64,000 nucleotides of DNA from Bacteroidota bacterium (GTDB taxonomy: Bacteria > Bacteroidota > Bacteroidia > Flavobacteriales_D > Sanyastnellaceae), in contig JAQBTQ010000011.1 in NCBI GenBank assembly GCA_027624855.1, positions 1 through 64,000 of the forward strand, written 5' to 3'. Position numbers and translations under genes: made by a program. Below are positions 1-64,000 of this stretch, piece after piece (the first letter of the stretch is position 1; each line of letters starts with the position of its first letter). Under the pieces are notes generated by a model. The model ran no database searches and was not told the DNA's origin. It saw only the letters and a program-made list of their open reading frames with translations.

Positions 1-102
1 GCACTTGACCGGGGAGCCGACCTCATCCGAGTGCACGATGTGGATGCCGCTAAAGAAGTGCTCCGATTGTACCGCAGCCTTCAGGGGTTCAATGGACGAT
101 GA
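1..102 (+). CDS. folP: Dihydropteroate synthase, C-terminal fragment
   Basis: The first 33 codons visible read as the end of a protein finishing LRLYRSLQGFNGR, with the sequence GADLIRVHDV just before it. IRVHDV is the conserved last strand of dihydropteroate synthase, whose Arg and His bind the pterin and phosphate of the substrate. The enzyme joins p-aminobenzoate to dihydropterin pyrophosphate in folate synthesis. The rest of the gene lies upstream of the window. Its 3' end overlaps the convergent minus-strand gene by 14 bases. The identification rests on this one short motif, but the motif and its distance from the C-terminus fit the family well. Confidence 0.8.
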   Translation, partial: ALDRGADLIRVHDVDAAKEVLRLYRSLQGFNGR

Positions 103-1993
103 ATCGAACCGATTCGTTGGTTTCTACACCCTTCAAAACGTAGACTCCTCCTTTCAAATCAGAGATCAACAGGTTTAATCCCTTGGTCGTTGGTAAGTTT
201 GACCACGTTTTGATCAATTGGCCCGTATTTGAATAAATCTCCAACGTTGAGCATCCTTCAAATCCTTCAATTTGAATGGATGAACTCGCTGGATTTGGGA
301 ACACGCGACTCACTTTGCTTGGCTCTCGTTCGCTAAGAGCTGAGGTGTTTGGTGCAATGTCATCAGAAGGTCGAACCATGAAAAAATGGGTGAACGTACT
401 TACGGCCACGTTCCCGCTTGGAAAGAATGGAAAATTGCTCCATGTGCCATTGAATGAAGGTGCGTCCGACTCAGGATTGGTATCGAAGTATCCTACCAAT
501 TCGAGCGAACCGCTTTCTGCGTCAGCAATATCCAAGATGCGCAGTCCGCTCAAATAATTCGACTGGTACATCTTATCCCCTATAGAATACATGTTGTGAT
601 CAATCGATTCAACCGGAGCTTCGAAAAATCCAATGATTTGAGGATTGTCCAAATCGGCAATGTCCATGATGTAGGTTCGGGTGTTATTCCCAAAATTCAT
701 TTCGTCCAATTCGTCATTGAAAAAGCAATAGCGATGCCCTTCAGCAACCCATCCTTGGTGCGTGTAACCGGACTCAGCATAGGATAATTGCGAAATCAAT
801 TGCGTATCGGATTTATCCTCCACATCTACAATGGAAATTCCTGAATAACCATTGAAACAAACCACGATTTCCTTTCCGAAGTAATCGGAATCTGGTCCTT
901 GATAAACAATGGGGTGAATGTCATGCGAATAAGCACCATCATAAGCACCAGCTAGTGCGGGGTTCAGCGGATCTTCTATGTCCAGAATATGCATGCCACC
1001 GTTGAAGGTGTTGGTCCCAATGGCATATGCAAATCCTGTTTCTTCATTGATCATAATGTTATGGGCATTTCCAAAACCGCCGTAATACGCATCAGGTTGA
1101 ATCGTCGCAACCTCATCTGTTGAAAGGCTCATCAAATTGGACATGCGAACAATTTGCAGACCATGCTCAGACGCTTCAGAAACAATGAATGCGTAATCGC
1201 CATACACCTTGATGTCCCTCCAAAGGCTTGGATTGGATGCCGTTGGGAGGTTTGCAAAGTACTTGATATCCGTTGCATCCGTTACATCAATGAATGAAGT
1301 TCCTGTTGAACGGCCATACATAGCAATCTCGCGCCCTGAGACCGGATCCACCCATCCCCAACAATCATTACCATTGTCCCCTCCACCTACATTTTGCAAA
1401 GACTCAACATCCATCAATTCTACATTCATACAGGGATAACCACCTGAATTCACCGTGGGACCTTGAGGAGCTAAAATCACATCATAGAAAAAGTAGTAGT
1501 AATTAAATTCATTGTCCCCTTGGATGTTTGTTCCCGTAATTGCTCCATAGTCACCAATGGGATATGGATAATTGATCTCGCTGTTTAAATCATCGCGCCA
1601 GAGCTGAGGATTGTTCGATAGGCTACCAAGCCCAACGGTTCCGGGGCCCATGTCCCAATTGATCTCTACAATACTTTCTCCATCCGGAATATCAAAAACC
1701 TCAGCCATCAACACATCGCCATCGGGGGAAAACAATGCAATGGTTCTCGGCCCAGCACCGTTTGCAAAGACTTTGGCCGAAACGAGTGTGACGGGTTCAT
1801 ACAGATCGATGATATTGAAAAAGTTGCTGTTATCGTGGTACTGGCCAACTTGCATGTCTGACAACCCGCCCATTGCAGGCTCCCCTTCTCCTCCAGAAAG
1901 TTGACATGGAAAAGGCGATTGAGCAGTTATCGATCCAATCCAAGCGCATGACATCAAAGACAAAGCCAGGCAAGTTTTCATAATTTGTTTCAT
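89..1993 (-). CDS. Secreted LVIVD-repeat (choice-of-anchor B) protein with T9SS sorting domain
   Basis: 634 residues. An N-terminal signal peptide ends near AQS (residues 1-25). The middle (about 210-520) holds repeated beta-propeller-like units of the LVIVD type, seen as FIDVTDATDIKYF, MHILDIEDPLNPALAG, ISIVDVEDKSDTQLI, YIMDIADLDNPQIIGF and LRILDIADAESGSLELVGYF. The last ~70 residues (VFPNPASSSIQIEG onward, ending VRFIVH) are a type A sorting domain for type IX secretion, so the product is expected at the cell surface or outside. The exact ligand or role is not known for this family. It is convergent with folP and lies downstream of the M49 peptidase on the same strand, 54 bases away. An in-frame second Met (MKTC) four codons in is an equally good start. 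Confidence 0.85.
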   Translation of the reverse strand: MKQIMKTCLALSLMSCAWIGSITAQSPFPCQLSGGEGEPAMGGLSDMQVGQYHDNSNFFNIIDLYEPVTLVSAKVFANGAGPRTIALFSPDGDVLMAEVFDIPDGESIVEINWDMGPGTVGLGSLSNNPQLWRDDLNSEINYPYPIGDYGAITGTNIQGDNEFNYYYFFYDVILAPQGPTVNSGGYPCMNVELMDVESLQNVGGGDNGNDCWGWVDPVSGREIAMYGRSTGTSFIDVTDATDIKYFANLPTASNPSLWRDIKVYGDYAFIVSEASEHGLQIVRMSNLMSLSTDEVATIQPDAYYGGFGNAHNIMINEETGFAYAIGTNTFNGGMHILDIEDPLNPALAGAYDGAYSHDIHPIVYQGPDSDYFGKEIVVCFNGYSGISIVDVEDKSDTQLISQLSYAESGYTHQGWVAEGHRYCFFNDELDEMNFGNNTRTYIMDIADLDNPQIIGFFEAPVESIDHNMYSIGDKMYQSNYLSGLRILDIADAESGSLELVGYFDTNPESDAPSFNGTWSNFPFFPSGNVAVSTFTHFFMVRPSDDIAPNTSALSEREPSKVSRVFPNPASSSIQIEGFEGCSTLEIYSNTGQLIKTWSNLPTTKGLNLLISDLKGGVYVLKGVETNESVRFIVH

Positions 1994-2047
1994 GAGGTTT
2001 CAATTTCATTCGGGAAACTCGCGAGCGAGAAGAGAGGTTGCATCAAA

Positions 2048-4180
2048 TCACTCGGCACTGAGGGATTCAGCCTGATAGTCGTTGTTCAATGGCAAGAAAC
2101 CATATTGCTCACTGTATCGAAGCATTTGGCTGGCAAAATCTTCAGGGTATGACAAGGTGACATCCGTGATTCGATTATCCACAATGCTCGCGGGTTCCAT
2201 TTCTGGATTGATAAATCCTCCATATGGAGCAATCCCCAAAGCAGCAGATCGCGTCAACACTTCTTCATGAATTGCCGGATCTACTTTCACGCCGTAACCT
2301 TCGACAAGGGCCTTTGCAGCTGCATAATCACCTTGAGATTTGATGCGCTGCACCTCGCGCAATAACTCGCCAAAAAGGGTGCGAAGCGCTTGATAATCTT
2401 TGATGTCAAAAAACGTCTCACCGTCACGTGCGACCCGTTCAATGATTCCGCTTTCTTGTGCTCTTTCAAAACACCAGTGACTGATCCACGCACGATTCCG
2501 CATATGTGCTTCTTCAATATCGGCACCCTTTTCTAAACGACGGAGTTGCAACATCATGCCATTGCGGATGTAGCTATCGTATTCAGCCATGCCCGTCTCT
2601 AGCGTTTCCATCAGGCCCAACTCCAACATCTTTTCATCCATCATGAAGTACAGCGCAACCAAATCAGCCCTGCCTTCTTCCAACGTTGAGCTATACTCTT
2701 TGATGGTTTGCTTTGGTTCGCCTACCCCTTCTTCCAATTGACCAGAAGCATGTCCGATCACCTCATGCATTGCAGTGTGCAATTTTCCCGCCAAAGAACC
2801 ATGGCTTTCTGAACGAGCGACTTCTACGTCATCATGTGCAAATTCACTCAACATGCCACTTCCACTCGCCATATCGTATGCGCTGACAATGTTGCCTAAG
2901 CTGACCGACTTTGACCCGTGTACCACGCGAATCCAATTGGAATTAGGAAGGTTGACACCAATCGGCGTGCTGGGCGAAGCATCTCCAGCCTCACCAGCGA
3001 CATTGACTACGTTGTAGGTAATCCCAACGACCTCTTTCTTTTTATGTTCTGCCATGAATGGCATGTTATCTTCAAACCACTGGGCATTTTCCATCAATAC
3101 CTTCATCCTGTCGCTTGCCTCGAAATCCTTGATTTGTACGATGGTTTCATAACTCCCTGTATATCCCAGAGGATCATTGTACACTTCAACAAACCCATTG
3201 ATGTAATCCACATCTCCTTCCGTGGCTTGGACCCAATTGATGTTGTATTGCTGCCATTCTTTCAAATCTCCTGTTTCGTAGTAGAGAATTAAGTGTCGCA
3301 GAGCCGCTGCTTGATTGTCATTCTCAGCATACTGAAGGGCTTGATTTAACCAGAAAACCACTTGTTCAAGCGCCTCTCCATACAATCCACCCACGCGATA
3401 AACTTGTTCCTCAATTTCACCATTTCCATTCTTGACGAGCCTTGAGTTCAAGCTATACTCCACCGGAGAACGCGTTCCTTCAACCTCAATGCTTTTCAAA
3501 TAGGCCTGAGCTTCTTCCGTACTCACGTTAGGGGCATAAAAATTGATTGCGGAAGACTCCACCAAACCTTTTGTTGCGTCTTGTTCGACCTTTTTCGCTT
3601 CGATTGCTGGATTGAAAATGACCCCTCGCAATTCCTCATCGACCTCGAGGTTCAATCCAATCAGCAATTCGTCGAAGTATTGCTCGGAAAATTCAGGTTG
3701 AATTTTGGTGTTGGCATAGTGATGATGAATGCCATTTGAGAACCAAATTCGCTTCAAATACGTTTCGAAACGCTGCCATCCCATGGTGTTTTTATCACCT
3801 TCAAATGAAGTGTAAATCGACTCGAGCAAGTTGCGAATTCTCAAGTTATAGCGATTGTTCTGGTCATACATGATGTCTCTGCCACACAAACCCGCTTGAT
3901 TCAAACAATACACCAAAGCCTTTTGATCCGCTGACAATTGTTCCCACCCAGGAACTTGATATCGGATGATTTTGAGGTCCGCGAATTGTTCAGTTTGCCA
4001 CACAAATCCATCTGCATCTGGCAATCCCTTTCCAGAATCAGTTGCCTCAACAGTCGACCAGTCATCGGGAGCGGTCTCAACTTCCTGGGATGTTTCTGTA
4101 GTGGTCGATTCACAACCAGAAAGAATGATCACAAATAGCAGTGAAAAAACTAAGGTGGGATTGCAAAATTTAATAGACAT
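2048..4180 (-). CDS. Dipeptidyl peptidase III-like zinc peptidase (M49), lipoprotein
   Basis: 710 residues. The N-terminus is a lipoprotein signal peptide with lipobox LSGC (Cys23). Near residue 470 is HEVIGH, the HExxxH zinc motif special to family M49, followed about 45 residues later by LEEGRADLVALYF, matching the family's second motif (EExRAD) that supplies the third zinc ligand. Dipeptidyl peptidase III removes dipeptides from the N-terminus of short peptides. The signal places this one in the envelope, most likely as a periplasmic lipoprotein, where it would trim oligopeptides. Length agrees with bacterial members. It starts 56 bases from the divergent LptF/G gene. The family call is firm; the substrate is inferred. 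Confidence 0.88.
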   Translation of the reverse strand: MSIKFCNPTLVFSLLFVIILSGCESTTTETSQEVETAPDDWSTVEATDSGKGLPDADGFVWQTEQFADLKIIRYQVPGWEQLSADQKALVYCLNQAGLCGRDIMYDQNNRYNLRIRNLLESIYTSFEGDKNTMGWQRFETYLKRIWFSNGIHHHYANTKIQPEFSEQYFDELLIGLNLEVDEELRGVIFNPAIEAKKVEQDATKGLVESSAINFYAPNVSTEEAQAYLKSIEVEGTRSPVEYSLNSRLVKNGNGEIEEQVYRVGGLYGEALEQVVFWLNQALQYAENDNQAAALRHLILYYETGDLKEWQQYNINWVQATEGDVDYINGFVEVYNDPLGYTGSYETIVQIKDFEASDRMKVLMENAQWFEDNMPFMAEHKKKEVVGITYNVVNVAGEAGDASPSTPIGVNLPNSNWIRVVHGSKSVSLGNIVSAYDMASGSGMLSEFAHDDVEVARSESHGSLAGKLHTAMHEVIGHASGQLEEGVGEPKQTIKEYSSTLEEGRADLVALYFMMDEKMLELGLMETLETGMAEYDSYIRNGMMLQLRRLEKGADIEEAHMRNRAWISHWCFERAQESGIIERVARDGETFFDIKDYQALRTLFGELLREVQRIKSQGDYAAAKALVEGYGVKVDPAIHEEVLTRSAALGIAPYGGFINPEMEPASIVDNRITDVTLSYPEDFASQMLRYSEQYGFLPLNNDYQAESLSAE

Positions 4181-4224
4181 GTCAAGCGTTGTTGATTGGT
4201 TAGCGACGGCAAGTTACTGCATCC

Positions 4225-4232
4225 TATCTTTG
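4225..4232 (+). promoter_or_regulatory. Bacteroidota -7 element abutting the GTG start of the LptF/G gene
   Basis: TATCTTTG matches the TAnnTTTG -7 consensus of the Bacteroidota primary sigma factor exactly. Four bases (AATC) separate it from the GTG at 4237. With the usual distance from this element to the transcription start, transcription would begin at or next to the start codon. I see no convincing TTTG -33 element at the usual spacing. It supports the GTG start. Confidence 0.5.
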
Positions 4233-4236
4233 AATC

Positions 4237-5646
4237 GTGAGACGTTTTGCTCGGCTCTTGTTAAAATCATTTCTAGCGCCCTTTGCGGTGACACTGCCCG
4301 TCGCATTGTTCATATTGGACATGCAGTTTTTATGGGTGTATGCAGATGATCTAATTGGTAAAGGCCTCGAGCCGTGGATCATCGCTGAATTGATGATTTA
4401 TGCCTCAGCGAGACTGGTCAACCTAGCCCTTCCTTTGGCCATTTTGGTTGCTTCCATTATGGCATTTGGCGCACTTGCCGAGCGCAACGAACTGACGGCA
4501 TTGAAATCAGCTGGGCTCTCCATTTTTCGCATTTTTCGCCCACTGATGATCACCATGATTTTGATTTCGATCGGCGCATTTTGGTTCTCAAATGCAGCAT
4601 GGCCCGTTGCTAATTTGAAATTCCGAACCCTGCTTTTTTCAGTGACCCAAAAGAAGCCGACCCTCAATTTGGTTCCAGGAGTATTTTATAATGGCATAGA
4701 AGGATTCGCGATCCGCACAGAATCCAAAAATGATGATGGTACTTTAAACGATTTACTGATCCATGATCATCGTGAAGGAGAAACAGGAGTTTCGCGTATC
4801 ATGCGAGCGGAATCAGGCAGCATGGCACAGGAGGGCAATCGATTGATTCTCACATTATCCAACGGACATTCTTATGAGGAGGATTTGGAACAGTCAAAGC
4901 GAAAAAAAGAGCGACTTCATCCACACATATCTTCTTCCTTTGAGCTTCAATCCTTCGAAATTGACCTCGCTTCCCTCGACTTCAGTAAAATGGATGAAGG
5001 ATTGTTCAAGCGCGCTCATGAGATGATGACCATCCATCAGCTCAACATTGCCATGGATTCGCTTGAAGGTCTGGCGCAAAGCAGATTGAGTGAAATTCAA
5101 CTTTATGGTGATCGCCAGACCACTTTGCTTCGAGATACCCTATCGACCAATGGATTAGAAAAAGCGGAAGGACCAATTTGGGAAGCATTGACTCCCACGC
5201 AGAATCGATTGGCATTTGATGCTGCGCGAAGCTTAGCACGAAATGCAAGACAAGGAATTGCCAACGGTGTGGAAGATGCGAAAGGAAGAAGAACCGCCAT
5301 CGACCGCCATGCGATTGAATGGCATCGTAAATTTTTTCTAGCGTTGAGTTGCGTCCTACTTTTTTTCATTGGTGCTCCTTTGGGAGCCATCATCCGAAAA
5401 GGCGGACTCGGCATGCCCACCGTCCTCGCCATTTCAATTTTCCTCGGGTTCTACATCTTATCAATGGTTGGCGAGCAAATGGTCAAGGTCGGAACCGTTT
5501 CTCCATGGATAGGGATGTGGATGTCTTCATTGATTCTGCTTCCATTCGCTGTTTTACTGACCATACGCGCCATGCGAGATGCCAATCAATTCACATTCAA
5601 TTTGACCAGCTTGGCCAACGTATTCAAGAACTTTAGCCGTCAATAA
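4237..5646 (+). CDS. LptF/LptG family permease (lipopolysaccharide export)
   Basis: 469 residues, GTG start. The N-terminal half has three membrane segments (about 12-35, 55-80, 98-120), with LALPLAILVASIMAFG and RNELTALKSAGLS typical of YjgP/YjgQ (LptF/LptG). A long periplasmic beta-rich domain follows (about 125-330), and three more membrane segments lie at the C-terminus (about 338-360, 370-395, 400-425). LptF and LptG form the inner-membrane part of the LptB2FGC ABC transporter that extracts lipopolysaccharide from the inner membrane. Which of the two this is cannot be told from sequence alone. The next gene starts 5 bases on, so it probably leads an operon with two glycosyltransferases. 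The start is chosen because a perfect -7 element ends four bases upstream. Confidence 0.87.
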   Translation: MRRFARLLLKSFLAPFAVTLPVALFILDMQFLWVYADDLIGKGLEPWIIAELMIYASARLVNLALPLAILVASIMAFGALAERNELTALKSAGLSIFRIFRPLMITMILISIGAFWFSNAAWPVANLKFRTLLFSVTQKKPTLNLVPGVFYNGIEGFAIRTESKNDDGTLNDLLIHDHREGETGVSRIMRAESGSMAQEGNRLILTLSNGHSYEEDLEQSKRKKERLHPHISSSFELQSFEIDLASLDFSKMDEGLFKRAHEMMTIHQLNIAMDSLEGLAQSRLSEIQLYGDRQTTLLRDTLSTNGLEKAEGPIWEALTPTQNRLAFDAARSLARNARQGIANGVEDAKGRRTAIDRHAIEWHRKFFLALSCVLLFFIGAPLGAIIRKGGLGMPTVLAISIFLGFYILSMVGEQMVKVGTVSPWIGMWMSSLILLPFAVLLTIRAMRDANQFTFNLTSLANVFKNFSRQ

Positions 5647-5651
5647 GCAAC

Positions 5652-6848
5652 ATGCGCATCTTACAACTTTGTCATAAACCTCCTAGACCAAGTAAAGATG
5701 GTGGTTGCAGAGCGATGGATGCAATGACACGTGGCATGATCCAAGCGGGCCACCACGTCAAAGTTTTGACCATCGCCACAGACAAACACCCTTGGCTACC
5801 AGAAGAACTCGATGAGGCCTATCGATCCGAAACACGGATTGAAGCCGCAACGCTTGATACAAGGCTAAATCGAATTGATGCTTTGTCAAGCATCATCACT
5901 GGAGATAGTTACAACATCAATCGCTTTTATGCACCCGCGTTTGAAGGCTTGCTCATTGAAGCACTTAAGCGCGAAGTATTCGACCTGGTAATTTTTGAAA
6001 GTCTATTCACGGCTCCTTACCTGAACGCAGTCCGGAGCTATTGCGATGGTCCAATGGTATTGAGGGCGCACAATGTTGAACATCTGATTTGGGAGCAACT
6101 AGCGCGTGAATCAAGTGTATTGTCTAAACGGATTTATCTGCAACATCTAGCGGATCGTCTCAAGGCTTTTGAAGTGAATGCACTTCAAGATTTTGATGCC
6201 ATTGTCGCCATTACAGAGGAGGACAAAAGGCATTTTGAGTCTCTAGGATGTCTGTGCCCCATTTTTGAGTTGCCTTTTGGTCTGGATTCCGAGGAGATTC
6301 CACCTGAAAGTTCTGACCAGGCTGACCACGTTTTCCACCTTGGATCAATGGATTGGAGACCCAATATCCAAGGTGTCGAATGGTTTTTGGATGAAGTTTG
6401 GAGTGAAGTTTTGAATGAGGTTCCAACTACCGAATTGCGCCTGGCAGGCCGCAATTTCCCAGAAAACAGCTTTTCTGGTGCACCGAGGGTCAGCGTCTTG
6501 GGTGAGGTTTCCAATGCTTGGGAGGTAATGAGCGCTTCTGGAGTGATGATCATTCCCCTGCAGAGCGGAAGCGGCATGCGCATCAAAGCCATTGAGGCCA
6601 TGGCCGTTGGAAGACCGATTGTATCTACTAAAATTGGAATCGAGGGAATTGGTGGTAAGGCTGATGTTCACTACCTCATTGCCGATGATGCCGCTGGATT
6701 TGCCAAACACGTAATTCACCTACTTCAAAACGGTTCGATGGCAAAAAGGATAGGAAATGAAGCGAGACAGTTGGTGTTTGAGAAATTTGAAAACAATCGA
6801 TTGGTCCGTGATTTGATTGGATCTTTAGAGCAGCATTTTGAACTGTGA
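5652..6848 (+). CDS. Glycosyltransferase, GT4-like (GT-B fold)
   Basis: 398 residues. The N-terminus MRILQLCHKPPRPSKDGG has the glycine-rich loop found at the donor cleft of GT-B enzymes. The C-terminal half holds a Rossmann-type nucleotide-sugar site with GSGMRIKAIEAMAVGRP, the conserved E-containing segment of GT4 enzymes, followed by VSTKIGIEGI. A central VLRAHNVEHLIWEQ resembles the acceptor domain of GT4 relatives. No signal peptide or membrane segment, so it acts at the cytoplasmic face. Its stop overlaps the start of the next glycosyltransferase by four bases and it follows the LptF/G gene by 5 bases. Placement suggests surface polysaccharide or lipopolysaccharide assembly, but neither donor nor acceptor can be read from the sequence. 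Confidence 0.85.
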   Translation: MRILQLCHKPPRPSKDGGCRAMDAMTRGMIQAGHHVKVLTIATDKHPWLPEELDEAYRSETRIEAATLDTRLNRIDALSSIITGDSYNINRFYAPAFEGLLIEALKREVFDLVIFESLFTAPYLNAVRSYCDGPMVLRAHNVEHLIWEQLARESSVLSKRIYLQHLADRLKAFEVNALQDFDAIVAITEEDKRHFESLGCLCPIFELPFGLDSEEIPPESSDQADHVFHLGSMDWRPNIQGVEWFLDEVWSEVLNEVPTTELRLAGRNFPENSFSGAPRVSVLGEVSNAWEVMSASGVMIIPLQSGSGMRIKAIEAMAVGRPIVSTKIGIEGIGGKADVHYLIADDAAGFAKHVIHLLQNGSMAKRIGNEARQLVFEKFENNRLVRDLIGSLEQHFEL

Positions 6849-8032
6849 AAATCCTTTACCTCACTTCCCGGCTTCCATGGCCGCTCGATAAAGGTGACAA
6901 ACTCCGAGCTTACCATCAAATCCGACAATTGTCTGAACGCCATGAGGTGTATCTATTCTCATTGACGGACAAAAACCCCTCGTCGGAAGACCTTGGAGAA
7001 CTTCGAGCGATTACAAAAGATGTAAAGGTCTTCAAGCTGAAGACGAGGGTGCGATTGATGCGGCTCTTGTTCGCTTTGGTCAGTCGCCGACCTTTTCAAT
7101 TGCATTGGTTTTATCAACGATCAGCGCAAAAGATGCTTTCCCGCTGGATACAGCACATTGAACCAGATGGGATATTTTGCCAATTGATTCGCATGGCTCC
7201 GTATGTGCAACATGCCTATCATATTCCACGCATACTGGATTACATGGATGCGCTTAGTGCAGGAATTGCACGTCAATCAAAGTTAGCCCCCTGGTATTTG
7301 CGATGGATTTATTCAATCGAATTCCAACGATTGAGGGCTTATGAAGGGGTCATCTTTGACTATTTTGACGGGAAGATGATCATCAGTGAAGCAGACAGGA
7401 AACTGATTTTCCACCCAGAATCCAAGCTTATACAAGTCGTGCCAAATGGGATTGACACAACTCATTTTTCGCCTCAAAGAGTATTTGAAGCAAAAGCAAA
7501 AGGCCACACGATTCTGTTTACCGGCAACATGAGTTATCCTCCAAATGTGGACGCCGCCGTTCAATTGGTCAACAAAATTATTCCCTTGTTAAAGACAGAA
7601 AATGTCAAAGTTGTCATTGCCGGGACAAACCCAGCTCCTCCTGTCCGTCGTTTGAAATCAACTTCAGTAGAAGTCACAGGATGGATACGCGACATCAGAG
7701 ATGCCTACAGCAAGGCAGACGTATTTGTTGCCCCTTTGCGAATTGGAACGGGACAACAAAACAAAATCTTGGAAGCCATGTCCATGCAATTGCCTTGTGT
7801 AACCACGAAACACGTTTTGAATGGATTTCCTTCGCAATTGGATGAACATCCACCGTTCATTGTTGCCGATTCACCTACGAAAATGGCGCGCGAAATTGAT
7901 GAACTCTTCACAGATCGTGGTCGAAGAAAAGAGCTGGGAGAATTATCAAGAAATTGGGTTTCAAAAAATTGCAATTGGCAACAGACCACCGACATTCTGG
8001 CGGATACCTTCGTATCTTACATCAAAGATTAA
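6845..8032 (+). CDS. Glycosyltransferase, GT4-like, similar to exosortase-associated sugar transferases
   Basis: 395 residues, GTG start in a GTGA overlap with the gene before it, a sign of translational coupling. The N-terminus YLTSRLPWPLDKGDKLRAYH is close to a glycosyltransferase subfamily first described beside exosortase loci. No exosortase is visible here, so I do not carry that role over. The GT-B C-terminal domain shows VVPNGIDTTHFSP, then VFVAPLRIGTGQQNKILEAM, the donor-binding Glu segment. Cytoplasmic, no signal peptide. Probably works on the same glycan as the preceding enzyme. The protein ends 12 bases before the oxygenase gene. Family assignment is good; substrate unknown. Confidence 0.83.
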   Translation: MKILYLTSRLPWPLDKGDKLRAYHQIRQLSERHEVYLFSLTDKNPSSEDLGELRAITKDVKVFKLKTRVRLMRLLFALVSRRPFQLHWFYQRSAQKMLSRWIQHIEPDGIFCQLIRMAPYVQHAYHIPRILDYMDALSAGIARQSKLAPWYLRWIYSIEFQRLRAYEGVIFDYFDGKMIISEADRKLIFHPESKLIQVVPNGIDTTHFSPQRVFEAKAKGHTILFTGNMSYPPNVDAAVQLVNKIIPLLKTENVKVVIAGTNPAPPVRRLKSTSVEVTGWIRDIRDAYSKADVFVAPLRIGTGQQNKILEAMSMQLPCVTTKHVLNGFPSQLDEHPPFIVADSPTKMAREIDELFTDRGRRKELGELSRNWVSKNCNWQQTTDILADTFVSYIKD

Positions 8033-8044
8033 CCGACTTCGAAA

Positions 8045-9016
8045 ATGGAAAGCTCTGACACCAACATGTTAGCCGGAATTCCAACGCTTGATATTCAATC
8101 GTTCATCCAAGGCTCGGAAAAGGAAAAGAAAGAATTTGCCTCAGCTCTCGGACAGGCTTATGAAACAATTGGATTTGCAGCCATTCATGGGCATGGCATT
8201 CCTGATGAATTAATTGCCAAACTGTATTCAGAATCCGAATCTTTTTTTGCTTTACCAAGGGAAATCAAACAAAAATATGCGCGCCCTGAAGCGAACAATC
8301 AGCGTGGATTTGTATCGATGGGGATTGAACATGCAAAAGACAGCAAAGCAGCTGATTTGAAAGAATTTTGGCAAGTTGGACAACCCAACCCTCCTCAGGA
8401 TTTTGAAGCAGAGCACTTTCCACCAAACGAGGCAGTCGCTGAAAGACCCGAATTTCAATCAACAGCAGTCGAAGCCTTTGAAGCGTTAGAGTTATTGGGC
8501 ATCCATATGCTCCGGGCGATTGCCATCCACTTAAAAATTGATGAATTCTATTTCGACTCTTGGGTTAAAGGAGGTAATTCCATTTTACGTGCCATTCACT
8601 ACCCACCGATTGTTGATGAACCTGATTCAGCAGTTCGAGCTGGACAGCACGAAGACATCAACTTGATCACTCTTTTGGTAGGTGCATCCGCTGCAGGCCT
8701 CGAAGTGTTGCGTCATGACAACCAGTGGATTCCTATCACAGCGTTGCCTGAGCACATCGTGGTCAATGTTGGTGATATGCTTCAACGTCTAACCAACCAT
8801 CGATTGAAGTCGACTACGCATCGCGTAGTCAATCCACCTCGCTCGGAATGGTCAAAACCGCGTTTTTCTATGCCGTTTTTCTGCCATCCGCAGCCTGAGA
8901 TGAGATTGGATGCCATGCCACATCTCGTTCCTGAAGGATCACAACCTGTTGATCCTCCGATCAGTGCTGGAGCGTATTTAGAGCAGCGACTGAAAGAAAT
9001 TGGTCTCGCGAAATAA
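8045..9016 (+). CDS. 2-oxoglutarate/Fe(II)-dependent dioxygenase, isopenicillin N synthase family
   Basis: 323 residues. Two domains: the N-terminal DIOX_N-like part (about 10-125) has YETIGFAAIHGHGIP and FFALPREIKQKYA. The C-terminal catalytic part has the iron facial triad HED at His202/Asp204 and His259 (TTHRVVNP), and RFS at Arg273, the R-x-S that binds 2-oxoglutarate. The fold is shared with isopenicillin N synthase, gibberellin oxidases and flavonoid oxygenases, so it oxidises a small organic substrate that cannot be named here. It follows the two glycosyltransferases by 12 bases, perhaps only by operon convenience. Active-site residues all present, so it should be functional. Confidence 0.88.
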   Translation: MESSDTNMLAGIPTLDIQSFIQGSEKEKKEFASALGQAYETIGFAAIHGHGIPDELIAKLYSESESFFALPREIKQKYARPEANNQRGFVSMGIEHAKDSKAADLKEFWQVGQPNPPQDFEAEHFPPNEAVAERPEFQSTAVEAFEALELLGIHMLRAIAIHLKIDEFYFDSWVKGGNSILRAIHYPPIVDEPDSAVRAGQHEDINLITLLVGASAAGLEVLRHDNQWIPITALPEHIVVNVGDMLQRLTNHRLKSTTHRVVNPPRSEWSKPRFSMPFFCHPQPEMRLDAMPHLVPEGSQPVDPPISAGAYLEQRLKEIGLAK

Positions 9017-9050
9017 TCTGCCAGCTCTTTAACGCCTGTTAGCAATCGCA

Positions 9051-9082
9051 TTAGAATTTCTTTAGAATTTCTAAGAACTTCT
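9051..9082 (+). repeat. Tandem 11-base repeat upstream of the htrA-like gene
   Basis: TTAGAATTTCT occurs twice head to tail (9051-9061 and 9062-9072), followed by a degenerate third unit AAGAACTTCT. The second copy runs into TTAGAATTTCTAA (9062-9074), an inverted repeat with 6-base arms. Eleven bases is about one helical turn, so the copies lie on the same face of the DNA. The block sits in the 111-base gap before the HtrA gene, ending 45 bases before its ATG. It could be an operator for a stress regulator. This is inference; no known operator is matched. Confidence 0.35.
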
Positions 9083-9127
9083 TTTTCGAATCTACTCGTT
9101 CATTTGGTACTCGAAACAAGAGAACCT

Positions 9128-10612
9128 ATGAAGCGACTCAACTTCTTTTTATTCGGACTTTTTGCAAGCATTGGTGGAGCGACTTGTGCGCTATGGCTTC
9201 AAAATTTCACATCGGAAAAAACGAAATTCGATGCTGGTTCAACGGCTCCTACCTATGCGTTTGCAGCTGCACCGGTCCTCAGAAACACTTCACACTCTCC
9301 CACTTCATTCACCGCTGCTGCGGCCCAATCAGTTGATGCCGTAGTCCACGTAAAAACCCTTCAGAGAACTCAAACCTACATGCATCCCTGGTTCGAAGCA
9401 TTCGGATATGGCCATCCGGAAACCTTCGCTGCAGGATCAGGTTCGGGAGTCATCATTGACGGGAAGGGAATCATTGTGACAAACAATCATGTCATCAGCG
9501 GTGCTGAGTCGATCGAAGTATCCTTGAATAACAATCGAAGCTATGCGGCTGAAATCATTGGAACCGATCCATCGACAGACCTCGCCCTCTTGAAAATCCA
9601 AAGCGATGAAGAATTGCCGATCATACCATTCGGCTCCTCCGATGCAGTGGAAATAGGCGAATGGGTATTGGCCGTTGGAAATCCCCTTGATTTAACATCC
9701 ACCGTCACTGCTGGCATTGTTTCTGCCAAAACCAGAAGTATCAATTTACTCAGGAACAATCCAGAGACCTTGGAATACCCCATTGAGTCATTCATCCAAA
9801 CCGATGCAGCAGTGAATCCAGGAAACAGCGGCGGCGCGTTGGTCAATACCAATGGTGAACTCATCGGAATCAATACCGCTATTGCCTCAAAAACAGGCAG
9901 TTATACTGGGTATTCATTTGCAATCCCATCTAGCATCGTTCAAAAGGTTGCCGGGGATTTACTTGCATTTGGTGAAGTAAGACGAGCTTATTTGGGGATT
10001 CAGACTCAGCCCTTGGACGAAGCTTTGGCTGAAGAATTGAATGCACCAGATGCCATCGGTTGCGCGATTGTTGGGATCATACCAACAAGTGGTGCGGACG
10101 ATGCTGATTTGCAGATCAACGACATCATTCGGACAGTCAATGGTATGGAAATCATAAATTTCCCAGCTCTGCAGGAATGCATTGCAAAATACCATCCTGG
10201 TGACCGAGTGGAATTGGGGATTCTGAGGGATGGACAAGCCAAGAATGTACAGGTACAACTCAAAAACCGAGAAGGTCAAATCAATTCTGGCGGTTCTGCT
10301 GAAAACACCTCAAATCCCAATCATTCAATTCATTGGATAGAAAAATGTCAAGCAGGGCTCACAACCATTTCGGAAAGCATGAAAAGGAGCTTGAACATTG
10401 ATCATGGTTTACAAGTCGCCGCTTTAGGTGACGGGAAATTCAGCCGAGCGGGAATCCAAAAAGGGTTCATCATCACCAAAATCAATGGTGATCTTATTGA
10501 AAAAGCAGACCAAGTTCAATCCTATTTCATCCAAAAAGATGTCGGACTCTTGATTGAAGGGCTCTATCCGAATGGAAAGAGAGCATATTACGGTGTTGGC
10601 ACAGAAAAATGA
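9128..10612 (+). CDS. HtrA/DegP-family periplasmic serine protease with two PDZ domains
   Basis: 494 residues from the ATG at 9128. An in-frame TTG at 9104 would add eight residues, but MKRLNFFLFGLFASIGGATC is a better membrane-targeting start. The trypsin-like domain holds the full triad: His121 (TNNHVIS), Asp151 (STDLALLKI) and Ser234 (NPGNSGGALV). Two PDZ regions follow (about 265-385 and 395-490), the first with RRAYLGIQTQPLDEALAEEL and DIIRTVNGMEI. Such proteases degrade or refold misfolded envelope proteins. The hydrophobic N-terminus either anchors it or is cleaved. A tandem repeat lies upstream. The Lon-N-domain gene follows 30 bases on, a possible proteostasis pair. Confidence 0.92.
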   Translation: MKRLNFFLFGLFASIGGATCALWLQNFTSEKTKFDAGSTAPTYAFAAAPVLRNTSHSPTSFTAAAAQSVDAVVHVKTLQRTQTYMHPWFEAFGYGHPETFAAGSGSGVIIDGKGIIVTNNHVISGAESIEVSLNNNRSYAAEIIGTDPSTDLALLKIQSDEELPIIPFGSSDAVEIGEWVLAVGNPLDLTSTVTAGIVSAKTRSINLLRNNPETLEYPIESFIQTDAAVNPGNSGGALVNTNGELIGINTAIASKTGSYTGYSFAIPSSIVQKVAGDLLAFGEVRRAYLGIQTQPLDEALAEELNAPDAIGCAIVGIIPTSGADDADLQINDIIRTVNGMEIINFPALQECIAKYHPGDRVELGILRDGQAKNVQVQLKNREGQINSGGSAENTSNPNHSIHWIEKCQAGLTTISESMKRSLNIDHGLQVAALGDGKFSRAGIQKGFIITKINGDLIEKADQVQSYFIQKDVGLLIEGLYPNGKRAYYGVGTEK

Positions 10613-10642
10613 ACTCTATCTGCATTCGCTTGTTAAAGGGGT

Positions 10643-11257
10643 GTGCGAGCCGCAGACTCCTTTTGTGCCTTGTTTCCTCTTACCATCTTGCCACTTCCAG
10701 GCGAGCGGATAAACTTACACATATTTGAGCCCCGTTATCAGAAGCTTTTTGACATGCTGGAATCGGCTGAATTGGAAGAATTCGGCATACCGTTTTTCTC
10801 GTCCGATCCCAAGCAAAAAGGAATGCTCTTTGGCGGGATGATGCGCTTGATCTTCTCGACTCAAGCGAATGAAGATGGCGAGCGAGACGCCATGATTCAA
10901 TGCGTCGACCTATTCAAGATTGATCCCAGCACCATTGAAGATGCCAAGCATCCATCAAATTTCCCAAGTGGTCCCATACAGCGCCTGAGTCAATGGGAGG
11001 ATTGGATGGTGCCCAATGTTGCTCAAAAGGAAGCCCAATTATTAACAAAACTGAACACCGAATATTGCAATCCTCCATCCAGCAATCGAATCATTGATTG
11101 GATGATTCATTTCCAATTTGCAAAAGAAGATCGTTGGAGTGTCCTGCACGAAAATGATTCCCTTTCTCGATCAAAATCCTTTGCTCAAATCCTGCGTTTC
11201 AAGCGCATCATTGCTGAGCAGATTGCATCTTCAAAAGGAGGTCAATTTCTCAATTAA
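10643..11257 (+). CDS. LON substrate-binding (N-terminal) domain protein
   Basis: 204 residues, GTG start. FPLTILPLPGERINLHIFEPRYQKLF... near the N-terminus is the signature of the Lon protease N-terminal domain found as a stand-alone protein, here split as PLPGERINLHIFEPRYQ. No AAA+ ATPase or protease domain is present, so it is not Lon itself. Stand-alone copies are widespread; their function is not settled, though substrate recognition or adaptor roles have been suggested. It follows the HtrA gene by 30 bases. The start is uncertain: an in-frame TTG nine codons on would give a protein beginning just before FPLTILPLPG. Confidence 0.8.
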   Translation: MRAADSFCALFPLTILPLPGERINLHIFEPRYQKLFDMLESAELEEFGIPFFSSDPKQKGMLFGGMMRLIFSTQANEDGERDAMIQCVDLFKIDPSTIEDAKHPSNFPSGPIQRLSQWEDWMVPNVAQKEAQLLTKLNTEYCNPPSSNRIIDWMIHFQFAKEDRWSVLHENDSLSRSKSFAQILRFKRIIAEQIASSKGGQFLN

Positions 11258-11262
11258 GACCG

Positions 11263-11270
11263 TATTTTTG
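11263..11270 (+). promoter_or_regulatory. Bacteroidota -7 element four bases before the lipoprotein start
   Basis: TATTTTTG is an exact match to TAnnTTTG, and TCAC separates it from the ATG at 11275. Same geometry as at 4225 and 36372. It implies the unknown lipoprotein has its own promoter and a leaderless or nearly leaderless transcript, rather than depending only on the HtrA operon. Confidence 0.5.
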
Positions 11271-11274
11271 TCAC

Positions 11275-12051
11275 ATGAAGCGGATTACTATTGGGTTCGG
11301 CGGTTTCGTTATCGTCTTTTTGACATTGTTATTGATGGCATGCAAAGAAGGATCTGCACCACTGTATCGGTCCTTGGAATCGGAGCCAAGTGTGCAAGTC
11401 AGTCAAGATTTGAATCGTGACATGCTCGATTCAGTGGCCATTACGAATGAAGAAAATAGGTTGTTTGTCTCAATCGATACCTTGCAGGCTATAGCCACAG
11501 ATTTGACGGGATACTTCAGGGCAACGAATGAAGCCCGATGGAACGATTTGTTGCATTATTACCCCCTCCACAAAACGCCAAATGATTCAAGCATGAGGAA
11601 TAACATGACGAATCAAATGGACGAATGGACCAAGCGAGGTGTGAAAAACCGAACCGCTGCTGCTGAAATAATGTATGCAAGCAAGGTCTTTCTCGATGGT
11701 GATCAAGAAGTTGTTTTGCTCAATATGGATTTGCTCCATTTTGTAGAATTCTATCCAAACTATGACGGACCTCGACCTGACGGATTGAAAGGCATGATCA
11801 ATTCCAGCTATGGAAAAAATAATGGGACCTACAAAGAAACGTTTCTTGCCCCTGGGGATTCCATGCCATTGAAATATTGGGAAGTTGATGGACTCAGTCG
11901 AATATGGGCTGTCAGCCACGTAGATTCGTCGCATTGGTGTTTCCTGCCTCCAAATTTTAATGAGACCGGCGCATCATCAATGATGGGAGGAAGTGCCATG
12001 GTGGAGGCCCTACGCCACAGGCGAACAAATGATCCCACAGCCGAAAAATAA
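11275..12051 (+). CDS. Lipoprotein of unknown function
   Basis: 258 residues. The N-terminus is a lipoprotein signal peptide with lipobox LLLMAC (Cys23). I do not recognise the mature part. It is rich in acidic and aromatic residues and contains the segments TGYFRATNEARWNDLLHYY (about 82-100) and VSHVDSSHWCFLPPNF near the C-terminus; the first half of the mature chain looks alpha-helical and could hold or bind a partner in the periplasm. No enzyme motif is visible. It has its own perfect -7 element and ends in a small hairpin at the stop codon. The arginine-related genes follow 36 bases on, which may be chance. Confidence 0.7.
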   Translation: MKRITIGFGGFVIVFLTLLLMACKEGSAPLYRSLESEPSVQVSQDLNRDMLDSVAITNEENRLFVSIDTLQAIATDLTGYFRATNEARWNDLLHYYPLHKTPNDSSMRNNMTNQMDEWTKRGVKNRTAAAEIMYASKVFLDGDQEVVLLNMDLLHFVEFYPNYDGPRPDGLKGMINSSYGKNNGTYKETFLAPGDSMPLKYWEVDGLSRIWAVSHVDSSHWCFLPPNFNETGASSMMGGSAMVEALRHRRTNDPTAEK

Positions 12052-12065
12052 CAGGGGCTCCTGTT
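12050..12065 (+). other. Hairpin at the end of the unknown lipoprotein gene
   Basis: AACAGG and CCTGTT form a perfect 6-base stem around a GGCT loop, overlapping the stop codon of the lipoprotein gene. There is no run of T after it, so it is a weak terminator at best, or a stabilising 3' structure. Confidence 0.3.
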
Positions 12066-12087
12066 GACTTGAGCAACTTCAACCTGC

Positions 12088-13011
12088 ATGATTCCTGTAG
12101 ACTGGAACATTAAAGACGAGTGGCAACCGCTGGAGGCGGTAATGGTCGGAATTGGCCAAGGAATGGGCAATCCTCCTTCCTTGGATGACACTTACGACCC
12201 GCAATCAAGGCGTCATGTGCTGGCAGGCACCTTTCCTTCCGAATTTTCTGTATCCGAGGAGTTAGCCAAATTGGTTGAACTATTAGAAAACCGAGGGGTT
12301 CGAGTCTTGCGGCCAGATGCGTTGGGGCTCAATCAAGTGTTCACAAGGGACATCGGGTTCGTCGTAGATGACACGTTCATCATGACCCACATGGTAGAAG
12401 ACCGTATTCCTGAACAAGACGGTTTGCAATCGATGTTTAACAGAAATCCTGGAATGGTCATCAAACCCCCTATCACCGTTCAGATGGAGGGTGGTGATAT
12501 CATGCCTATGCGCGATGAAATCTGGGTGGGCTATGCGAAAGATGCTGAATTTCAATCGTATACCACAGCTAGAACAAATGAAGCGGCCATTGAGTGGTTT
12601 AAACACAAATTCCCTCACCGAACTGTCAGATCATTTGAATTGCAAAAATCTGATACGGATCCATGGAAAAATGCGCTACACCTGGATTGTTGTATCGCGC
12701 CTTTGGGCATGGGACATTTAATGATTCATAAGCCCAGTTTTAGAAACATGGATGAATTGAAGCCCATCCTTCAACGATATCCCGAATCGCATGTTTTAGA
12801 AATATCTGAAGATGAAATGCAGGCTATGCATTGCAACGTGCTCAGTCTATCCCCAAAAACCGTTCTCTCTGGAAAAGGATTCGACCGAACCAATGAGCAA
12901 ATGAAACGTTGGGGATATGAAGTCATTGAGGCCGATCTTCGCGAAACTTCAAAAATGGGTGGTTTGCTAAGATGCACCACCCTACCGCTGCGCAGAACTC
13001 CTATCTCATGA
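12088..13011 (+). CDS. Arginine deiminase / amidinotransferase-superfamily enzyme
   Basis: 307 residues. The pentein-fold active site can be followed: EGGD at 134-137, LHLD with His198, and the C-terminal nucleophile Cys296 in GGLLRCTTLPLRR. The last motif resembles the arginine deiminase ending (GGxRCMxMPL) more than the GGxHC of amidinotransferases. The N-terminus has WQPLEAVMVG, shared across the superfamily. Such enzymes act on the guanidino carbon of arginine, methylarginine or related compounds. The exact reaction is not fixed by sequence. It overlaps the ctlX-like gene by four bases (ATGA) and arginyl-tRNA synthetase follows, so an arginine or citrulline substrate is likely. Confidence 0.82.
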   Translation: MIPVDWNIKDEWQPLEAVMVGIGQGMGNPPSLDDTYDPQSRRHVLAGTFPSEFSVSEELAKLVELLENRGVRVLRPDALGLNQVFTRDIGFVVDDTFIMTHMVEDRIPEQDGLQSMFNRNPGMVIKPPITVQMEGGDIMPMRDEIWVGYAKDAEFQSYTTARTNEAAIEWFKHKFPHRTVRSFELQKSDTDPWKNALHLDCCIAPLGMGHLMIHKPSFRNMDELKPILQRYPESHVLEISEDEMQAMHCNVLSLSPKTVLSGKGFDRTNEQMKRWGYEVIEADLRETSKMGGLLRCTTLPLRRTPIS

Positions 13012-13946
13012 ATCAATCCAGTTCCAACGTCTTTATGATTCGCCCAAGCTCGTTTCGCATGAATGATGAAACAGCTACGAACAATCACTATCAAAAAGCG
13101 CTCGAAGGACGAAGTGAATTTTCAATCATTGAAAATGCCCAAGCTGAATTTGATGGATTGGTAAAAACTCTGATAAGTTCAGGAATAGAGGTGATTGTAT
13201 TCGAAGAGAATGCCGACCACGATACGCCCGATGCTGTATTTCCGAATAATTGGATTTCTACCCATGAGGATGGGTGTGTTTGTCTGTATCCCATGTACGC
13301 CAAGAATCGCCGGCTTGAACGCCGGGAGGACATCCCCTTAATTCTTGCTCATCAGTACCATTTCAATGTTTCTGAAATCATCGATTTCACGGAATTTGAA
13401 AGTCACGAGAAGTTTTTAGAAGGAACGGGAAGTATGGTGCTGGATCGCAAGCACAAAAAGGCATACGCTGCGCTAAGCGAGCGCACGGACCAACGCGCTC
13501 TTGAGCATTTTTGTGAACAAATGGATTATACGCCAGTTCCATTCAATGCATTCCAAACAATTGATAATCAAAGACTTTCTATTTATCACACGAATGTAAT
13601 GATGAGCGTTGGTTCTGGCTTCGCGGCCATTTGTCTTGATGCAATTGATGATCCAGTAGAAAAAAATAGTGTGATGCAATCCCTAAAGGAAGATGGACTG
13701 GAAATCATTGTGTTGGATGAAAATCAAATCAATCAATTCGCTGGAAACATGCTCGAGTTGGTTGGCACTGGAGGCCAACCTTTTGTTGTCATGAGTGAAC
13801 AAGGCCTGAATTCGCTTCGACCCGCTCAAATAAGTGCCATAGAGGCCCACGCTCAAATCATCAGCGCTCCCTTGACTACCATTGAAACACTTGGTGGTGG
13901 AAGCGCACGATGCATGATTGCCGAAATTCACCTGGCCAGGTCTTAA
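13008..13946 (+). CDS. ctlX: Citrulline hydrolase CtlX-like protein (pentein fold)
   Basis: 312 residues from the ATG at 13008. An upstream in-frame start at 12972 is rejected because 13008 gives the standard ATGA coupling with the preceding gene. Motifs of the CtlX group are MIRPSSFRMNDETA near the N-terminus, PDAVFPNNWISTH (about 67-79), EGTGSMVLDR, His194 in YHTNVMMSVG, and the nucleophile Cys302 in GGGSARCMIAEIHL. CtlX of Francisella hydrolyses citrulline to ornithine, carbon dioxide and ammonia. The neighbour is an arginine-deiminase-like enzyme, which would supply citrulline. If both act as the family suggests, the pair converts arginine to ornithine and ammonia without carbamoyl phosphate. 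argS begins 10 bases downstream. Confidence 0.8.
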   Translation: MNQSSSNVFMIRPSSFRMNDETATNNHYQKALEGRSEFSIIENAQAEFDGLVKTLISSGIEVIVFEENADHDTPDAVFPNNWISTHEDGCVCLYPMYAKNRRLERREDIPLILAHQYHFNVSEIIDFTEFESHEKFLEGTGSMVLDRKHKKAYAALSERTDQRALEHFCEQMDYTPVPFNAFQTIDNQRLSIYHTNVMMSVGSGFAAICLDAIDDPVEKNSVMQSLKEDGLEIIVLDENQINQFAGNMLELVGTGGQPFVVMSEQGLNSLRPAQISAIEAHAQIISAPLTTIETLGGGSARCMIAEIHLARS

Positions 13947-13956
13947 TCCACTTTCG

Positions 13957-15753
13957 ATGAGAGAACTTGATCAACTGCTTACAAAATCTGCCATTCAAGC
14001 CATCAAAGACTGCTTTGGTGACAATGTAGATCCTGGCATCATTCAATTTCAACAAACACGCGTAGAATTTGAGGGTCATCGAACCTTGGTGGTCTTTCCT
14101 CTCACCCGGATTTCTAAACTATCTCCAGAAGCAACTGGAGAAAAATTAGGACAATGGCTCGTGCAGCATGAAGACTTGATTCAATCCTATCAAGTGGTCA
14201 AAGGCTTTTTGAATTTATCGGTGTCCGCAGACTACTGGACGAATCAGCTGTTGCGGGCATCAGCTATGAATCCCTATGGTTTTCAGGAGCCAGAATCCAA
14301 GCCGTTGGTCATGGTCGAATATTCTTCTCCCAACACCAACAAACCCCTGCACTTGGGTCATTTGAGAAATAATTTTCTGGGATTCAGCGTGGCACAAATC
14401 TTAAAAGCCGCAGGTCATCAAGTCAAAAAAGTCCAAATCATCAATGACCGGGGCATTCACATTTGCAAATCCATGGTGGCATGGCAACGATTTGGTGAAA
14501 ATGAAACCCCCGAGTCCAGCGGGCTGAAAGGCGACAAACTTGTTGGCAAATACTATGTAGCATTTGATCGTGCTTACAAAGAAGAAATCCAATCTCTGTT
14601 GGCCAACGGTGCAGATGAGGATACAGCAAAAAAGGAAGCCCCACTCCTCATTGCCGCTCAAGAGATGTTGCATCAATGGGAAAAAGGCGAGCCCGCTGTA
14701 GTCGAGCTTTGGAAACAAATGAATGGCTGGGTATATGACGGATTCGATGCAACGTATGCCGAAATGGGGGTCGATTTTGATCACCTCTATTATGAATCAA
14801 ATACCTATCTCCTCGGAAAGGATGAAATTGCTCGAGGATTGAAAAAAAATGTCTTTTTCCAAAAAGACGATGGTAGTGTTTGGATTGATCTTTCTGAGGA
14901 TGGATTGGATGAGAAACTGCTGTTGCGCAAGGATGGTACAGCCGTGTATATGACCCAGGACATAGGGACAGCCATCAAGCGCTACGAAGATTTTCCTGGT
15001 CTTGATCGACAGATTTACACCGTGGGAAATGAGCAGGAATACCACTTCAAAGTGTTATTCAAGATCCTAGAAAAATTAGGTGTTCCCGGTGCCAACCGAA
15101 ATTTCCATTTGAGTTATGGAATGGTCGAGTTGCCAGAGGGTAAAATGAAATCGAGGGAAGGAACGGTCGTTGACGCTGATGATCTTCTGAAGGAAATGGC
15201 CGAAACTGCCCAACAAATGGCAATCGACCTCGGAAAGGTTGAAGGCCTCGATGAAGAAGCCATCAAGACATTATCCAAGCAAGTTGGGTACGGCGCATTG
15301 AAGTATTTCCTTTTGAAAGTATCTCCGACCAAATCCATGATGTTCGATCCGAAAGCATCGATTGATTTTATTGGTAATACCGGTCCTTTCATACAATTCA
15401 ATTTTGTCCGAGCATCCAGCGTGATTCGCAAATGCCAGGAAGCGGGCATAACGACTGACATTGGTGCCATTGACGCCGAGGCCTGGGACGAATTGGAACT
15501 TCGCTTGATACAAGACCTGCTGATTTGGCCTGAAACCCTGGAACTCGCTGCAGAACAATATGACCCGAGCATCATTGCCAATCACTGCTATGAAATCACT
15601 AAGGCATATTCTCGATGGTATCAAGATCACAGCATCTTGAAGGAATCCAATACTTCAAAGCAACATGCGCGAATTTCGTTGACCAAACTGTTCATTCATG
15701 AGATTGAAATCGCCATGAAACTTTTGGGTGTCGAAATGCCGGAAAGGATGTAA
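13957..15753 (+). CDS. argS: Arginyl-tRNA synthetase
   Basis: 598 residues from the ATG at 13957; an open frame extends 13 codons upstream into ctlX but MRELDQLL is the natural start. The N-terminal tRNA-binding domain (about 1-110) is followed by the class I signature NKPLHLGHLRNN (HIGH region) and, near residue 395, GKMKSREGTVV, the KMSK-equivalent loop in the form common to one ArgS subgroup. The C-terminal anticodon-binding DALR domain ends ...VEMPERM. It charges tRNA-Arg with arginine in the cytoplasm. It is the last gene of the plus-strand run and converges on the small membrane protein gene 10 bases away. Confidence 0.96.
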   Translation: MRELDQLLTKSAIQAIKDCFGDNVDPGIIQFQQTRVEFEGHRTLVVFPLTRISKLSPEATGEKLGQWLVQHEDLIQSYQVVKGFLNLSVSADYWTNQLLRASAMNPYGFQEPESKPLVMVEYSSPNTNKPLHLGHLRNNFLGFSVAQILKAAGHQVKKVQIINDRGIHICKSMVAWQRFGENETPESSGLKGDKLVGKYYVAFDRAYKEEIQSLLANGADEDTAKKEAPLLIAAQEMLHQWEKGEPAVVELWKQMNGWVYDGFDATYAEMGVDFDHLYYESNTYLLGKDEIARGLKKNVFFQKDDGSVWIDLSEDGLDEKLLLRKDGTAVYMTQDIGTAIKRYEDFPGLDRQIYTVGNEQEYHFKVLFKILEKLGVPGANRNFHLSYGMVELPEGKMKSREGTVVDADDLLKEMAETAQQMAIDLGKVEGLDEEAIKTLSKQVGYGALKYFLLKVSPTKSMMFDPKASIDFIGNTGPFIQFNFVRASSVIRKCQEAGITTDIGAIDAEAWDELELRLIQDLLIWPETLELAAEQYDPSIIANHCYEITKAYSRWYQDHSILKESNTSKQHARISLTKLFIHEIEIAMKLLGVEMPERM

Positions 15754-15763
15754 ATGTTCTGGA

Positions 15764-16156
15764 TTAAATCTGGTCTAGTCTGCGGTAAATACGGTGACCA
15801 GGAATTTCAATCACTATAGCAAATGCATCATTTGGAATGGAATGAAGACAGTCTACAATTGATTGACTGACCATTTCATCAAAAAATGGTTTCGATTGAA
15901 TCCCTTTGTTCAGTTCAAAAAACATTTTCACTGGCACCGTTGATGGCACTTCCAGTGCCAATCGAATCTGGATTTCACCCGCTACAGTTCGATTCACATC
16001 TACCTCTTTCAATCCCCCCTGAACGGCTAATTCAACTCCCTTACGCATTTGGTGCGTCATTCGCTTCAACAGCACATAAAACCCCATAAGCACCAATACC
16101 AGCAGTAGAGCCCAGCTGGCTGTTTGTATCATATCAATGAATTGTCCTGATTCCAT
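15764..16156 (-). CDS. Small single-pass membrane protein of unknown function
   Basis: 130 residues from the ATG at 16156; a TTG three codons upstream would overlap the preceding gene, so the ATG is preferred. One membrane segment near the N-terminus (about 10-29, WALLLVLVLMGFYVLL) is followed by a basic stretch and a ~90-residue soluble domain ending in IVIEIPGHRIYRRLDQI. I do not recognise the domain. The positive-inside rule puts the soluble part in the cytoplasm (KRMTHQMRKG just after the membrane segment). It is probably co-transcribed with the DUF493 gene directly upstream. Confidence 0.6.
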   Translation of the reverse strand: MESGQFIDMIQTASWALLLVLVLMGFYVLLKRMTHQMRKGVELAVQGGLKEVDVNRTVAGEIQIRLALEVPSTVPVKMFFELNKGIQSKPFFDEMVSQSIVDCLHSIPNDAFAIVIEIPGHRIYRRLDQI

Positions 16157-16161
16157 CAAAA

Positions 16162-16449
16162 TCAAAGCGAAATGACACCAGGAATATTGGCTGCCCGTTC
16201 ATAATGCTCAAAAACTTCATCAGCTTTGTGTACCAACTTCGTAATGGTGTGAGCAGTATACCGCCCATTTCGTGAAGGGCGCGATGAAAAATTCGAAGAG
16301 GCAGAAAAAATTGCTCTTAACTGCTCTTCTCCATCCCCATCAGTCGGAACAATGAATTTAAACGAAAATGAACAGGGCCATGTATGGGTTTCGTTCAATT
16401 GTTTTCGCAATCGCTCTTTTCGCTCTTCCGGTGTCTCGTCTTGTTGCAT
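16162..16449 (-). CDS. DUF493 (YbeD-like) family protein
   Basis: 95 residues. WPCSFSFKFIVP followed by a second half with SRPSRNGRYTAHTITKLV matches the DUF493 fold, a ferredoxin-like alpha-beta regulatory domain reminiscent of ACT domains. The SxxGxY(T/V)S-type core is seen as SRNGRYTAHT. Family function is not established; a role as small-molecule-binding regulator has been proposed from the fold. Cytoplasmic. It is the first of two close minus-strand genes and has a 168-base gap upstream. Confidence 0.75.
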   Translation of the reverse strand: MQQDETPEERKERLRKQLNETHTWPCSFSFKFIVPTDGDGEEQLRAIFSASSNFSSRPSRNGRYTAHTITKLVHKADEVFEHYERAANIPGVISL

Positions 16450-16617
16450 GAATGTATTGAAATCACTGTAAAATTAAAGCCAATTCGAAAGAGTGATGTC
16501 GGTGATGATGGAAAGTTCAAAAACGACAAGAAGGGACCGCACCGAAATGCAGCCCCCTCCCTAGGAATCAGTCTTGCCAGACTCGAATTCGCTAATTAGT
16601 CGTTTTAAACGCGGTGA
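16450..16617 (+). other. Longest intergenic stretch of the window (168 bases)
   Basis: It lies upstream of the DUF493 gene and downstream of the giant secreted protein gene, both on the minus strand. Two short inverted repeats are present: AGTCT-TGCC-AGACT at 16570-16583 and CGTTTTAAACG at 16601-16611, the latter six bases from the giant gene's stop codon. Neither is followed by a clear T run on the minus strand. No small reading frame or RNA gene stands out. Confidence 0.4.
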
Positions 16618-19600
16618 TTACTCTCCACAATCTTGTCCATAGAATTGGAAGAACTCCAACAAGTCACCAACATTGACGAGTCCGTCGTCGTTGATGTCAC
16701 CAGGACAAGGATCTGGATAGTCACAACCACCAGGGTAGTTTGCATCCGGGTTGTAGTCATATCCGTCAGGATCCATACAACCTACAATCACACATGATCC
16801 ATCATCGATTGTTGCCAATGGATTGTAGTTGGCCGAAGCCATATCAGTACAACCCGCATATTCACATGATCCATCATCTACAATCGCCGAAGGATCATAG
16901 TTTTCTGCATCCATGTAAGTACAACCAGTCGAATAAATCGCTGTGATGTTTTGTTCAATTGTAGTTGAATTGCCGCATGCGTCCGTGAAGACCATGACGC
17001 GGTGCAATTCATAACCTGTCAGGCTGTTTCCAACCCAAGTATCCGAAGTCGTGTAGGTCCAATCACTGCAAGCGTCAGCCACTTCAACTCCTTCGAAGTC
17101 ATCCAGTTCGCTCGTTGCTTCATTTTCCAATACCACGTTTGCTTCATAGTTCACTACCGGTGGAGTGGTGTCTTCCAATTCAATTACTTGAGTGCCAGAA
17201 GCCATGTTTCCGCAACCATCAGTCACCGTCCAAGTTCGAGTGATGATGTTGTTTTCTAAGCAAGACCCTTCTGAGGTGCTGTATGCATCAGAGTACGAAA
17301 CATCGATATTCGAACTGCAAACATCTGCCGCATCATTCACGTCACCGGTCAAAGAAAGATCATTGACATCACTGTCGCACTCGATTGTGACATGCGCAGG
17401 TACCGTGAATGTCGGTGCAACTGTATCGTTGTAAGTCACCTGCACTGAGACCGAAGACTCATTTCCACAGGCATCAGTTGCCGTATACGTTCGGATGAAT
17501 GACATCTCTCCAGAGCAGCTCAAGCCTGTTTCAACATCAACATACGTTACGCTAACAGCAGAACAGTTATCCATTGCCACTGGGGCAGCTGGCATATCAT
17601 CTCCGCACTGCAACTCAACTTCAGCAGCTACCGCTTCGAATGTTGGCGCTTCGTTGTCTTCCACTGTAATGGTTTGGATCGCTGTTGAGCTATTTCCACA
17701 ACCATCCGTGAAGGTGTACTCACGAACCACTTCGAAACATCCGGCTTGTTCTTCTTCAACCGTAATGATGAGCGTGTAGTCTGTATAGGCATCAGGTCCT
17801 GCAGTCTCAAGACCTTCCTTGAACATCATGGTGTAAGTTCCATTTGAAACACCTCCTTCGAATCCAGCGATTTCCAATCCCATGAATTCAAATGGAGCTT
17901 CAAGGTCATCAAGGATTTCATCTCCAGGCGCTGTTCCAGGCATCACCCCTACCAACGCACCGCCAAACAATGCTGCCGTGGCTGCTGGGAAATCTTCCAT
18001 TGAAGAGAGAACCGGCAATGAAGTACCCTCGCCTATCCCGATGAATCCGCCACCGCCCTCGGTTGGGAATCCATTGTGTGTGAATTCAGCCAAAACAATG
18101 GATGAAATGACTTGACCCTCAGCCACCTCGATGGTGAAGTACTCTGGATCTGAATTTACACTTTGGAAGTTGGCCATAGAACCTGCAATCGTAGTCGTTC
18201 CTAGTGGCAACGTTCCCAATACAGTTGGGTTTGATGCATCACTGGACAAATCACCTGATTCATCTTCGTCATACTCAAGTGATGAAGTCTCTGCTCCACC
18301 GAGTTCTACCCAAGAGACAGTCACCTCTGCGCTGCAGTTGTCCTCAACGCTGTACGAACCGAATTCAGCTGAAGCGTCATAAGCTCCACAATCAAGTGTT
18401 ACATTCTCTACAGAGCCCATTGGTGCTTCAGTGTCAGTGAATGTGATTGTTTGCGTCGCAAACGCTGAGTTTCCACAAGCGTCCATTGCTTCAAACGTTC
18501 GGATGATTTCATTCAGACCAGTGCAGGTCATATCACCTTCTGCATCTGAGTAAGTCACCGTCACATCAGAACAAGCATCCGCTGCAGTTGCATTAACAGC
18601 AGGAATCTCATCACCACAAGACAACGTCAACCCTTCTGGCACACTGGTGAAGTATGGTGCGTTATCGTCAACCAACGTAATCGTTTGGTCTTGTGAACTT
18701 GAGTTGCCGCAGTCGTCTGTTGCAGTCCAAGTACGGGTGATCACATTGTTCGCGAAACATCCAGCTGTCGAGTAAGAATCGGAATACGTCACTTCAACAA
18801 ACTCTGAGCATCCGTCCACTGCATCTGTGACATCCCCTGTTGCGTTTAAATCGCTCGCATCCGATGTGCACGAAATGCTCGCATCAGCAGGAACTGTGAA
18901 CGTTGGAGCTGTGGTATCCACAACGTTGACCACTTGTTCAACCGTCGTGACATTTCCATTGTTATCCTCAGCAGTCCAAGTTCTCTGAATGGTCCACTCA
19001 CCTTGGCAATCGCCAGTAAATACCACGTCAGAATAGTTCACTGTTACCATGTCATCGCAGTTGTCTGCAAAAACAGGCTCACGAACGTCAGTCTCAGCCT
19101 CTTCGCACGTTGTCGTGTAAGAAGCTTCCATTGCAATTACTTCAGGATTCGTTGCATCATACAAACACGTTCCTTCGCACGATTCTCCTTCGTTTGCATA
19201 GTAGCAGGAACCATCATCCGTCATGTTACCCTCATCGTAGTTACATGCCATAGGATCTGTACATCCACAGCTTGGGCTTCCGAAAGAAAGGTTGACGTAA
19301 AGCGTGTTTCCAGCTGACAAACCATCAGGGAAAATCTGAACATACAACATACCATGGATGGTGCCAGGAGTCGTCAATTGAGCCACCAAGACTCGATTGT
19401 CATCGCCTGCCACTCCATATTGACCCATCATATCGGCGTTCATGTACCAACCGCTACCTACAGCGTCGGTAATTTCAATGTTTCCGCCGTTTTCAAATTC
19501 CGTTACCCAAGCAGGCTCGTTTCCACTCGCTGTTGGAGGGAATGACATCGCATCAGCAGGAGTTTCTGCTCCAAGTGTGACATAAGAATCCGATTCGAGC

Positions 19601-22600
19601 AATGGGAACATCGCGAACAATGACATGGGCGATGGCATTGCCGACCCGGCATCATTCTGATAGATTTCGCTAGAAGATGCCAATACGATCGGATTCAATG
19701 CGTTACCCAAGATGGCATTCACCACATCCGAAGAACTTGGTGTTGTGACATACACTTGGTAACGAATTGCACCTTCAACATCTGTTGGTAATTCTTCGAT
19801 TTCGATTCCGTACCCTTCGACACTCGATTCGATATTCTCGCAGCTGCAGTACTCACAGAAATCATCCGATGGGAATTCAACCCCAGGCTCATATGTACAA
19901 GCCATTGGATCGTCACACCCTTGTAGGATGTCGCAAATCAAGTCTCCATTCTCATCATCGCAGTTACCATCGCAATCGAATCCTTCTTCAGGATATTCAC
20001 ATGAACCATCGTTGAAATTAGGTTCTGGAATTACGTTTGGATTGTAGTTACATGCTGTCTCGTCGTTACAACCAATGCAGAATGGCGAAACCTGACACAT
20101 CGACTCATCATGCTCGGTAGCTTCTGGATCGTAGTTACAGTTTCCTTCAGTTGTACACCCGTAGATTTCCAATTCGTCGCAAACACCGTCGCCGTCTGTA
20201 TCACTGACGCATTCACCAGCACAGTCATATCCCAATTCTGGGTAGGCACAAGAACCGTCATCATACGTTGCTCCAGCATCGTAGTTACAGGCAGTTGCGT
20301 CAGTACATCCGCACTCGTTTCCACCGAAGCCGAGTGTCAGGTAGGTATCCTGGCTTTGATCTCCGTTCGGGAATACTTGGACATACAATTGTCCTGTTAC
20401 CTCACCAGAGGTCGTCAACTGAGCAACAAGTACTCGTTGATCCTCGCCTGCATATCCATTGCTCGCAGTAATCAAGGCGAACCATGATCCTCCGAAGAAG
20501 CTATCGATTGTCAAGTTGCCGCCAGCATTGAATTCGCTCTGCCAAGTGTCTCCTGGCGCTTCTACAACAGTGATTCCACTCTGGTCACCTGTAGCTTGTG
20601 ATTCAATGCCAATGGTCAACCAGCTATCATACATCAAACTTGGCACCACTGCAAAGAATGCAGGGTTAATGTTTGCCGGAGTAATTGCTCCGAATGGATG
20701 TTGATAGAAAGATGTTGTCGTATTCAAGTAAGCAGGAACGTTTACATCTCCAGAAACGGAACTAACAAAATCATCCGCACTTGGTGTGGTTACGTATACA
20801 CGGTAAGTGTTCAATCCTACAGGTAAATCTGGGTTTGAACCATCGTGGTTGGTTACCAATTCCAATTCGAGACCAAATCCAGCTTCTCCACCTGACCCGC
20901 ATGAGCAGTAGTCACAGCTTCCATCGTCGTAAGAGGCGCCTGCATCATAGTTACATGCAATATCGTCTGTACAACCCAACACTTCATTGACAGTGATGAT
21001 TTGATCAGCGGAAACGCTGTTTCCGCAAGCGTCAGTTGCCGTCCAAGTTCGGGTAATCACTGTGATTTCAATGTTGCTGTTGTCTTGGCTATCACTGTAG
21101 CTGATGGTCACATCATTGCAATCATCGGATGCCGTTGGCTCGATGACTTCCATATCATCACCATAGGTGTATGTAACATCCTCAGGGAATGAAGTGAAAA
21201 CCGGAGCTTCGTTGTCAACAATCATAATTGTTTGTGTGTGCTCGGAAGAATTACCGCACTCGTCGGTAGCTGTCCAAGTCCTGAAAATGGTGTAAGAATT
21301 TCCACAAGTTCCAGGCTGGATATCATCCGCAGGCTCAGAGATAGAGACTGCACCGCAGTCGTCTGCAGCAACAGATCCCATTGGAATTTCATCGTTGCAG
21401 CTCAACTCAAGATTGGCTGGCGTTGAAGTAAATTCTGGTCCTTCAGTATCGACGATGGTAAAGTATTGAACCGCAGTATCACTGTTATTACAGCCGTCTG
21501 TTACAGTCCAAGTTCTCATGATTCCAGCTTCAGCAAGACATGTAGAAACGTTGTCAAGCGTAAAATCAGCGGCATCCCCATCAGCATAAGTTGCTGTACC
21601 ATCCCAAGTTACTGTGATGCTGTTTCCATTGGCAGTTGCGGTCAATTCCGCACCAGGTGCGATGCCGTTGGCAACAACCGAAATTCCAGCCAAGTCATCA
21701 ACAGATAGGTTCGAGATCGTTACGATTGCATAGTCGTATTGATAAGGCGTACCCAATGTTCCATCAACATACATATTGATTGAAGAACCATCAATATCCA
21801 CGTTAATAGCACCTCTGTGATTCGAAGGATTAGAGGTTTCATCCGCCAACGTAATTTCTGGACCCGCACCAATTGTTACTCCAGTAGCTTCAAGGATGTA
21901 AGACTGTCCGAAAGGACCGCCGAAATCTTTACCCATCTCAACATGGAAATCAGCCGTAGCACCCGTCAAATCGAATCCAGGCGTGTAAGGAGCATCAACA
22001 TAAGAGAAGGTCAGATCGTCCGCGCAATTGTCATAAGAACTCGTTGGTTCCTCAGCGATGCCGGCACCAGGAGTCAAGTCATCCGAACATTGTACTGTCA
22101 AATCTTCCTGTGCAACAGCTACTGGAGCCTCGGTATCTTCCAAGTTGACCAATTGGGTCGCAGTCGCTGAGTTTCCGAAAGCGTCAGTGGCAGTGAATGT
22201 TCTAGTCAAAAGGTATCCACACGCTGCGTCTTCGACTGTTTCCTCCACAGTCACTGTTACTTCAGGAATGCATCCTTCGTCTTCTGCAGTGGCCATTTCC
22301 GTTGGCCAAGCGTCTGAGCAGCTTTGCGTCACATCAGCAGGAACCGATGTGAATACAGGAGCTACGTTATCTTCACTAGCATAACCAAATGGCAAGTGCA
22401 CTTGAATTGGATTCTGCTGATCTCCTTCTGGGAACATCTGCACAAACAATTCACCACTCAAGATACCGTTGGTCGTGAACTGTCCGACCAAAATCCGGTT
22501 GTCATCGCCAGATAATCCGTTGGTATATGTTCCGGCAGTTTCATCCCAAACAACAAACCAACCATCACCAAAAGGACCTTCCATTTCGATGTCTCCACCA

Positions 22601-24942
22601 CTGTTGAAGACCCCTTCCCAACCCGTAGTAGCTGGTACAACTTGAACCGCTGATTCGGTTGGCGACAACAAGTTGTTTTCAACACCAATGGTTACCCAGC
22701 TGTCGTAGGCCAGTTCTGGGAAAATCGCAAAGAAAGCAGGGCTAATTCCGTTTGGAGTCACACCTGAAATCAATGGTGATTGATAGAATGGTTGAGTTGA
22801 ACGGATGTACGTTGGATTGATGACATCTCCTGTAACTGCAGACAGCACGTCTGTAGTGTTAGGAGTCTCGATGTACATGCGCTGACGCGTTCCTTGTGGC
22901 GTCTCTTCCAAAGCTTCAATGATGATGTTATATCCTTCGACTGAAGCAGCTGCAGCACAGCAGTAATCACAGTTGCCATCTTCATCTGTTGCCGTGGCAT
23001 CGTAGTTACAAGCAGAGGCATCGGTACACCCTGCAATCTCCAATTCGTCACAAACGCCATCGCCGTCTGAATCGTTCAAGCAGTTACCATCGCAATCTTC
23101 AAACGGATCAGGATAAACACAAAGGGCATTATCAGAATCTGCGGTTGGATCATCGTTGTAGTTACATGCTGTGGCATCGGTACAAGCTTCAACTTCATCC
23201 TCATCGCATACGCCATCACCGTCAACATCGTTCAAACAATTTCCATCGCAGTCATACCCTTCTTCAGGGAAGATACAAGCAACCAAGTCGGTTGGCGCAG
23301 CAACGTAGTTACACGCAGCTGGATTCAAACAACCTTCGATTTCATTTTCATCACAAACGTAATCACCATCTGCATCGTTTAAGCAGTTGCCATCACAATC
23401 CAAGTTTTCTCCCCAATATGCTGGGCCATCCTGACATGAACCATCATCCCACAATGCAACAGGGTCATAGTTACAAGCCGCTTCATCTGTACAAGCGCAC
23501 AATGGAGAGGTCCATGAAATGTAGACCTCTTGTGATTGAGTTTGGTCTCCTTCCGGGAAGATTTGAACGTATAAATCGCCACTCAAGAAGCCATCTGTTG
23601 TGAATTGACCTATTAATACGCGGTTATCATCACCAGCGATTCCATTCGTGGATCCTGGAGAAAGGAACCAACCACCACCAGAACTTGTGCTGATTGAGAT
23701 ATCTGATCCAGCCTCAAAATCTGCTTGCCAAGTCTCGCCAGGAGTTTCAACCGTTTGTACCGAACCCTCTCCCGCTCCCGCATCTGGCGCTTGCGTGATG
23801 CCGATGGTTACGAACGAATCATAGGCACCAGCCGCGAATTCAGGAATCACACCAAAAGCAGAGTTCCAAGCGTTTGGCGTAACGCCACCACCAGGACCGA
23901 GGTACTGATAAAAATCTGTAGTCGTAGCTAAATTCATTGGGAAAGCTGCATAACCTGTTACTGCTGAAACGGCATCCGTAGGATTAGCTGTTGTGACGTA
24001 CAGACGATACGTCTTCAAACCAGTAATCCCTCCTACTGCATGCAATTCAACTTCAACGCCATAATCTGGGTTAGAAGATTCTACCGCATCGCAGCAATAA
24101 TCGCAACTTCCGTCATCATCATTGGCTTCCGCATCATAGTTACATGCGGTTGCATCGGTACATCCAGGATAGGTGCATGATCCATCATCCAACGTCGCAG
24201 CTGGCTGGTAATTCGTTGCTGTTGCATCCGTGCAACCACACAACTCATCGCTAAATGAGAATTGATGGCTTGAAGTCAGATTCGCGCCTTCATCATAAAA
24301 CTCGATGAAGAACGATCCGTTCAAAGCGCCATCAGTGGTCACTTGCGCAATCATCACGCGACCATCTGCTCCAGCGTAACTATTGGTTGCACCTGCAGGC
24401 ACAGACCAACCGCTTCCTGCAGCTGAGTTCGAGGCATCAATGCTCAAGTTGTTCCCTGCCAAAAAGCTTGGACCCCATGATTCTGAACCGGATAATGCAA
24501 CAGAAGATTCTCCTGATTGAGCCTCTGAGTCCAACCCAATGGTTACGTAACTATCGTATTCCAATGCTGGGAAAAACGAAAAGAGACCGGGGTTGATGTC
24601 ATTCACCGTCAATCCACCGAATTCGTTCATGTAGAACGACGTAGATGTGGTCAATTGAACTTCACCCGCAACTCCATCCGTGTATACCTTCGAGACATAA
24701 TCCAAAGGAGAATTTGTCTTCAGGTAAATCCGATAAGTTGTAGATCCTGCCAAAGCCGCAAGTGCTGGAGATGATTCCGTGCCATCAAAAGTGGCAAATT
24801 CCTCGACTTCCAATTGGAAACCGTCAGGAGCGCTGGCGCCGGAGTCGTAGCCAAAACAAGCAGTTTGAGCAAATAAAGGGCTGGAAAAACTTGTAAATCC
24901 TACAAGCAGTCCAAGCAAGATGGAAAATTTCGTCTGCATCAT
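16618..24942 (-). CDS. Giant secreted modular protein (HYR-like repeats, GCTD Cys motifs, C-terminal half-dockerin)
   Basis: 2774 residues from the ATG at 24942 (a TTG 5 codons upstream and a second ATG one codon on are alternatives). A signal peptide ends at LFAQ. Five copies of a ~200-residue module alternate with about 15 short Cys motifs of the form GCTDxxACNYxxxAxxDDGSC and calcium-type DGDGVCDExE repeats. Two blocks of HYR-like immunoglobulin repeats (about 860-1340 and 1940-2640; TxTDxCGNS cores) follow modules 3 and 5. The C-terminus is CPGDINDDGLVNVGDLLEFF, a single dockerin-like half, then a short tail ending CGE. There is no recognisable T9SS sorting domain. Likely a surface adhesin or structural protein. 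It is divergent from ffh with hairpins between. Confidence 0.85.
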   Translation of the reverse strand: MMQTKFSILLGLLVGFTSFSSPLFAQTACFGYDSGASAPDGFQLEVEEFATFDGTESSPALAALAGSTTYRIYLKTNSPLDYVSKVYTDGVAGEVQLTTSTSFYMNEFGGLTVNDINPGLFSFFPALEYDSYVTIGLDSEAQSGESSVALSGSESWGPSFLAGNNLSIDASNSAAGSGWSVPAGATNSYAGADGRVMIAQVTTDGALNGSFFIEFYDEGANLTSSHQFSFSDELCGCTDATATNYQPAATLDDGSCTYPGCTDATACNYDAEANDDDGSCDYCCDAVESSNPDYGVEVELHAVGGITGLKTYRLYVTTANPTDAVSAVTGYAAFPMNLATTTDFYQYLGPGGGVTPNAWNSAFGVIPEFAAGAYDSFVTIGITQAPDAGAGEGSVQTVETPGETWQADFEAGSDISISTSSGGGWFLSPGSTNGIAGDDNRVLIGQFTTDGFLSGDLYVQIFPEGDQTQSQEVYISWTSPLCACTDEAACNYDPVALWDDGSCQDGPAYWGENLDCDGNCLNDADGDYVCDENEIEGCLNPAACNYVAAPTDLVACIFPEEGYDCDGNCLNDVDGDGVCDEDEVEACTDATACNYNDDPTADSDNALCVYPDPFEDCDGNCLNDSDGDGVCDELEIAGCTDASACNYDATATDEDGNCDYCCAAAASVEGYNIIIEALEETPQGTRQRMYIETPNTTDVLSAVTGDVINPTYIRSTQPFYQSPLISGVTPNGISPAFFAIFPELAYDSWVTIGVENNLLSPTESAVQVVPATTGWEGVFNSGGDIEMEGPFGDGWFVVWDETAGTYTNGLSGDDNRILVGQFTTNGILSGELFVQMFPEGDQQNPIQVHLPFGYASEDNVAPVFTSVPADVTQSCSDAWPTEMATAEDEGCIPEVTVTVEETVEDAACGYLLTRTFTATDAFGNSATATQLVNLEDTEAPVAVAQEDLTVQCSDDLTPGAGIAEEPTSSYDNCADDLTFSYVDAPYTPGFDLTGATADFHVEMGKDFGGPFGQSYILEATGVTIGAGPEITLADETSNPSNHRGAINVDIDGSSINMYVDGTLGTPYQYDYAIVTISNLSVDDLAGISVVANGIAPGAELTATANGNSITVTWDGTATYADGDAADFTLDNVSTCLAEAGIMRTWTVTDGCNNSDTAVQYFTIVDTEGPEFTSTPANLELSCNDEIPMGSVAADDCGAVSISEPADDIQPGTCGNSYTIFRTWTATDECGNSSEHTQTIMIVDNEAPVFTSFPEDVTYTYGDDMEVIEPTASDDCNDVTISYSDSQDNSNIEITVITRTWTATDACGNSVSADQIITVNEVLGCTDDIACNYDAGASYDDGSCDYCSCGSGGEAGFGLELELVTNHDGSNPDLPVGLNTYRVYVTTPSADDFVSSVSGDVNVPAYLNTTTSFYQHPFGAITPANINPAFFAVVPSLMYDSWLTIGIESQATGDQSGITVVEAPGDTWQSEFNAGGNLTIDSFFGGSWFALITASNGYAGEDQRVLVAQLTTSGEVTGQLYVQVFPNGDQSQDTYLTLGFGGNECGCTDATACNYDAGATYDDGSCAYPELGYDCAGECVSDTDGDGVCDELEIYGCTTEGNCNYDPEATEHDESMCQVSPFCIGCNDETACNYNPNVIPEPNFNDGSCEYPEEGFDCDGNCDDENGDLICDILQGCDDPMACTYEPGVEFPSDDFCEYCSCENIESSVEGYGIEIEELPTDVEGAIRYQVYVTTPSSSDVVNAILGNALNPIVLASSSEIYQNDAGSAMPSPMSLFAMFPLLESDSYVTLGAETPADAMSFPPTASGNEPAWVTEFENGGNIEITDAVGSGWYMNADMMGQYGVAGDDNRVLVAQLTTPGTIHGMLYVQIFPDGLSAGNTLYVNLSFGSPSCGCTDPMACNYDEGNMTDDGSCYYANEGESCEGTCLYDATNPEVIAMEASYTTTCEEAETDVREPVFADNCDDMVTVNYSDVVFTGDCQGEWTIQRTWTAEDNNGNVTTVEQVVNVVDTTAPTFTVPADASISCTSDASDLNATGDVTDAVDGCSEFVEVTYSDSYSTAGCFANNVITRTWTATDDCGNSSSQDQTITLVDDNAPYFTSVPEGLTLSCGDEIPAVNATAADACSDVTVTYSDAEGDMTCTGLNEIIRTFEAMDACGNSAFATQTITFTDTEAPMGSVENVTLDCGAYDASAEFGSYSVEDNCSAEVTVSWVELGGAETSSLEYDEDESGDLSSDASNPTVLGTLPLGTTTIAGSMANFQSVNSDPEYFTIEVAEGQVISSIVLAEFTHNGFPTEGGGGFIGIGEGTSLPVLSSMEDFPAATAALFGGALVGVMPGTAPGDEILDDLEAPFEFMGLEIAGFEGGVSNGTYTMMFKEGLETAGPDAYTDYTLIITVEEEQAGCFEVVREYTFTDGCGNSSTAIQTITVEDNEAPTFEAVAAEVELQCGDDMPAAPVAMDNCSAVSVTYVDVETGLSCSGEMSFIRTYTATDACGNESSVSVQVTYNDTVAPTFTVPAHVTIECDSDVNDLSLTGDVNDAADVCSSNIDVSYSDAYSTSEGSCLENNIITRTWTVTDGCGNMASGTQVIELEDTTPPVVNYEANVVLENEATSELDDFEGVEVADACSDWTYTTSDTWVGNSLTGYELHRVMVFTDACGNSTTIEQNITAIYSTGCTYMDAENYDPSAIVDDGSCEYAGCTDMASANYNPLATIDDGSCVIVGCMDPDGYDYNPDANYPGGCDYPDPCPGDINDDGLVNVGDLLEFFQFYGQDCGE
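17000..19140 (-). repeat. Second HYR-like repeat block, with an inserted domain
   Basis: About six HYR-like units (for example TPPVVNYEANVVLENEA and AYFTSVPEGLTLSCGDEIP starts; TWTATDDCGNSSSQDQTI ends). One unit is split between DNCSAEVTVSWVELGG and CFEVVREYTFTDGCGNSS by a ~180-residue segment (about 17745-18295) that contains a Gly-rich GGGGFIGIGEG stretch. The split point is the same as in the first block. Confidence 0.6.
19265..24865 (-). repeat. Five copies of a ~200-residue module inside the giant protein
   Basis: Approximate copies: 24230-24865, 23490-24090, 22370-22965, 20305-20910 and 19265-19835. Each copy begins with a G(F/Y)xxExE-like strand, then YR(I/V)Y(V/L)xTxxxxDxVS, a short A/V-G segment, TxxFYQ, a PxxxxxFxxxPxLxYDSWxTIG core, a G(S/N)xxIx segment, a W(F/S)xxxxxxNxxAGxDxRVL(I/V)xQ(F/L)TTxG core, and L(Y/F)VQ(I/M)FPxGDQ near the end. 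The cores are conserved between copies while linkers vary. I know no family name for it. Every copy except the third is followed directly by a GCTD Cys motif. Confidence 0.75.
20975..22375 (-). repeat. First HYR-like repeat block, with an inserted domain
   Basis: Immunoglobulin-like units of the HYR type with APVFTSVPADVT starts and TFTATDAFGNS-type ends. Between DNCADDLTFSYVD and CLAEAGIMRTWTVTDGC a ~145-residue unrelated segment (about 21550-21985), beginning FDLTGATADFHVEMG, is inserted. The unit resumes normally afterwards. Confidence 0.6.
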
Positions 24943-24976
24943 TCCTAGGTTAAGCAACCGAAAATTACAAAATATC

Positions 24977-24994
24977 GTGCTTTAAAACAAGCAC
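24977..24994. promoter_or_regulatory. Inverted repeat between the giant-protein gene and ffh
   Basis: GTGCTT and AAGCAC form a perfect 6-base inverted repeat around TAAAAC. It lies 35 bases upstream of the giant gene's start in the divergent region, directly beside a second inverted repeat. As neither flanking transcript ends here, an operator or leader structure is more likely than a terminator. Confidence 0.35.
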
Positions 24995-24995
24995 A

Positions 24996-25020
24996 TCGAT
25001 TAGAAAAATATTTCAATCGA
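24996..25020. promoter_or_regulatory. Second inverted repeat between the giant-protein gene and ffh
   Basis: TCGATT-A-GAAA pairs with TTTC-AATCGA around AATA: a 10-base stem with one bulged A. It starts two bases after the neighbouring inverted repeat. It could be a regulator site or a hairpin in the leader of either divergent gene. Confidence 0.4.
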
Positions 25021-25077
25021 GAAAAAACAGGGATTCAACGAACTCATAATTCACTGTATAATCAAGCATTCAGATGT

Positions 25078-25085
25078 TAAATTTG
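25078..25085 (+). promoter_or_regulatory. -7 element of ffh
   Basis: TAAATTTG, an exact TAnnTTTG match, lies 13 bases before the ffh ATG, predicting a leader of about nine bases. A TATAAT at 25057-25062 is also present but is not the Bacteroidota consensus. Confidence 0.45.
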
Positions 25086-25098
25086 TCACAAAAAAAAC

Positions 25099-26436
25099 AT
25101 GTTCGATAACCTCCAAGAAAGGTTTGAAAGGGCCTTTCAAGTACTGAAAGGACACGGCCAAATCACTGAAGTCAACGTTAGTGAAACCCTCAAAGAGGTT
25201 CGAAAAGCACTGCTCGATGCCGATGTAGATTATAAAACGGCCAAAGAATTTACGCAGCGCGTGAAAGACAAGGCGCTTGGCCAGAAAGTACTTACTGCTA
25301 TCAAGCCAGGGCAGCTCCTTATCAAGATAACCCACCAAGAGTTAACTGATTTGATGGGAACTGCTGCCGCTCCCTTCAAACCTTCGGGCAATCCTTTTAA
25401 AATACTTATGGCGGGTCTGCAAGGTGCAGGTAAAACGACCCATTCTGGCAAAATTGCTCAACTGTTAAGAAACCAGCACGGAAAAAAGCCGCTTTTGGTT
25501 GCGTGTGATGTACATCGTCCGGCGGCGGTCAATCAGCTGCAAGTCCTTGGTGAATCCATTGGAATCGAGGTTTACGCCGAACCAGGAAATAAAGATGCTG
25601 TAGCGATTGTCCAGAATGCGATGAATCATGCAAAGTCCAATGGATTCAATGCCATGATTGTAGACACCGCAGGGCGACTGGCCATAGATGAAGCGATGAT
25701 GCAAGAAATCAAAGCCGTACGAGAAGCTTTGCAACCCGAAGAAATCCTTTTCACCGTTGACGCCATGACGGGTCAAGATGCCGTTCGAACAGCCAAAACT
25801 TTTAATGAGGCATTGAATTTCACAGGCGTCGTTCTCACAAAACTGGACGGAGACACAAGAGGAGGCGCAGCACTTGCCATCCATTCCGTTGTTGGCAAAC
25901 CCATCAAATTCGTGGGAATTGGTGAAAAAATGGATGCCCTGGACACCTTTCATCCCAATCGAATGGCGGATCGAATCTTGGGAATGGGTGACGTTGTCTC
26001 ACTTGTAGAAAAAGCTCAGCAGGTCATCAGCGAAAAAGAGGCTGCGCAACTCGAAGCAAAAATTCGTAAGAATAAGTTCGATTTAGAAGATTTCCTCAGT
26101 CAAATCCAGCAATTGAAAAAGATGGGAAACATCAAGGATTTGATGGGCATGATACCGGGAATGTCAAAAGCACTGAAAGGAATTGAATTGGACGATAATT
26201 CTTTCAAGCAAGTCGAGTGCATCATCCAAAGCATGACTCCAGATGAACGAGCTCGGCCTGAAATTCTTGATTCCCGTCGAAAAGAGCGAATTGCAAGGGG
26301 TTCTGGCACCGATGTTACCCAGGTAAATCGACTGCTGAAGCAATTCCAAGACATGAAAAAAATGATGCAAATCATGACCAAAGGCAAGGGTGGCAAAAGA
26401 AGCAGAATGGCGGGCCTTTCGTCGCTTGGTCGATGA
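25099..26436 (+). CDS. ffh: Signal recognition particle protein Ffh
   Basis: 445 residues, the usual length. Domains in order: helical N domain (1-90), G domain with P-loop GLQGAGKTT near residue 106, DTAGRL near 190 and TKLDGDTRGGAAL near 250, then a Met-rich M domain (about 300-435) with IKDLMGMIPGMSKAL and a C-terminal MKKMMQIMTKGKGG that binds signal peptides and SRP RNA. It delivers nascent membrane and secreted proteins to FtsY at the membrane. Its own -7 element lies 13 bases upstream. folD follows 32 bases on. No 4.5S RNA gene is visible in the region. Confidence 0.97.
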   Translation: MFDNLQERFERAFQVLKGHGQITEVNVSETLKEVRKALLDADVDYKTAKEFTQRVKDKALGQKVLTAIKPGQLLIKITHQELTDLMGTAAAPFKPSGNPFKILMAGLQGAGKTTHSGKIAQLLRNQHGKKPLLVACDVHRPAAVNQLQVLGESIGIEVYAEPGNKDAVAIVQNAMNHAKSNGFNAMIVDTAGRLAIDEAMMQEIKAVREALQPEEILFTVDAMTGQDAVRTAKTFNEALNFTGVVLTKLDGDTRGGAALAIHSVVGKPIKFVGIGEKMDALDTFHPNRMADRILGMGDVVSLVEKAQQVISEKEAAQLEAKIRKNKFDLEDFLSQIQQLKKMGNIKDLMGMIPGMSKALKGIELDDNSFKQVECIIQSMTPDERARPEILDSRRKERIARGSGTDVTQVNRLLKQFQDMKKMMQIMTKGKGGKRSRMAGLSSLGR

Positions 26437-26468
26437 CCCACTTCAATCCATACAATTAGAACGATCCT

Positions 26469-27341
26469 ATGAAATTACTCGACGGCAAAGCCACCTCTCT
26501 CGATATCCAAAATGAAATCAAAGTAAACGTCGAAGAATTGATTTCAGCAGGCCACAAAAAACCGCATTTGGCTGCCATTATCGTCGGAGACAATCCAGCC
26601 AGTCGAGCATATGTGGGCCACAAAATCAAGGCCTGTGCGCATGTTGGATTTGACAGCACTTTGATTGAACTATCTAGCAACATTGAAGAAGAACAACTGA
26701 TCGATGAGGTAAATCAATTGAACCACAACAAAGAAATCGATGGTTTCATTGTTCAGTTGCCCCTTCCTGATCACATTGATGAACAAAAAATACTGCAAGC
26801 CATTCTTCCAGAAAAAGACGTTGATGGCTTCCATCCAGTCAATGCGGGTAAATTGAGCTTGGGCCTGCCGAGCTTTCTCCCAGCAACCCCTGCTGGCATT
26901 GTCGAGTTGCTCGATCGATACAATGTGGAAACGTCCGGTAAGCACGCCGTGGTCCTCGGGCGTTCGTCCATTGTTGGAACTCCCATGACCCTCCTACTCA
27001 GTAGAAATGCGAAACGAGGAAATTGTACCGTCACCATCTGCCACTCCAAAACACAGAATTTGAGCGACATCACGCGCCAAGCGGACATTGTCATTGCGGC
27101 CATTGGCCGTCCTCATTTTGTGACCGCTGACATGATTAAACCAGGCGCAATTGTTATTGACGTTGGAATCAATCGCATTGATGATCCCTCCAAAAAATCA
27201 GGGACCCGCCTAACCGGTGATGTTGACTTTGAAGCTGTTTCAAAAATTGCGGGAGCCATTACACCGGTGCCAGGCGGGGTCGGCCCAATGACCATTGCCA
27301 TGCTGTTAAAAAACACATTAAAGGCTTCGCTGCTCAAATGA
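26469..27341 (+). CDS. folD: Bifunctional methylenetetrahydrofolate dehydrogenase / methenyltetrahydrofolate cyclohydrolase
   Basis: 290 residues. Signatures include PASRAYVGHKIKA with the catalytic Lys, GFIVQLPLPDHID, DVDGFHPVNAG, and the NADP-binding VVLGRSSIVGTPM, with PVPGGVGPMTIAML at the end. It interconverts 5,10-methylene- and 10-formyltetrahydrofolate in the cytoplasm, feeding purine synthesis and initiator tRNA formylation. Its stop overlaps the ribD start by four bases (ATGA), so the two are translationally coupled. Confidence 0.97.
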   Translation: MKLLDGKATSLDIQNEIKVNVEELISAGHKKPHLAAIIVGDNPASRAYVGHKIKACAHVGFDSTLIELSSNIEEEQLIDEVNQLNHNKEIDGFIVQLPLPDHIDEQKILQAILPEKDVDGFHPVNAGKLSLGLPSFLPATPAGIVELLDRYNVETSGKHAVVLGRSSIVGTPMTLLLSRNAKRGNCTVTICHSKTQNLSDITRQADIVIAAIGRPHFVTADMIKPGAIVIDVGINRIDDPSKKSGTRLTGDVDFEAVSKIAGAITPVPGGVGPMTIAMLLKNTLKASLLK

Positions 27342-28438
27342 AGCAACCGATCTCCGACAAACTATTCATGGAGCGAGCTCTGCTCTTGGCAGAGCGAGGT
27401 CAAAACGAGGTTGCCCCTAACCCACTCGTAGGATGTGTCATCGTTTCCAAGCATGGCGAAATTATTGGAAAAGGCTGGCATAAAAGGTATGGTGGTGCTC
27501 ACGCTGAAGTTGAAGCCTTTGATAGCGTGAAAGACGTTCATTGCACCGAACTCTCAGAAAGCACGTGGTATGTGACCCTTGAACCATGCAACCACGCGGG
27601 TAAAACTCCCCCATGCACTGATTTGCTTTTGCGCGTAAAGCCTCGACGTGTAGTGATTGGATGTCTTGATCCAAATCCAATCGTTCAAGGTGGCGGAGTA
27701 GAAACTTTGAAAAAAGCAGGCATCACGACCGAGGTGGGTTGCTTGGAGGAAAGATTGAAATGGCAGAATCGCCGGTTTTTTTGGAACAGCAATCACCGCA
27801 GTAGTTGGATTGTGCTAAAATGGGCGGAAAGTCAAGATGGTTGGTTAGACCCCCGACCGAAATCCAAACGAATCCCAGGAGCTGGCAGTTTCGCTATTAC
27901 CGGTGGCGAAGCTCGCGCATTAACGCATGCCTGGAGGGCTCAAGAGCAGGCCATACTCATTGGTGCTAATACGGCGTTAGTGGATCATCCCAAACTCACG
28001 GTTCGAGATGCAAATGGAAAATCACCTCAAATCATTTTATTTGACCCTTCGAGCAAAGTCTCACATAATCATCCCCTTTTTCAAAACAATCCCAGCTTAA
28101 TTCACATTTGTGGAAAACAAAATCAATTGAATTCAGCGAATCTCTGCCAATGGGACATTAGTGAAGGGTTCGACAAATTGTCTGAGCGACTTTTTGTTGA
28201 TTTCAATATTTCCAGCGTTCTCGTCGAAGGCGGTGCTCAGGTACTTGAACTTTTTATCCGCCACAATAGATGGAATGAGATTAAGTTTTGGCAATCTTCT
28301 GATACGCTGGAGGCAAAAGAAGGATTGCGTGCACCCGTGGTTCCAGCATCGTCCATTTCGCCTCCAGAATTTGTTGAACGTCAGGGGCAGGCTGGAAAAG
28401 ATCACTGGCAACATTGGATTCATTCCTCTTTTTCATGA
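27338..28438 (+). CDS. ribD: Riboflavin biosynthesis deaminase/reductase
   Basis: 366 residues. The N-terminal deaminase domain has the zinc site HAEVEAF and PCNHAGKTPPCTD (His, two Cys); the C-terminal reductase domain (about 150-360) contains the NADPH-binding LVEGGAQVLELFI. The two activities turn the GTP cyclohydrolase II product into 5-amino-6-ribitylamino-uracil phosphate. Coupled to folD by an ATGA overlap; an EamA-family transporter follows 39 bases on. Riboflavin made by this path also supplies the flavins of the Nqr complex encoded later in the window. Confidence 0.95.
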   Translation: MKQPISDKLFMERALLLAERGQNEVAPNPLVGCVIVSKHGEIIGKGWHKRYGGAHAEVEAFDSVKDVHCTELSESTWYVTLEPCNHAGKTPPCTDLLLRVKPRRVVIGCLDPNPIVQGGGVETLKKAGITTEVGCLEERLKWQNRRFFWNSNHRSSWIVLKWAESQDGWLDPRPKSKRIPGAGSFAITGGEARALTHAWRAQEQAILIGANTALVDHPKLTVRDANGKSPQIILFDPSSKVSHNHPLFQNNPSLIHICGKQNQLNSANLCQWDISEGFDKLSERLFVDFNISSVLVEGGAQVLELFIRHNRWNEIKFWQSSDTLEAKEGLRAPVVPASSISPPEFVERQGQAGKDHWQHWIHSSFS

Positions 28439-28477
28439 CCCAGGAAACACTAATTTCGTTCTAGGGATTTCTTCGAC

Positions 28478-29365
28478 GTGCTTTACCTCATCACCAGCAT
28501 CTTACTCTCAACAGGAATTTTTGTCCTGTTCCAGCGATTCCAGCATTGGGGAGTGCATACTTTTCAAGCCATCGTCATCAATTATGGAGTCGCGGCGCTG
28601 CTGGGATGGAATTTGGCAGGCGGCTGGAATCAGTTCAAAACGGTTTGGCCAGCCCAGTGGGTCATCATTGCGTTATTGATGGGAGGACTGTTCATCTACC
28701 TGTTTCAATTAATCGCAAAGTCCACCCAGTCAATTGGCGTGACCGTTACTTCAATTGCTGCGAAATTGAGTATGGTAATACCGGTCGCACTTTTTCTTCT
28801 ATTCGACCCATCCGACTCTTTAACATGGCAAAAAGGCATGGCCATAAGTCTTTCTATACCTGCCATCATTCTTACCTCATGGAAACCTGAGCAACGCGGA
28901 AAGCAGCGAAAATGGCTCATTCCGCTGATCATCTTCATTGGCAGCGGCATGATTGATTTGATGTTCGCAGGATTTTCTGGCTCGAACTTTATGACTTCCG
29001 TCAATGACCGATACCTTTTCGCCTCCTTGCCCCTGATCACTGCCTTCATTTGCGGCATGGTTTGGTGGTTGATCAAATCTGGCAAATCCTCGATGAATTG
29101 GTTCCCCAATGCATCAACCATCGCGAGTGGATTGACATTGGGAGTCATAAACTTTGGTTCATTGTATTTCTTGCTAGAAACCTATGACAAAGTCTCGATT
29201 GACCGCAGTGCGGTTATGCCAATCAATAACCTTGGCATCATCCTAGCGAGTTCCGCGTGCTCATTGGCCATCCTCAAAGAATCGCTCTTTCGAAGGAACT
29301 ACATTGGTTTGATCCTTGGAATGCTTTCCATCTTACTCTTGTTGTGGAGTGAGATAATCGAATAG
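28478..29365 (+). CDS. EamA-family (DMT) transporter
   Basis: 295 residues, GTG start, about ten hydrophobic membrane segments spread over the whole chain, in two similar halves as expected for the drug/metabolite transporter superfamily. The second half has VMPINNLGIILASSACSLAI and LGMLSILLLLWS. Substrate cannot be read from sequence; position after ribD might hint at a flavin or precursor, but this is weak. A TAATTTCG at 28451-28458, close to the -7 consensus, lies 19 bases upstream. It converges on the M1 peptidase gene 19 bases away. Confidence 0.8.
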   Translation: MLYLITSILLSTGIFVLFQRFQHWGVHTFQAIVINYGVAALLGWNLAGGWNQFKTVWPAQWVIIALLMGGLFIYLFQLIAKSTQSIGVTVTSIAAKLSMVIPVALFLLFDPSDSLTWQKGMAISLSIPAIILTSWKPEQRGKQRKWLIPLIIFIGSGMIDLMFAGFSGSNFMTSVNDRYLFASLPLITAFICGMVWWLIKSGKSSMNWFPNASTIASGLTLGVINFGSLYFLLETYDKVSIDRSAVMPINNLGIILASSACSLAILKESLFRRNYIGLILGMLSILLLLWSEIIE

Positions 29366-29384
29366 ATCAGCGGCCTTACATTAA

Positions 29385-31757
29385 TTATTCATTCGATTCG
29401 CGCATTTCGGCATCCCGTCTTGAACGCTGCATTGGATTTTCACCTCCTCCCCATCGATCGCGTTCAGATTTGAAGATTTCAAAACGCGTCGGCTGTGGTC
29501 GAGGTGGCCAATAGTTATTCGTTACATCCACATCGGCAGTTTCCAGCATCGGATCCAAAGCAATTTGAACGACTGGTCGGTCCGTGACGAAAACCTTGGT
29601 TACCGTAGGCTCACTCATTTTCCAAATCTCTGCAGGAATGCGCCTCAACTCTGTTTCTCCGTCTTCATATTCAAATTGGACCAATAAAGGCATGACCAAC
29701 CCGCCTAGATTTCGAAACGTAATCTCATAAAAATTTTTACCACTCTCAAGCAGGGCCTTCTCTTCATCACTGAGCCTGCCCACCTTTTCGATGTATTCAA
29801 CTTTATCCAATTCAAGAACCATGAAGGGGTCTGTTGTGGTATAGAAATCATGCAAAGTTGAATCAGCTTCTAAGTAACTCGTTTCAATGAAAGTTTCATC
29901 CCTTAGCAGGGAAATGTCGTCAGGCTCATCCGCTTTTGCTTGACGATCAAATGCCGCTTCGGTTTCAGGATTTTGCGTATCGATCTGGTACCACTTCACC
30001 TCGTCTAAGGCTATATCGACATGATCGGTTGTATAGAACCAACCTCTCCAGAACCAATCCAAGTCCACGCCAGAAGCATCTTCCATGGTCCGGAAAAAAT
30101 CTGCCGGAGAAGGGTGCTTGAATGCCCATCGACGAGAATATTCTTTGAAGGCGTAATCAAAAAGTTCACGACCCATGACCGTTTCTCTGAGAATATTCAA
30201 CGCTGTAGCCGGCTTCCCATAGGCATTGTTACCAAACTGATAAATCGATTCTGAATTGGTCATGATGGGACTGATTCGCGACTTGTCCCCGCCCATGTAG
30301 TTTCTGATGTTACGAGCGCTTCCTCTTCGAGTAGGATAATTGCGATCAAATTCCTTTTCTGTCAAGTATTGAACAAAGGTGTTCAATCCTTCATCCATCC
30401 AAGTCCATTGCCGTTCATCAGAATTGATGATCATTGGGAAAAAGTTGTGACCAACTTCATGAATGATCACCGAAATCATTCCAATTTTTGTGCGTTCTGT
30501 ATAGGTTCCATCGGCTTCAGGCCGACCTCCATTGAAGCAAATCATGGGGTACTCCATTCCGATCCATTTGGTGTGTACAGAAATGGCTACCGGATAGGGA
30601 TAGTCAATGGTGAAATTTGAATACGTTTTGAGGGTTTGTGCAACTGCCTTTGTGGAGTACTGTTCCCAAAGCGGATTTCCTTCTTTCGGATAAAAGCTCA
30701 TGGCCAAAGGAGATGCATCACCCACCTTCACAGCCATCGCATCCCAGATGAACTTACGGCTTGATGCCCATCCAAAATCTCGGACGTTCTGGGCATCAAA
30801 AACCCATGTCTTGGTGCCTTTTTTTCTTCCCTTTTCATTTTCTCTCGCTTCGGCCTCATTCACGATTAAAACGGGCTGGTCATAACTCGATCGAGCGGTC
30901 TGCAGGCGCTTTCTTTGTTCTGGCGATAGTACGGCTCGCTCATTTTGCAAAACACCTGTGGAAGCGACCACATGGTCTTCAGGAACGGTAATTTCGACGT
31001 GATAATCGCCAAAATTCAAAGTGAACTCACCGCTCCCCAAGAATTGTTTGTTTTGCCATCCTTCATTGTCCATGTAGACGACCAACCGGGGATAGAATTG
31101 TGCAATTGTATAGAGGTAATTGTCTTCGTCTTCAAAATATTCATACCCACTTCGTCCTCCATCCTTCATCCGGTCATTGATGTTGTACCACCATTCCACG
31201 TCAAAGACGAATGTGCCCCCAGGTTTTAATGGCGTCGGTAAATCAATCCGCATCATGGTCTTGTTGATCGTGTAGGACAGCGGATTACCTGATTCGTCAC
31301 CGACGTATTCGATTTTGAATCCACCGTCGAATGAAGGTTCCAAATCCATGATTGCATCGAAACTATTGCGACTTTCAATTCTGGATTCCCTGATCTTGTA
31401 ACTATCACTATCCAATGCCCGGACATTTTGATCAAGTTGTAGCCAGAGATACCTCAATTCATCCGGACTGTTATTACGATAAAGAATGCGCTCCTCTCCA
31501 TCAATTCGCTGATTCTCATCGTCAAGCGTTACAGCAATGTTGTAATCAACTTGTTGCTGCCAGTATTCATGCCCCGGGGCGCCGCTTGCAGTTCGGTAAA
31601 CATTGGGCGTTGGCAATTCCTGTCCAAGCTGGCGAAATTTATTGTCATTTACTCGGGAAGGAACATCTTCAAGCTCTTGCTGTGAATGACCCAAAAATGG
31701 ACTGATCATTGCGCAAAAAATCAAAAAGGAAAAACGGATTTGAATGGAAGGCTTCAT
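29385..31757 (-). CDS. M1-family metallopeptidase, secreted or periplasmic
   Basis: 790 residues from the ATG at 31757, chosen because MKPSIQIRFSFLIFCAMISP is a signal peptide; 50 more codons are open upstream but read as unstructured sequence. The gluzincin zinc site HEVGH is at about 433-437, with the third ligand Glu in WMDEGLNTF some 19 residues later. The aminopeptidase GxMEN motif appears as KWIGMEYPM just upstream, so the exopeptidase Asn is replaced by Tyr. N-terminal beta domain (about 50-280), catalytic domain (about 290-600), then C-terminal beta region. Last gene of a mazG-GIN-M1 run, 58 bases after the GIN gene. Confidence 0.9.
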   Translation of the reverse strand: MKPSIQIRFSFLIFCAMISPFLGHSQQELEDVPSRVNDNKFRQLGQELPTPNVYRTASGAPGHEYWQQQVDYNIAVTLDDENQRIDGEERILYRNNSPDELRYLWLQLDQNVRALDSDSYKIRESRIESRNSFDAIMDLEPSFDGGFKIEYVGDESGNPLSYTINKTMMRIDLPTPLKPGGTFVFDVEWWYNINDRMKDGGRSGYEYFEDEDNYLYTIAQFYPRLVVYMDNEGWQNKQFLGSGEFTLNFGDYHVEITVPEDHVVASTGVLQNERAVLSPEQRKRLQTARSSYDQPVLIVNEAEARENEKGRKKGTKTWVFDAQNVRDFGWASSRKFIWDAMAVKVGDASPLAMSFYPKEGNPLWEQYSTKAVAQTLKTYSNFTIDYPYPVAISVHTKWIGMEYPMICFNGGRPEADGTYTERTKIGMISVIIHEVGHNFFPMIINSDERQWTWMDEGLNTFVQYLTEKEFDRNYPTRRGSARNIRNYMGGDKSRISPIMTNSESIYQFGNNAYGKPATALNILRETVMGRELFDYAFKEYSRRWAFKHPSPADFFRTMEDASGVDLDWFWRGWFYTTDHVDIALDEVKWYQIDTQNPETEAAFDRQAKADEPDDISLLRDETFIETSYLEADSTLHDFYTTTDPFMVLELDKVEYIEKVGRLSDEEKALLESGKNFYEITFRNLGGLVMPLLVQFEYEDGETELRRIPAEIWKMSEPTVTKVFVTDRPVVQIALDPMLETADVDVTNNYWPPRPQPTRFEIFKSERDRWGGGENPMQRSRRDAEMRESNE

Positions 31758-31815
31758 TGGATACAGGTTCTGCTTCAAATTTACATCAGAGCCGCCATAT
31801 TGTTCATCCAAGGAA

Positions 31816-32577
31816 CTACTCCCAAAAGAGCTGTCCGGAGCCCCGGCGTTCAAAAACGAATTCTTCAGGCTGCTGTACTCCACCAAAGACGTCGCCCGCA
31901 GTGACAATGGTCACATAGGCATATTCGCTCGATTGAAAGTAGAGCGGCTGAATCCCTGATTGATTCACATAGGACGCCTGCGCTTGCAACCCGCTTGCAT
32001 CAATTCCTGAAAGACCCGAAGAATACATTTCCAACACATTCACCTCACCAGAGAGTTCAGCCAGACATACTCCAGCATGCAAACGAAGCCTCATGGAATC
32101 TCCTTGAGCAGCGAGCCGCATTCTTCCAGCATATGCATATGCATCGACATCAAGGACCGAAGTTGAATCGTGGATAGAAATCAAGGTTTCGCCTTGGCCG
32201 TGCAGCTCAATCTTGGGAGTTGTCGGTGCTTGTACAGTCAATTGAACCCGCTGAGATAAATTTTTGAAGCCCCTGCAGTATTCTTCATAATTCAATTCTA
32301 GCCACTCCTCCTCCCAATGAATGGTGGTGTTGTCAAGAAAATTTTCCGGACCAACAAAAGTGATGACAACCGCGCTTGAATCCCACGGTTCAAAGGTAAA
32401 ATCAAGGTTTCCACTCACTCGCAGTCCACTCAACGATTGGCCATCAAAACTGGAAACGGATTCTACCTTTTCGCCGGCACGCTCGAAGCAATCATTCTCT
32501 AATTTGTCGCAAGCCGAAAAAAGCGTCACTGCAGCAAAGACGACGCAGACTCGAACCATTGATTTAGAGGAATTCAT
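31816..32577 (-). CDS. Lipoprotein with head-GIN (DUF2807-like) domain
   Basis: 253 residues. Signal peptide with lipobox LFSAC near residue 22. The mature part begins VSSFDGQSLSGLRVSGNLDF and continues as a right-handed repetitive beta structure with many short xVxVxG-like strands (EMYSSGLSGIDASGLQAQ), the pattern of the GIN/DUF2807 family once labelled putative auto-transporter adhesin head. Function of the family is unclear. It lies 10 bases after mazG and just before the M1 peptidase gene. Envelope localisation is firm; role is unknown. Confidence 0.75.
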   Translation of the reverse strand: MNSSKSMVRVCVVFAAVTLFSACDKLENDCFERAGEKVESVSSFDGQSLSGLRVSGNLDFTFEPWDSSAVVITFVGPENFLDNTTIHWEEEWLELNYEEYCRGFKNLSQRVQLTVQAPTTPKIELHGQGETLISIHDSTSVLDVDAYAYAGRMRLAAQGDSMRLRLHAGVCLAELSGEVNVLEMYSSGLSGIDASGLQAQASYVNQSGIQPLYFQSSEYAYVTIVTAGDVFGGVQQPEEFVFERRGSGQLFWE

Positions 32578-32587
32578 CTACTCTTTT

Positions 32588-33388
32588 TTATGAAACCGCT
32601 TTTTTGGCTTCATCCCAATGTCGATTCAATTCTGATAGCGTCATGTCAGTCATGGTCTTTCCTCCCTCCTGTGCTTCCGACCGTATCGCCTCCTCCATGT
32701 GCATGAACCGAGCTTGAAATCGCTGATTGGTGCGTTCCAATGCCTCATCGGGATTGATTCCTTTGAACCGTGCATAATTGATGAGCGCAAACAACACATC
32801 ACCAAACTCATCCGTTGCTCGATCGGATTCAGCGGCAATTTCCGATTGAAACTCACGAATTTCCTCCTCAACCTTTTCCCAAACCTGATCCGCATTTTCC
32901 CAGTCAAAACCCACACCGCGCACCTTGTCTTGAATGCGATAAGCTTTGACAAGACTAGGAAGCCCTTTCGGAACGCCCTCGAGCACGGATTTTTTTCCTT
33001 CTTTGAGTTTAAGCTTTTCCCAATTCGCTTTCACCGCATCCTCATCATCTGCTTGAACATCTCCATAGATGTGCGGATGACGATCAATCAATTTGTCACA
33101 AATTCCATTCAAACTATCCGCGATGTCCCATCCGCCCTCATTCTTGTGCTTTTCACTCGCGATCTGGGCATAGAAAACCATGTGCAACAACAGATCACCT
33201 GTTTCTTTCCGAATTTCGTCAGAATCAGATTCCAAAATTGCCTCTGACAATTCATAAGTTTCCTCGATGGTCAAATGCCTCAGTGACTCCATGGTCTGCT
33301 TGCGATCCCAAGGACATTTTTCTCGCAGGTCTTCCATTATTCGAAGCAATCGCTCAAAGGCAGCCAATTTCTCATCTAATCGTTGCAT
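32588..33388 (-). CDS. mazG: Nucleoside triphosphate pyrophosphohydrolase MazG
   Basis: 266 residues. Both MazG domains are present: the first with EKCPWDRKQTMESLRHLTIE and EETYELSEAI (metal-binding Glu), the second with EEIREFQSEI and DEFGDVLFALINYAR. It hydrolyses NTPs and dNTPs to monophosphates, in house-cleaning and in lowering ppGpp. Full length for the family. A TAACTTCG element (one base off TAnnTTTG) sits four bases before the ATG. It leads a three-gene minus-strand run and is divergent from the PagL-like gene, 35 bases away. Confidence 0.94.
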   Translation of the reverse strand: MQRLDEKLAAFERLLRIMEDLREKCPWDRKQTMESLRHLTIEETYELSEAILESDSDEIRKETGDLLLHMVFYAQIASEKHKNEGGWDIADSLNGICDKLIDRHPHIYGDVQADDEDAVKANWEKLKLKEGKKSVLEGVPKGLPSLVKAYRIQDKVRGVGFDWENADQVWEKVEEEIREFQSEIAAESDRATDEFGDVLFALINYARFKGINPDEALERTNQRFQARFMHMEEAIRSEAQEGGKTMTDMTLSELNRHWDEAKKAVS

Positions 33389-33392
33389 GATG

Positions 33393-33400
33393 CGAAGTTA
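33393..33400 (-). promoter_or_regulatory. -7-like element four bases before the mazG start
   Basis: On the minus strand TAACTTCG (one mismatch to TAnnTTTG), then CATC, then the ATG at 33388. Same spacing as the perfect elements at 4225, 11263 and 36372. Confidence 0.4.
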
Positions 33401-33408
33401 AGCCTTGC

Positions 33409-33416
33409 TAAATTCG
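33409..33416 (+). promoter_or_regulatory. -7-like element before the PagL-like gene
   Basis: TAAATTCG (one mismatch) seven bases before the ATG at 33424. If that ATG is the true start, the leader would be only about three bases long. Confidence 0.35.
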
Positions 33417-33423
33417 AAAATTC

Positions 33424-34497
33424 ATGTGCATCCAGATGAAACCCTCACTCATTGTTCTATTGTGCTTTTTTCTGACGCTCGCCGATCCCGCTTTCGGACA
33501 AGATGCACAATATGGCGGTCAGGGTTCATTTGGCTTTGTCTTGCCACATCGGGCGGAGATGAATGCCATTGTCACAGGACATTCTTGGAACGCTGGAATT
33601 CATCGAGGAAATTGGTCGGATAACGGATGGAGACGACCTTGGTCGCGATTTGGCCCCGTCTGGGAAGGACTTGAAATAGGGTGGCTAAATGGAGGCAGCC
33701 CTAATATTGGCCAGGTTGGCAGCGCCCTTTGGATGATTCAAATTCCATTTGCTACCAACAGTCGCGTGCAATTGGGTACGGGTGCTGGCTGGGCCTTTTC
33801 ACCTTATTCATTGGAAGACCGACCTTTATCGTTTGCCCTTGGGAGTCACTTGAATGCCGGATTGCACCTATCCGTGCATCGAAAACTCTTTACGTTCCAT
33901 GAACAAGAATTGAGTCTATCTGCCGGTATTACTCATTTTTCAAATGGAGCAATTGCACTTCCCAATCTTGGTATCAACAACTTGTTCGTTCGATGCAGTG
34001 TGTTTCCCTCTGCTGAGTCAAGCGAGACCCAGCGCAAAGAGCCTGAGTCATCAATACAATTTGAGGAAGTCCATTGGAAGGCGGCATTTTCAATTAGATC
34101 AGGAGTGCGAGATGTCAACCTTCCTGGCGGACCACTTCACCCCATGAGCACGTTAATCTTCCATTGGGAGCGCGCGAAACAAAATCATTGGGGAATGATT
34201 CTCGCTTCCGACATAACCTATAATCAAAGCCTCCGCGAAAATGCTGATCAGGCATTGACCGTGCCCGACCGCTTACAATTATCCAGTGGAATTGGTGCAA
34301 TCCTTCACTTCGGGAATGTTGGTCTGAATATGGTCGAAGGTTGGGTTTGGACCAATCCTGATATTGCACTCGGCAGACGTCACCTCACGGCCACACTGGC
34401 TTATTCCGTCAATCCTGACATAAAAATTGAAATGGGTTTGCGTTCCTTTCGTTTACGCGCGGATTACGCCTTTGTTGGACTGAGCGTAGGATTGTGA
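33424..34497 (+). CDS. Outer-membrane PagL-like (acyloxyacyl hydrolase family) protein
   Basis: 357 residues; an in-frame ATG at 33436 is an alternative start. A signal peptide ends at PAFGQ. The mature chain looks like an outer-membrane beta barrel (alternating strands with Gly/aromatic girdles). THFSNGAIALPNLGIN (His171, Ser173) matches the catalytic HxSN region of lipid A 3-O-deacylase PagL. The acidic residue that completes the PagL triad, expected 12 residues after the Ser, is Asn185 here, so deacylase activity is doubtful. It ends eight bases from a convergent gene. Family call by motif; enzymatic role not assured. Confidence 0.7.
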   Translation: MCIQMKPSLIVLLCFFLTLADPAFGQDAQYGGQGSFGFVLPHRAEMNAIVTGHSWNAGIHRGNWSDNGWRRPWSRFGPVWEGLEIGWLNGGSPNIGQVGSALWMIQIPFATNSRVQLGTGAGWAFSPYSLEDRPLSFALGSHLNAGLHLSVHRKLFTFHEQELSLSAGITHFSNGAIALPNLGINNLFVRCSVFPSAESSETQRKEPESSIQFEEVHWKAAFSIRSGVRDVNLPGGPLHPMSTLIFHWERAKQNHWGMILASDITYNQSLRENADQALTVPDRLQLSSGIGAILHFGNVGLNMVEGWVWTNPDIALGRRHLTATLAYSVNPDIKIEMGLRSFRLRADYAFVGLSVGL

Positions 34498-34505
34498 GCA
34501 GATTG

Positions 34506-36287
34506 TCAAGGACAGATCGCTCCAAACGCACCCAAGAACATGAGTAAATCACCTGTATTCACCTGGCCATCGTTGTTGATGTCCTCTGGGCAGGAACTCG
34601 ACGCAGGTAAAATACAGGAACCATCATCCCACATGGCTGCTGGATCATAATTGATGGCTTCACTCCACGTGCAACCTGCACAGCTGGTGACTTCACATGA
34701 GCCGTCGTCTACGGTGGCCTCAGGAAGGTAATTGCACGCGAAATCATACATGCATCCGGGAATTTCTGTTCCCGTTGAATTCCATTCACCAAAAAGCCCA
34801 AGCTGCTCCATGTAGGTCCAGCAAGTCAACCAATTGGAGCCGTCCCAAGGAAATGCGCCGATGTAGTCAACAGGATAAAACCAATCCTCGCTCGGTAAGA
34901 ATTCAGCTGCAACCGTCATGGAATCAGACGCAGTTGGCGTGAGATTGATCGGTTCTGTGACAAAGCCATCCAAAGACTCAAATTGATAATCGAGTTGCGG
35001 ATTTACTGCGAAGTTGTTGTTCGACAGAAAATGCGCTTCCACTTCCTCTTGTCCGTTGAAAACATAACCGGCATTGTAAAGAATCATTTCAGCCAATCCG
35101 GTTGAATCACCGATGTCCCAAAACCGGTTATTTCGAATTTGGGTCTCCCCAAACAAGAGTAATTCCCACGCGTCACAGGGATCCTCATCTTCAAAATCGA
35201 TTCCCAATTCATGATTCAAAAACAAACTATTATGCATTCGAACGCCCGCCCCGTTGTGCATTCGAATCGCCGTCGTTTGTCCACGCCCCAAATACGTTTG
35301 ATTGTACAGCAACGGGTTCGAATAAGGCATGAACGTCATGTCGACGTCGAACTCCTCATAATCATCGCCCTCGTAATCACCTCCATGTTCACCGATGCCA
35401 TTGACTTCGTCAGTTACGACGAAAATGAATTGTCCATTTCCTTGCCATCCTTGATCATATTCCAAACCATCCTCTTTGTTAAATGCCAATCCCAAATGGC
35501 GGACATTCACATCACCCCCAAAAATTTGAATCCCGTCATCCGCACTTGCTACCGCTTCAATGAAATCAATCGTTGTTCCAGAGCCGACACCGCACAAAGT
35601 CAACGCGTTGGTCTCAAGGCCATTGCCAAACTGGCTGATACCCGCCGAAGTGGAGGCATGACGAATACTGATGTAAGTCAAAATTCCCGAATTCGTATGT
35701 TCCAATCCGCTTCCGCCATACACGTTGCGATTCTGTCCACTCTCATCTGTAATTCCCTCAACATCCGCTGTTCCATCGAAGGTGTTTAATGCTCCATCTC
35801 CGCAAAGAATCAAACCTCCCCAGCGTCCGGAAACATCATATCCTTGACTCCCATCCATCGGGTCATCTTCCCCGGTGAAAACAATGGGACAATCGGGAGT
35901 TCCTTGGGCATTGAGATGACCGCCGACGGCAATTACGAGGCTTCCTGCGACTTGGCTAAAAACATAATCCAATCGTGGGGATGGATTTCCGTTGGGCAAG
36001 GTATAGGTCAGGGTATCAACCACGATAGCTTCACGGCCTTTTACAAGCGTTCCGGGCTCAATCGTTAACGTATCACCCGAGTTAACGTAAACCGTCTCTG
36101 TCAACACATAAATCGTATCGCAACTCCATGTGGCTGTTCCAATTCCGAGGCCGCTTTGATCAGAAACTTCAAAGATGGGTCGCTCAGGCAAGGGGAGGCA
36201 ATCACAAGGGCCAGATTGCGAGAAGACCATCTCATGCGCAATGAAAACCCATGTCACAAGCATCAAGAAGCGACAAACATGTCTCAT
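34506..36287 (-). CDS. Secreted beta-helix-like protein with GCTD motifs and half-dockerin C-terminus
   Basis: 593 residues. Signal peptide ends near VFSQS. Residues about 60-470 resemble Bacteroidota surface proteins with parallel beta-helix repeats: TLTIEPGTLVKG, RWGGLILCGDG, NVYGGSGLEHTNSGILTYIS and GIQIFGGDVNVRHL. The C-terminal 90 residues carry two Cys motifs (GCMYDFACNYLPEATVDDGSC-like) and finish CPEDINNDGQVNTGDLLMFL, the same half-dockerin ending as the giant protein 18 kb away on the same strand. No T9SS sorting domain is seen, so the shared ending may replace it. Role unknown. A 10-base palindrome precedes the start. Confidence 0.8.
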   Translation of the reverse strand: MRHVCRFLMLVTWVFIAHEMVFSQSGPCDCLPLPERPIFEVSDQSGLGIGTATWSCDTIYVLTETVYVNSGDTLTIEPGTLVKGREAIVVDTLTYTLPNGNPSPRLDYVFSQVAGSLVIAVGGHLNAQGTPDCPIVFTGEDDPMDGSQGYDVSGRWGGLILCGDGALNTFDGTADVEGITDESGQNRNVYGGSGLEHTNSGILTYISIRHASTSAGISQFGNGLETNALTLCGVGSGTTIDFIEAVASADDGIQIFGGDVNVRHLGLAFNKEDGLEYDQGWQGNGQFIFVVTDEVNGIGEHGGDYEGDDYEEFDVDMTFMPYSNPLLYNQTYLGRGQTTAIRMHNGAGVRMHNSLFLNHELGIDFEDEDPCDAWELLLFGETQIRNNRFWDIGDSTGLAEMILYNAGYVFNGQEEVEAHFLSNNNFAVNPQLDYQFESLDGFVTEPINLTPTASDSMTVAAEFLPSEDWFYPVDYIGAFPWDGSNWLTCWTYMEQLGLFGEWNSTGTEIPGCMYDFACNYLPEATVDDGSCEVTSCAGCTWSEAINYDPAAMWDDGSCILPASSSCPEDINNDGQVNTGDLLMFLGAFGAICP

Positions 36288-36290
36288 TTA

Positions 36291-36300
36291 TAACCGGTTA
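36291..36300. promoter_or_regulatory. Perfect 10-base palindrome TAACCGGTTA before the beta-helix gene
   Basis: TAACCGGTTA lies three bases from the ATG of the minus-strand gene. It may be a regulator site or chance. Confidence 0.25.
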
Positions 36301-36371
36301 AGCATCTTGAATTTAAGGATTTTTCTGCAGAGTTGTCAGAAAACCTTGCGCCGAGTTCTGTTCAATCAGCC

Positions 36372-36379
36372 TAAATTTG
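36372..36379 (+). promoter_or_regulatory. -7 element four bases before the four-Cys membrane protein
   Basis: TAAATTTG, an exact TAnnTTTG match, then TTTC, then ATG at 36384. It shows that this 67-codon frame is a real, separately transcribed gene. Confidence 0.55.
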
Positions 36380-36383
36380 TTTC

Positions 36384-36587
36384 ATGGAATGGAAAGTTGT
36401 TGCGCTCGCGATCGGTTTGTTAGCCATTGGATTTGCTGGAATTGCGATTAAAATCTTGGTGAAAAAAGACGGGAAATTCGCTGGAACCTGCGCAAGCCAG
36501 AGTCCTTTTTTGAATAAGGATGGAGAAGCGTGCTCGCTCTGCGGGGCGAAGCCTGAAGAACAATGCCGCAGCCAAGAATCGGCCTAA
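36384..36587 (+). CDS. Small four-Cys membrane protein beside apbE-nqr, candidate NqrM equivalent
   Basis: 67 residues. One membrane segment (about 4-26) is followed by KKDGKFAGTCASQ and a Cys motif: Cys36, Cys50, Cys53 and Cys61 (spacing C-x13-C-x2-C-x7-C). It faces apbE-nqrFEDCBA and ends 41 bases from apbE. NqrM, needed in Vibrio for delivering iron to the Cys4 site between NqrD and NqrE, is likewise a tiny one-helix protein with four Cys. NqrD and NqrE here keep two Cys each, so such a helper is expected. Similar Bacteroidota proteins are usually labelled only as membrane or secreted proteins. Existence is well supported by promoter and composition; the function is inferred. Confidence 0.75.
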   Translation: MEWKVVALAIGLLAIGFAGIAIKILVKKDGKFAGTCASQSPFLNKDGEACSLCGAKPEEQCRSQESA

Positions 36588-36602
36588 GGCGTTCCTACGC
36601 CT
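36587..36602. terminator. Hairpin between the four-Cys gene and apbE
   Basis: AGGCGT and ACGCCT form a perfect 6-base GC-rich stem around TCCT, starting at the last base of the stop codon. It lies between convergent genes, so it could end transcription from both sides. There is no strong T run, only ATTAAT. Confidence 0.4.
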
Positions 36603-36628
36603 ATTAATCGAACCCTGGTCCGAATGGA

Positions 36629-37774
36629 TTAGATGGAAACGGTGAGCATCGACCACCCTTCTGTTTCCCAAACCTCCCAATCAGTTCCACCTTGGTCGCT
36701 GATGAAATACGCCTCGATTCGCTCATCGGCATTTGAAGTCCGGTATGCGTTGATGAAGGCTTTACCGTTTTCAGGACCAAGCACCATGCAGGCAGTGGCC
36801 AATGCGTCAGCGATGGCGGCATTGGAAGCGTGAATGGTTACGCTCAGCAACCCATGATCCACTGGGTAGCCGTTAAATGGACTTATGGTATGCGACCGTT
36901 TCACTCCATCTACTTCATAAAACTTCCGATAGTTTCCACTGGTGCATACTGCAGCATCATCTACTTGAACAATGGTCTGCATTTCCCTAACCTCCAACGA
37001 TTCGGATGATTCAATGGGACGATCAACGGCTATCCTCCATGATTCACCATCTTCACGACGACCTCCACAGCGCACCTCACCGCCTACCTCAACCATGTAA
37101 TGCTCCACCCCCGATTGAAGAAGATACATTGCAATGAGATCAACCGTGAGCCCTTGGGCAATTCCATTAAAATCCAATTGAACAAGGGTATCCTTTTTAT
37201 GAACATCAACAACAGAAACATGCCCCTTCGAGCCATTGTCAAAGTCCACCTTTATACCATTCTTGTTCAGGCCTACATGATTCAACGTCATTTGTACGCC
37301 TTCATCATTGACCTCCTGACGCTTTGACAAGCCAAACCCCCAAAGTTCCACCAATGGATTCACTGTTGGATCAAATGCCCCTTGACTCGCTTGGTTGAGC
37401 GCAAGCACCTGATTCCATAAGGGCAGCCACAAACCACTCGAATCCCTGAATGAAAGCAAAGAATCAGAAAGTCCATTGATTTCATTGATGCGCGACGCTG
37501 GTCTCCACAGGTTGAACTCCATATCCACGACCTCTAGGATGGAGTCAATGCCTGCCTGCTTCTGCAAATAGTCCGCTTCAGTTAACTGCTCATTTCCTTG
37601 ATCTTGCGCAGGACTGATGTACTTAATATGATAAGTGGTCCCTTGGGTTTCGCCAGTATGAATAATATAACCCACTGCTGGTGCATGAGCCTGTGGCTCA
37701 TGACCATCTCCGCATTGAGTCAAGGACAAGCTCAAAACAACTGCCCAGAACAACCACTCTCCGCCCAACTTCAC
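36629..37774 (-). CDS. apbE: FAD:protein FMN transferase ApbE
   Basis: 381 residues from a GTG at 37774. The frame is open to 37864 but that would overlap nqrF, while the GTG gives MKLGGEWLFWAVVLSLSLTQC, a proper lipoprotein signal peptide with Cys21. Motifs include EFNLWRPASRINEIN, GAFDPTVNPLVELWGFG, QLDFNGIAQGLTVDLIA and the magnesium-site NYRKFYEVDG...THSISPF-like HTISPFNGYPV. It attaches FMN through phosphate to a Thr in NqrB and NqrC in the periplasm. Its position right after nqrF, 34 bases away, fits this job. The start is the least certain part. Confidence 0.93.
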   Translation of the reverse strand: MKLGGEWLFWAVVLSLSLTQCGDGHEPQAHAPAVGYIIHTGETQGTTYHIKYISPAQDQGNEQLTEADYLQKQAGIDSILEVVDMEFNLWRPASRINEINGLSDSLLSFRDSSGLWLPLWNQVLALNQASQGAFDPTVNPLVELWGFGLSKRQEVNDEGVQMTLNHVGLNKNGIKVDFDNGSKGHVSVVDVHKKDTLVQLDFNGIAQGLTVDLIAMYLLQSGVEHYMVEVGGEVRCGGRREDGESWRIAVDRPIESSESLEVREMQTIVQVDDAAVCTSGNYRKFYEVDGVKRSHTISPFNGYPVDHGLLSVTIHASNAAIADALATACMVLGPENGKAFINAYRTSNADERIEAYFISDQGGTDWEVWETEGWSMLTVSI

Positions 37775-37808
37775 GCGGCTGCTTTGAATGAACGATGAAG
37801 CGTGATCC

Positions 37809-39104
37809 TTAACCTCCAAAATCGTCGAAGCTGACATTCTCTGGAGGAACACCCCAGTCGTCACACATCTTCAATACAGCTTGGTTCATCAATGGTGGAC
37901 CACAGAAGTAAAACTCAATGTCCTCTGGCGCATCATGGTGAGCAAGCTGATGCTCGATGACAGCATTGTGCACGAATCCCAAAAACCCATCTCCCTCGTC
38001 ATTCACATCCTTTTTCACCTGCCAGTTGTCCTCATCTGCCGGTTCTGACAAAACCACATGGAAATCGAAATTGGGGAATTCTTGCGCAATCTTGTTGAAA
38101 TCATCGAGGTAGAATAATTCCCGCTTCGATCGTCCACCATACCAAAACGTCACCTTTCGATCGGTTTTCAAAGTGTGAAACAGATGGAACAAATGCGAAC
38201 GCATAGGAGCCATTCCGGCTCCTCCGCCGATGTAAATCATTTCAGACTCGGTCTCTTTGATGAAGAATTCACCATAAGGTCCAGAGATGGTTACCCTATC
38301 TCCTGGCTTTTGAGCGAATACATAGGATGAACAAATCCCAGGATTTACCTGCATCCAAGCATTTCTCGCTCGATCCCATGGAGGGGTAGCTATCCGAATA
38401 TTCAACATGACAATGTTGCCCTCCGCTGGATGATTCGCCATAGAGTATGCGCGCACTATGGGTTCATCGTTCGTCATTTTCAAGTCCCATAATCCAAACT
38501 TATCCCATTCGCTCTGGAAGGTATTGGGATCTTTATGATGGTCGGGATGGGCGGTAATGTCCATGGATTTATAGTCGACCACAACTTCTGGAACATCGAC
38601 CTGTATGTATCCGCCAGCTTCAAATTCGAGGCTTTCGCCTTCAGGCAATCGAACCACAAACTCTTTAATGAAAGAAGCCACGTTGTAGTTGGAAACCACC
38701 TCGCACTCCCATTTCTTGATACCGAATACCTCCTCGGGCACTTGGATTTCCATGTCCTCCTTTACCTTCACCTGGCACCCAAGTCGCCAATGATCTGCCA
38801 CCTCCTTTCTCGAAAAATGTGGCTCTTCCGTTGGCAAAATCGACCCACCTCCTACTGGAACTTGACATCGGCATTGCACACATGTTCCACCTCCACCACA
38901 AGCAGAAGGCAAAAAGACTCCATTATTTCCAAGCGTACTGAGCAATGTGCTACCTCCATCAACTTCTAGGGTTTGTTCCCCGTTGATGACAATTTTGACC
39001 TTACCACTGGGAGAAAGCTTCGCCTTGGCAAACAAAAGCAGCCCTACCAAAAGAAGAATTACGGTAAGAAAAAATGCAATGGTTAAAACAATCGTCGTTG
39101 TCAT
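37809..39104 (-). CDS. nqrF: Na+-translocating NADH:quinone reductase subunit F
   Basis: 431 residues from the ATG at 39104. One N-terminal membrane helix, then a 2Fe-2S ferredoxin domain with [13 protein letters not shown] and LGCQV as cluster ligands, then a ferredoxin-reductase domain with RAYSMAN for FAD binding and [13 protein letters not shown] for NADH, ending VSFDDFGG. It takes the electron pair from NADH and starts electron transfer through Nqr. Five bases follow nqrE's stop. It is the last nqr gene before apbE. Confidence 0.98.
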
Positions 39105-39109
39105 CTCTA

Positions 39110-39724
39110 TCAAATTTCAATGCCCATGAAACTCATGAAAGCGATGCCCATGAGTCCAGTGATGATAAACGTAATTCCAAGTCCTTTTAACGGAGCTGGA
39201 ACATGTGAATACCTAATCTTTTCGCGAATCGCCGCTATGGCGACAATAGCAATCCACCAGCCAACCCCTGATCCCAAGCCGAAGACCGTGGCCTCACCAA
39301 TACCGGGATACTGACGATCCTGCATGAACAATGCTCCACCTAAAATCGAGCAATTCACGGCGATTAGCGGCAAGAAAATGCCCAATGCTCCATACAAGGC
39401 CGGTGCAAATTTCTCAACGATCATCTCCACCAACTGCACCATAGACGCTATGACCGCAATGAACATGATAAAACTTAAGAAGCTCAAATCAACTTCAGAA
39501 TAGCTTGGGTCTAGCCAACTCAACGCTCCCTCCTTCAAGACATAGTTTTCCAACAAATAATTGATGGGCACTGTAATTCCGAGCACGAAGATGACCGCCA
39601 ATCCCAAACCATTTGCAGTCTTTACAGTCTTGGAAACGGCCAGGTAGGAACACATTCCCAAGAAATAGGCGAAAATCATATTTTCGATGAAGATGCCCTT
39701 TACAAAAATACTGATGTACTCCAT
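39110..39724 (-). CDS. nqrE: Na+-translocating NADH:quinone reductase subunit E
   Basis: 204 residues, six membrane helices. Cys25 in [10 protein letters not shown] and a second Cys near 119 in [10 protein letters not shown] are the two ligands this subunit gives to the membrane-embedded iron site shared with NqrD. Overlaps nqrD's stop codon by one base (TAATG), so coupled. It is part of the sodium channel core. Confidence 0.98.
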
Positions 39725-40416
39725 TAGTTCTCTTCGATTAAGGCCTTATTGCGGCTTCTTTGAATCCAAATGATGATACCTACTGTCACCAATGCCATAG
39801 GAGGCAGAATCATGAGGTTATTGTTTTCATAAAAACCACCTTCACTCATGAACCAATCGGTTGGCAAGAATTTTACTTGACCCATCCCAGGCAGAGAAAT
39901 CGCTCCACTTCCAAATACCTCACGGACAACCGACACAGCCAATAGTATCCATGCATAGCCCATCGCGTTTCCAATGGCGTCCAAAAATGAAGGCCCTGGC
40001 TTGTTTCCAAGTGCGAACGCTTCGAGCCTTCCCATGATGATGCAATTGGTGATGATCAAGCCTACAAAAACCGATAATTTTTCTGAGATGTCAGGTTGGA
40101 AAGCCTTCAATACTTGGTCCACAATGATGACCAAGGATGCGACAACCACCAATTGAACAATGATTCGGATTCGATCCGGAATCATGTTGCGCAGTAAAGA
40201 GATGATCACATTGCCGCCAATCATGACAAACAAAACCGACAAACTCATGATGACCGCTTGCTGCAATTGAACGGTGATGGCCAATGCAGAACAAATGCCC
40301 AACACTTGTACGGTTATCGGATTGGAGTCGTCCAAAGGATCGGAAAGCAACTTCCGATTCTTTTTCGAAAACAACGACTCTTTTTTCGTCGTTGCAGATT
40401 TGGTATCCGTGCTCAT
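39724..40416 (-). CDS. nqrD: Na+-translocating NADH:quinone reductase subunit D
   Basis: 230 residues. The first ~30 residues are a hydrophilic tail, then six membrane helices in inverted topology to NqrE. Cys42 (VLGICSALA) and Cys near 125 ([13 protein letters not shown]) are the partner iron ligands. Overlaps nqrC by four bases. Confidence 0.98.
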
Positions 40417-41213
40417 CGTTGCGCTTTTGTTTTTGATTCAAAGTAGCCCAAGTAGACAGCCAATGTTCGGTTGATCATTTCGTCTACCCCTTTTGAGGTG
40501 ATCGTTCCGCCTGTTATTCCGTCGACACTGTATTCATCGGTTGGCGCTCCACCCTTGACAACACTGAACAAAGTTGACGCCCCCTTATTGAGTTGCTTCC
40601 CTTTGAATTTTTCAGTGAAGAATGTCTCCTTGATTTCTGCACCCAGTCCAGGTGTTTCCGTCTTGTGATCAAAATTGGCTCCGTAAATCGTTGTCATGTC
40701 ATCTTCTAACGCGACATAACCCCAAATCGGGCCCCAAAGTCCTGATCCGACAACCGGGATAACATAAAGCGTTTTTCCATCTTGGCTCCGGCATTCAAAC
40801 AATGGAAATCGAAGTCCTTTATCCACTAAAGCTTCATTCAATTTATCCGAATCCCCATCAGCTGCTTTCACCGCTGATTTTACAGCAGCTCGATAGTCCT
40901 TTTGCACGTCGATGGTAAATGGATCTTCCTTGTCCTTTGGATTGACTGGTTCGGTCGTAGCCGTCAATTGCTGACCGTTCAAATCAATCGCTACACGCTC
41001 AACAACGAACTCAGCGAATAACTCACTCGCATTGGAGCGATTGGCTTCTACTCCGATGGCTCCGAGGATATCAATCATCTTCTTATCCGCTGCATTTGCA
41101 TCTTGGCGATCTTTTAGAGACAACGCGGTGAATGCCAATGCTGATCCAACGATGATTACCATCAAGATGGAAAACAAGAAAGTGTATCCTGTGCTGTTTT
41201 TATTAATGGCCAT
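40413..41213 (-). CDS. nqrC: Na+-translocating NADH:quinone reductase subunit C
   Basis: 266 residues from the ATG at 41213, preferred over an upstream frame start. One N-terminal membrane helix (YTFLFSILMVIIVGSALA), then a periplasmic FMN-binding domain. The FMN attachment site DGITGGTITSKG has its Thr at about 237, the residue flavinylated by ApbE. The consensus Ala before the Thr is Gly here, a tolerated change. Confidence 0.97.
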   Translation of the reverse strand: MAINKNSTGYTFLFSILMVIIVGSALAFTALSLKDRQDANAADKKMIDILGAIGVEANRSNASELFAEFVVERVAIDLNGQQLTATTEPVNPKDKEDPFTIDVQKDYRAAVKSAVKAADGDSDKLNEALVDKGLRFPLFECRSQDGKTLYVIPVVGSGLWGPIWGYVALEDDMTTIYGANFDHKTETPGLGAEIKETFFTEKFKGKQLNKGASTLFSVVKGGAPTDEYSVDGITGGTITSKGVDEMINRTLAVYLGYFESKTKAQR

Positions 41214-41223
41214 GGTCTTCTTT

Positions 41224-42480
41224 TTATGCAGTTGCACTTTGCGAAGCCAATGCGCGTTTTTCTCTGCGACTGATGTTGGCTTGAATCACATAATGGTCAA
41301 TGAGTGGAGCCATTACATTCATGAACAGGATGGCCATCATTACCCCTTCTGGGTATGCCGGATTGAACACCCGTATCATGATGCTCAAAAACCCTCCCAA
41401 GAATCCATAAATCCACTTACCACGTTCGGTTTGGGCCGCACTAACCGGATCGGTCGCCATGAAAACCATTCCAAACATGAATCCTCCCATCACGACTTGG
41501 TGAATGGCGGGTAACTCCATGTAGGCGTTCAATCCCATCCAGTTGAATAAATAACCCATGGTCAATCCTCCAACCAAGAAAGAAGACATGATCTTCCAGC
41601 TTCCGATTCCGGTCCAAATAAGCAGAATCGCTCCCAACAAAATCGCAAGTGCGGATGTTTCGCCAATGGATCCTGGTATCAAACCAAGAAACGAATTGGT
41701 GAGGCTAAACATTCCGTCCGATTCGAACATGCTCATGACCGATTGCACTCCGGCTTCCGAGGGCAGCTTACCCACGGTCGAGGCGAGTTGACCAAGCGCC
41801 GTCGCACCCGTATATCCATCTGCTACCTGCAAGAGACCAGCATCGGCTGAAGCTTTCACATCATGAATCCAGATTTCTCCGGACAGCTGTTTTGGATAGG
41901 CAAAGAACAAAAACGCTCTGGCAGTCAATGCCACATTGAGGATGTTCATTCCAGTCCCACCGAACACTTCCTTCGCTATGATTACAGCAAATGCCACCGC
42001 AATGGCAACCATCCAAAGCGGAACGTCTACGGGCATGATAAGCGGGATGAGCATTCCAGAAACCAGGTATCCCTCGTTGATGCTATGCCCACGCATGCCA
42101 GCAAACAAGAATTCAATTCCCAACCCAACGCCATAACTAACCACCACAAGCGGTAGGACTTTCCAAGCTCCGATCAAAAGCTTATCCCAAATTGCCATGG
42201 TCAAGGGATCCGAGGTTGTGATTTCACCGATGGACAGCATGTATTGATGTCCTTGATTCCAGGTTCCAAATAACAACGCAGGAATCATCGCAACGATGAC
42301 CATGAACATGGTTCGCTTCAAATCAACGCCATCCCGGATGTGCACACCATTCTTGGTGGCATGGCCAGGAGTAAAAGCAAATGTTTCAAGCGAATCATAG
42401 ACTACCCAAAATCTTTTCAATTTGCCTCCTTCCTCAAAATGAGGGCGCACGGCATCTAGAAGTTTGTGTACTGCTTTCAT
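41224..42480 (-). CDS. nqrB: Na+-translocating NADH:quinone reductase subunit B
   Basis: 418 residues, about ten membrane helices. The FMN attachment motif DGYTGATALG has Thr227, matching the flavinylated Thr of the family. NqrB also binds riboflavin and the quinone and carries the main sodium path. It starts one base after nqrA's stop and ends 10 bases before nqrC. Confidence 0.98.
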   Translation of the reverse strand: MKAVHKLLDAVRPHFEEGGKLKRFWVVYDSLETFAFTPGHATKNGVHIRDGVDLKRTMFMVIVAMIPALLFGTWNQGHQYMLSIGEITTSDPLTMAIWDKLLIGAWKVLPLVVVSYGVGLGIEFLFAGMRGHSINEGYLVSGMLIPLIMPVDVPLWMVAIAVAFAVIIAKEVFGGTGMNILNVALTARAFLFFAYPKQLSGEIWIHDVKASADAGLLQVADGYTGATALGQLASTVGKLPSEAGVQSVMSMFESDGMFSLTNSFLGLIPGSIGETSALAILLGAILLIWTGIGSWKIMSSFLVGGLTMGYLFNWMGLNAYMELPAIHQVVMGGFMFGMVFMATDPVSAAQTERGKWIYGFLGGFLSIMIRVFNPAYPEGVMMAILFMNVMAPLIDHYVIQANISRREKRALASQSATA

Positions 42481-42481
42481 C

Positions 42482-43840
42482 TTAACCCAATTCTTTCTTT
42501 AATCGATCCAGTCCTTCCCGCACAAGCGACTGCACGCCAATCTTTGAAGTGCAAGCGTATTCGCACAAAGCAAAATCTTCCGGAGCCACCTCATAAATCC
42601 CCAATTTTTCCATTGCATCTATATCATTGGCCAAAATGCTTTTCAGCAGGTGCACCGGATAGATGTCAAATGGAAATACCGCTTCGTATTGACCCGTCAC
42701 GACGAATGCTCGTTCTTCTCCATTGTTGCAGGTATCCATTGTAAACTCTTTGGATTTTGGCAACAACCAAGTTGGGTAGCTCTTGGACAAACTGAATTTA
42801 TCAAAACCCAACCCGAGCCATCCTTCTGTTAGAAGGAATTTAGGCTTATTCCCCTCTGGTAAAAGAGTCAATTGACGATGCAAACCACCCATATGGCCCT
42901 CTCGATTCACTCGAACACCGGTTAGTGGATTTCCGGAAATCGCGCGGTCTTCAGATTCGTCAAAATCCGGTCCTAAGAGCCCAGCGACTTCGCACCCGAG
43001 GGTAACCGAAGCATGGCCAGGACTGCTGCATGAGGAACCCGCAACAGAAATCGTTCTCTTGGCAATGTATGTTCCTGTTTTGATGCTTTCTCCCAGGTTT
43101 GCGACATCTTCGGGGTGCATGGACCAAACAACCTCGCCTTTGTTCACAGGCGCGGTATGATGAATCTGCACACCAACATTTCCAGCCGGGTGGGGACCTT
43201 GAAAAACGTACCGTTCAACACCCGTAATGCTATCAAAATCGGTTTGTCCTGCTCGCACTCCTAGGTGCACAGGCTGACCACCAACTACAACCCTCAAGGC
43301 ATCAATTCCCTGCTGGAACGAATCCATTCGTCCGTTCAAGACCACTCCCATATCAGGAGCTAGCGGGGCACTCTCGAAGCCACTGATGTGAATGCTACGA
43401 GGCAACTCCGATGGGTCAGCCACCGTTGCAAAGGGTCGTTGCTCCATGAAAGCCATGAAGCCCCTCTTTTGCAATTCAGCGACCATTTCGTTGGGACTCA
43501 ACGAACCAACATCGAGCGTGCCGAAGTTTTTCGCATTTTGCTTTCCATCTCCATCAATGACTACCGACAATATTCGCCGTTTCTCTCCCCGAATGATGGC
43601 TTTTACAGCCCCACTGATAGGACTCAAAAACTTTGATTCCGGGTGTTCCTTGCTGTGAAATAAGACCGACCCTGCCTCGACAGCAGCGCCTTCCTTTACT
43701 TCCAGTTTCGGAACAATTCCTTGATAATCTGGGGGTTGAACGGCATAAGTTGCCGTCATTGGAACGACCTCATGATTCGAGGTGGGACGACCCTTGAGTC
43801 GTATATCTGCTCCTTTTTTAATCCGTATCGTGCGTGACAT
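42482..43840 (-). CDS. nqrA: Na+-translocating NADH:quinone reductase subunit A
   Basis: 452 residues from the ATG at 43840 (MSRTIRIKKGADIRLKG), the conserved N-terminus of the family; 24 more open codons upstream are not expected to be translated. Soluble cytoplasmic subunit with no cofactor of its own; it packs on NqrB. First gene of the nqrABCDEF-apbE operon, all genes close or overlapping. A -7 element lies 29 bases upstream. Confidence 0.97.
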   Translation of the reverse strand: MSRTIRIKKGADIRLKGRPTSNHEVVPMTATYAVQPPDYQGIVPKLEVKEGAAVEAGSVLFHSKEHPESKFLSPISGAVKAIIRGEKRRILSVVIDGDGKQNAKNFGTLDVGSLSPNEMVAELQKRGFMAFMEQRPFATVADPSELPRSIHISGFESAPLAPDMGVVLNGRMDSFQQGIDALRVVVGGQPVHLGVRAGQTDFDSITGVERYVFQGPHPAGNVGVQIHHTAPVNKGEVVWSMHPEDVANLGESIKTGTYIAKRTISVAGSSCSSPGHASVTLGCEVAGLLGPDFDESEDRAISGNPLTGVRVNREGHMGGLHRQLTLLPEGNKPKFLLTEGWLGLGFDKFSLSKSYPTWLLPKSKEFTMDTCNNGEERAFVVTGQYEAVFPFDIYPVHLLKSILANDIDAMEKLGIYEVAPEDFALCEYACTSKIGVQSLVREGLDRLKKELG

Positions 43841-43869
43841 CAGCTCACGAAGGTTTACTTTTCGGGGCG

Positions 43870-43877
43870 CAAAGGTA
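43870..43877 (-). promoter_or_regulatory. -7 element of the nqr operon
   Basis: On the minus strand TACCTTTG, an exact TAnnTTTG match, 29 bases before the nqrA ATG. This predicts a leader of about 25 bases, in contrast to the leaderless pattern elsewhere in the window. A TTTTG lies further upstream at 43910-43914, spaced too far for a typical -33. Confidence 0.5.
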
Positions 43878-43921
43878 GGACTCCACTCGCACGTCTGCAC
43901 CCTTTTTTTCAAAATTCTTGA

Positions 43922-45280
43922 ATGATGTTGGACAACCCAATTCCCGAATCACCAAAAGGATCAACCAAGTCCACAATGTGGACTCTATTGTGCCTGTTTG
44001 TCATTTGCATGCCATTTCGCATGGATGGCCAGCGCGCAGGAATAGACGTGCCTCACACCATAACGGCAAGCGCAGCGAGTATTCACTCCTTGAAACTTCA
44101 CCCCGTTGGCATGCCATCTTCTGCACCCATCATTCCGCTCGAGAATGGGCAATTGAGACTAAGTTTTGACGACTTCTCTCCAAACTATCGGTCTTTGGAA
44201 CTGCGCATTCGGCATTGCACATTCGATTGGTATGATTCTCCCGACTTCTCAACCCTGGATTATATCAATGGCTTTTCATCTCTAACGTTTGATCGGACAG
44301 AACCCAGTTTTAACACCAAAACGAGCTACACCCATTATTCCACCACCTTTCCGAATGATTTGATGCAGTTGACGAAGAGTGGCAACTACATGATTGAGGT
44401 CGTGGATCAATCAAATCCTCATGAAGCATTGATTCAGCTCAGATTTGTGGTGTTCGAGTCGCTGGTAGATTTGGACATGCAAGTGCTGGAGTCCTCCATC
44501 ATTCGTGAGCAGCGCACTCACCAAGAGGTGGCCTTGACCATTCGACATGATGCAAGCCTTTATCGCATTCGCGACGCCTATGACGAATTGCAAGTGGTCA
44601 TCATGCAAAATATGAAATGGGAAACCGCCAGAATGGGACTTCAACCGCAATTCGTTCGAAATGATGAAGTGGTTTATGATCCAACAGGCGTCCTTTCTTT
44701 TCCCGGTGGGAATTCGTGGCGATTTGTCGACATCAAAAGCCTCAGGTTTGCCAGCCTTGGTATACAGAGAATTGTGGACGAAGGAAATGATTGGCACGCA
44801 TACCTTGAGGCCGATCAATCCCGAGCCATGTCTTTTTTAGAGGCTCGGTCGGATCTGGATGGACATTTCGTCATCTCCAACGAACGACAAGATGATGATA
44901 CGGGAGGCGAATACCTTTGGACTCACTTTGTGCTTGAAGCACCTTTTAAAAGAACCAATGAAGACATTTATATCTACGGTGAAATTTCAAATTGGTCTTA
45001 TCCTGAATCCCATCGCTTGCATTGGAATGAAGCGACCAGTCAATATGAAGCTCAACTGTTTCTCAAGCAGGGCTATTACAATTATGAGTATCGCGTTCGG
45101 CCTTCTAACGACAGAGGAAAAAACCAATGGCATGACTTTCAGTCTCTTCCCTCCGACATTCAAGCCTTAGAGGGATCACACTCCAGAGCAGACACTCCCT
45201 ACACAGCAATCATCTATTATTGGGATTTGGATGGATATGACCGGGTCATTGGTTTTGCCATTGAAAAACCGAATGGATGA
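43922..45280 (+). CDS. Type IX secretion system plug protein (DUF5103)
   Basis: 452 residues. Hydrophobic signal segment MWTLLCLFVICMPFRM about 18 residues in, so translation may start later than 43922. The N-terminal domain contains SIHSLKLHPVGMPSSAPII, LRLSFDDFSPNYRSLELRI, RHCTFDWYDS and PSFNTKTSYTHYSTTFPN, strong signatures of the plug protein that blocks the SprA translocon pore in the periplasm of T9SS-bearing bacteria. The C-terminal half repeats beta-rich units. It begins divergently from nqrA across an 81-base gap. Its presence matches the T9SS cargo at 89-1993. Confidence 0.9.
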   Translation: MMLDNPIPESPKGSTKSTMWTLLCLFVICMPFRMDGQRAGIDVPHTITASAASIHSLKLHPVGMPSSAPIIPLENGQLRLSFDDFSPNYRSLELRIRHCTFDWYDSPDFSTLDYINGFSSLTFDRTEPSFNTKTSYTHYSTTFPNDLMQLTKSGNYMIEVVDQSNPHEALIQLRFVVFESLVDLDMQVLESSIIREQRTHQEVALTIRHDASLYRIRDAYDELQVVIMQNMKWETARMGLQPQFVRNDEVVYDPTGVLSFPGGNSWRFVDIKSLRFASLGIQRIVDEGNDWHAYLEADQSRAMSFLEARSDLDGHFVISNERQDDDTGGEYLWTHFVLEAPFKRTNEDIYIYGEISNWSYPESHRLHWNEATSQYEAQLFLKQGYYNYEYRVRPSNDRGKNQWHDFQSLPSDIQALEGSHSRADTPYTAIIYYWDLDGYDRVIGFAIEKPNG

Positions 45281-45303
45281 AATAGGCCGATGCCCGCAAT
45301 GCT

Positions 45304-45311
45304 TAATTTCG
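45304..45311 (+). promoter_or_regulatory. -7-like element four bases before the SDR gene
   Basis: TAATTTCG (one mismatch to TAnnTTTG), then CTTT, then the GTG at 45316. Supports the GTG start. Confidence 0.4.
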
Positions 45312-45315
45312 CTTT

Positions 45316-46029
45316 GTGAATTCATTACGTATACTCATCACTGGAGCTTCAAGTGGAATAGGTGAAGCGACTGCGCGTCTATTGGCTGAAAAAGGCCATC
45401 GTCTCTTTCTAATGGCCAGAAGCGAATCTACTTTAGAGCAATTGGCTCGGTCCTTTCCAACGGATCAAATTCAATGGCATGCCGCAGATGTATGCAATGA
45501 AAATGAGGTTCGGAAAGGGATCGACGAAATGGAGGCCGCTTGGGGTGGTATCGATGTTTGCATCCCCAATGCAGGCATTGGTATTTTCTCACCTTTGGAA
45601 AAAGCCGATTTCAAAGACTGGAAGACCATGGTCGATGTCAACATTACAGGGGTTCTGTGCACCTTGCATGCAGCACTGCCCTCGCTGATTAAAAACCACG
45701 GACATGTCATTCAAATTGGATCCATTGCAGCCCGAAATGTGTTTCCCAACAGCGGAGTCTATTGTGCAACCAAGCATGCTGTTTTGGCCATTAGTGAATC
45801 ATTGAGAATTGAATTTCGAGATGAGTTGGCCATTACCACCATCAATCCCGGAGCTGTCAATACTTCATTCATTGACCAGACAACGAATGACGAACTGAGG
45901 GAATCTTATCGACCACAGTTTGAACAAGGAATGGAAGCCAAATTCATTGCCGAGGCCATTGCATTGGCCATTGAATCCAAAGGCAGAGGAGTATTCAGTG
46001 AAATAACCATGCGTCCTGATCGCCGATGA
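45316..46029 (+). CDS. Short-chain dehydrogenase/reductase
   Basis: 237 residues, GTG start. The classical SDR motifs are present: GASSGIGEATA near the N-terminus for NAD(P), NAG in the middle, and the catalytic YCATK with Tyr149 and Lys153. Substrate unknown; the family covers sugars, steroids, fatty-acid intermediates and clavaldehyde-type aldehydes. Cytoplasmic. Its stop overlaps the next glycosyltransferase gene by four bases, and a -7-like element ends four bases before its start. Confidence 0.9.
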   Translation: MNSLRILITGASSGIGEATARLLAEKGHRLFLMARSESTLEQLARSFPTDQIQWHAADVCNENEVRKGIDEMEAAWGGIDVCIPNAGIGIFSPLEKADFKDWKTMVDVNITGVLCTLHAALPSLIKNHGHVIQIGSIAARNVFPNSGVYCATKHAVLAISESLRIEFRDELAITTINPGAVNTSFIDQTTNDELRESYRPQFEQGMEAKFIAEAIALAIESKGRGVFSEITMRPDRR

Positions 46030-47117
46030 AAATTTGCATGCTTTCGAGCTCTACAGGCTGGGGTGGATTGGAAAGAAACTTGGTCAGGTATGCCTTATGG
46101 ATGAGTGAATTGGGACATGAAGTTGAAGTGAATTGCGTTCCCGAATCACCTCTGGCAACTGCTGTGCTTAATCATCCCATTTCCGTTCGATTCATTCAGC
46201 GCCAGCGACGATATTACCCTTGGAAGGAAGCACTGGAACTGCGAAAATATCTGAAAAAAAAGGCTTTTGAATTTCTCTGGATTCGTGACCCAAGAGATCT
46301 CAGTTTGTGCAGTGCAGCAGTGCGAAGGACCTCAACGCATTTCATCTTTCATCAGGGCATGCAAATCCTGCACCCGAAGAGAAGTCCATTGCACAAACTT
46401 CGCTTTCAACCCATCGATGCCTGGGTGGCTCCGCTTATGCAACTCCAAGAGCAAATACGATTGAACACGCCTGTTTCAGAGGACAAAATCCACGTGATTC
46501 CGCTGGCACTGGAAGATGAGTGGTTTGATGAAAGAACCCATTCTAAATCGCAAGCGAGGGCTGCACTTAGTCTGCCAGAAAAAGCCAAAATCGCTGGTCT
46601 TTTTGGGAGAATCGATTCATTAAAGGGACAGGAGACTTTGATTCACGCATTGAAAAGCACCAAGGACGAGCATTGGCACGCTCTGCTCATCGGCGAAAAC
46701 ACTCCCAATGAGCCTGGCGACGAGCAAATGCGTTTAAAAATGCTCATTCAAAAACTTCAACTGGCCCACCGTGTTCACTGGCGTTCACCTTCGGAAGATC
46801 TCAAAACTGCTTATGACGCTTGCGATGCCTATACCATGTGCAGCAATTCCGAGACCATTGGTATGGTCACACTGGAGGCAATGGCTCGCAAGATTCCTAT
46901 CGCCGGAACTCGATCAGGTGGAACACCTGAGTTGCTGGATTTTGGAAAGATGGGCGTCTTATTCGAACCGACGAATTCAAAGCAATTGGCAGGTCTACTT
47001 GATGACTTGTCGAGTTGGCCTGTAGCATCCGATCAATACCTCAAACCATTCCGGAAAAGTGAAGTAATAGAGAAGTGGTCGTTGCTATTGCAGAATCTTC
47101 GGAAATCTGCTTCGTAA
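46026..47117 (+). CDS. Glycosyltransferase family 4 protein
   Basis: 363 residues, ATGA overlap with the SDR gene. N-terminus MKICMLSSSTGWGGLERN carries the GT-B glycine loop. The donor site has FGRIDSLKGQETLI, then NSETIGMVTLEAMARKIP with the E-x7-E pair, then GTRSGGTPELL. Transfers a sugar from a nucleotide donor, most likely in surface glycan assembly. Donor and acceptor unknown. RF3 gene follows 12 bases on but with its own -7-like element. Confidence 0.86.
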   Translation: MKICMLSSSTGWGGLERNLVRYALWMSELGHEVEVNCVPESPLATAVLNHPISVRFIQRQRRYYPWKEALELRKYLKKKAFEFLWIRDPRDLSLCSAAVRRTSTHFIFHQGMQILHPKRSPLHKLRFQPIDAWVAPLMQLQEQIRLNTPVSEDKIHVIPLALEDEWFDERTHSKSQARAALSLPEKAKIAGLFGRIDSLKGQETLIHALKSTKDEHWHALLIGENTPNEPGDEQMRLKMLIQKLQLAHRVHWRSPSEDLKTAYDACDAYTMCSNSETIGMVTLEAMARKIPIAGTRSGGTPELLDFGKMGVLFEPTNSKQLAGLLDDLSSWPVASDQYLKPFRKSEVIEKWSLLLQNLRKSAS

Positions 47118-47122
47118 ATTCG
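47115..47122 (+). promoter_or_regulatory. -7-like element before prfC
   Basis: TAAATTCG (one mismatch) overlaps the stop codon of the preceding glycosyltransferase gene and lies seven bases before the prfC ATG. It would give a leader of about three bases. Confidence 0.35.
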
Positions 47123-47129
47123 CGCACCC

Positions 47130-48731
47130 ATGGGAACGATTCAGGAAGAAATACAGAAGCGAAGAACCTTTGCCATCATCAGCCATCCGGATGCTGGTAA
47201 GACCACATTGACAGAAAAGTTCTTGCTTTTTGGTGGAGCGATTCAAACTGCTGGAGCCGTCAAAAACAACAAAATCACGAAAACGGCTGCCTCGGACTTT
47301 ATGGAAATTGAGCGGCAGAGGGGAATATCTGTTGCGACGTCTGTCATGGCGTTTCATTACAAAAATCGACTCATCAATTTGTTGGATACGCCGGGGCACA
47401 AAGACTTTGCCGAGGATACGTATCGCACCTTAACCGCTGTTGACAGCGTAATTTTGGTCATTGATTGCGTCAAAGGTGTCGAAGCTCAGACTGAGCGGCT
47501 GATGGAAGTCTGTAGAATGAGGAACACCCCGGTTATCGTTTTCATCAACAAAATGGACCTTGAAGGGCAAGACCCGTTTGACCTTTTGGATGAACTCGAG
47601 GAAAAATTAAAAATTCAAGTCCGGCCATTGAGCTGGCCAATCAGCGGTGGTCAATCGTTCAAAGGTGTTTACAGCCTATATGACAAAGAACTTCGACTAT
47701 TCAATCCCGATAAAACCAAAATCTCCAAGAACATCATTTCCATAAGCGACATCGGCGACCCTGAATTGAATGAGTGGGTTGGGGATGATCATGCCGAGCA
47801 ACTGCGCACGGATACGGAGCTCATTGAAGGGGTTTACGACGAATGGAACGCAGCGCCCTATCTCGAAGGCAAAATGGCACCGGTGTTTTTTGGCAGTGCC
47901 GTTAACAATTTTGGCATCCAGGAGATGTTGGACACGTTCATAGAAATCGCTCCCGATCCGAGACCACGGCAAACGGATTTGCGCGAGGTCAATCCAACTG
48001 AAAATGCATTCAGCGGGTTCATCTTTAAAATCCATGCCAACATTGATCCACGACACCGTGATCGTATCGCTTTCATGCGCGTGTGCAGTGGTAAATTTCA
48101 GCGCAACACGTTCTTCCACCACACCCGCATCCAAAAGAAATTGAAATTTGCCAATCCCGCCACGTTTCTCGCGCAAGACAAGAGCGTAGTGGATGAGGCA
48201 TGGCCTGGAGATGTTGTGGGGCTCTATGACACGGGAACATTTAAAATCGGTGATACCTTGACCGAAGGAGAAAACTTTACATTCCGCGGCATCCCCAGCT
48301 TTTCGCCTGAAATATTCAAGGAACTGGTCAATAAAGACCCAATGAAAAGCAAACAATTGGATAAGGGTATCCAACAATTGACCGACGAAGGAGTAGCGCA
48401 GCTTTTCATTCGAGAATTGGGCAATCGAAAAATTGTTGGTACGGTAGGCGAATTGCAATTCGAGGTTATCCAATATCGATTGGAGCATGAATACGGTGCC
48501 AAATGTGAATTCCAATCTAAGCCATACTACAAAGCATGTTGGATCGTTAGTAAAGACGAATCGAAACTGGATGAGTTCAAGCGAATTAAAGGAGCTGACA
48601 TGGTCAAGGACAAGGATGGGAATGACGTTTTTCTCGCGCCATCAAAATTCTTACTTGACATGGAAATCGCTAACTACCCTGAATTGACCTTTCACTTTAC
48701 CTCAGAATTCAAGACCGCTCAAATCCAATAA
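47130..48731 (+). CDS. prfC: Peptide chain release factor 3
   Basis: 533 residues. GTPase domain motifs: [15 protein letters not shown] (P-loop), RGISVATSV (switch 1), [11 protein letters not shown] (switch 2) and NKMDLEG. Domains II and III of the RF3 type follow, with [16 protein letters not shown]. It releases RF1 or RF2 from the ribosome after termination. Full length. No neighbour has a clear functional tie, although prmC, which methylates RF1/RF2, is encoded in the same window. Confidence 0.96.
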
Positions 48732-48754
48732 ATGCGGAATACGCATTCGATGCG

Positions 48755-48762
48755 TAAATTTC
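48755..48762 (+). promoter_or_regulatory. -7-like element four bases before the receptor operon
   Basis: TAAATTTC (last base differs from TAnnTTTG), then ACTG, then ATG at 48767. Probable promoter of the two-gene receptor operon. Confidence 0.4.
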
Positions 48763-48766
48763 ACTG

Positions 48767-49408
48767 ATGAAAATCCCCATACTCATACTGGCCCTTTTGG
48801 GACCAATCGCTTCGACTTGGTGCCAAGACTCTACTGGCACCGGTCCTGAGCCAGTAGAAGTGGTACAAATCAGTGGAATGGTCGTAACAGGGGATTCGCT
48901 CGCACCACTCCCCTATGCTACCGTATTCCGACTTCGCGATTTGCGGGGGACCATGACCGATTTAAACGGTTTTTTCAGCATACCTGCCTTAGCTGGAGAC
49001 ACCATTACCATTTCCTCTATTGGCTACCTTACCCAGGCATTCACCGTTCCAACCGACCTCGAATTACCCCGAATGAATGTAGTCCAACCTCTTGGACGTG
49101 ACACAGTTGCGTTGGAAGAAGCCTTCATCTATCCTTGGCCAACCAAAGAGCGATTCAAGGAAGAATTTTTACAGCTGCAATTATCGCCTGATGCCTTTGC
49201 AATCGGCCAAGAAAGATTGGACCCCGCAGCATTGTATGATCGTTTAATGGAAGTTGGCAGGGATGGTGGTGAGGTGTACAATTACACGATTCAGCAGCAA
49301 GCTCAGCAGAATTATTATGCTGGACAGCTTCCTCCCATCAATGTCTTCAATCCCATTGCCTGGGCAAAATTCATAGATGCTGTGCGAAACGGATCATTGA
49401 AACAATGA
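48767..49408 (+). CDS. Carboxypeptidase-regulatory-like domain protein, receptor companion
   Basis: 213 residues. A signal peptide ends near STWCQ. Residues about 35-110 form a CarboxypepD_reg-like beta sandwich (SGMVVTGDSLAPLPYATVF, GTMTDLNGFFSIPA, TITISSIGYLTQAF), the domain type found at the N-terminus of Bacteroidota TonB receptors. The C-terminal ~90 residues are helical and unassigned. It overlaps the TonB receptor gene by four bases, so the two are made together and likely interact in the envelope. Exact role unknown. Confidence 0.75.
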   Translation: MKIPILILALLGPIASTWCQDSTGTGPEPVEVVQISGMVVTGDSLAPLPYATVFRLRDLRGTMTDLNGFFSIPALAGDTITISSIGYLTQAFTVPTDLELPRMNVVQPLGRDTVALEEAFIYPWPTKERFKEEFLQLQLSPDAFAIGQERLDPAALYDRLMEVGRDGGEVYNYTIQQQAQQNYYAGQLPPINVFNPIAWAKFIDAVRNGSLKQ

Positions 49409-51960
49409 CGCATCCTTTCGCCCGTTTAATTCTAATTTTCTTGGGCTTTGCATATATGCACAGCATCAGCGCGCAAGCGGAGGTGGAATCTGGTGTGAAG
49501 GGAATGGTGTCCGACGAGAATGGAGTCGCCTTACCTGGAGCTACCGTGTATGACTTACGCCAACCGAATCAAGCAGTTGTCACCAATCAGCGTGGGGCAT
49601 TCGAACTCAATTTAGCCCCGGGAAATCATCAAATCCGCATTGGTTTTGTTGGGTTTGACCCCAAAACCATCGAAGTCAGTGTGAATGCTGGGCAATGGAC
49701 GGCTTTGAATGTGCGATTAAAAGCAGGAGTTGCACTCGGCACATCTGAAGTGATCGCGGATGGATCCCGAAGTGGACCCATTCAAAACATTGACCCTAAA
49801 GTGGCAACGCGAATTCCTTCTCCGCGTGGCACCATTGAGGATTTACTTATTCAAGCGCCCGTGAATTTCAATAGCGAATTATCCAGCAGCTACAACGTGC
49901 GCGGGGGAAGCTTTGATGAAAACCTCGTTTATGTGAATGAAATTGAGGTGTATCGTCCATTCTTGGTTCGTGCGGGTCAGCAAGAGGGATTGTCTTTTCC
50001 CAACCCAGATATGGTCGAATCCATCGAATTTTCAGCAGGTGGTTTCGAGGCCAAATACGGAGATAAGCTCAGTTCCGTATTGGACATCAGATACCGCAAA
50101 CCCACGACCAACAGAATGCGTGTTTCCGGAAGCTTGCTCGGAGGACAAGTCCAACGAGATTGGGTAAGCAACCATGGTCCCAATGGACATCGGCGATGGA
50201 CATTGAACAGTGGCATTCGCTTCCGAGACAACTCCTATGTTCTTGGCTCTCTCGATGAAGGTGGTGAATACCAACCCCGCTATGTAGATTTTCAAAATTT
50301 CATCACCTGGGATCCAGATGGTTACGGCCCTTGGGAGGTTGAAGCATTGGCGATTTATGGCCAGAACCGCTACCAATTCATTCCCGTGCGAAGGGAATCC
50401 AACGTGGGGAACATCAATGAAGCCCTTAAACTTACGATTTACTTCGACGGCAAGGAGAAAACCGCCTATTCAACAGGTTTTGGAGCGCTTTCCATCAATC
50501 ACGTAACAGAAAACCATCGAATCCGATGGATTAATTCCGCTTTTCAAACGGCTGAGTCAGAAACATTTGACATCCTCGGAGCGTATTGGCTCGATGAACT
50601 GGAACGCGACCTAGGATCAGACGAATTGGGCGAAGCCGCCGTTAACCGAGGAGTTGGAGCATACCTCGATCATGCAAGAAATCGGTTATATGCAACCGTG
50701 TTAAGCAGTGCGCTTAAGGGATCAAGCTCATGGGGTGAAAAAAATCAATTTTTGGAATGGGGATTAAAGTGGCAGTATGAAGACATTGAAGATCACCTTT
50801 CGGAATGGTCATTGGTCGATTCAGCCGGGTTCATCACCCCACACCCGAGAGACAGCATTGGCTACATTGATGAGGGGCCAGATCAAATCATAATGTTGGA
50901 TGATGTGATTCGCGCTTCCAATGACATTCAATCCCAACGAATTCAAGCATTTGCTCAGAACACTTGGAATTGGAGTGACTCACGCGGTGGGCAATGGGAA
51001 ATGAACCTCGGATTCAGGAGCCATCTATGGACGTTTAATAACCAGTTGGTCGGAGGTCCTCGCGGCCGGATTTCTTTCGAACCAGAAACAGCATTTGATC
51101 AGCCATCGACCGTTTGGAACTTCGCAGCCGGGGTGTATTGGCAACCTCCCTTCTATCGGGAAATGAGACGATTCGATGGAACCATTAATGAGTCCATAGA
51201 GGCCCAGAAGGCGACCCATTTCGTACTTGGCATGGACCGCATTTTTGAGATGTACAACCGACCGTTCAAAATGGTTGGTGAGCTGTACTACAAAGATTTG
51301 GACATGTTGATTCCATATGAAATTGAAAATGTGAGGCAACGCTATTATGCCCGAAATAATAGTGCTGGATATGCAACAGGGGCAGATTTCATGCTCAATG
51401 GAGAGTTCATAGAAGGCATTCAAAGCTGGTTCAGGATGTCCGTTTTGAAAACCGAAGAAGACCTGAATGACGACGAATACTGGCAATTCTACAACAGCGA
51501 TGGACAACCCATCATTGCAGGATACACGCTAAACAACGAGGCGGTAGATAGTACACTCATTGTTCCAGGGCTCATACCAAGGCAGACGGATCAGCGATTT
51601 AACATGAGCCTCTTGTTTCAGGATGAAATGCCCGGAAATGATGCCTACAAAGTATTGGTCAGTCTTTATTTTGGCACAGGCCTGCCATTTGGTCCTCCAT
51701 CCTATGAGCGGTACCAAGACATCCTGCGCACACCAACCTATCGAAGGGTAGATATCGGGTTTTCGAGGGAATTGTTCGATAAATCCTCTTCTGATCTTCA
51801 AAATCGATCAGGATTCATTTCATTGGAAATCTTCAACATCCTTGGAATCCGTAACACCATCAACCACACGTGGATTGAAGATGTAAATGGAAGGCTCTAC
51901 GCCATTCCGAATTACTTGACCAACCGAAGAGTCAACCTGAAAGTGGGACTCGAATTCTAG
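49405..51960 (+). CDS. TonB-dependent outer-membrane receptor
   Basis: 851 residues. Signal peptide ends at ISAQ. A carboxypeptidase-like domain (about 30-110; GVKGMVSDENGVALPGATVY) precedes the plug (about 110-240) with NVRGGSFDENLVYVNEIEVY and VESIEFSAGGFEAKYGDKLS, then a 22-strand-type barrel ending in a C-terminal Phe (LKVGLEF), the signal for barrel assembly. No SusD-like gene follows, so it is unlikely to belong to a polysaccharide utilisation locus. Substrate unknown; it could be a siderophore, vitamin or peptide. Coupled to the companion gene by an ATGA overlap. Confidence 0.92.
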   Translation: MTHPFARLILIFLGFAYMHSISAQAEVESGVKGMVSDENGVALPGATVYDLRQPNQAVVTNQRGAFELNLAPGNHQIRIGFVGFDPKTIEVSVNAGQWTALNVRLKAGVALGTSEVIADGSRSGPIQNIDPKVATRIPSPRGTIEDLLIQAPVNFNSELSSSYNVRGGSFDENLVYVNEIEVYRPFLVRAGQQEGLSFPNPDMVESIEFSAGGFEAKYGDKLSSVLDIRYRKPTTNRMRVSGSLLGGQVQRDWVSNHGPNGHRRWTLNSGIRFRDNSYVLGSLDEGGEYQPRYVDFQNFITWDPDGYGPWEVEALAIYGQNRYQFIPVRRESNVGNINEALKLTIYFDGKEKTAYSTGFGALSINHVTENHRIRWINSAFQTAESETFDILGAYWLDELERDLGSDELGEAAVNRGVGAYLDHARNRLYATVLSSALKGSSSWGEKNQFLEWGLKWQYEDIEDHLSEWSLVDSAGFITPHPRDSIGYIDEGPDQIIMLDDVIRASNDIQSQRIQAFAQNTWNWSDSRGGQWEMNLGFRSHLWTFNNQLVGGPRGRISFEPETAFDQPSTVWNFAAGVYWQPPFYREMRRFDGTINESIEAQKATHFVLGMDRIFEMYNRPFKMVGELYYKDLDMLIPYEIENVRQRYYARNNSAGYATGADFMLNGEFIEGIQSWFRMSVLKTEEDLNDDEYWQFYNSDGQPIIAGYTLNNEAVDSTLIVPGLIPRQTDQRFNMSLLFQDEMPGNDAYKVLVSLYFGTGLPFGPPSYERYQDILRTPTYRRVDIGFSRELFDKSSSDLQNRSGFISLEIFNILGIRNTINHTWIEDVNGRLYAIPNYLTNRRVNLKVGLEF

Positions 51961-51968
51961 ATTGTATG

Positions 51969-52883
51969 CTAGCTTGATTTATTCGATTGCAATTGCTGAA
52001 TCAATTCAATGAATTGTTGTTCAGAGATGATCGGGATTTTTGATTGAACACATTTGGCATACTTCGAGGATCCCATTTTTTCATCCGCTACGAGAAAGTC
52101 TATTCCTTGTTTGATGAACCGCCGATTGATCAAGCCCTGTTTCACCCCAAGGCTTCTCAGCTTCACCTTTTTCGATTGTTCAAATCCACTCAACACGAAT
52201 TGGTTTCCCACTTGTAGTTCATCCAATTCCGCAGTTGGTTTCCAAGAAACAAGTTCCTGGATGTAATCAGCTCTTGATCGCGGGACTTTGCTTTTTGAAG
52301 TAATGGTCAACCTAGACTGAAATTGTGGCACATGATGTTCTGTCCAGTGCAATTCATCGACCAGCCTATCCCAGCCTTCAACCTTCCGTTCCTCATAAAC
52401 TTTTTGAACAATCTGGGCACAAATCCGCGCATCACTTTCTGGATTATGATGATCCAAATTCCAACCAAAATGACGGGCGACATGTTTGACTCCGTGCTTT
52501 GCCAAATCCGGCCATTGATTTCGTGCCAACTCCAAGGTGCAGAAAAACGAAGGTGAATGTTCATCATGCATGGCGTGGTGTGAAAATGCACGTGCAAGGT
52601 GTTTGCACTCCACCATTCCGGCGTTGTGCGCAACCACCGGAAGGCCTTGAATCAGCTCCATGACTTGCGACCATACCACTGGGAAACGGTTCGCCTTGAG
52701 GGTGTCTTTCAAGCTGTAATCAAAATTCCACCGTTGCCAATCCCCAAATTCTTCAATTTCAGGACGCACGAGTGATCGCATTCGATTGACCTCTGCACCA
52801 TTTTCAAAAACGACCACCCCGACTTCACAAATGTTTCCAACTTCACTGGTTGCACACTCCAAATCCAATGCTGCAAATTTCAT
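51969..52883 (-). CDS. DEDDh exonuclease-BRCT protein with altered Exo II motif
   Basis: 304 residues. N-terminal exonuclease domain of the DNA polymerase III epsilon type: Asp7-x-Glu9 in ALDLECATS (Exo I) and His146-x4-Asp151 in HHNPESDA (Exo III). At Exo II, where HNxxFD is expected, the sequence is HNAGMVE (residues 86-92), so the Asp is Val91 with a Glu beside it. A linker leads to a C-terminal BRCT domain (about 225-300; VGNQFVLSGFEQSKKVK). It begins one base after ligA ends, and LigA also ends in a BRCT domain. A role in DNA repair or Okazaki-fragment processing is likely; activity may be changed. Confidence 0.85.
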   Translation of the reverse strand: MKFAALDLECATSEVGNICEVGVVVFENGAEVNRMRSLVRPEIEEFGDWQRWNFDYSLKDTLKANRFPVVWSQVMELIQGLPVVAHNAGMVECKHLARAFSHHAMHDEHSPSFFCTLELARNQWPDLAKHGVKHVARHFGWNLDHHNPESDARICAQIVQKVYEERKVEGWDRLVDELHWTEHHVPQFQSRLTITSKSKVPRSRADYIQELVSWKPTAELDELQVGNQFVLSGFEQSKKVKLRSLGVKQGLINRRFIKQGIDFLVADEKMGSSKYAKCVQSKIPIISEQQFIELIQQLQSNKSS

Positions 52884-52884
52884 T

Positions 52885-55362
<2,478 letters not shown>

Positions 55363-55477
55363 CAGAACAGCTGCGTTTGAGCCGAGCTGATTTTTGAGTG
55401 CGAGTTGAATATTTAATCCACAATATTTTAGGAAAAACAAAGGCCTTCCTACCCGAAACTTCATGTTGATAGTTGCG

Positions 55478-55484
55478 TAATTTG
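55478..55484 (+). promoter_or_regulatory. Possible -7 element before the lipoprotein protease
   Basis: TAATTTG, a one-base-shorter form of TAnnTTTG, ends four bases (AATT) before the ATG at 55489. Low certainty because of the missing base. Confidence 0.3.
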
Positions 55485-55488
55485 AATT

Positions 55489-57114
55489 ATGGACTTTCGC
55501 AGGCATCCGGTATTACGATTTGTGTCTCTGAGTATGCTTTGCATGGCAACTGGATGCTCAACGTTGTATCGATCCACGAATTCTCAAGTAGCTGTAAATC
55601 CCGCGCATGGTGATAACGTGCGCATTTTGCAGGATGCATGGAATTGGGATGAAGGATTTCATTTCAAGGATCAAGGAAAGGGCATCACCTGGGTCAATAT
55701 GGACAATCAACAATCCGTTCATTTGATTCGATTGGAACAACCTCACCACTTCTCGGAGGTGCATCCAGTCTTCCCCGAACGCAAAAACCCTTACAAATTT
55801 GCTGACATTGGTGGTGCTGCCGGACTTGCAATTGCTGGAGTTGTTGGGAACAATCGAGCATTGAACAATAACATCGTAATTGGCGCCTTTGTCGGCTCGG
55901 CTGCAAATGCCATAGCTTGGTTTATGAAACCGAAAAAAGCTTACGATCGATCCTACTATTTCGAGCCTTTGCGCCAGATTCCTGAAGGAAATCCACAAAA
56001 CCCACCTTTGAAGATCGAAGGGTTTCATATGCGGATCCCTCAAGGAAAGCACAGCTGGCATTATTTCGAAAACATGGATAAATACGCTTTAGAGCGTGTG
56101 GAATTCATTAATGCATCTGAAGAAGCAATCGAAATTGAGTATTCCAATTTGGATGAATCATTGAATGAAATGCTTCAGAATCAGGGGTTCCAACCTGCAC
56201 CAAGTGAAGGTATGTTTCATCGTGGAGAGGCCATCCAACTCACTGGTCAATTGACAGAAGTAAGAGAACACCGGGTTCAAAACATCGTTCGTTATGAGTT
56301 GGAAACTGAATGGTGGGTGTACAATGCATTTGGCTTGAATACCGATACCGCTCGTATCACAACTTCTTCGAATTGGGCCTTGTACAATTTTTCAAATCCT
56401 GGGTTCGATCGGTCGTTGATCATCGAAGCTTTGGATGACGCTTTGTTTCAAGCCATTGATTCAGAATCCATTGCAGGTAAACTAAATCGAATTGAAGACC
56501 TGGAATCCGAATGGACACGAAATTGGGATGTAATTGCGCTTGAGCAACCACCCACCCCCGCTGGAAAAATAGCTGAGGCACTTGAATCCGTCGTTACCAT
56601 TGCCGCTGACGACGGTCATGGAAGTGGCTGCATCCTCGGTTCGAATGGCTACATCGTGACCAACTATCATGTCATTGCAGATGGCACGCTGGACTACCGA
56701 GTACATTTCGAAGACGGATCTAATTTACCTGCTGAAATTGTTCGATATCACCCAGTTTATGATTTGGCTTTGCTCAAAGTGGACACTACAGGACTTCGTC
56801 CGTTCAAAATTCGACACGCTGATTCCATCGACATCGGAGATGAAGCCTTTGCACTTGGCACGCCTTATGACATTGATCTTGGCGCATCAGTCACCAAGGG
56901 CATTGTTTCCGGAAGAAGAAAGGATGGAAATCGTAGCCTCATCCAAACGGATGTAAGTATCAGTCCGGGAAATAGCGGCGGCGCCTTAATCACAGCACAG
57001 GGAGAGTTGATTGGCATCGTGAATGAAAAAGTGCTGGGATTGGGTGTTGAAGGCATCGGTTTCGCCATTCCAGCTGACGCCATCGAATCCGCCTTGTTCA
57101 TTGATTTTCAATGA
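55489..57114 (+). CDS. Lipoprotein with C-terminal HtrA-like serine protease domain
   Basis: 541 residues. Lipoprotein signal peptide with lipobox MATGC (Cys23). Residues about 25-350 are a domain I do not recognise, containing a glycine-zipper-like hydrophobic stretch (ADIGGAAGLAIAGVVG and IVIGAFVGSAANAIAWF, about 104-145). The C-terminal 190 residues are a trypsin-like S1C protease with His394 (NYHVIA), Asp425 (YDLALLK) and Ser496 (PGNSGGAL), without a PDZ domain. Anchored in the envelope; substrate unknown. It differs from the HtrA gene at 9128 in lacking PDZ domains and in its long N-terminal part. Flanked by ligA (divergent) and prmC (convergent). Confidence 0.85.
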   Translation: MDFRRHPVLRFVSLSMLCMATGCSTLYRSTNSQVAVNPAHGDNVRILQDAWNWDEGFHFKDQGKGITWVNMDNQQSVHLIRLEQPHHFSEVHPVFPERKNPYKFADIGGAAGLAIAGVVGNNRALNNNIVIGAFVGSAANAIAWFMKPKKAYDRSYYFEPLRQIPEGNPQNPPLKIEGFHMRIPQGKHSWHYFENMDKYALERVEFINASEEAIEIEYSNLDESLNEMLQNQGFQPAPSEGMFHRGEAIQLTGQLTEVREHRVQNIVRYELETEWWVYNAFGLNTDTARITTSSNWALYNFSNPGFDRSLIIEALDDALFQAIDSESIAGKLNRIEDLESEWTRNWDVIALEQPPTPAGKIAEALESVVTIAADDGHGSGCILGSNGYIVTNYHVIADGTLDYRVHFEDGSNLPAEIVRYHPVYDLALLKVDTTGLRPFKIRHADSIDIGDEAFALGTPYDIDLGASVTKGIVSGRRKDGNRSLIQTDVSISPGNSGGALITAQGELIGIVNEKVLGLGVEGIGFAIPADAIESALFIDFQ

Positions 57115-57150
57115 ATATTTCCAACGAATCTTTTCAATCATCCATTGAAC

Positions 57151-58047
57151 TCATTTCTGGGCTAATATCATCCGCCAATTTCCCTGTAAATCGGTGAACT
57201 TTTCTTTAGAAGCCCAGGTAGCTGGAATCAGAGCGAGCACCTCATCTACGTAATCGCGATGGCATTCTAAACCGAGCCACCCTGACTTTACAAGCCAATC
57301 ACCTTTGTGACAACCCTCAATGATTCGCTCATAAAACTTCAAATGGTCTCCATCATCAACGAACAATGCCATAGGTGGTTCATAAGATGTCACATGCTTC
57401 GCTAGTGATTCTTTTTCCCGATGCGGTATGTAGGGTGGATTAGAGAATATTAAATCAAAGCCTGAATCAAAAATTGACTCATCTACAAAAAGGTCTCCGT
57501 GAAACCATGTCACCGATTGATTGAGTTGAGCTGCATTGGCTTTTGCAACCTGCAAAGCCTCTTCCGATAAGTCCATTCCAAATACTTCGTCGATCGGGCG
57601 TTTTGATTTCCAAGCAATGGGAATGATGCCGCTCCCTGTTCCAATATCCAATATGCGAAGCTGATGTGAAGACTTCGGGATTCGATCATGCATGAGCATG
57701 ATCAATTCCTCCGTTTCAGGTCGTGGAATGAGGACGCGACGATCTACCTGAAATTCCATCCCCATGAAATCCACCTTTCCTCGGATATATTGCCATGGTT
57801 CATGATCATTCAAGCGCTCAGCCCATAAAGCCAATAGTTCTAATTGAGATTCAGAAGCAAGCCACGGATTTGAAATGCGTTCACCACGAGAAAGCCCTGT
57901 AACCTCCATAAGCATGGATCGAATAATCGCTTCCCGCTCACGTACTTCATCAATCTGAATCCGCTGACTCAGCCATATCAAAACTTCCCTTTCCGTATTA
58001 TTTGAAGGCCAGGGGCCCTGCCCTCTGTGGGCTCTGGTTTCACTCAT
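57151..58047 (-). CDS. prmC: Release factor glutamine methyltransferase
   Basis: 298 residues. SAM-binding DIGTGSGIIPIAWKS and the catalytic NPPYIPHRE, which positions the Gln side chain of the GGQ motif of RF1 and RF2. Helical N-terminal domain (1-90). Its start overlaps the mgsA stop by four bases. Last gene of the parE-parC-amylase-mgsA-prmC run. Confidence 0.94.
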   Translation of the reverse strand: MSETRAHRGQGPWPSNNTEREVLIWLSQRIQIDEVREREAIIRSMLMEVTGLSRGERISNPWLASESQLELLALWAERLNDHEPWQYIRGKVDFMGMEFQVDRRVLIPRPETEELIMLMHDRIPKSSHQLRILDIGTGSGIIPIAWKSKRPIDEVFGMDLSEEALQVAKANAAQLNQSVTWFHGDLFVDESIFDSGFDLIFSNPPYIPHREKESLAKHVTSYEPPMALFVDDGDHLKFYERIIEGCHKGDWLVKSGWLGLECHRDYVDEVLALIPATWASKEKFTDLQGNWRMILAQK

Positions 58048-58424
58048 TGAGCGTTGAATGCATACTGGCCGACCAGTAAACTTGCGCTCGCTTGGTTGGT
58101 CGCCAGCGGGATGTTATGCACGTCACATTGCCGGAGCAGCATATTGATGTCTGGCTCATGCGGATGCTTTCCCATCGGATCACGATAGAAAATTACAGCA
58201 TGCACCAATCCTTCGGTAATTCTAGCAGCAATTTGTGCGTCACCTCCGAGAGGTCCGCTTGCGAGTTTTTCAATTGAAATGCCCTTTTCTTCAATCCTAG
58301 CACCTGTAGTACCCGTTCCCACCAAGTGAAATTGTTCAAACCACTGTCGATGGGTCTCCACAAATTTTACCAGTGCCTCCTTTTTCCCATCATGAGCGAT
58401 TAATGCGATGGTTTTCTTTGTCAT
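58044..58424 (-). CDS. mgsA: Methylglyoxal synthase
   Basis: 126 residues from the ATG at 58424. Conserved parts: ALIAHDGKKEALVKFV, VGTGTTGARIEE, and KLASGPLGGDAQIAARI with the catalytic Asp, plus FYRDPMGKHPHEPDI. It converts dihydroxyacetone phosphate to methylglyoxal and phosphate, a bypass that frees phosphate during overflow. Start overlaps the amylase stop by one base, and it sits behind a glycoside hydrolase, a plausible link to sugar influx. Confidence 0.94.
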   Translation of the reverse strand: MTKKTIALIAHDGKKEALVKFVETHRQWFEQFHLVGTGTTGARIEEKGISIEKLASGPLGGDAQIAARITEGLVHAVIFYRDPMGKHPHEPDINMLLRQCDVHNIPLATNQASASLLVGQYAFNAQ

Positions 58425-59863
58425 TAGGGATTCGATTTTGTCCACACACAAGCACTATGTGAAGGAATTTCAACGGTATAGGCTGGTTCTACATTGCCCC
58501 AAGCAATAGCGTATGCCGCATCCATTTTTAAGTTCATCATTACCGGATTATCTGAAAAATTCACAGCCGTTACCACCGCATTATCGCCTTGCGATCGCTT
58601 CCAAGCGAGGGCCTGACGCGATTGAACGGTGAAAAATCTAGGTTGCCCTCCGGCTTGACCGTTCCAAAGCGCTGGATTCTCATGATTCAATTCGTAAATC
58701 GTCTTGTAAAGATTTGTTTTACTGTAATCTCCCCATTCAACGGTGTCCTTTTCGAAAAACCTCAGTCGCTTGTTATTTGCCGCCTCTTGTCCGCTATAAA
58801 CCAATGGCATCCCCATCAAGGTACCAGCCAAGATGGCCATGGCATCACCGTTAACCCCCATACGCTCTTCGATGGTTCCGTTCCAAGAATTTTCGTCATG
58901 ATTGGTAATGAACATCATCCTGTACGCATCCACCCCAAATCGCTTTGATTGACGTGAAACCGCTCGCTTAATGGAGTCTACGGGCCATTCTCCTTTGGCC
59001 ACCTGATTCATGACGTGATGCATCTCCCAGCCATAGGACATATCAAAGGCACGGTTGTGATGTTCCGGGACTTCTGCTTCAGCTAGCATAAATACATCAG
59101 GGTTCACTTGCTCGAGCTGCCTTCGTGCTTTTTCCCAAAAATCTGTAGGCACTTTTTCTGCGACATCACAACGATATCCGTCTACACCAAATTCACGAAC
59201 CCAGTACTCCAAAGCATCCGCCATGGCATCATACAATCCAGATTCTTTGCCATTTTCCCAATCCAGTTGTGTCACATCCCACCAATCCGTTCCTGAGGGA
59301 GGTTGCAAATTCCCGGTATCATCCAGTAAAAAGTATTCCCGGTTACTTTTTGTCCATTCACTATCAAATGCCGTATGATTTGCCACCCAATCCAAAATCA
59401 CTTTCATTCCCAAAGCGTGTGCTGAATCGTTGAAAGCTTGAAAGGATTGAGCATCACCAAAATCTGGGTTGATGGCATAATAATCCTTTACGCTGTAGGG
59501 GCTTCCAAGGCTGGATGAGCCAGGTTCAACCATGAAATTATTGGCGTTTTCGCCTCCTTTTCTGTTGACTTCGCCGATTGGATGGATCGGCATGAGCCAC
59601 AAGATGTCTGCGCCCAGTTCACGCAGCCTTGGCAAGTCAGCCAACATCGCTTCAAAGGTTCCTTCGGGCGTGTGTTGGCGCACATTGACTTGATAAATGG
59701 TCGCATTATGAGACCAACTGGGATGGACCAACGTATCCTCCAACAATCCTTGTCCGATGCTTTGGAACTCACTCGTTGGCTCAGGGGATGAAGCATCGCC
59801 ACATGCAGAAAAAAATCCAATGATGCAGCTCAATGCTAGCGTCAACAAAATTTTCGATTTCAT
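58424..59863 (-). CDS. GH13 alpha-amylase-family lipoprotein
   Basis: 479 residues from the ATG at 59863 (MKSKILLTLALSCIIGFFSAC is a lipoprotein signal; 25 further open codons upstream are rejected). Catalytic residues of GH13: Asp233 in DGYRCDVAEK, Glu262 in LAEAEVPEHH, Asp323 in TNHDENSW, with WLMPIHPIGE and DWVANHTAF also present. It hydrolyses alpha-glucans in the periplasm or at the surface. Short for a starch enzyme; a maltodextrin-type substrate is likely. It is 10 bases after parC and overlaps mgsA. Confidence 0.92.
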   Translation of the reverse strand: MKSKILLTLALSCIIGFFSACGDASSPEPTSEFQSIGQGLLEDTLVHPSWSHNATIYQVNVRQHTPEGTFEAMLADLPRLRELGADILWLMPIHPIGEVNRKGGENANNFMVEPGSSSLGSPYSVKDYYAINPDFGDAQSFQAFNDSAHALGMKVILDWVANHTAFDSEWTKSNREYFLLDDTGNLQPPSGTDWWDVTQLDWENGKESGLYDAMADALEYWVREFGVDGYRCDVAEKVPTDFWEKARRQLEQVNPDVFMLAEAEVPEHHNRAFDMSYGWEMHHVMNQVAKGEWPVDSIKRAVSRQSKRFGVDAYRMMFITNHDENSWNGTIEERMGVNGDAMAILAGTLMGMPLVYSGQEAANNKRLRFFEKDTVEWGDYSKTNLYKTIYELNHENPALWNGQAGGQPRFFTVQSRQALAWKRSQGDNAVVTAVNFSDNPVMMNLKMDAAYAIAWGNVEPAYTVEIPSHSACVWTKSNP

Positions 59864-59873
59864 TTCGCTCAAT

Positions 59874-62579
59874 TTAAAACAACGTTGCTTGTATGGGGGT
59901 GTTTGGATTTGATGAGGTATCATTGTCATTTGAGTCATCCGATTTCGACTCTGTATTCATCTCTTCCTCCTGTTTACTTTCATCTGATTTGGCCTGTAGC
60001 TTGGAGACACGTGCCATTTCCGTCAGTCGTTCTTTTTCTTCATCTATGGGATCCAACTGTACCTCTGTCACTGGAAATGAGCTCAATTTATTGCCCAATG
60101 CCCTCGCTCCTTTAACAGCAATAAATTCTGAAACATCCAAGACTTCATCCTCTCGGTTCCGCGTCTCTTTGAATCTTCGGTTGAATCGGATTCGCACCAA
60201 AGGATGATGTGCAGTTGACACCACTCCCAATCGTGAATTTTCATGATCACCAATGAAGGAGAAGGACTTTTGAACCAGTTCTGGATTGAATCTCTTCACG
60301 TACCAATCTTCCTTTTCTCCTTCGAAGTAGACGGCAGAGACAACGCCTTCAGGATTCCACTTTTCCAAATGGATCATCTTGTCATCAAAACGTGTATTCA
60401 AGTCAAAACCAGTCAACTCATACTCACCAGAATTCAAGAAAACAATGATGCGATCATCGGCCATGAATTCACCGAGCAACCTACCGCGTCCATCAGCGTT
60501 TAAAGTTCGCACGGTCTCATCATACCAAACCTTCCTCGCCCCCAAAGTCGAAACACCCTCTTCACTTAACTCGATTTTCCGGATGGCATTCTTGGAGACC
60601 AGATTCCCGCCAGCCCCTCTTCCACGAATGGCCAACTCTGAAAAATCAACATCAAATTTCATTTTTTTCAATCGAGCATTGGCCCTCAGGAATACAGTAA
60701 CTACCTCAGCCTCTCCATTGGGATTTGCTGAGAAATATAAAATCCTCGATTTGGCAGTTCCTTTGGTGATGTGGTACTCACGATCCCTCGTTATGGCCGG
60801 CACATTGAATCGTTTTATCAAGCTTCTACCCGAAGTACCATCGAGGTAGATGCAATTATAAACCGTGCGTTCATCTCCCCGTTTCCAAACTCCCACATGC
60901 AGCAAGTCCTTTCCAAAAAAGGCCTTTTGACTCACCTTACTCACTTGCAATACACCGTCATTCCGAATCACTATGATGTCATCAATATCACTGCACTCAC
61001 ACACCAACTCCCCTTCACCCCTTTTCAGACCATAGCCCACGAATCCTTCTTCCTTTTGGGCATACAATTTCACATTTGCTACGGCTACTTCCGCGCGCGT
61101 GATGGATTCAAATGAGCGCAATTCAGTTTTTCTTTCGCGACCCTCACCGTACTTCTTCTTCAACATACGGAACCATTCAATTGCATAGTCAGTTAAATGA
61201 TTCAAGTGGTGTTTAACTTGATCAATGTCACCCTCTAATCCCTCTATCAATCGATCGGCCTTGAATGAGTCAAATTTTGAAATCCGCTTGATTCGAATCT
61301 CCGTCAGTCTTGTAACGTCCTCATCGGTAACCTCTCGCAACAGGTGCTTGATATGGGGTTTCAAACCTTTATGAATCGTCGAAAGAATTTCTTCCCACGT
61401 TTCACATTCTTCGATGTCTCGGTAGATTCGATTTTCGATAAATATTTTTTCCAAGGAAGCAAAGTGCCACTTCTCTTGAAGCTCAGATAGCTCAATTTCC
61501 AATTCCAATCCGAGCAACTCTTTCGTTCGCTGGGTGGAAATTTTCAATAATTCCGAGACGCCCAAAAACTGAGGCTTGTCATTGAGTATAACGGTCGAGT
61601 TGGGCGAAATAGAAACCTCACAATCCGTGAAAGCATAGAGCGCTCCAATCATTTTATCGGGGCTAACATTGTTAGCTAGATGCACTACAATCTCTACCTC
61701 ATTGGCCGTGTTGTCCTCTACCCTTTTTATCTTGATTTTACCCTTGTCATTCGCCTTTAAAACACTCTCGATCAATGATGTAGTCGTCACGCCAAACGGT
61801 AATTCTCGAATGACCAGCGTCTTATTATCCAACTTTTCAATCCGTCCACGAACCCTCACTTTGCCTCCGCGTAATCCGTCGTTATAATGTTCAACATCGG
61901 CCGTGCCACCGGTCGGGAAATCTGGGTAAAGTTTGAATCCTTTTCCTTGAAGGGTTGCGATACTCGCATCGATCAGTTCGACAAAATTGTGCGGTAACGT
62001 CTTACAAGCTAAACCGACTGCAATTCCCTCAACTCCCGAGGCGAGTAACAAAGGGAATTTTACCGGAAGGGTCTCGGGTTCCCTGTTTCGACCGTCATAA
62101 CTCTGCAGCCAGGTGGTTGTTTTGGGATTGAATAGAATTTCCTTTCCCAGTTTACTCAGTCTTACCTCAATGTATCGAGGCGCCGCAGCACGATCACCTG
62201 TATAAATATTCCCCCAGTTTCCCTGGCAATCGAGCAACAAATCTTTTTGTCCAATCTGGACCATGGCATCTCCAATGCTGGCATCCCCATGTGGATGGTA
62301 CTTCATGGTGTTTCCGATGACATTGGCCACCTTATGAAACCGCCCATCATCCATCTCCTCCAAACTGTGCAAAATCCTTCGCTGCACCGGTTTAAGGCCA
62401 TCGTCTTGGTGAGGAACCGCACGTTCCAGAATGACATAAGAAGCATAGTCCAAGAAATACGTGTTGTACATTCCCGACACCTGAATCACACGCTCCAACC
62501 CCTCATCAGAATTGGGCAGATCCTCTCCATTCATTTCTTCTGATCGCTCTTCTTGATTTGAAAATTCCTCTTCGCTCAT
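59874..62579 (-). CDS. parC: DNA topoisomerase IV subunit A
   Basis: 901 residues. The catalytic Tyr136 is in [13 protein letters not shown]; the quinolone-determining region is [15 protein letters not shown]-terminal breakage-reunion domain (about 30-470), then coiled coil (about 360-450) and C-terminal beta-pinwheel region, ending in a Lys/Glu/Ser/Asn-rich tail. Together with ParE it unlinks daughter chromosomes. Start overlaps parE's stop by four bases. ParC is preferred over GyrA because of this pairing with a ParE-like gene and the absence of a clear GyrA box (QRRGGKG). Confidence 0.92.
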
Positions 62580-64000
62580 TGTTCTACCAGATCTTTTTCA
62601 ACACGTAAATTTTCGATGATAAAGCTTTGACGATCAGGCGTGTTCTTCCCCATGAAAAAAGACATCATTTCTTTGATACGGCTTTCTTTCCCAATCACTA
62701 CAGGATCCAACCGAATATCTTCTCCGATGAAATGCCTGAATTCATCTGGACTGATTTCACCAAGCCCTTTGAATCGCGTAATCTCAGATTTCGCACCAAG
62801 TGCATCCAATGCTTCGTGCTTCTCACCATCGCTATAACAGTAGCGGGTTTCCTTCTTATTTCTGACCCGGAATAGTGGCGTCTGAAGGACATAAAGATGT
62901 CCACGCTTGACCAAATCAGGGAAAAATTGAAGGAAAAACGTAATCAAGAGCAACCGGATATGCATTCCATCCACATCTGCATCTGTGGCGATTACAACAT
63001 TGTTGTATCGAAGGTTATCCAACTCTTCTTCTATGTCCAGCGCCGCTTGTAACAAATTGAATTCCTCATTTTCATAAACGACCTTTTTGGTCAACCCAAA
63101 ACAGTTCAATGGCTTCCCCTTCAGACTGAAAACTGCCTGGGTTTGGACATCTCTAGCCTTTGTAATAGAACCCGAAGCAGAATCTCCCTCTGTGATAAAA
63201 AGAGTAGTTTCTTCATTTCGGTCATTTTTGTCACTCAAGTGAATCCTGCAATCCCTGAGCTTCTTGTTGTGAACACTTGATTTTTTCGCCCTTTCTCTTG
63301 CCAGTTTTTTAATGCCTGCCAAATCCTTTCGTTCACGCTCACTTTGAAGAATCCTCGATTGCAGTGCTTGGGCTGAATCCGGATTTCGATGCAGAAAATT
63401 GTCCAACTCTCGCTTCAAAAAATCGTATATGAAACTTTTTAAAGTTGGTTGCCCGGGGCCCATTTCTGCCGACCCGAGTTTTGTTTTGGTCTGAGACTCA
63501 AAAACAGGTTCTTCTACCTTAACAGAAATGGCCGCAGAAATTCCACTTCTGATGTCTGATGCGTCGTAATCCTTTCCAAAAAAATCTCGAATCACTCGAA
63601 CGTACGCTTCTCGAAATGCTGATTGGTGCGTACCGCCCTGAGGAGTGTATTGACCATTGACAAAACTTTGATAATCCTCACCATAGGCATCGGTGTGCGC
63701 TATGGCCACTTCGATATCCTCCCCAACCAAATGCATAATGGGGTACCGAGGTTCTGTATCCAAGTCATTGCTCAACAAGTCCTTTAACCCGGCATCGCTC
63801 TTGAATTTTTCACCGTTTAAATACAATGCCAACGTCGTGTTCAGGTATGCATAATTCCAAAGCAGTCGCTCCACATGTTCCATGCGGTAACTGTAAGCTT
63901 TAAATACCTCTTTATCAGGACGGAATGAAATCAACGTGCCATTGCGTTCATCTGTTTTTGTCAGTTTTGAATCCATCACCAATTCACCCCTCTCAAATTC
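62576..64000 (-). CDS. parE: DNA topoisomerase IV subunit B, N-terminus outside the window
   Basis: 474 residues visible; the frame is open to the window edge (reading EFERGEL at the edge), so the ATPase start lies beyond 64000. Seen are the transducer region (about 30-240), then the TOPRIM domain with [13 protein letters not shown] and [12 protein letters not shown] as metal-binding acids, ending VEKDLVEQ. Members are about 620 residues, so roughly 150, most of the GHKL ATPase domain, are missing from view. Coupled to parC by an ATGA overlap. Confidence 0.93.

Follow-up and report, generated by a model that had tools for sequence, protein, structure and literature searches.

The described systems closest to the one presented here include the N domains of Als/MSCRAMM-type adhesins, which are ligand-binding sandwiches, and the cohesins (PF00963), which are beta-sandwich domains. 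For one end of the protein under study, they also include the dockerins (Dockerin_1, PF00404, and the GC-type dockerin, NF041540), characterized by two calcium-loop repeats. The protein itself, from an uncultured flavobacterium, is encoded within the window, i.e. the whole stretch of 64,000 nucleotides that was analysed, and it harbors five copies of a module of ~190-195 residues. This module is a real and abundant domain family that is matched by none of the Pfam and NCBIfam models searched. The best explanation is that the module is a ~190-residue extracellular beta-sandwich domain, unnamed until now, and that the giant protein corresponds to an exported string-of-beads scaffold or adhesin whose modules bind outside the cell; we give this explanation a probability of roughly 0.6. 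Table 1 presents the features of the locus.

The giant protein and its modules

The giant protein of 2774 aa is read on the minus strand from an ATG at 24942 to the stop at 16618; an in-frame TTG at 24957, upstream of this ATG, would add 5 aa. Judging from the sequence, its N-terminus is probably a Sec signal peptide and the protein is probably exported. A T9SS sorting domain (TIGR04183 or TIGR04131) was not matched on it at E<=1 in the NCBIfam search. Nothing in NCBIfam exceeded its cut-off on the whole protein, the best match being LapB_rpt_80 (33.9 bits vs a cut-off of 45), with its best stretch in the HYR part. No operon, enzyme or ligand partner was found for the protein, which is flanked by two housekeeping genes, argS and ffh. 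Elsewhere in the window, two adjoining genes (12088-13946, plus strand) each match DDAH_eukar (E 3.1e-15 and 1.2e-105).

Table 1. Coordinates of the giant-protein gene and its parts within the window, from the N- to the C-terminus
Feature	Position	Strand	Basis or remark
Giant-protein ORF, five modules	16618..24942	-	between argS (ends 15753, +) and ffh (starts 25099, +)
Probable Sec signal peptide MMQTKFSILLGLLVGFTSFSSPLFAQ	24865..24942	-	read from sequence
Module M1, aa 28-236	24235..24861	-	BLASTP pairs
Cys motifs, M1-M2	24094..24234	-	sequence/regex
Module M2, aa 284-483	23494..24093	-	BLASTP pairs
Cys motifs and calcium-type repeats CDGNCLNDxDGDGVCDE, M2-M3	22963..23493	-	sequence/regex
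Module M3, aa 661-855	22378..22962	-	HYR-type sequence directly after, no Cys motif
HYR block 1, bounds approximate (read from sequence)	20977..22377	-	PF23237 E 1.1e-39
Unassigned ~150-aa insert within HYR block 1	about 21523-21993	-	
Single Cys motif just ahead of M4	20899..20976	-	sequence/regex
Module M4, aa 1349-1545	20308..20898	-	AlphaFold2 model m99ddcc9ea4e2
Cys motifs and calcium-type repeat, M4-M5	19840..20307	-	first 80 aa modelled with M4 (mdefd81a2fcd1)
Module M5, aa 1702-1893	19264..19839	-	BLASTP pairs
Cys motif after M5	19141..19263	-	sequence/regex
HYR block 2, bounds approximate	16948..19140	-	PF23237; after M5
Unassigned insert within HYR block 2	about 17743-18267	-	hardly aligns with orthologues
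Three C-terminal Cys motifs GCTYMDAENYDP..., GCTDMASANYNP..., GCMDPDGYDYNP...	16717..16926	-	read from sequence
Extreme C-terminal half-dockerin-like tail PDPCPGDINDDGLVNVGDLLEFFQFYGQDCGE	16621..16716	-	profile and Dockerin_1 comparison

An earlier note on this DNA had described five diverged copies of the module, and this description is confirmed. All ten pairs of M1-M5 align in BLASTP with 31-46% identity and 79-136 bits, far above a shuffled control (1000 shuffled copies, 200 per module) that tops out at 26.2 bits. An alignment of the five copies has 25 invariant columns out of 226, four of which remain invariant across the 88 rows of a broader alignment (A2) made of 83 non-redundant sequences, out of 196 long rows from loci L048-L120, and of the 5 window copies. 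The cores quoted in the note turned out to be a consensus rather than strict motifs, as regular expressions found YRxYVxT in four of the five copies (M3 has QRMYIET) and YDSxxTIG also in four (M5 has SDSYVTLG). The Cys motif was correctly placed after all copies but one: C(G/A)CTDxxAxNY directly follows M1, M2, M4, and M5, but not M3.

The Cys motifs between modules are of the type GCTDxxACNYDxxAxxDDGSC. The calcium-type repeats owe their label to likeness and to a weak TSP3_bac match (E 0.072) located elsewhere in the giant protein, which is the sole library match to such repeats in this protein. Separation of the modules by these two kinds of elements, claimed to be invariable, holds at most junctions but not between M3 and M4. 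The gap there is 493 residues long and consists mostly of HYR_4C-type sequence and an unassigned insert, with one Cys motif right before M4. HYR_4C (PF23237) scores well above its cut-off in the Pfam search (134.9 bits vs 27), with 9 stretches in the whole protein. The insert of the second HYR block could be aligned with each of four orthologues over just 7-9 residues.

Sequence relationships and predicted fold

No named family could be assigned to the module by sequence. The whole-protein Pfam search gave nothing above cut-off on the modules and, when the five window copies were searched separately, three had no Pfam match at E<=10 and two had a single sub-threshold match each. Among the 88 diverse rows, the best E-value was 0.0025 in Pfam, for DUF7359 (PF24058), which was matched in 6 of them, and 0.018 in NCBIfam. 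Membership of a Pfam or NCBIfam family was thus rejected, all matches being sub-threshold. Likewise, searches of PDB sequences with the module profile yielded E-values of 0.26-0.76 on short unrelated stretches, and a relative recognizable by sequence in the PDB was rejected. The module is not named in the titles and abstract openings of the literature matches listed, and its core peptides gave no paper. The suggestion that no known domain family shows this pattern is therefore upheld, a strong Pfam match of each copy being the finding that had been named as able to overturn it.

AlphaFold2 predicts M4, with the 88 rows, as a confident domain (pLDDT 95.3, pTM 0.90) made up largely of strands, its central part containing short helices. 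A second model comprises M4 and the 80 following residues, which form a Cys/calcium-type piece (pLDDT 92.3, pTM 0.75). The alignment of such composites (A5) comprises 62 of the 64 non-redundant ones, out of 124, together with 4 window copies, M3 being left out because no Cys motif follows it. The attached piece is mostly ordered in the second model, its last ten residues having low confidence. The model is consistent with beads on ordered linkers and lends support to the string of folded beads proposed in the earlier note.

Comparison of the M4 model with known structures points to a broad fold class rather than to a family. Foldseek gave no match at E<=1e-3 in the PDB or in BFVD, and its best row was FnBPA (E 5.1e-3). 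In a second structural comparison covering 1000 chains, 35 had Z>=5 and none had Z>=8, values under 8 being such as may reflect merely a common arrangement. The 50 structural matches listed comprise 6 Als adhesin, 23 cohesin, 11 complement C3/C5/cobra venom factor, 2 FnBPA, and 8 other entries. The top row is Als9-2 (Z 6.3), and the cohesin rows among the matches listed range from 4.7 to 5.7, with 112 of 138 residues aligned for 2xdh. We take most of the listed matches to belong to SCOP fold b.2. Since no structural match exceeds Z 6.3, the fold is a weak guide to function.

Distribution and evolution of the module

The profile search gave 39 module matches in the own 2.29-Mb genome, and a rescan of the fetched regions gave 39 modules, spread over 20 ORFs that contain 1-5 each. 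This genome-wide recurrence was beyond what the earlier note could detect, and HYR domains and a recurrent C-terminal tail are further parts of the architecture. One of these ORFs, of 208 aa, is a lone module with neither type of tail (see below). At least seven module ORFs of this genome run off contig ends (contigs C5, C7, C9, C10, C11, C26, and C29), as if repetitive genes had broken the assembly. In relatives, the module was found in 27 out of 40 genomes, and at the level of the order in 153 out of 399 (E<=1e-3), as compared with 3 out of 395 in a sample of the phylum; the order and phylum searches scored no more than 8 candidates per genome for the module and 18 for the tail. By subtraction, 113 of the 114 sampled genomes of the own family (f1) are module-positive. 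The remaining module-positive genomes belong to family f9 (38 genomes) and to families f4 and f8 (one each). The module family is thus nearly universal in one Flavobacteriales family, with diverged forms in others. In f9, the module is lengthened by an additional stretch that separates its two conserved halves, and it is preceded by what reads as a signal peptide. Three f9 module ORFs were scanned for a T9SS tail, which was above cut-off in one, below it in another, and lacking in the third.

A pattern scan of 84,980 species genomes, which relied on one short pattern and could miss relatives outside Flavobacteriales, gave 254 matches, of which 85 were confirmed and 80 kept, in 73 loci. The titles of the contigs concerned refer to Flavobacteriales, Crocinitomicaceae, Bacteroidetes or Bacteroidia, with three exceptions: a plain 'bacterium' isolate with two loci, and two 'euryarchaeote/Euryarchaeota' bins. 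The latter (L060 and L064) carry close relatives of the giant protein, L060 having five modules and part of argS, and they are probably mis-binned flavobacterial contigs. According to the contig titles, the module-bearing group is known almost only from metagenome-assembled genomes; from isolate names, we presume that it is marine. A viral origin of the module was rejected, as none of the 54 pattern matches in an IMG/VR scan was confirmed and BFVD had no match at E<=1e-3. A plasmid or phage origin was also rejected, as a tblastn search of plasmids and phages with M4 gave no match at E<=1e-3.

Among 14 loci examined (L048-L060 and L067, several of them incomplete), argS is present in 13 and ffh in 10. 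Nine full-length five-module orthologues, located beside argS or ffh, have kept the order of the five copies. Each module matches best its own position in these orthologues, in 45 of 45 comparisons and with 46-85% identity, as against 35-46% for the second-best position. Two comparisons deviate, both in incomplete loci, one with a missing M5 (L056) and the other with a truncated M3 (L055). Divergence of the copies therefore predates that of these species, and the order of the copies has been maintained since; recent tandem amplification was rejected on the same grounds. Between the modules and their counterparts in the two nearest orthologues compared, dN is 0.10-0.19 vs a dS of at least 1.8. 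For the other two orthologues, dN is 0.20-0.53, and dS is at least 1.8 or saturated. With dS saturated or at 1.1-3.1, no numerical dN/dS ratio is quoted. The first module lies within 130 residues of the start of the open frame in all 18 own ORFs whose 5' side is intact and in 48 of 56 ORFs from related loci, and it lies deeper in the other 8.

C-terminal tails

The giant protein ends in CPGDINDDGLVNVGDLLEFFQFYGQDCGE, with a single calcium-loop-like repeat of the pattern GDxNxDGxxxxxDLL. This end remains below the Dockerin_1 cut-off (one repeat, 14.3 bits vs 22.9) and gave no match to the GC-type dockerin NF041540. A profile built from 22 tails picked by hand, from the own family, matched the own genome 55 times, with E<=1e-3 in 46 cases. 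Of these 46, 34 end at most 6 residues from the stop codon; the other 12 comprise 8 initial repeats of dockerin-like ends that have two repeats, and 4 matches of neither kind. The tail is thus a minimal, cysteine-flanked and mostly one-repeat dockerin-like element carried by about three dozen proteins of the genome. Dockerin_1 itself is over its cut-off at two places in this genome and, with neighbours in frame, at a third, a 389-aa ORF with a diverged module. Within the window, a 593-aa protein (34506-36287, minus strand) has Cys motifs, no module, and the same extreme C-terminal tail, CPEDINNDGQVNTGDLLMFLGAFGAICP; it also shows a weak beta-helix match and 14.4 bits for dockerin_GC (NF041540).

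The tail is found on 9 of the 15 own module ORFs with a complete 3' end, the remaining ends being four TIGR04183, one TIGR04131, and one neither. It is also found on 48 of the 57 module ORFs of related loci with a complete 3' end; of the others, four are above the TIGR04183 cut-off, three are weak T9SS-type ends, and two are broken or masked frames. The own genome has 69 TIGR04183 matches, 66 of them over cut-off. The tail is thus a candidate C-terminal signal, in addition to the type IX sorting tail, and it would offer these bacteria a second way by which they may place proteins extracellularly.

Possible roles of the module

In an exported string of binding beads, the five old and position-specific copies would be mounted on disulfide- and calcium-type linkers and on HYR_4C domains. 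The protein would undergo Sec export and then pass over the outer membrane, and its Cys and calcium-type linkers would become oxidised and calcium-loaded, stiffening the string. The beads may be the binding parts of a surface adhesin or scaffold whose ligand would be a protein or a glycan. The tail may retain or dock the protein outside the cell, and other module proteins would use a type IX sorting tail. The modules are regarded as binders because of their fold class, their early N-terminal position, the existence of single-module ORFs, and their position-specific conservation. Points against this reading are that the giant protein has no T9SS sorting domain to account for its passage over the outer membrane, that no partner was found, that the structural matches stay at Z 6.3 or below, that the lone-module ORF of 208 aa bears neither type of tail, and that the first module lies deeper in 8 of 56 related ORFs.

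The repeated mounting on Cys and calcium-type linkers and the frequent repetition of the module would also suit structural spacers, i.e. rigid beads that set the length of a fibre, the activity residing in the HYR or insert domains. This reading seems unlikely, as a pure spacer predicts neither the 25 invariant columns at such low identity, four of them persisting in the 88 rows, nor the position-specific identity retained in orthologues, nor single-module ORFs, although some of the invariance could be due simply to constraints of the fold.

We are similarly doubtful that the module is a highly diverged member of a named family, such as DUF7359, the cohesins or an MSCRAMM/Als adhesin domain, that profile methods have missed. 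The sub-threshold DUF7359 matches and the broad similarity of the fold to named sandwich families would fit such an origin. However, DUF7359 exceeded its cut-off in none of the 6 genomes searched, the cohesin profile comparison described below was negative, and Foldseek retrieved nothing significant from the PDB or BFVD; among the named families, profile-profile comparison covered the cohesins.

A further reading would make the module an analogue of cohesin, gripping the half-dockerin-like tails of many proteins of the same genome, and the giant protein, with its five modules and one tail, a counterpart of a scaffoldin. It draws on the 23 cohesins among the 50 structural matches listed, on the 46 tail matches with their 34 C-terminal ones, and on the lack of any Pfam cohesin over cut-off in the own genome. 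Moreover, of the 399 genomes of the order, 116 have the tail at E<=1e-6, and 115 of these also have the module at E<=1e-3. The lone exception, G672, is 71% complete, and the tail-positive genomes outside f1 are module-positive in 10 cases out of 10, each with one weak tail match. A single family accounts for most of this co-occurrence, for which descent is a confounder; this family also supplied the tails for the tail profile, and the thresholds differ between tail and module. In addition, the tail is missing at E<=1e-6 from 38 of the 153 genomes with the module, T9SS tails take its place on some module proteins, and adhesin and complement domains score equal or higher structurally. By sequence, PF00963 is absent among the Pfam matches of the 5 window copies and of the 88 rows, and its one match in the own genome (E 0.15) is below cut-off and not at a module. 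A profile-profile comparison (hhalign) of the 88-row alignment with 30 Bacteroidota cohesins, found with PF00963, gave a probability of 0.5% and an E-value of 0.13. Homology to cohesins by profile was thus rejected, and gripping of the tails by the modules appears very improbable. The same low standing is given to the broader proposal that this Flavobacteriales family evolved its own cohesin-dockerin-like surface assembly, with dozens of modules as receptors for dockerin-like tails.

The exported string of beads with binding modules is thus the reading that we prefer. Naming the module would annotate many giant proteins.

Comparison with known systems

The neighbouring HYR_4C shares the protein with the module and is a separate domain, found between M3 and M4 and after M5. 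Dockerins resemble the tail alone, through a calcium-loop-like repeat at the extreme C-terminus, and the tail differs from them by its single, Cys-flanked and sub-threshold repeat. The N domains of Als/MSCRAMM-type adhesins supply the best structural and Foldseek rows and are sandwiches, a fold that the module may share. The Als rows nevertheless show 7-9% identity over 116-119 residues, with Z under 8, and these adhesins belong to other organisms, have another architecture and show no link to the module in the Pfam or PDB sequence searches. Finally, the module is ~50 residues longer than a cohesin and carries other conserved motifs. Like cohesins, it is repeated within large proteins made of several domains, alongside dockerin-like tails encoded by the same genome, and its predicted beta-sandwich may be of broadly similar arrangement (Z up to 5.7).
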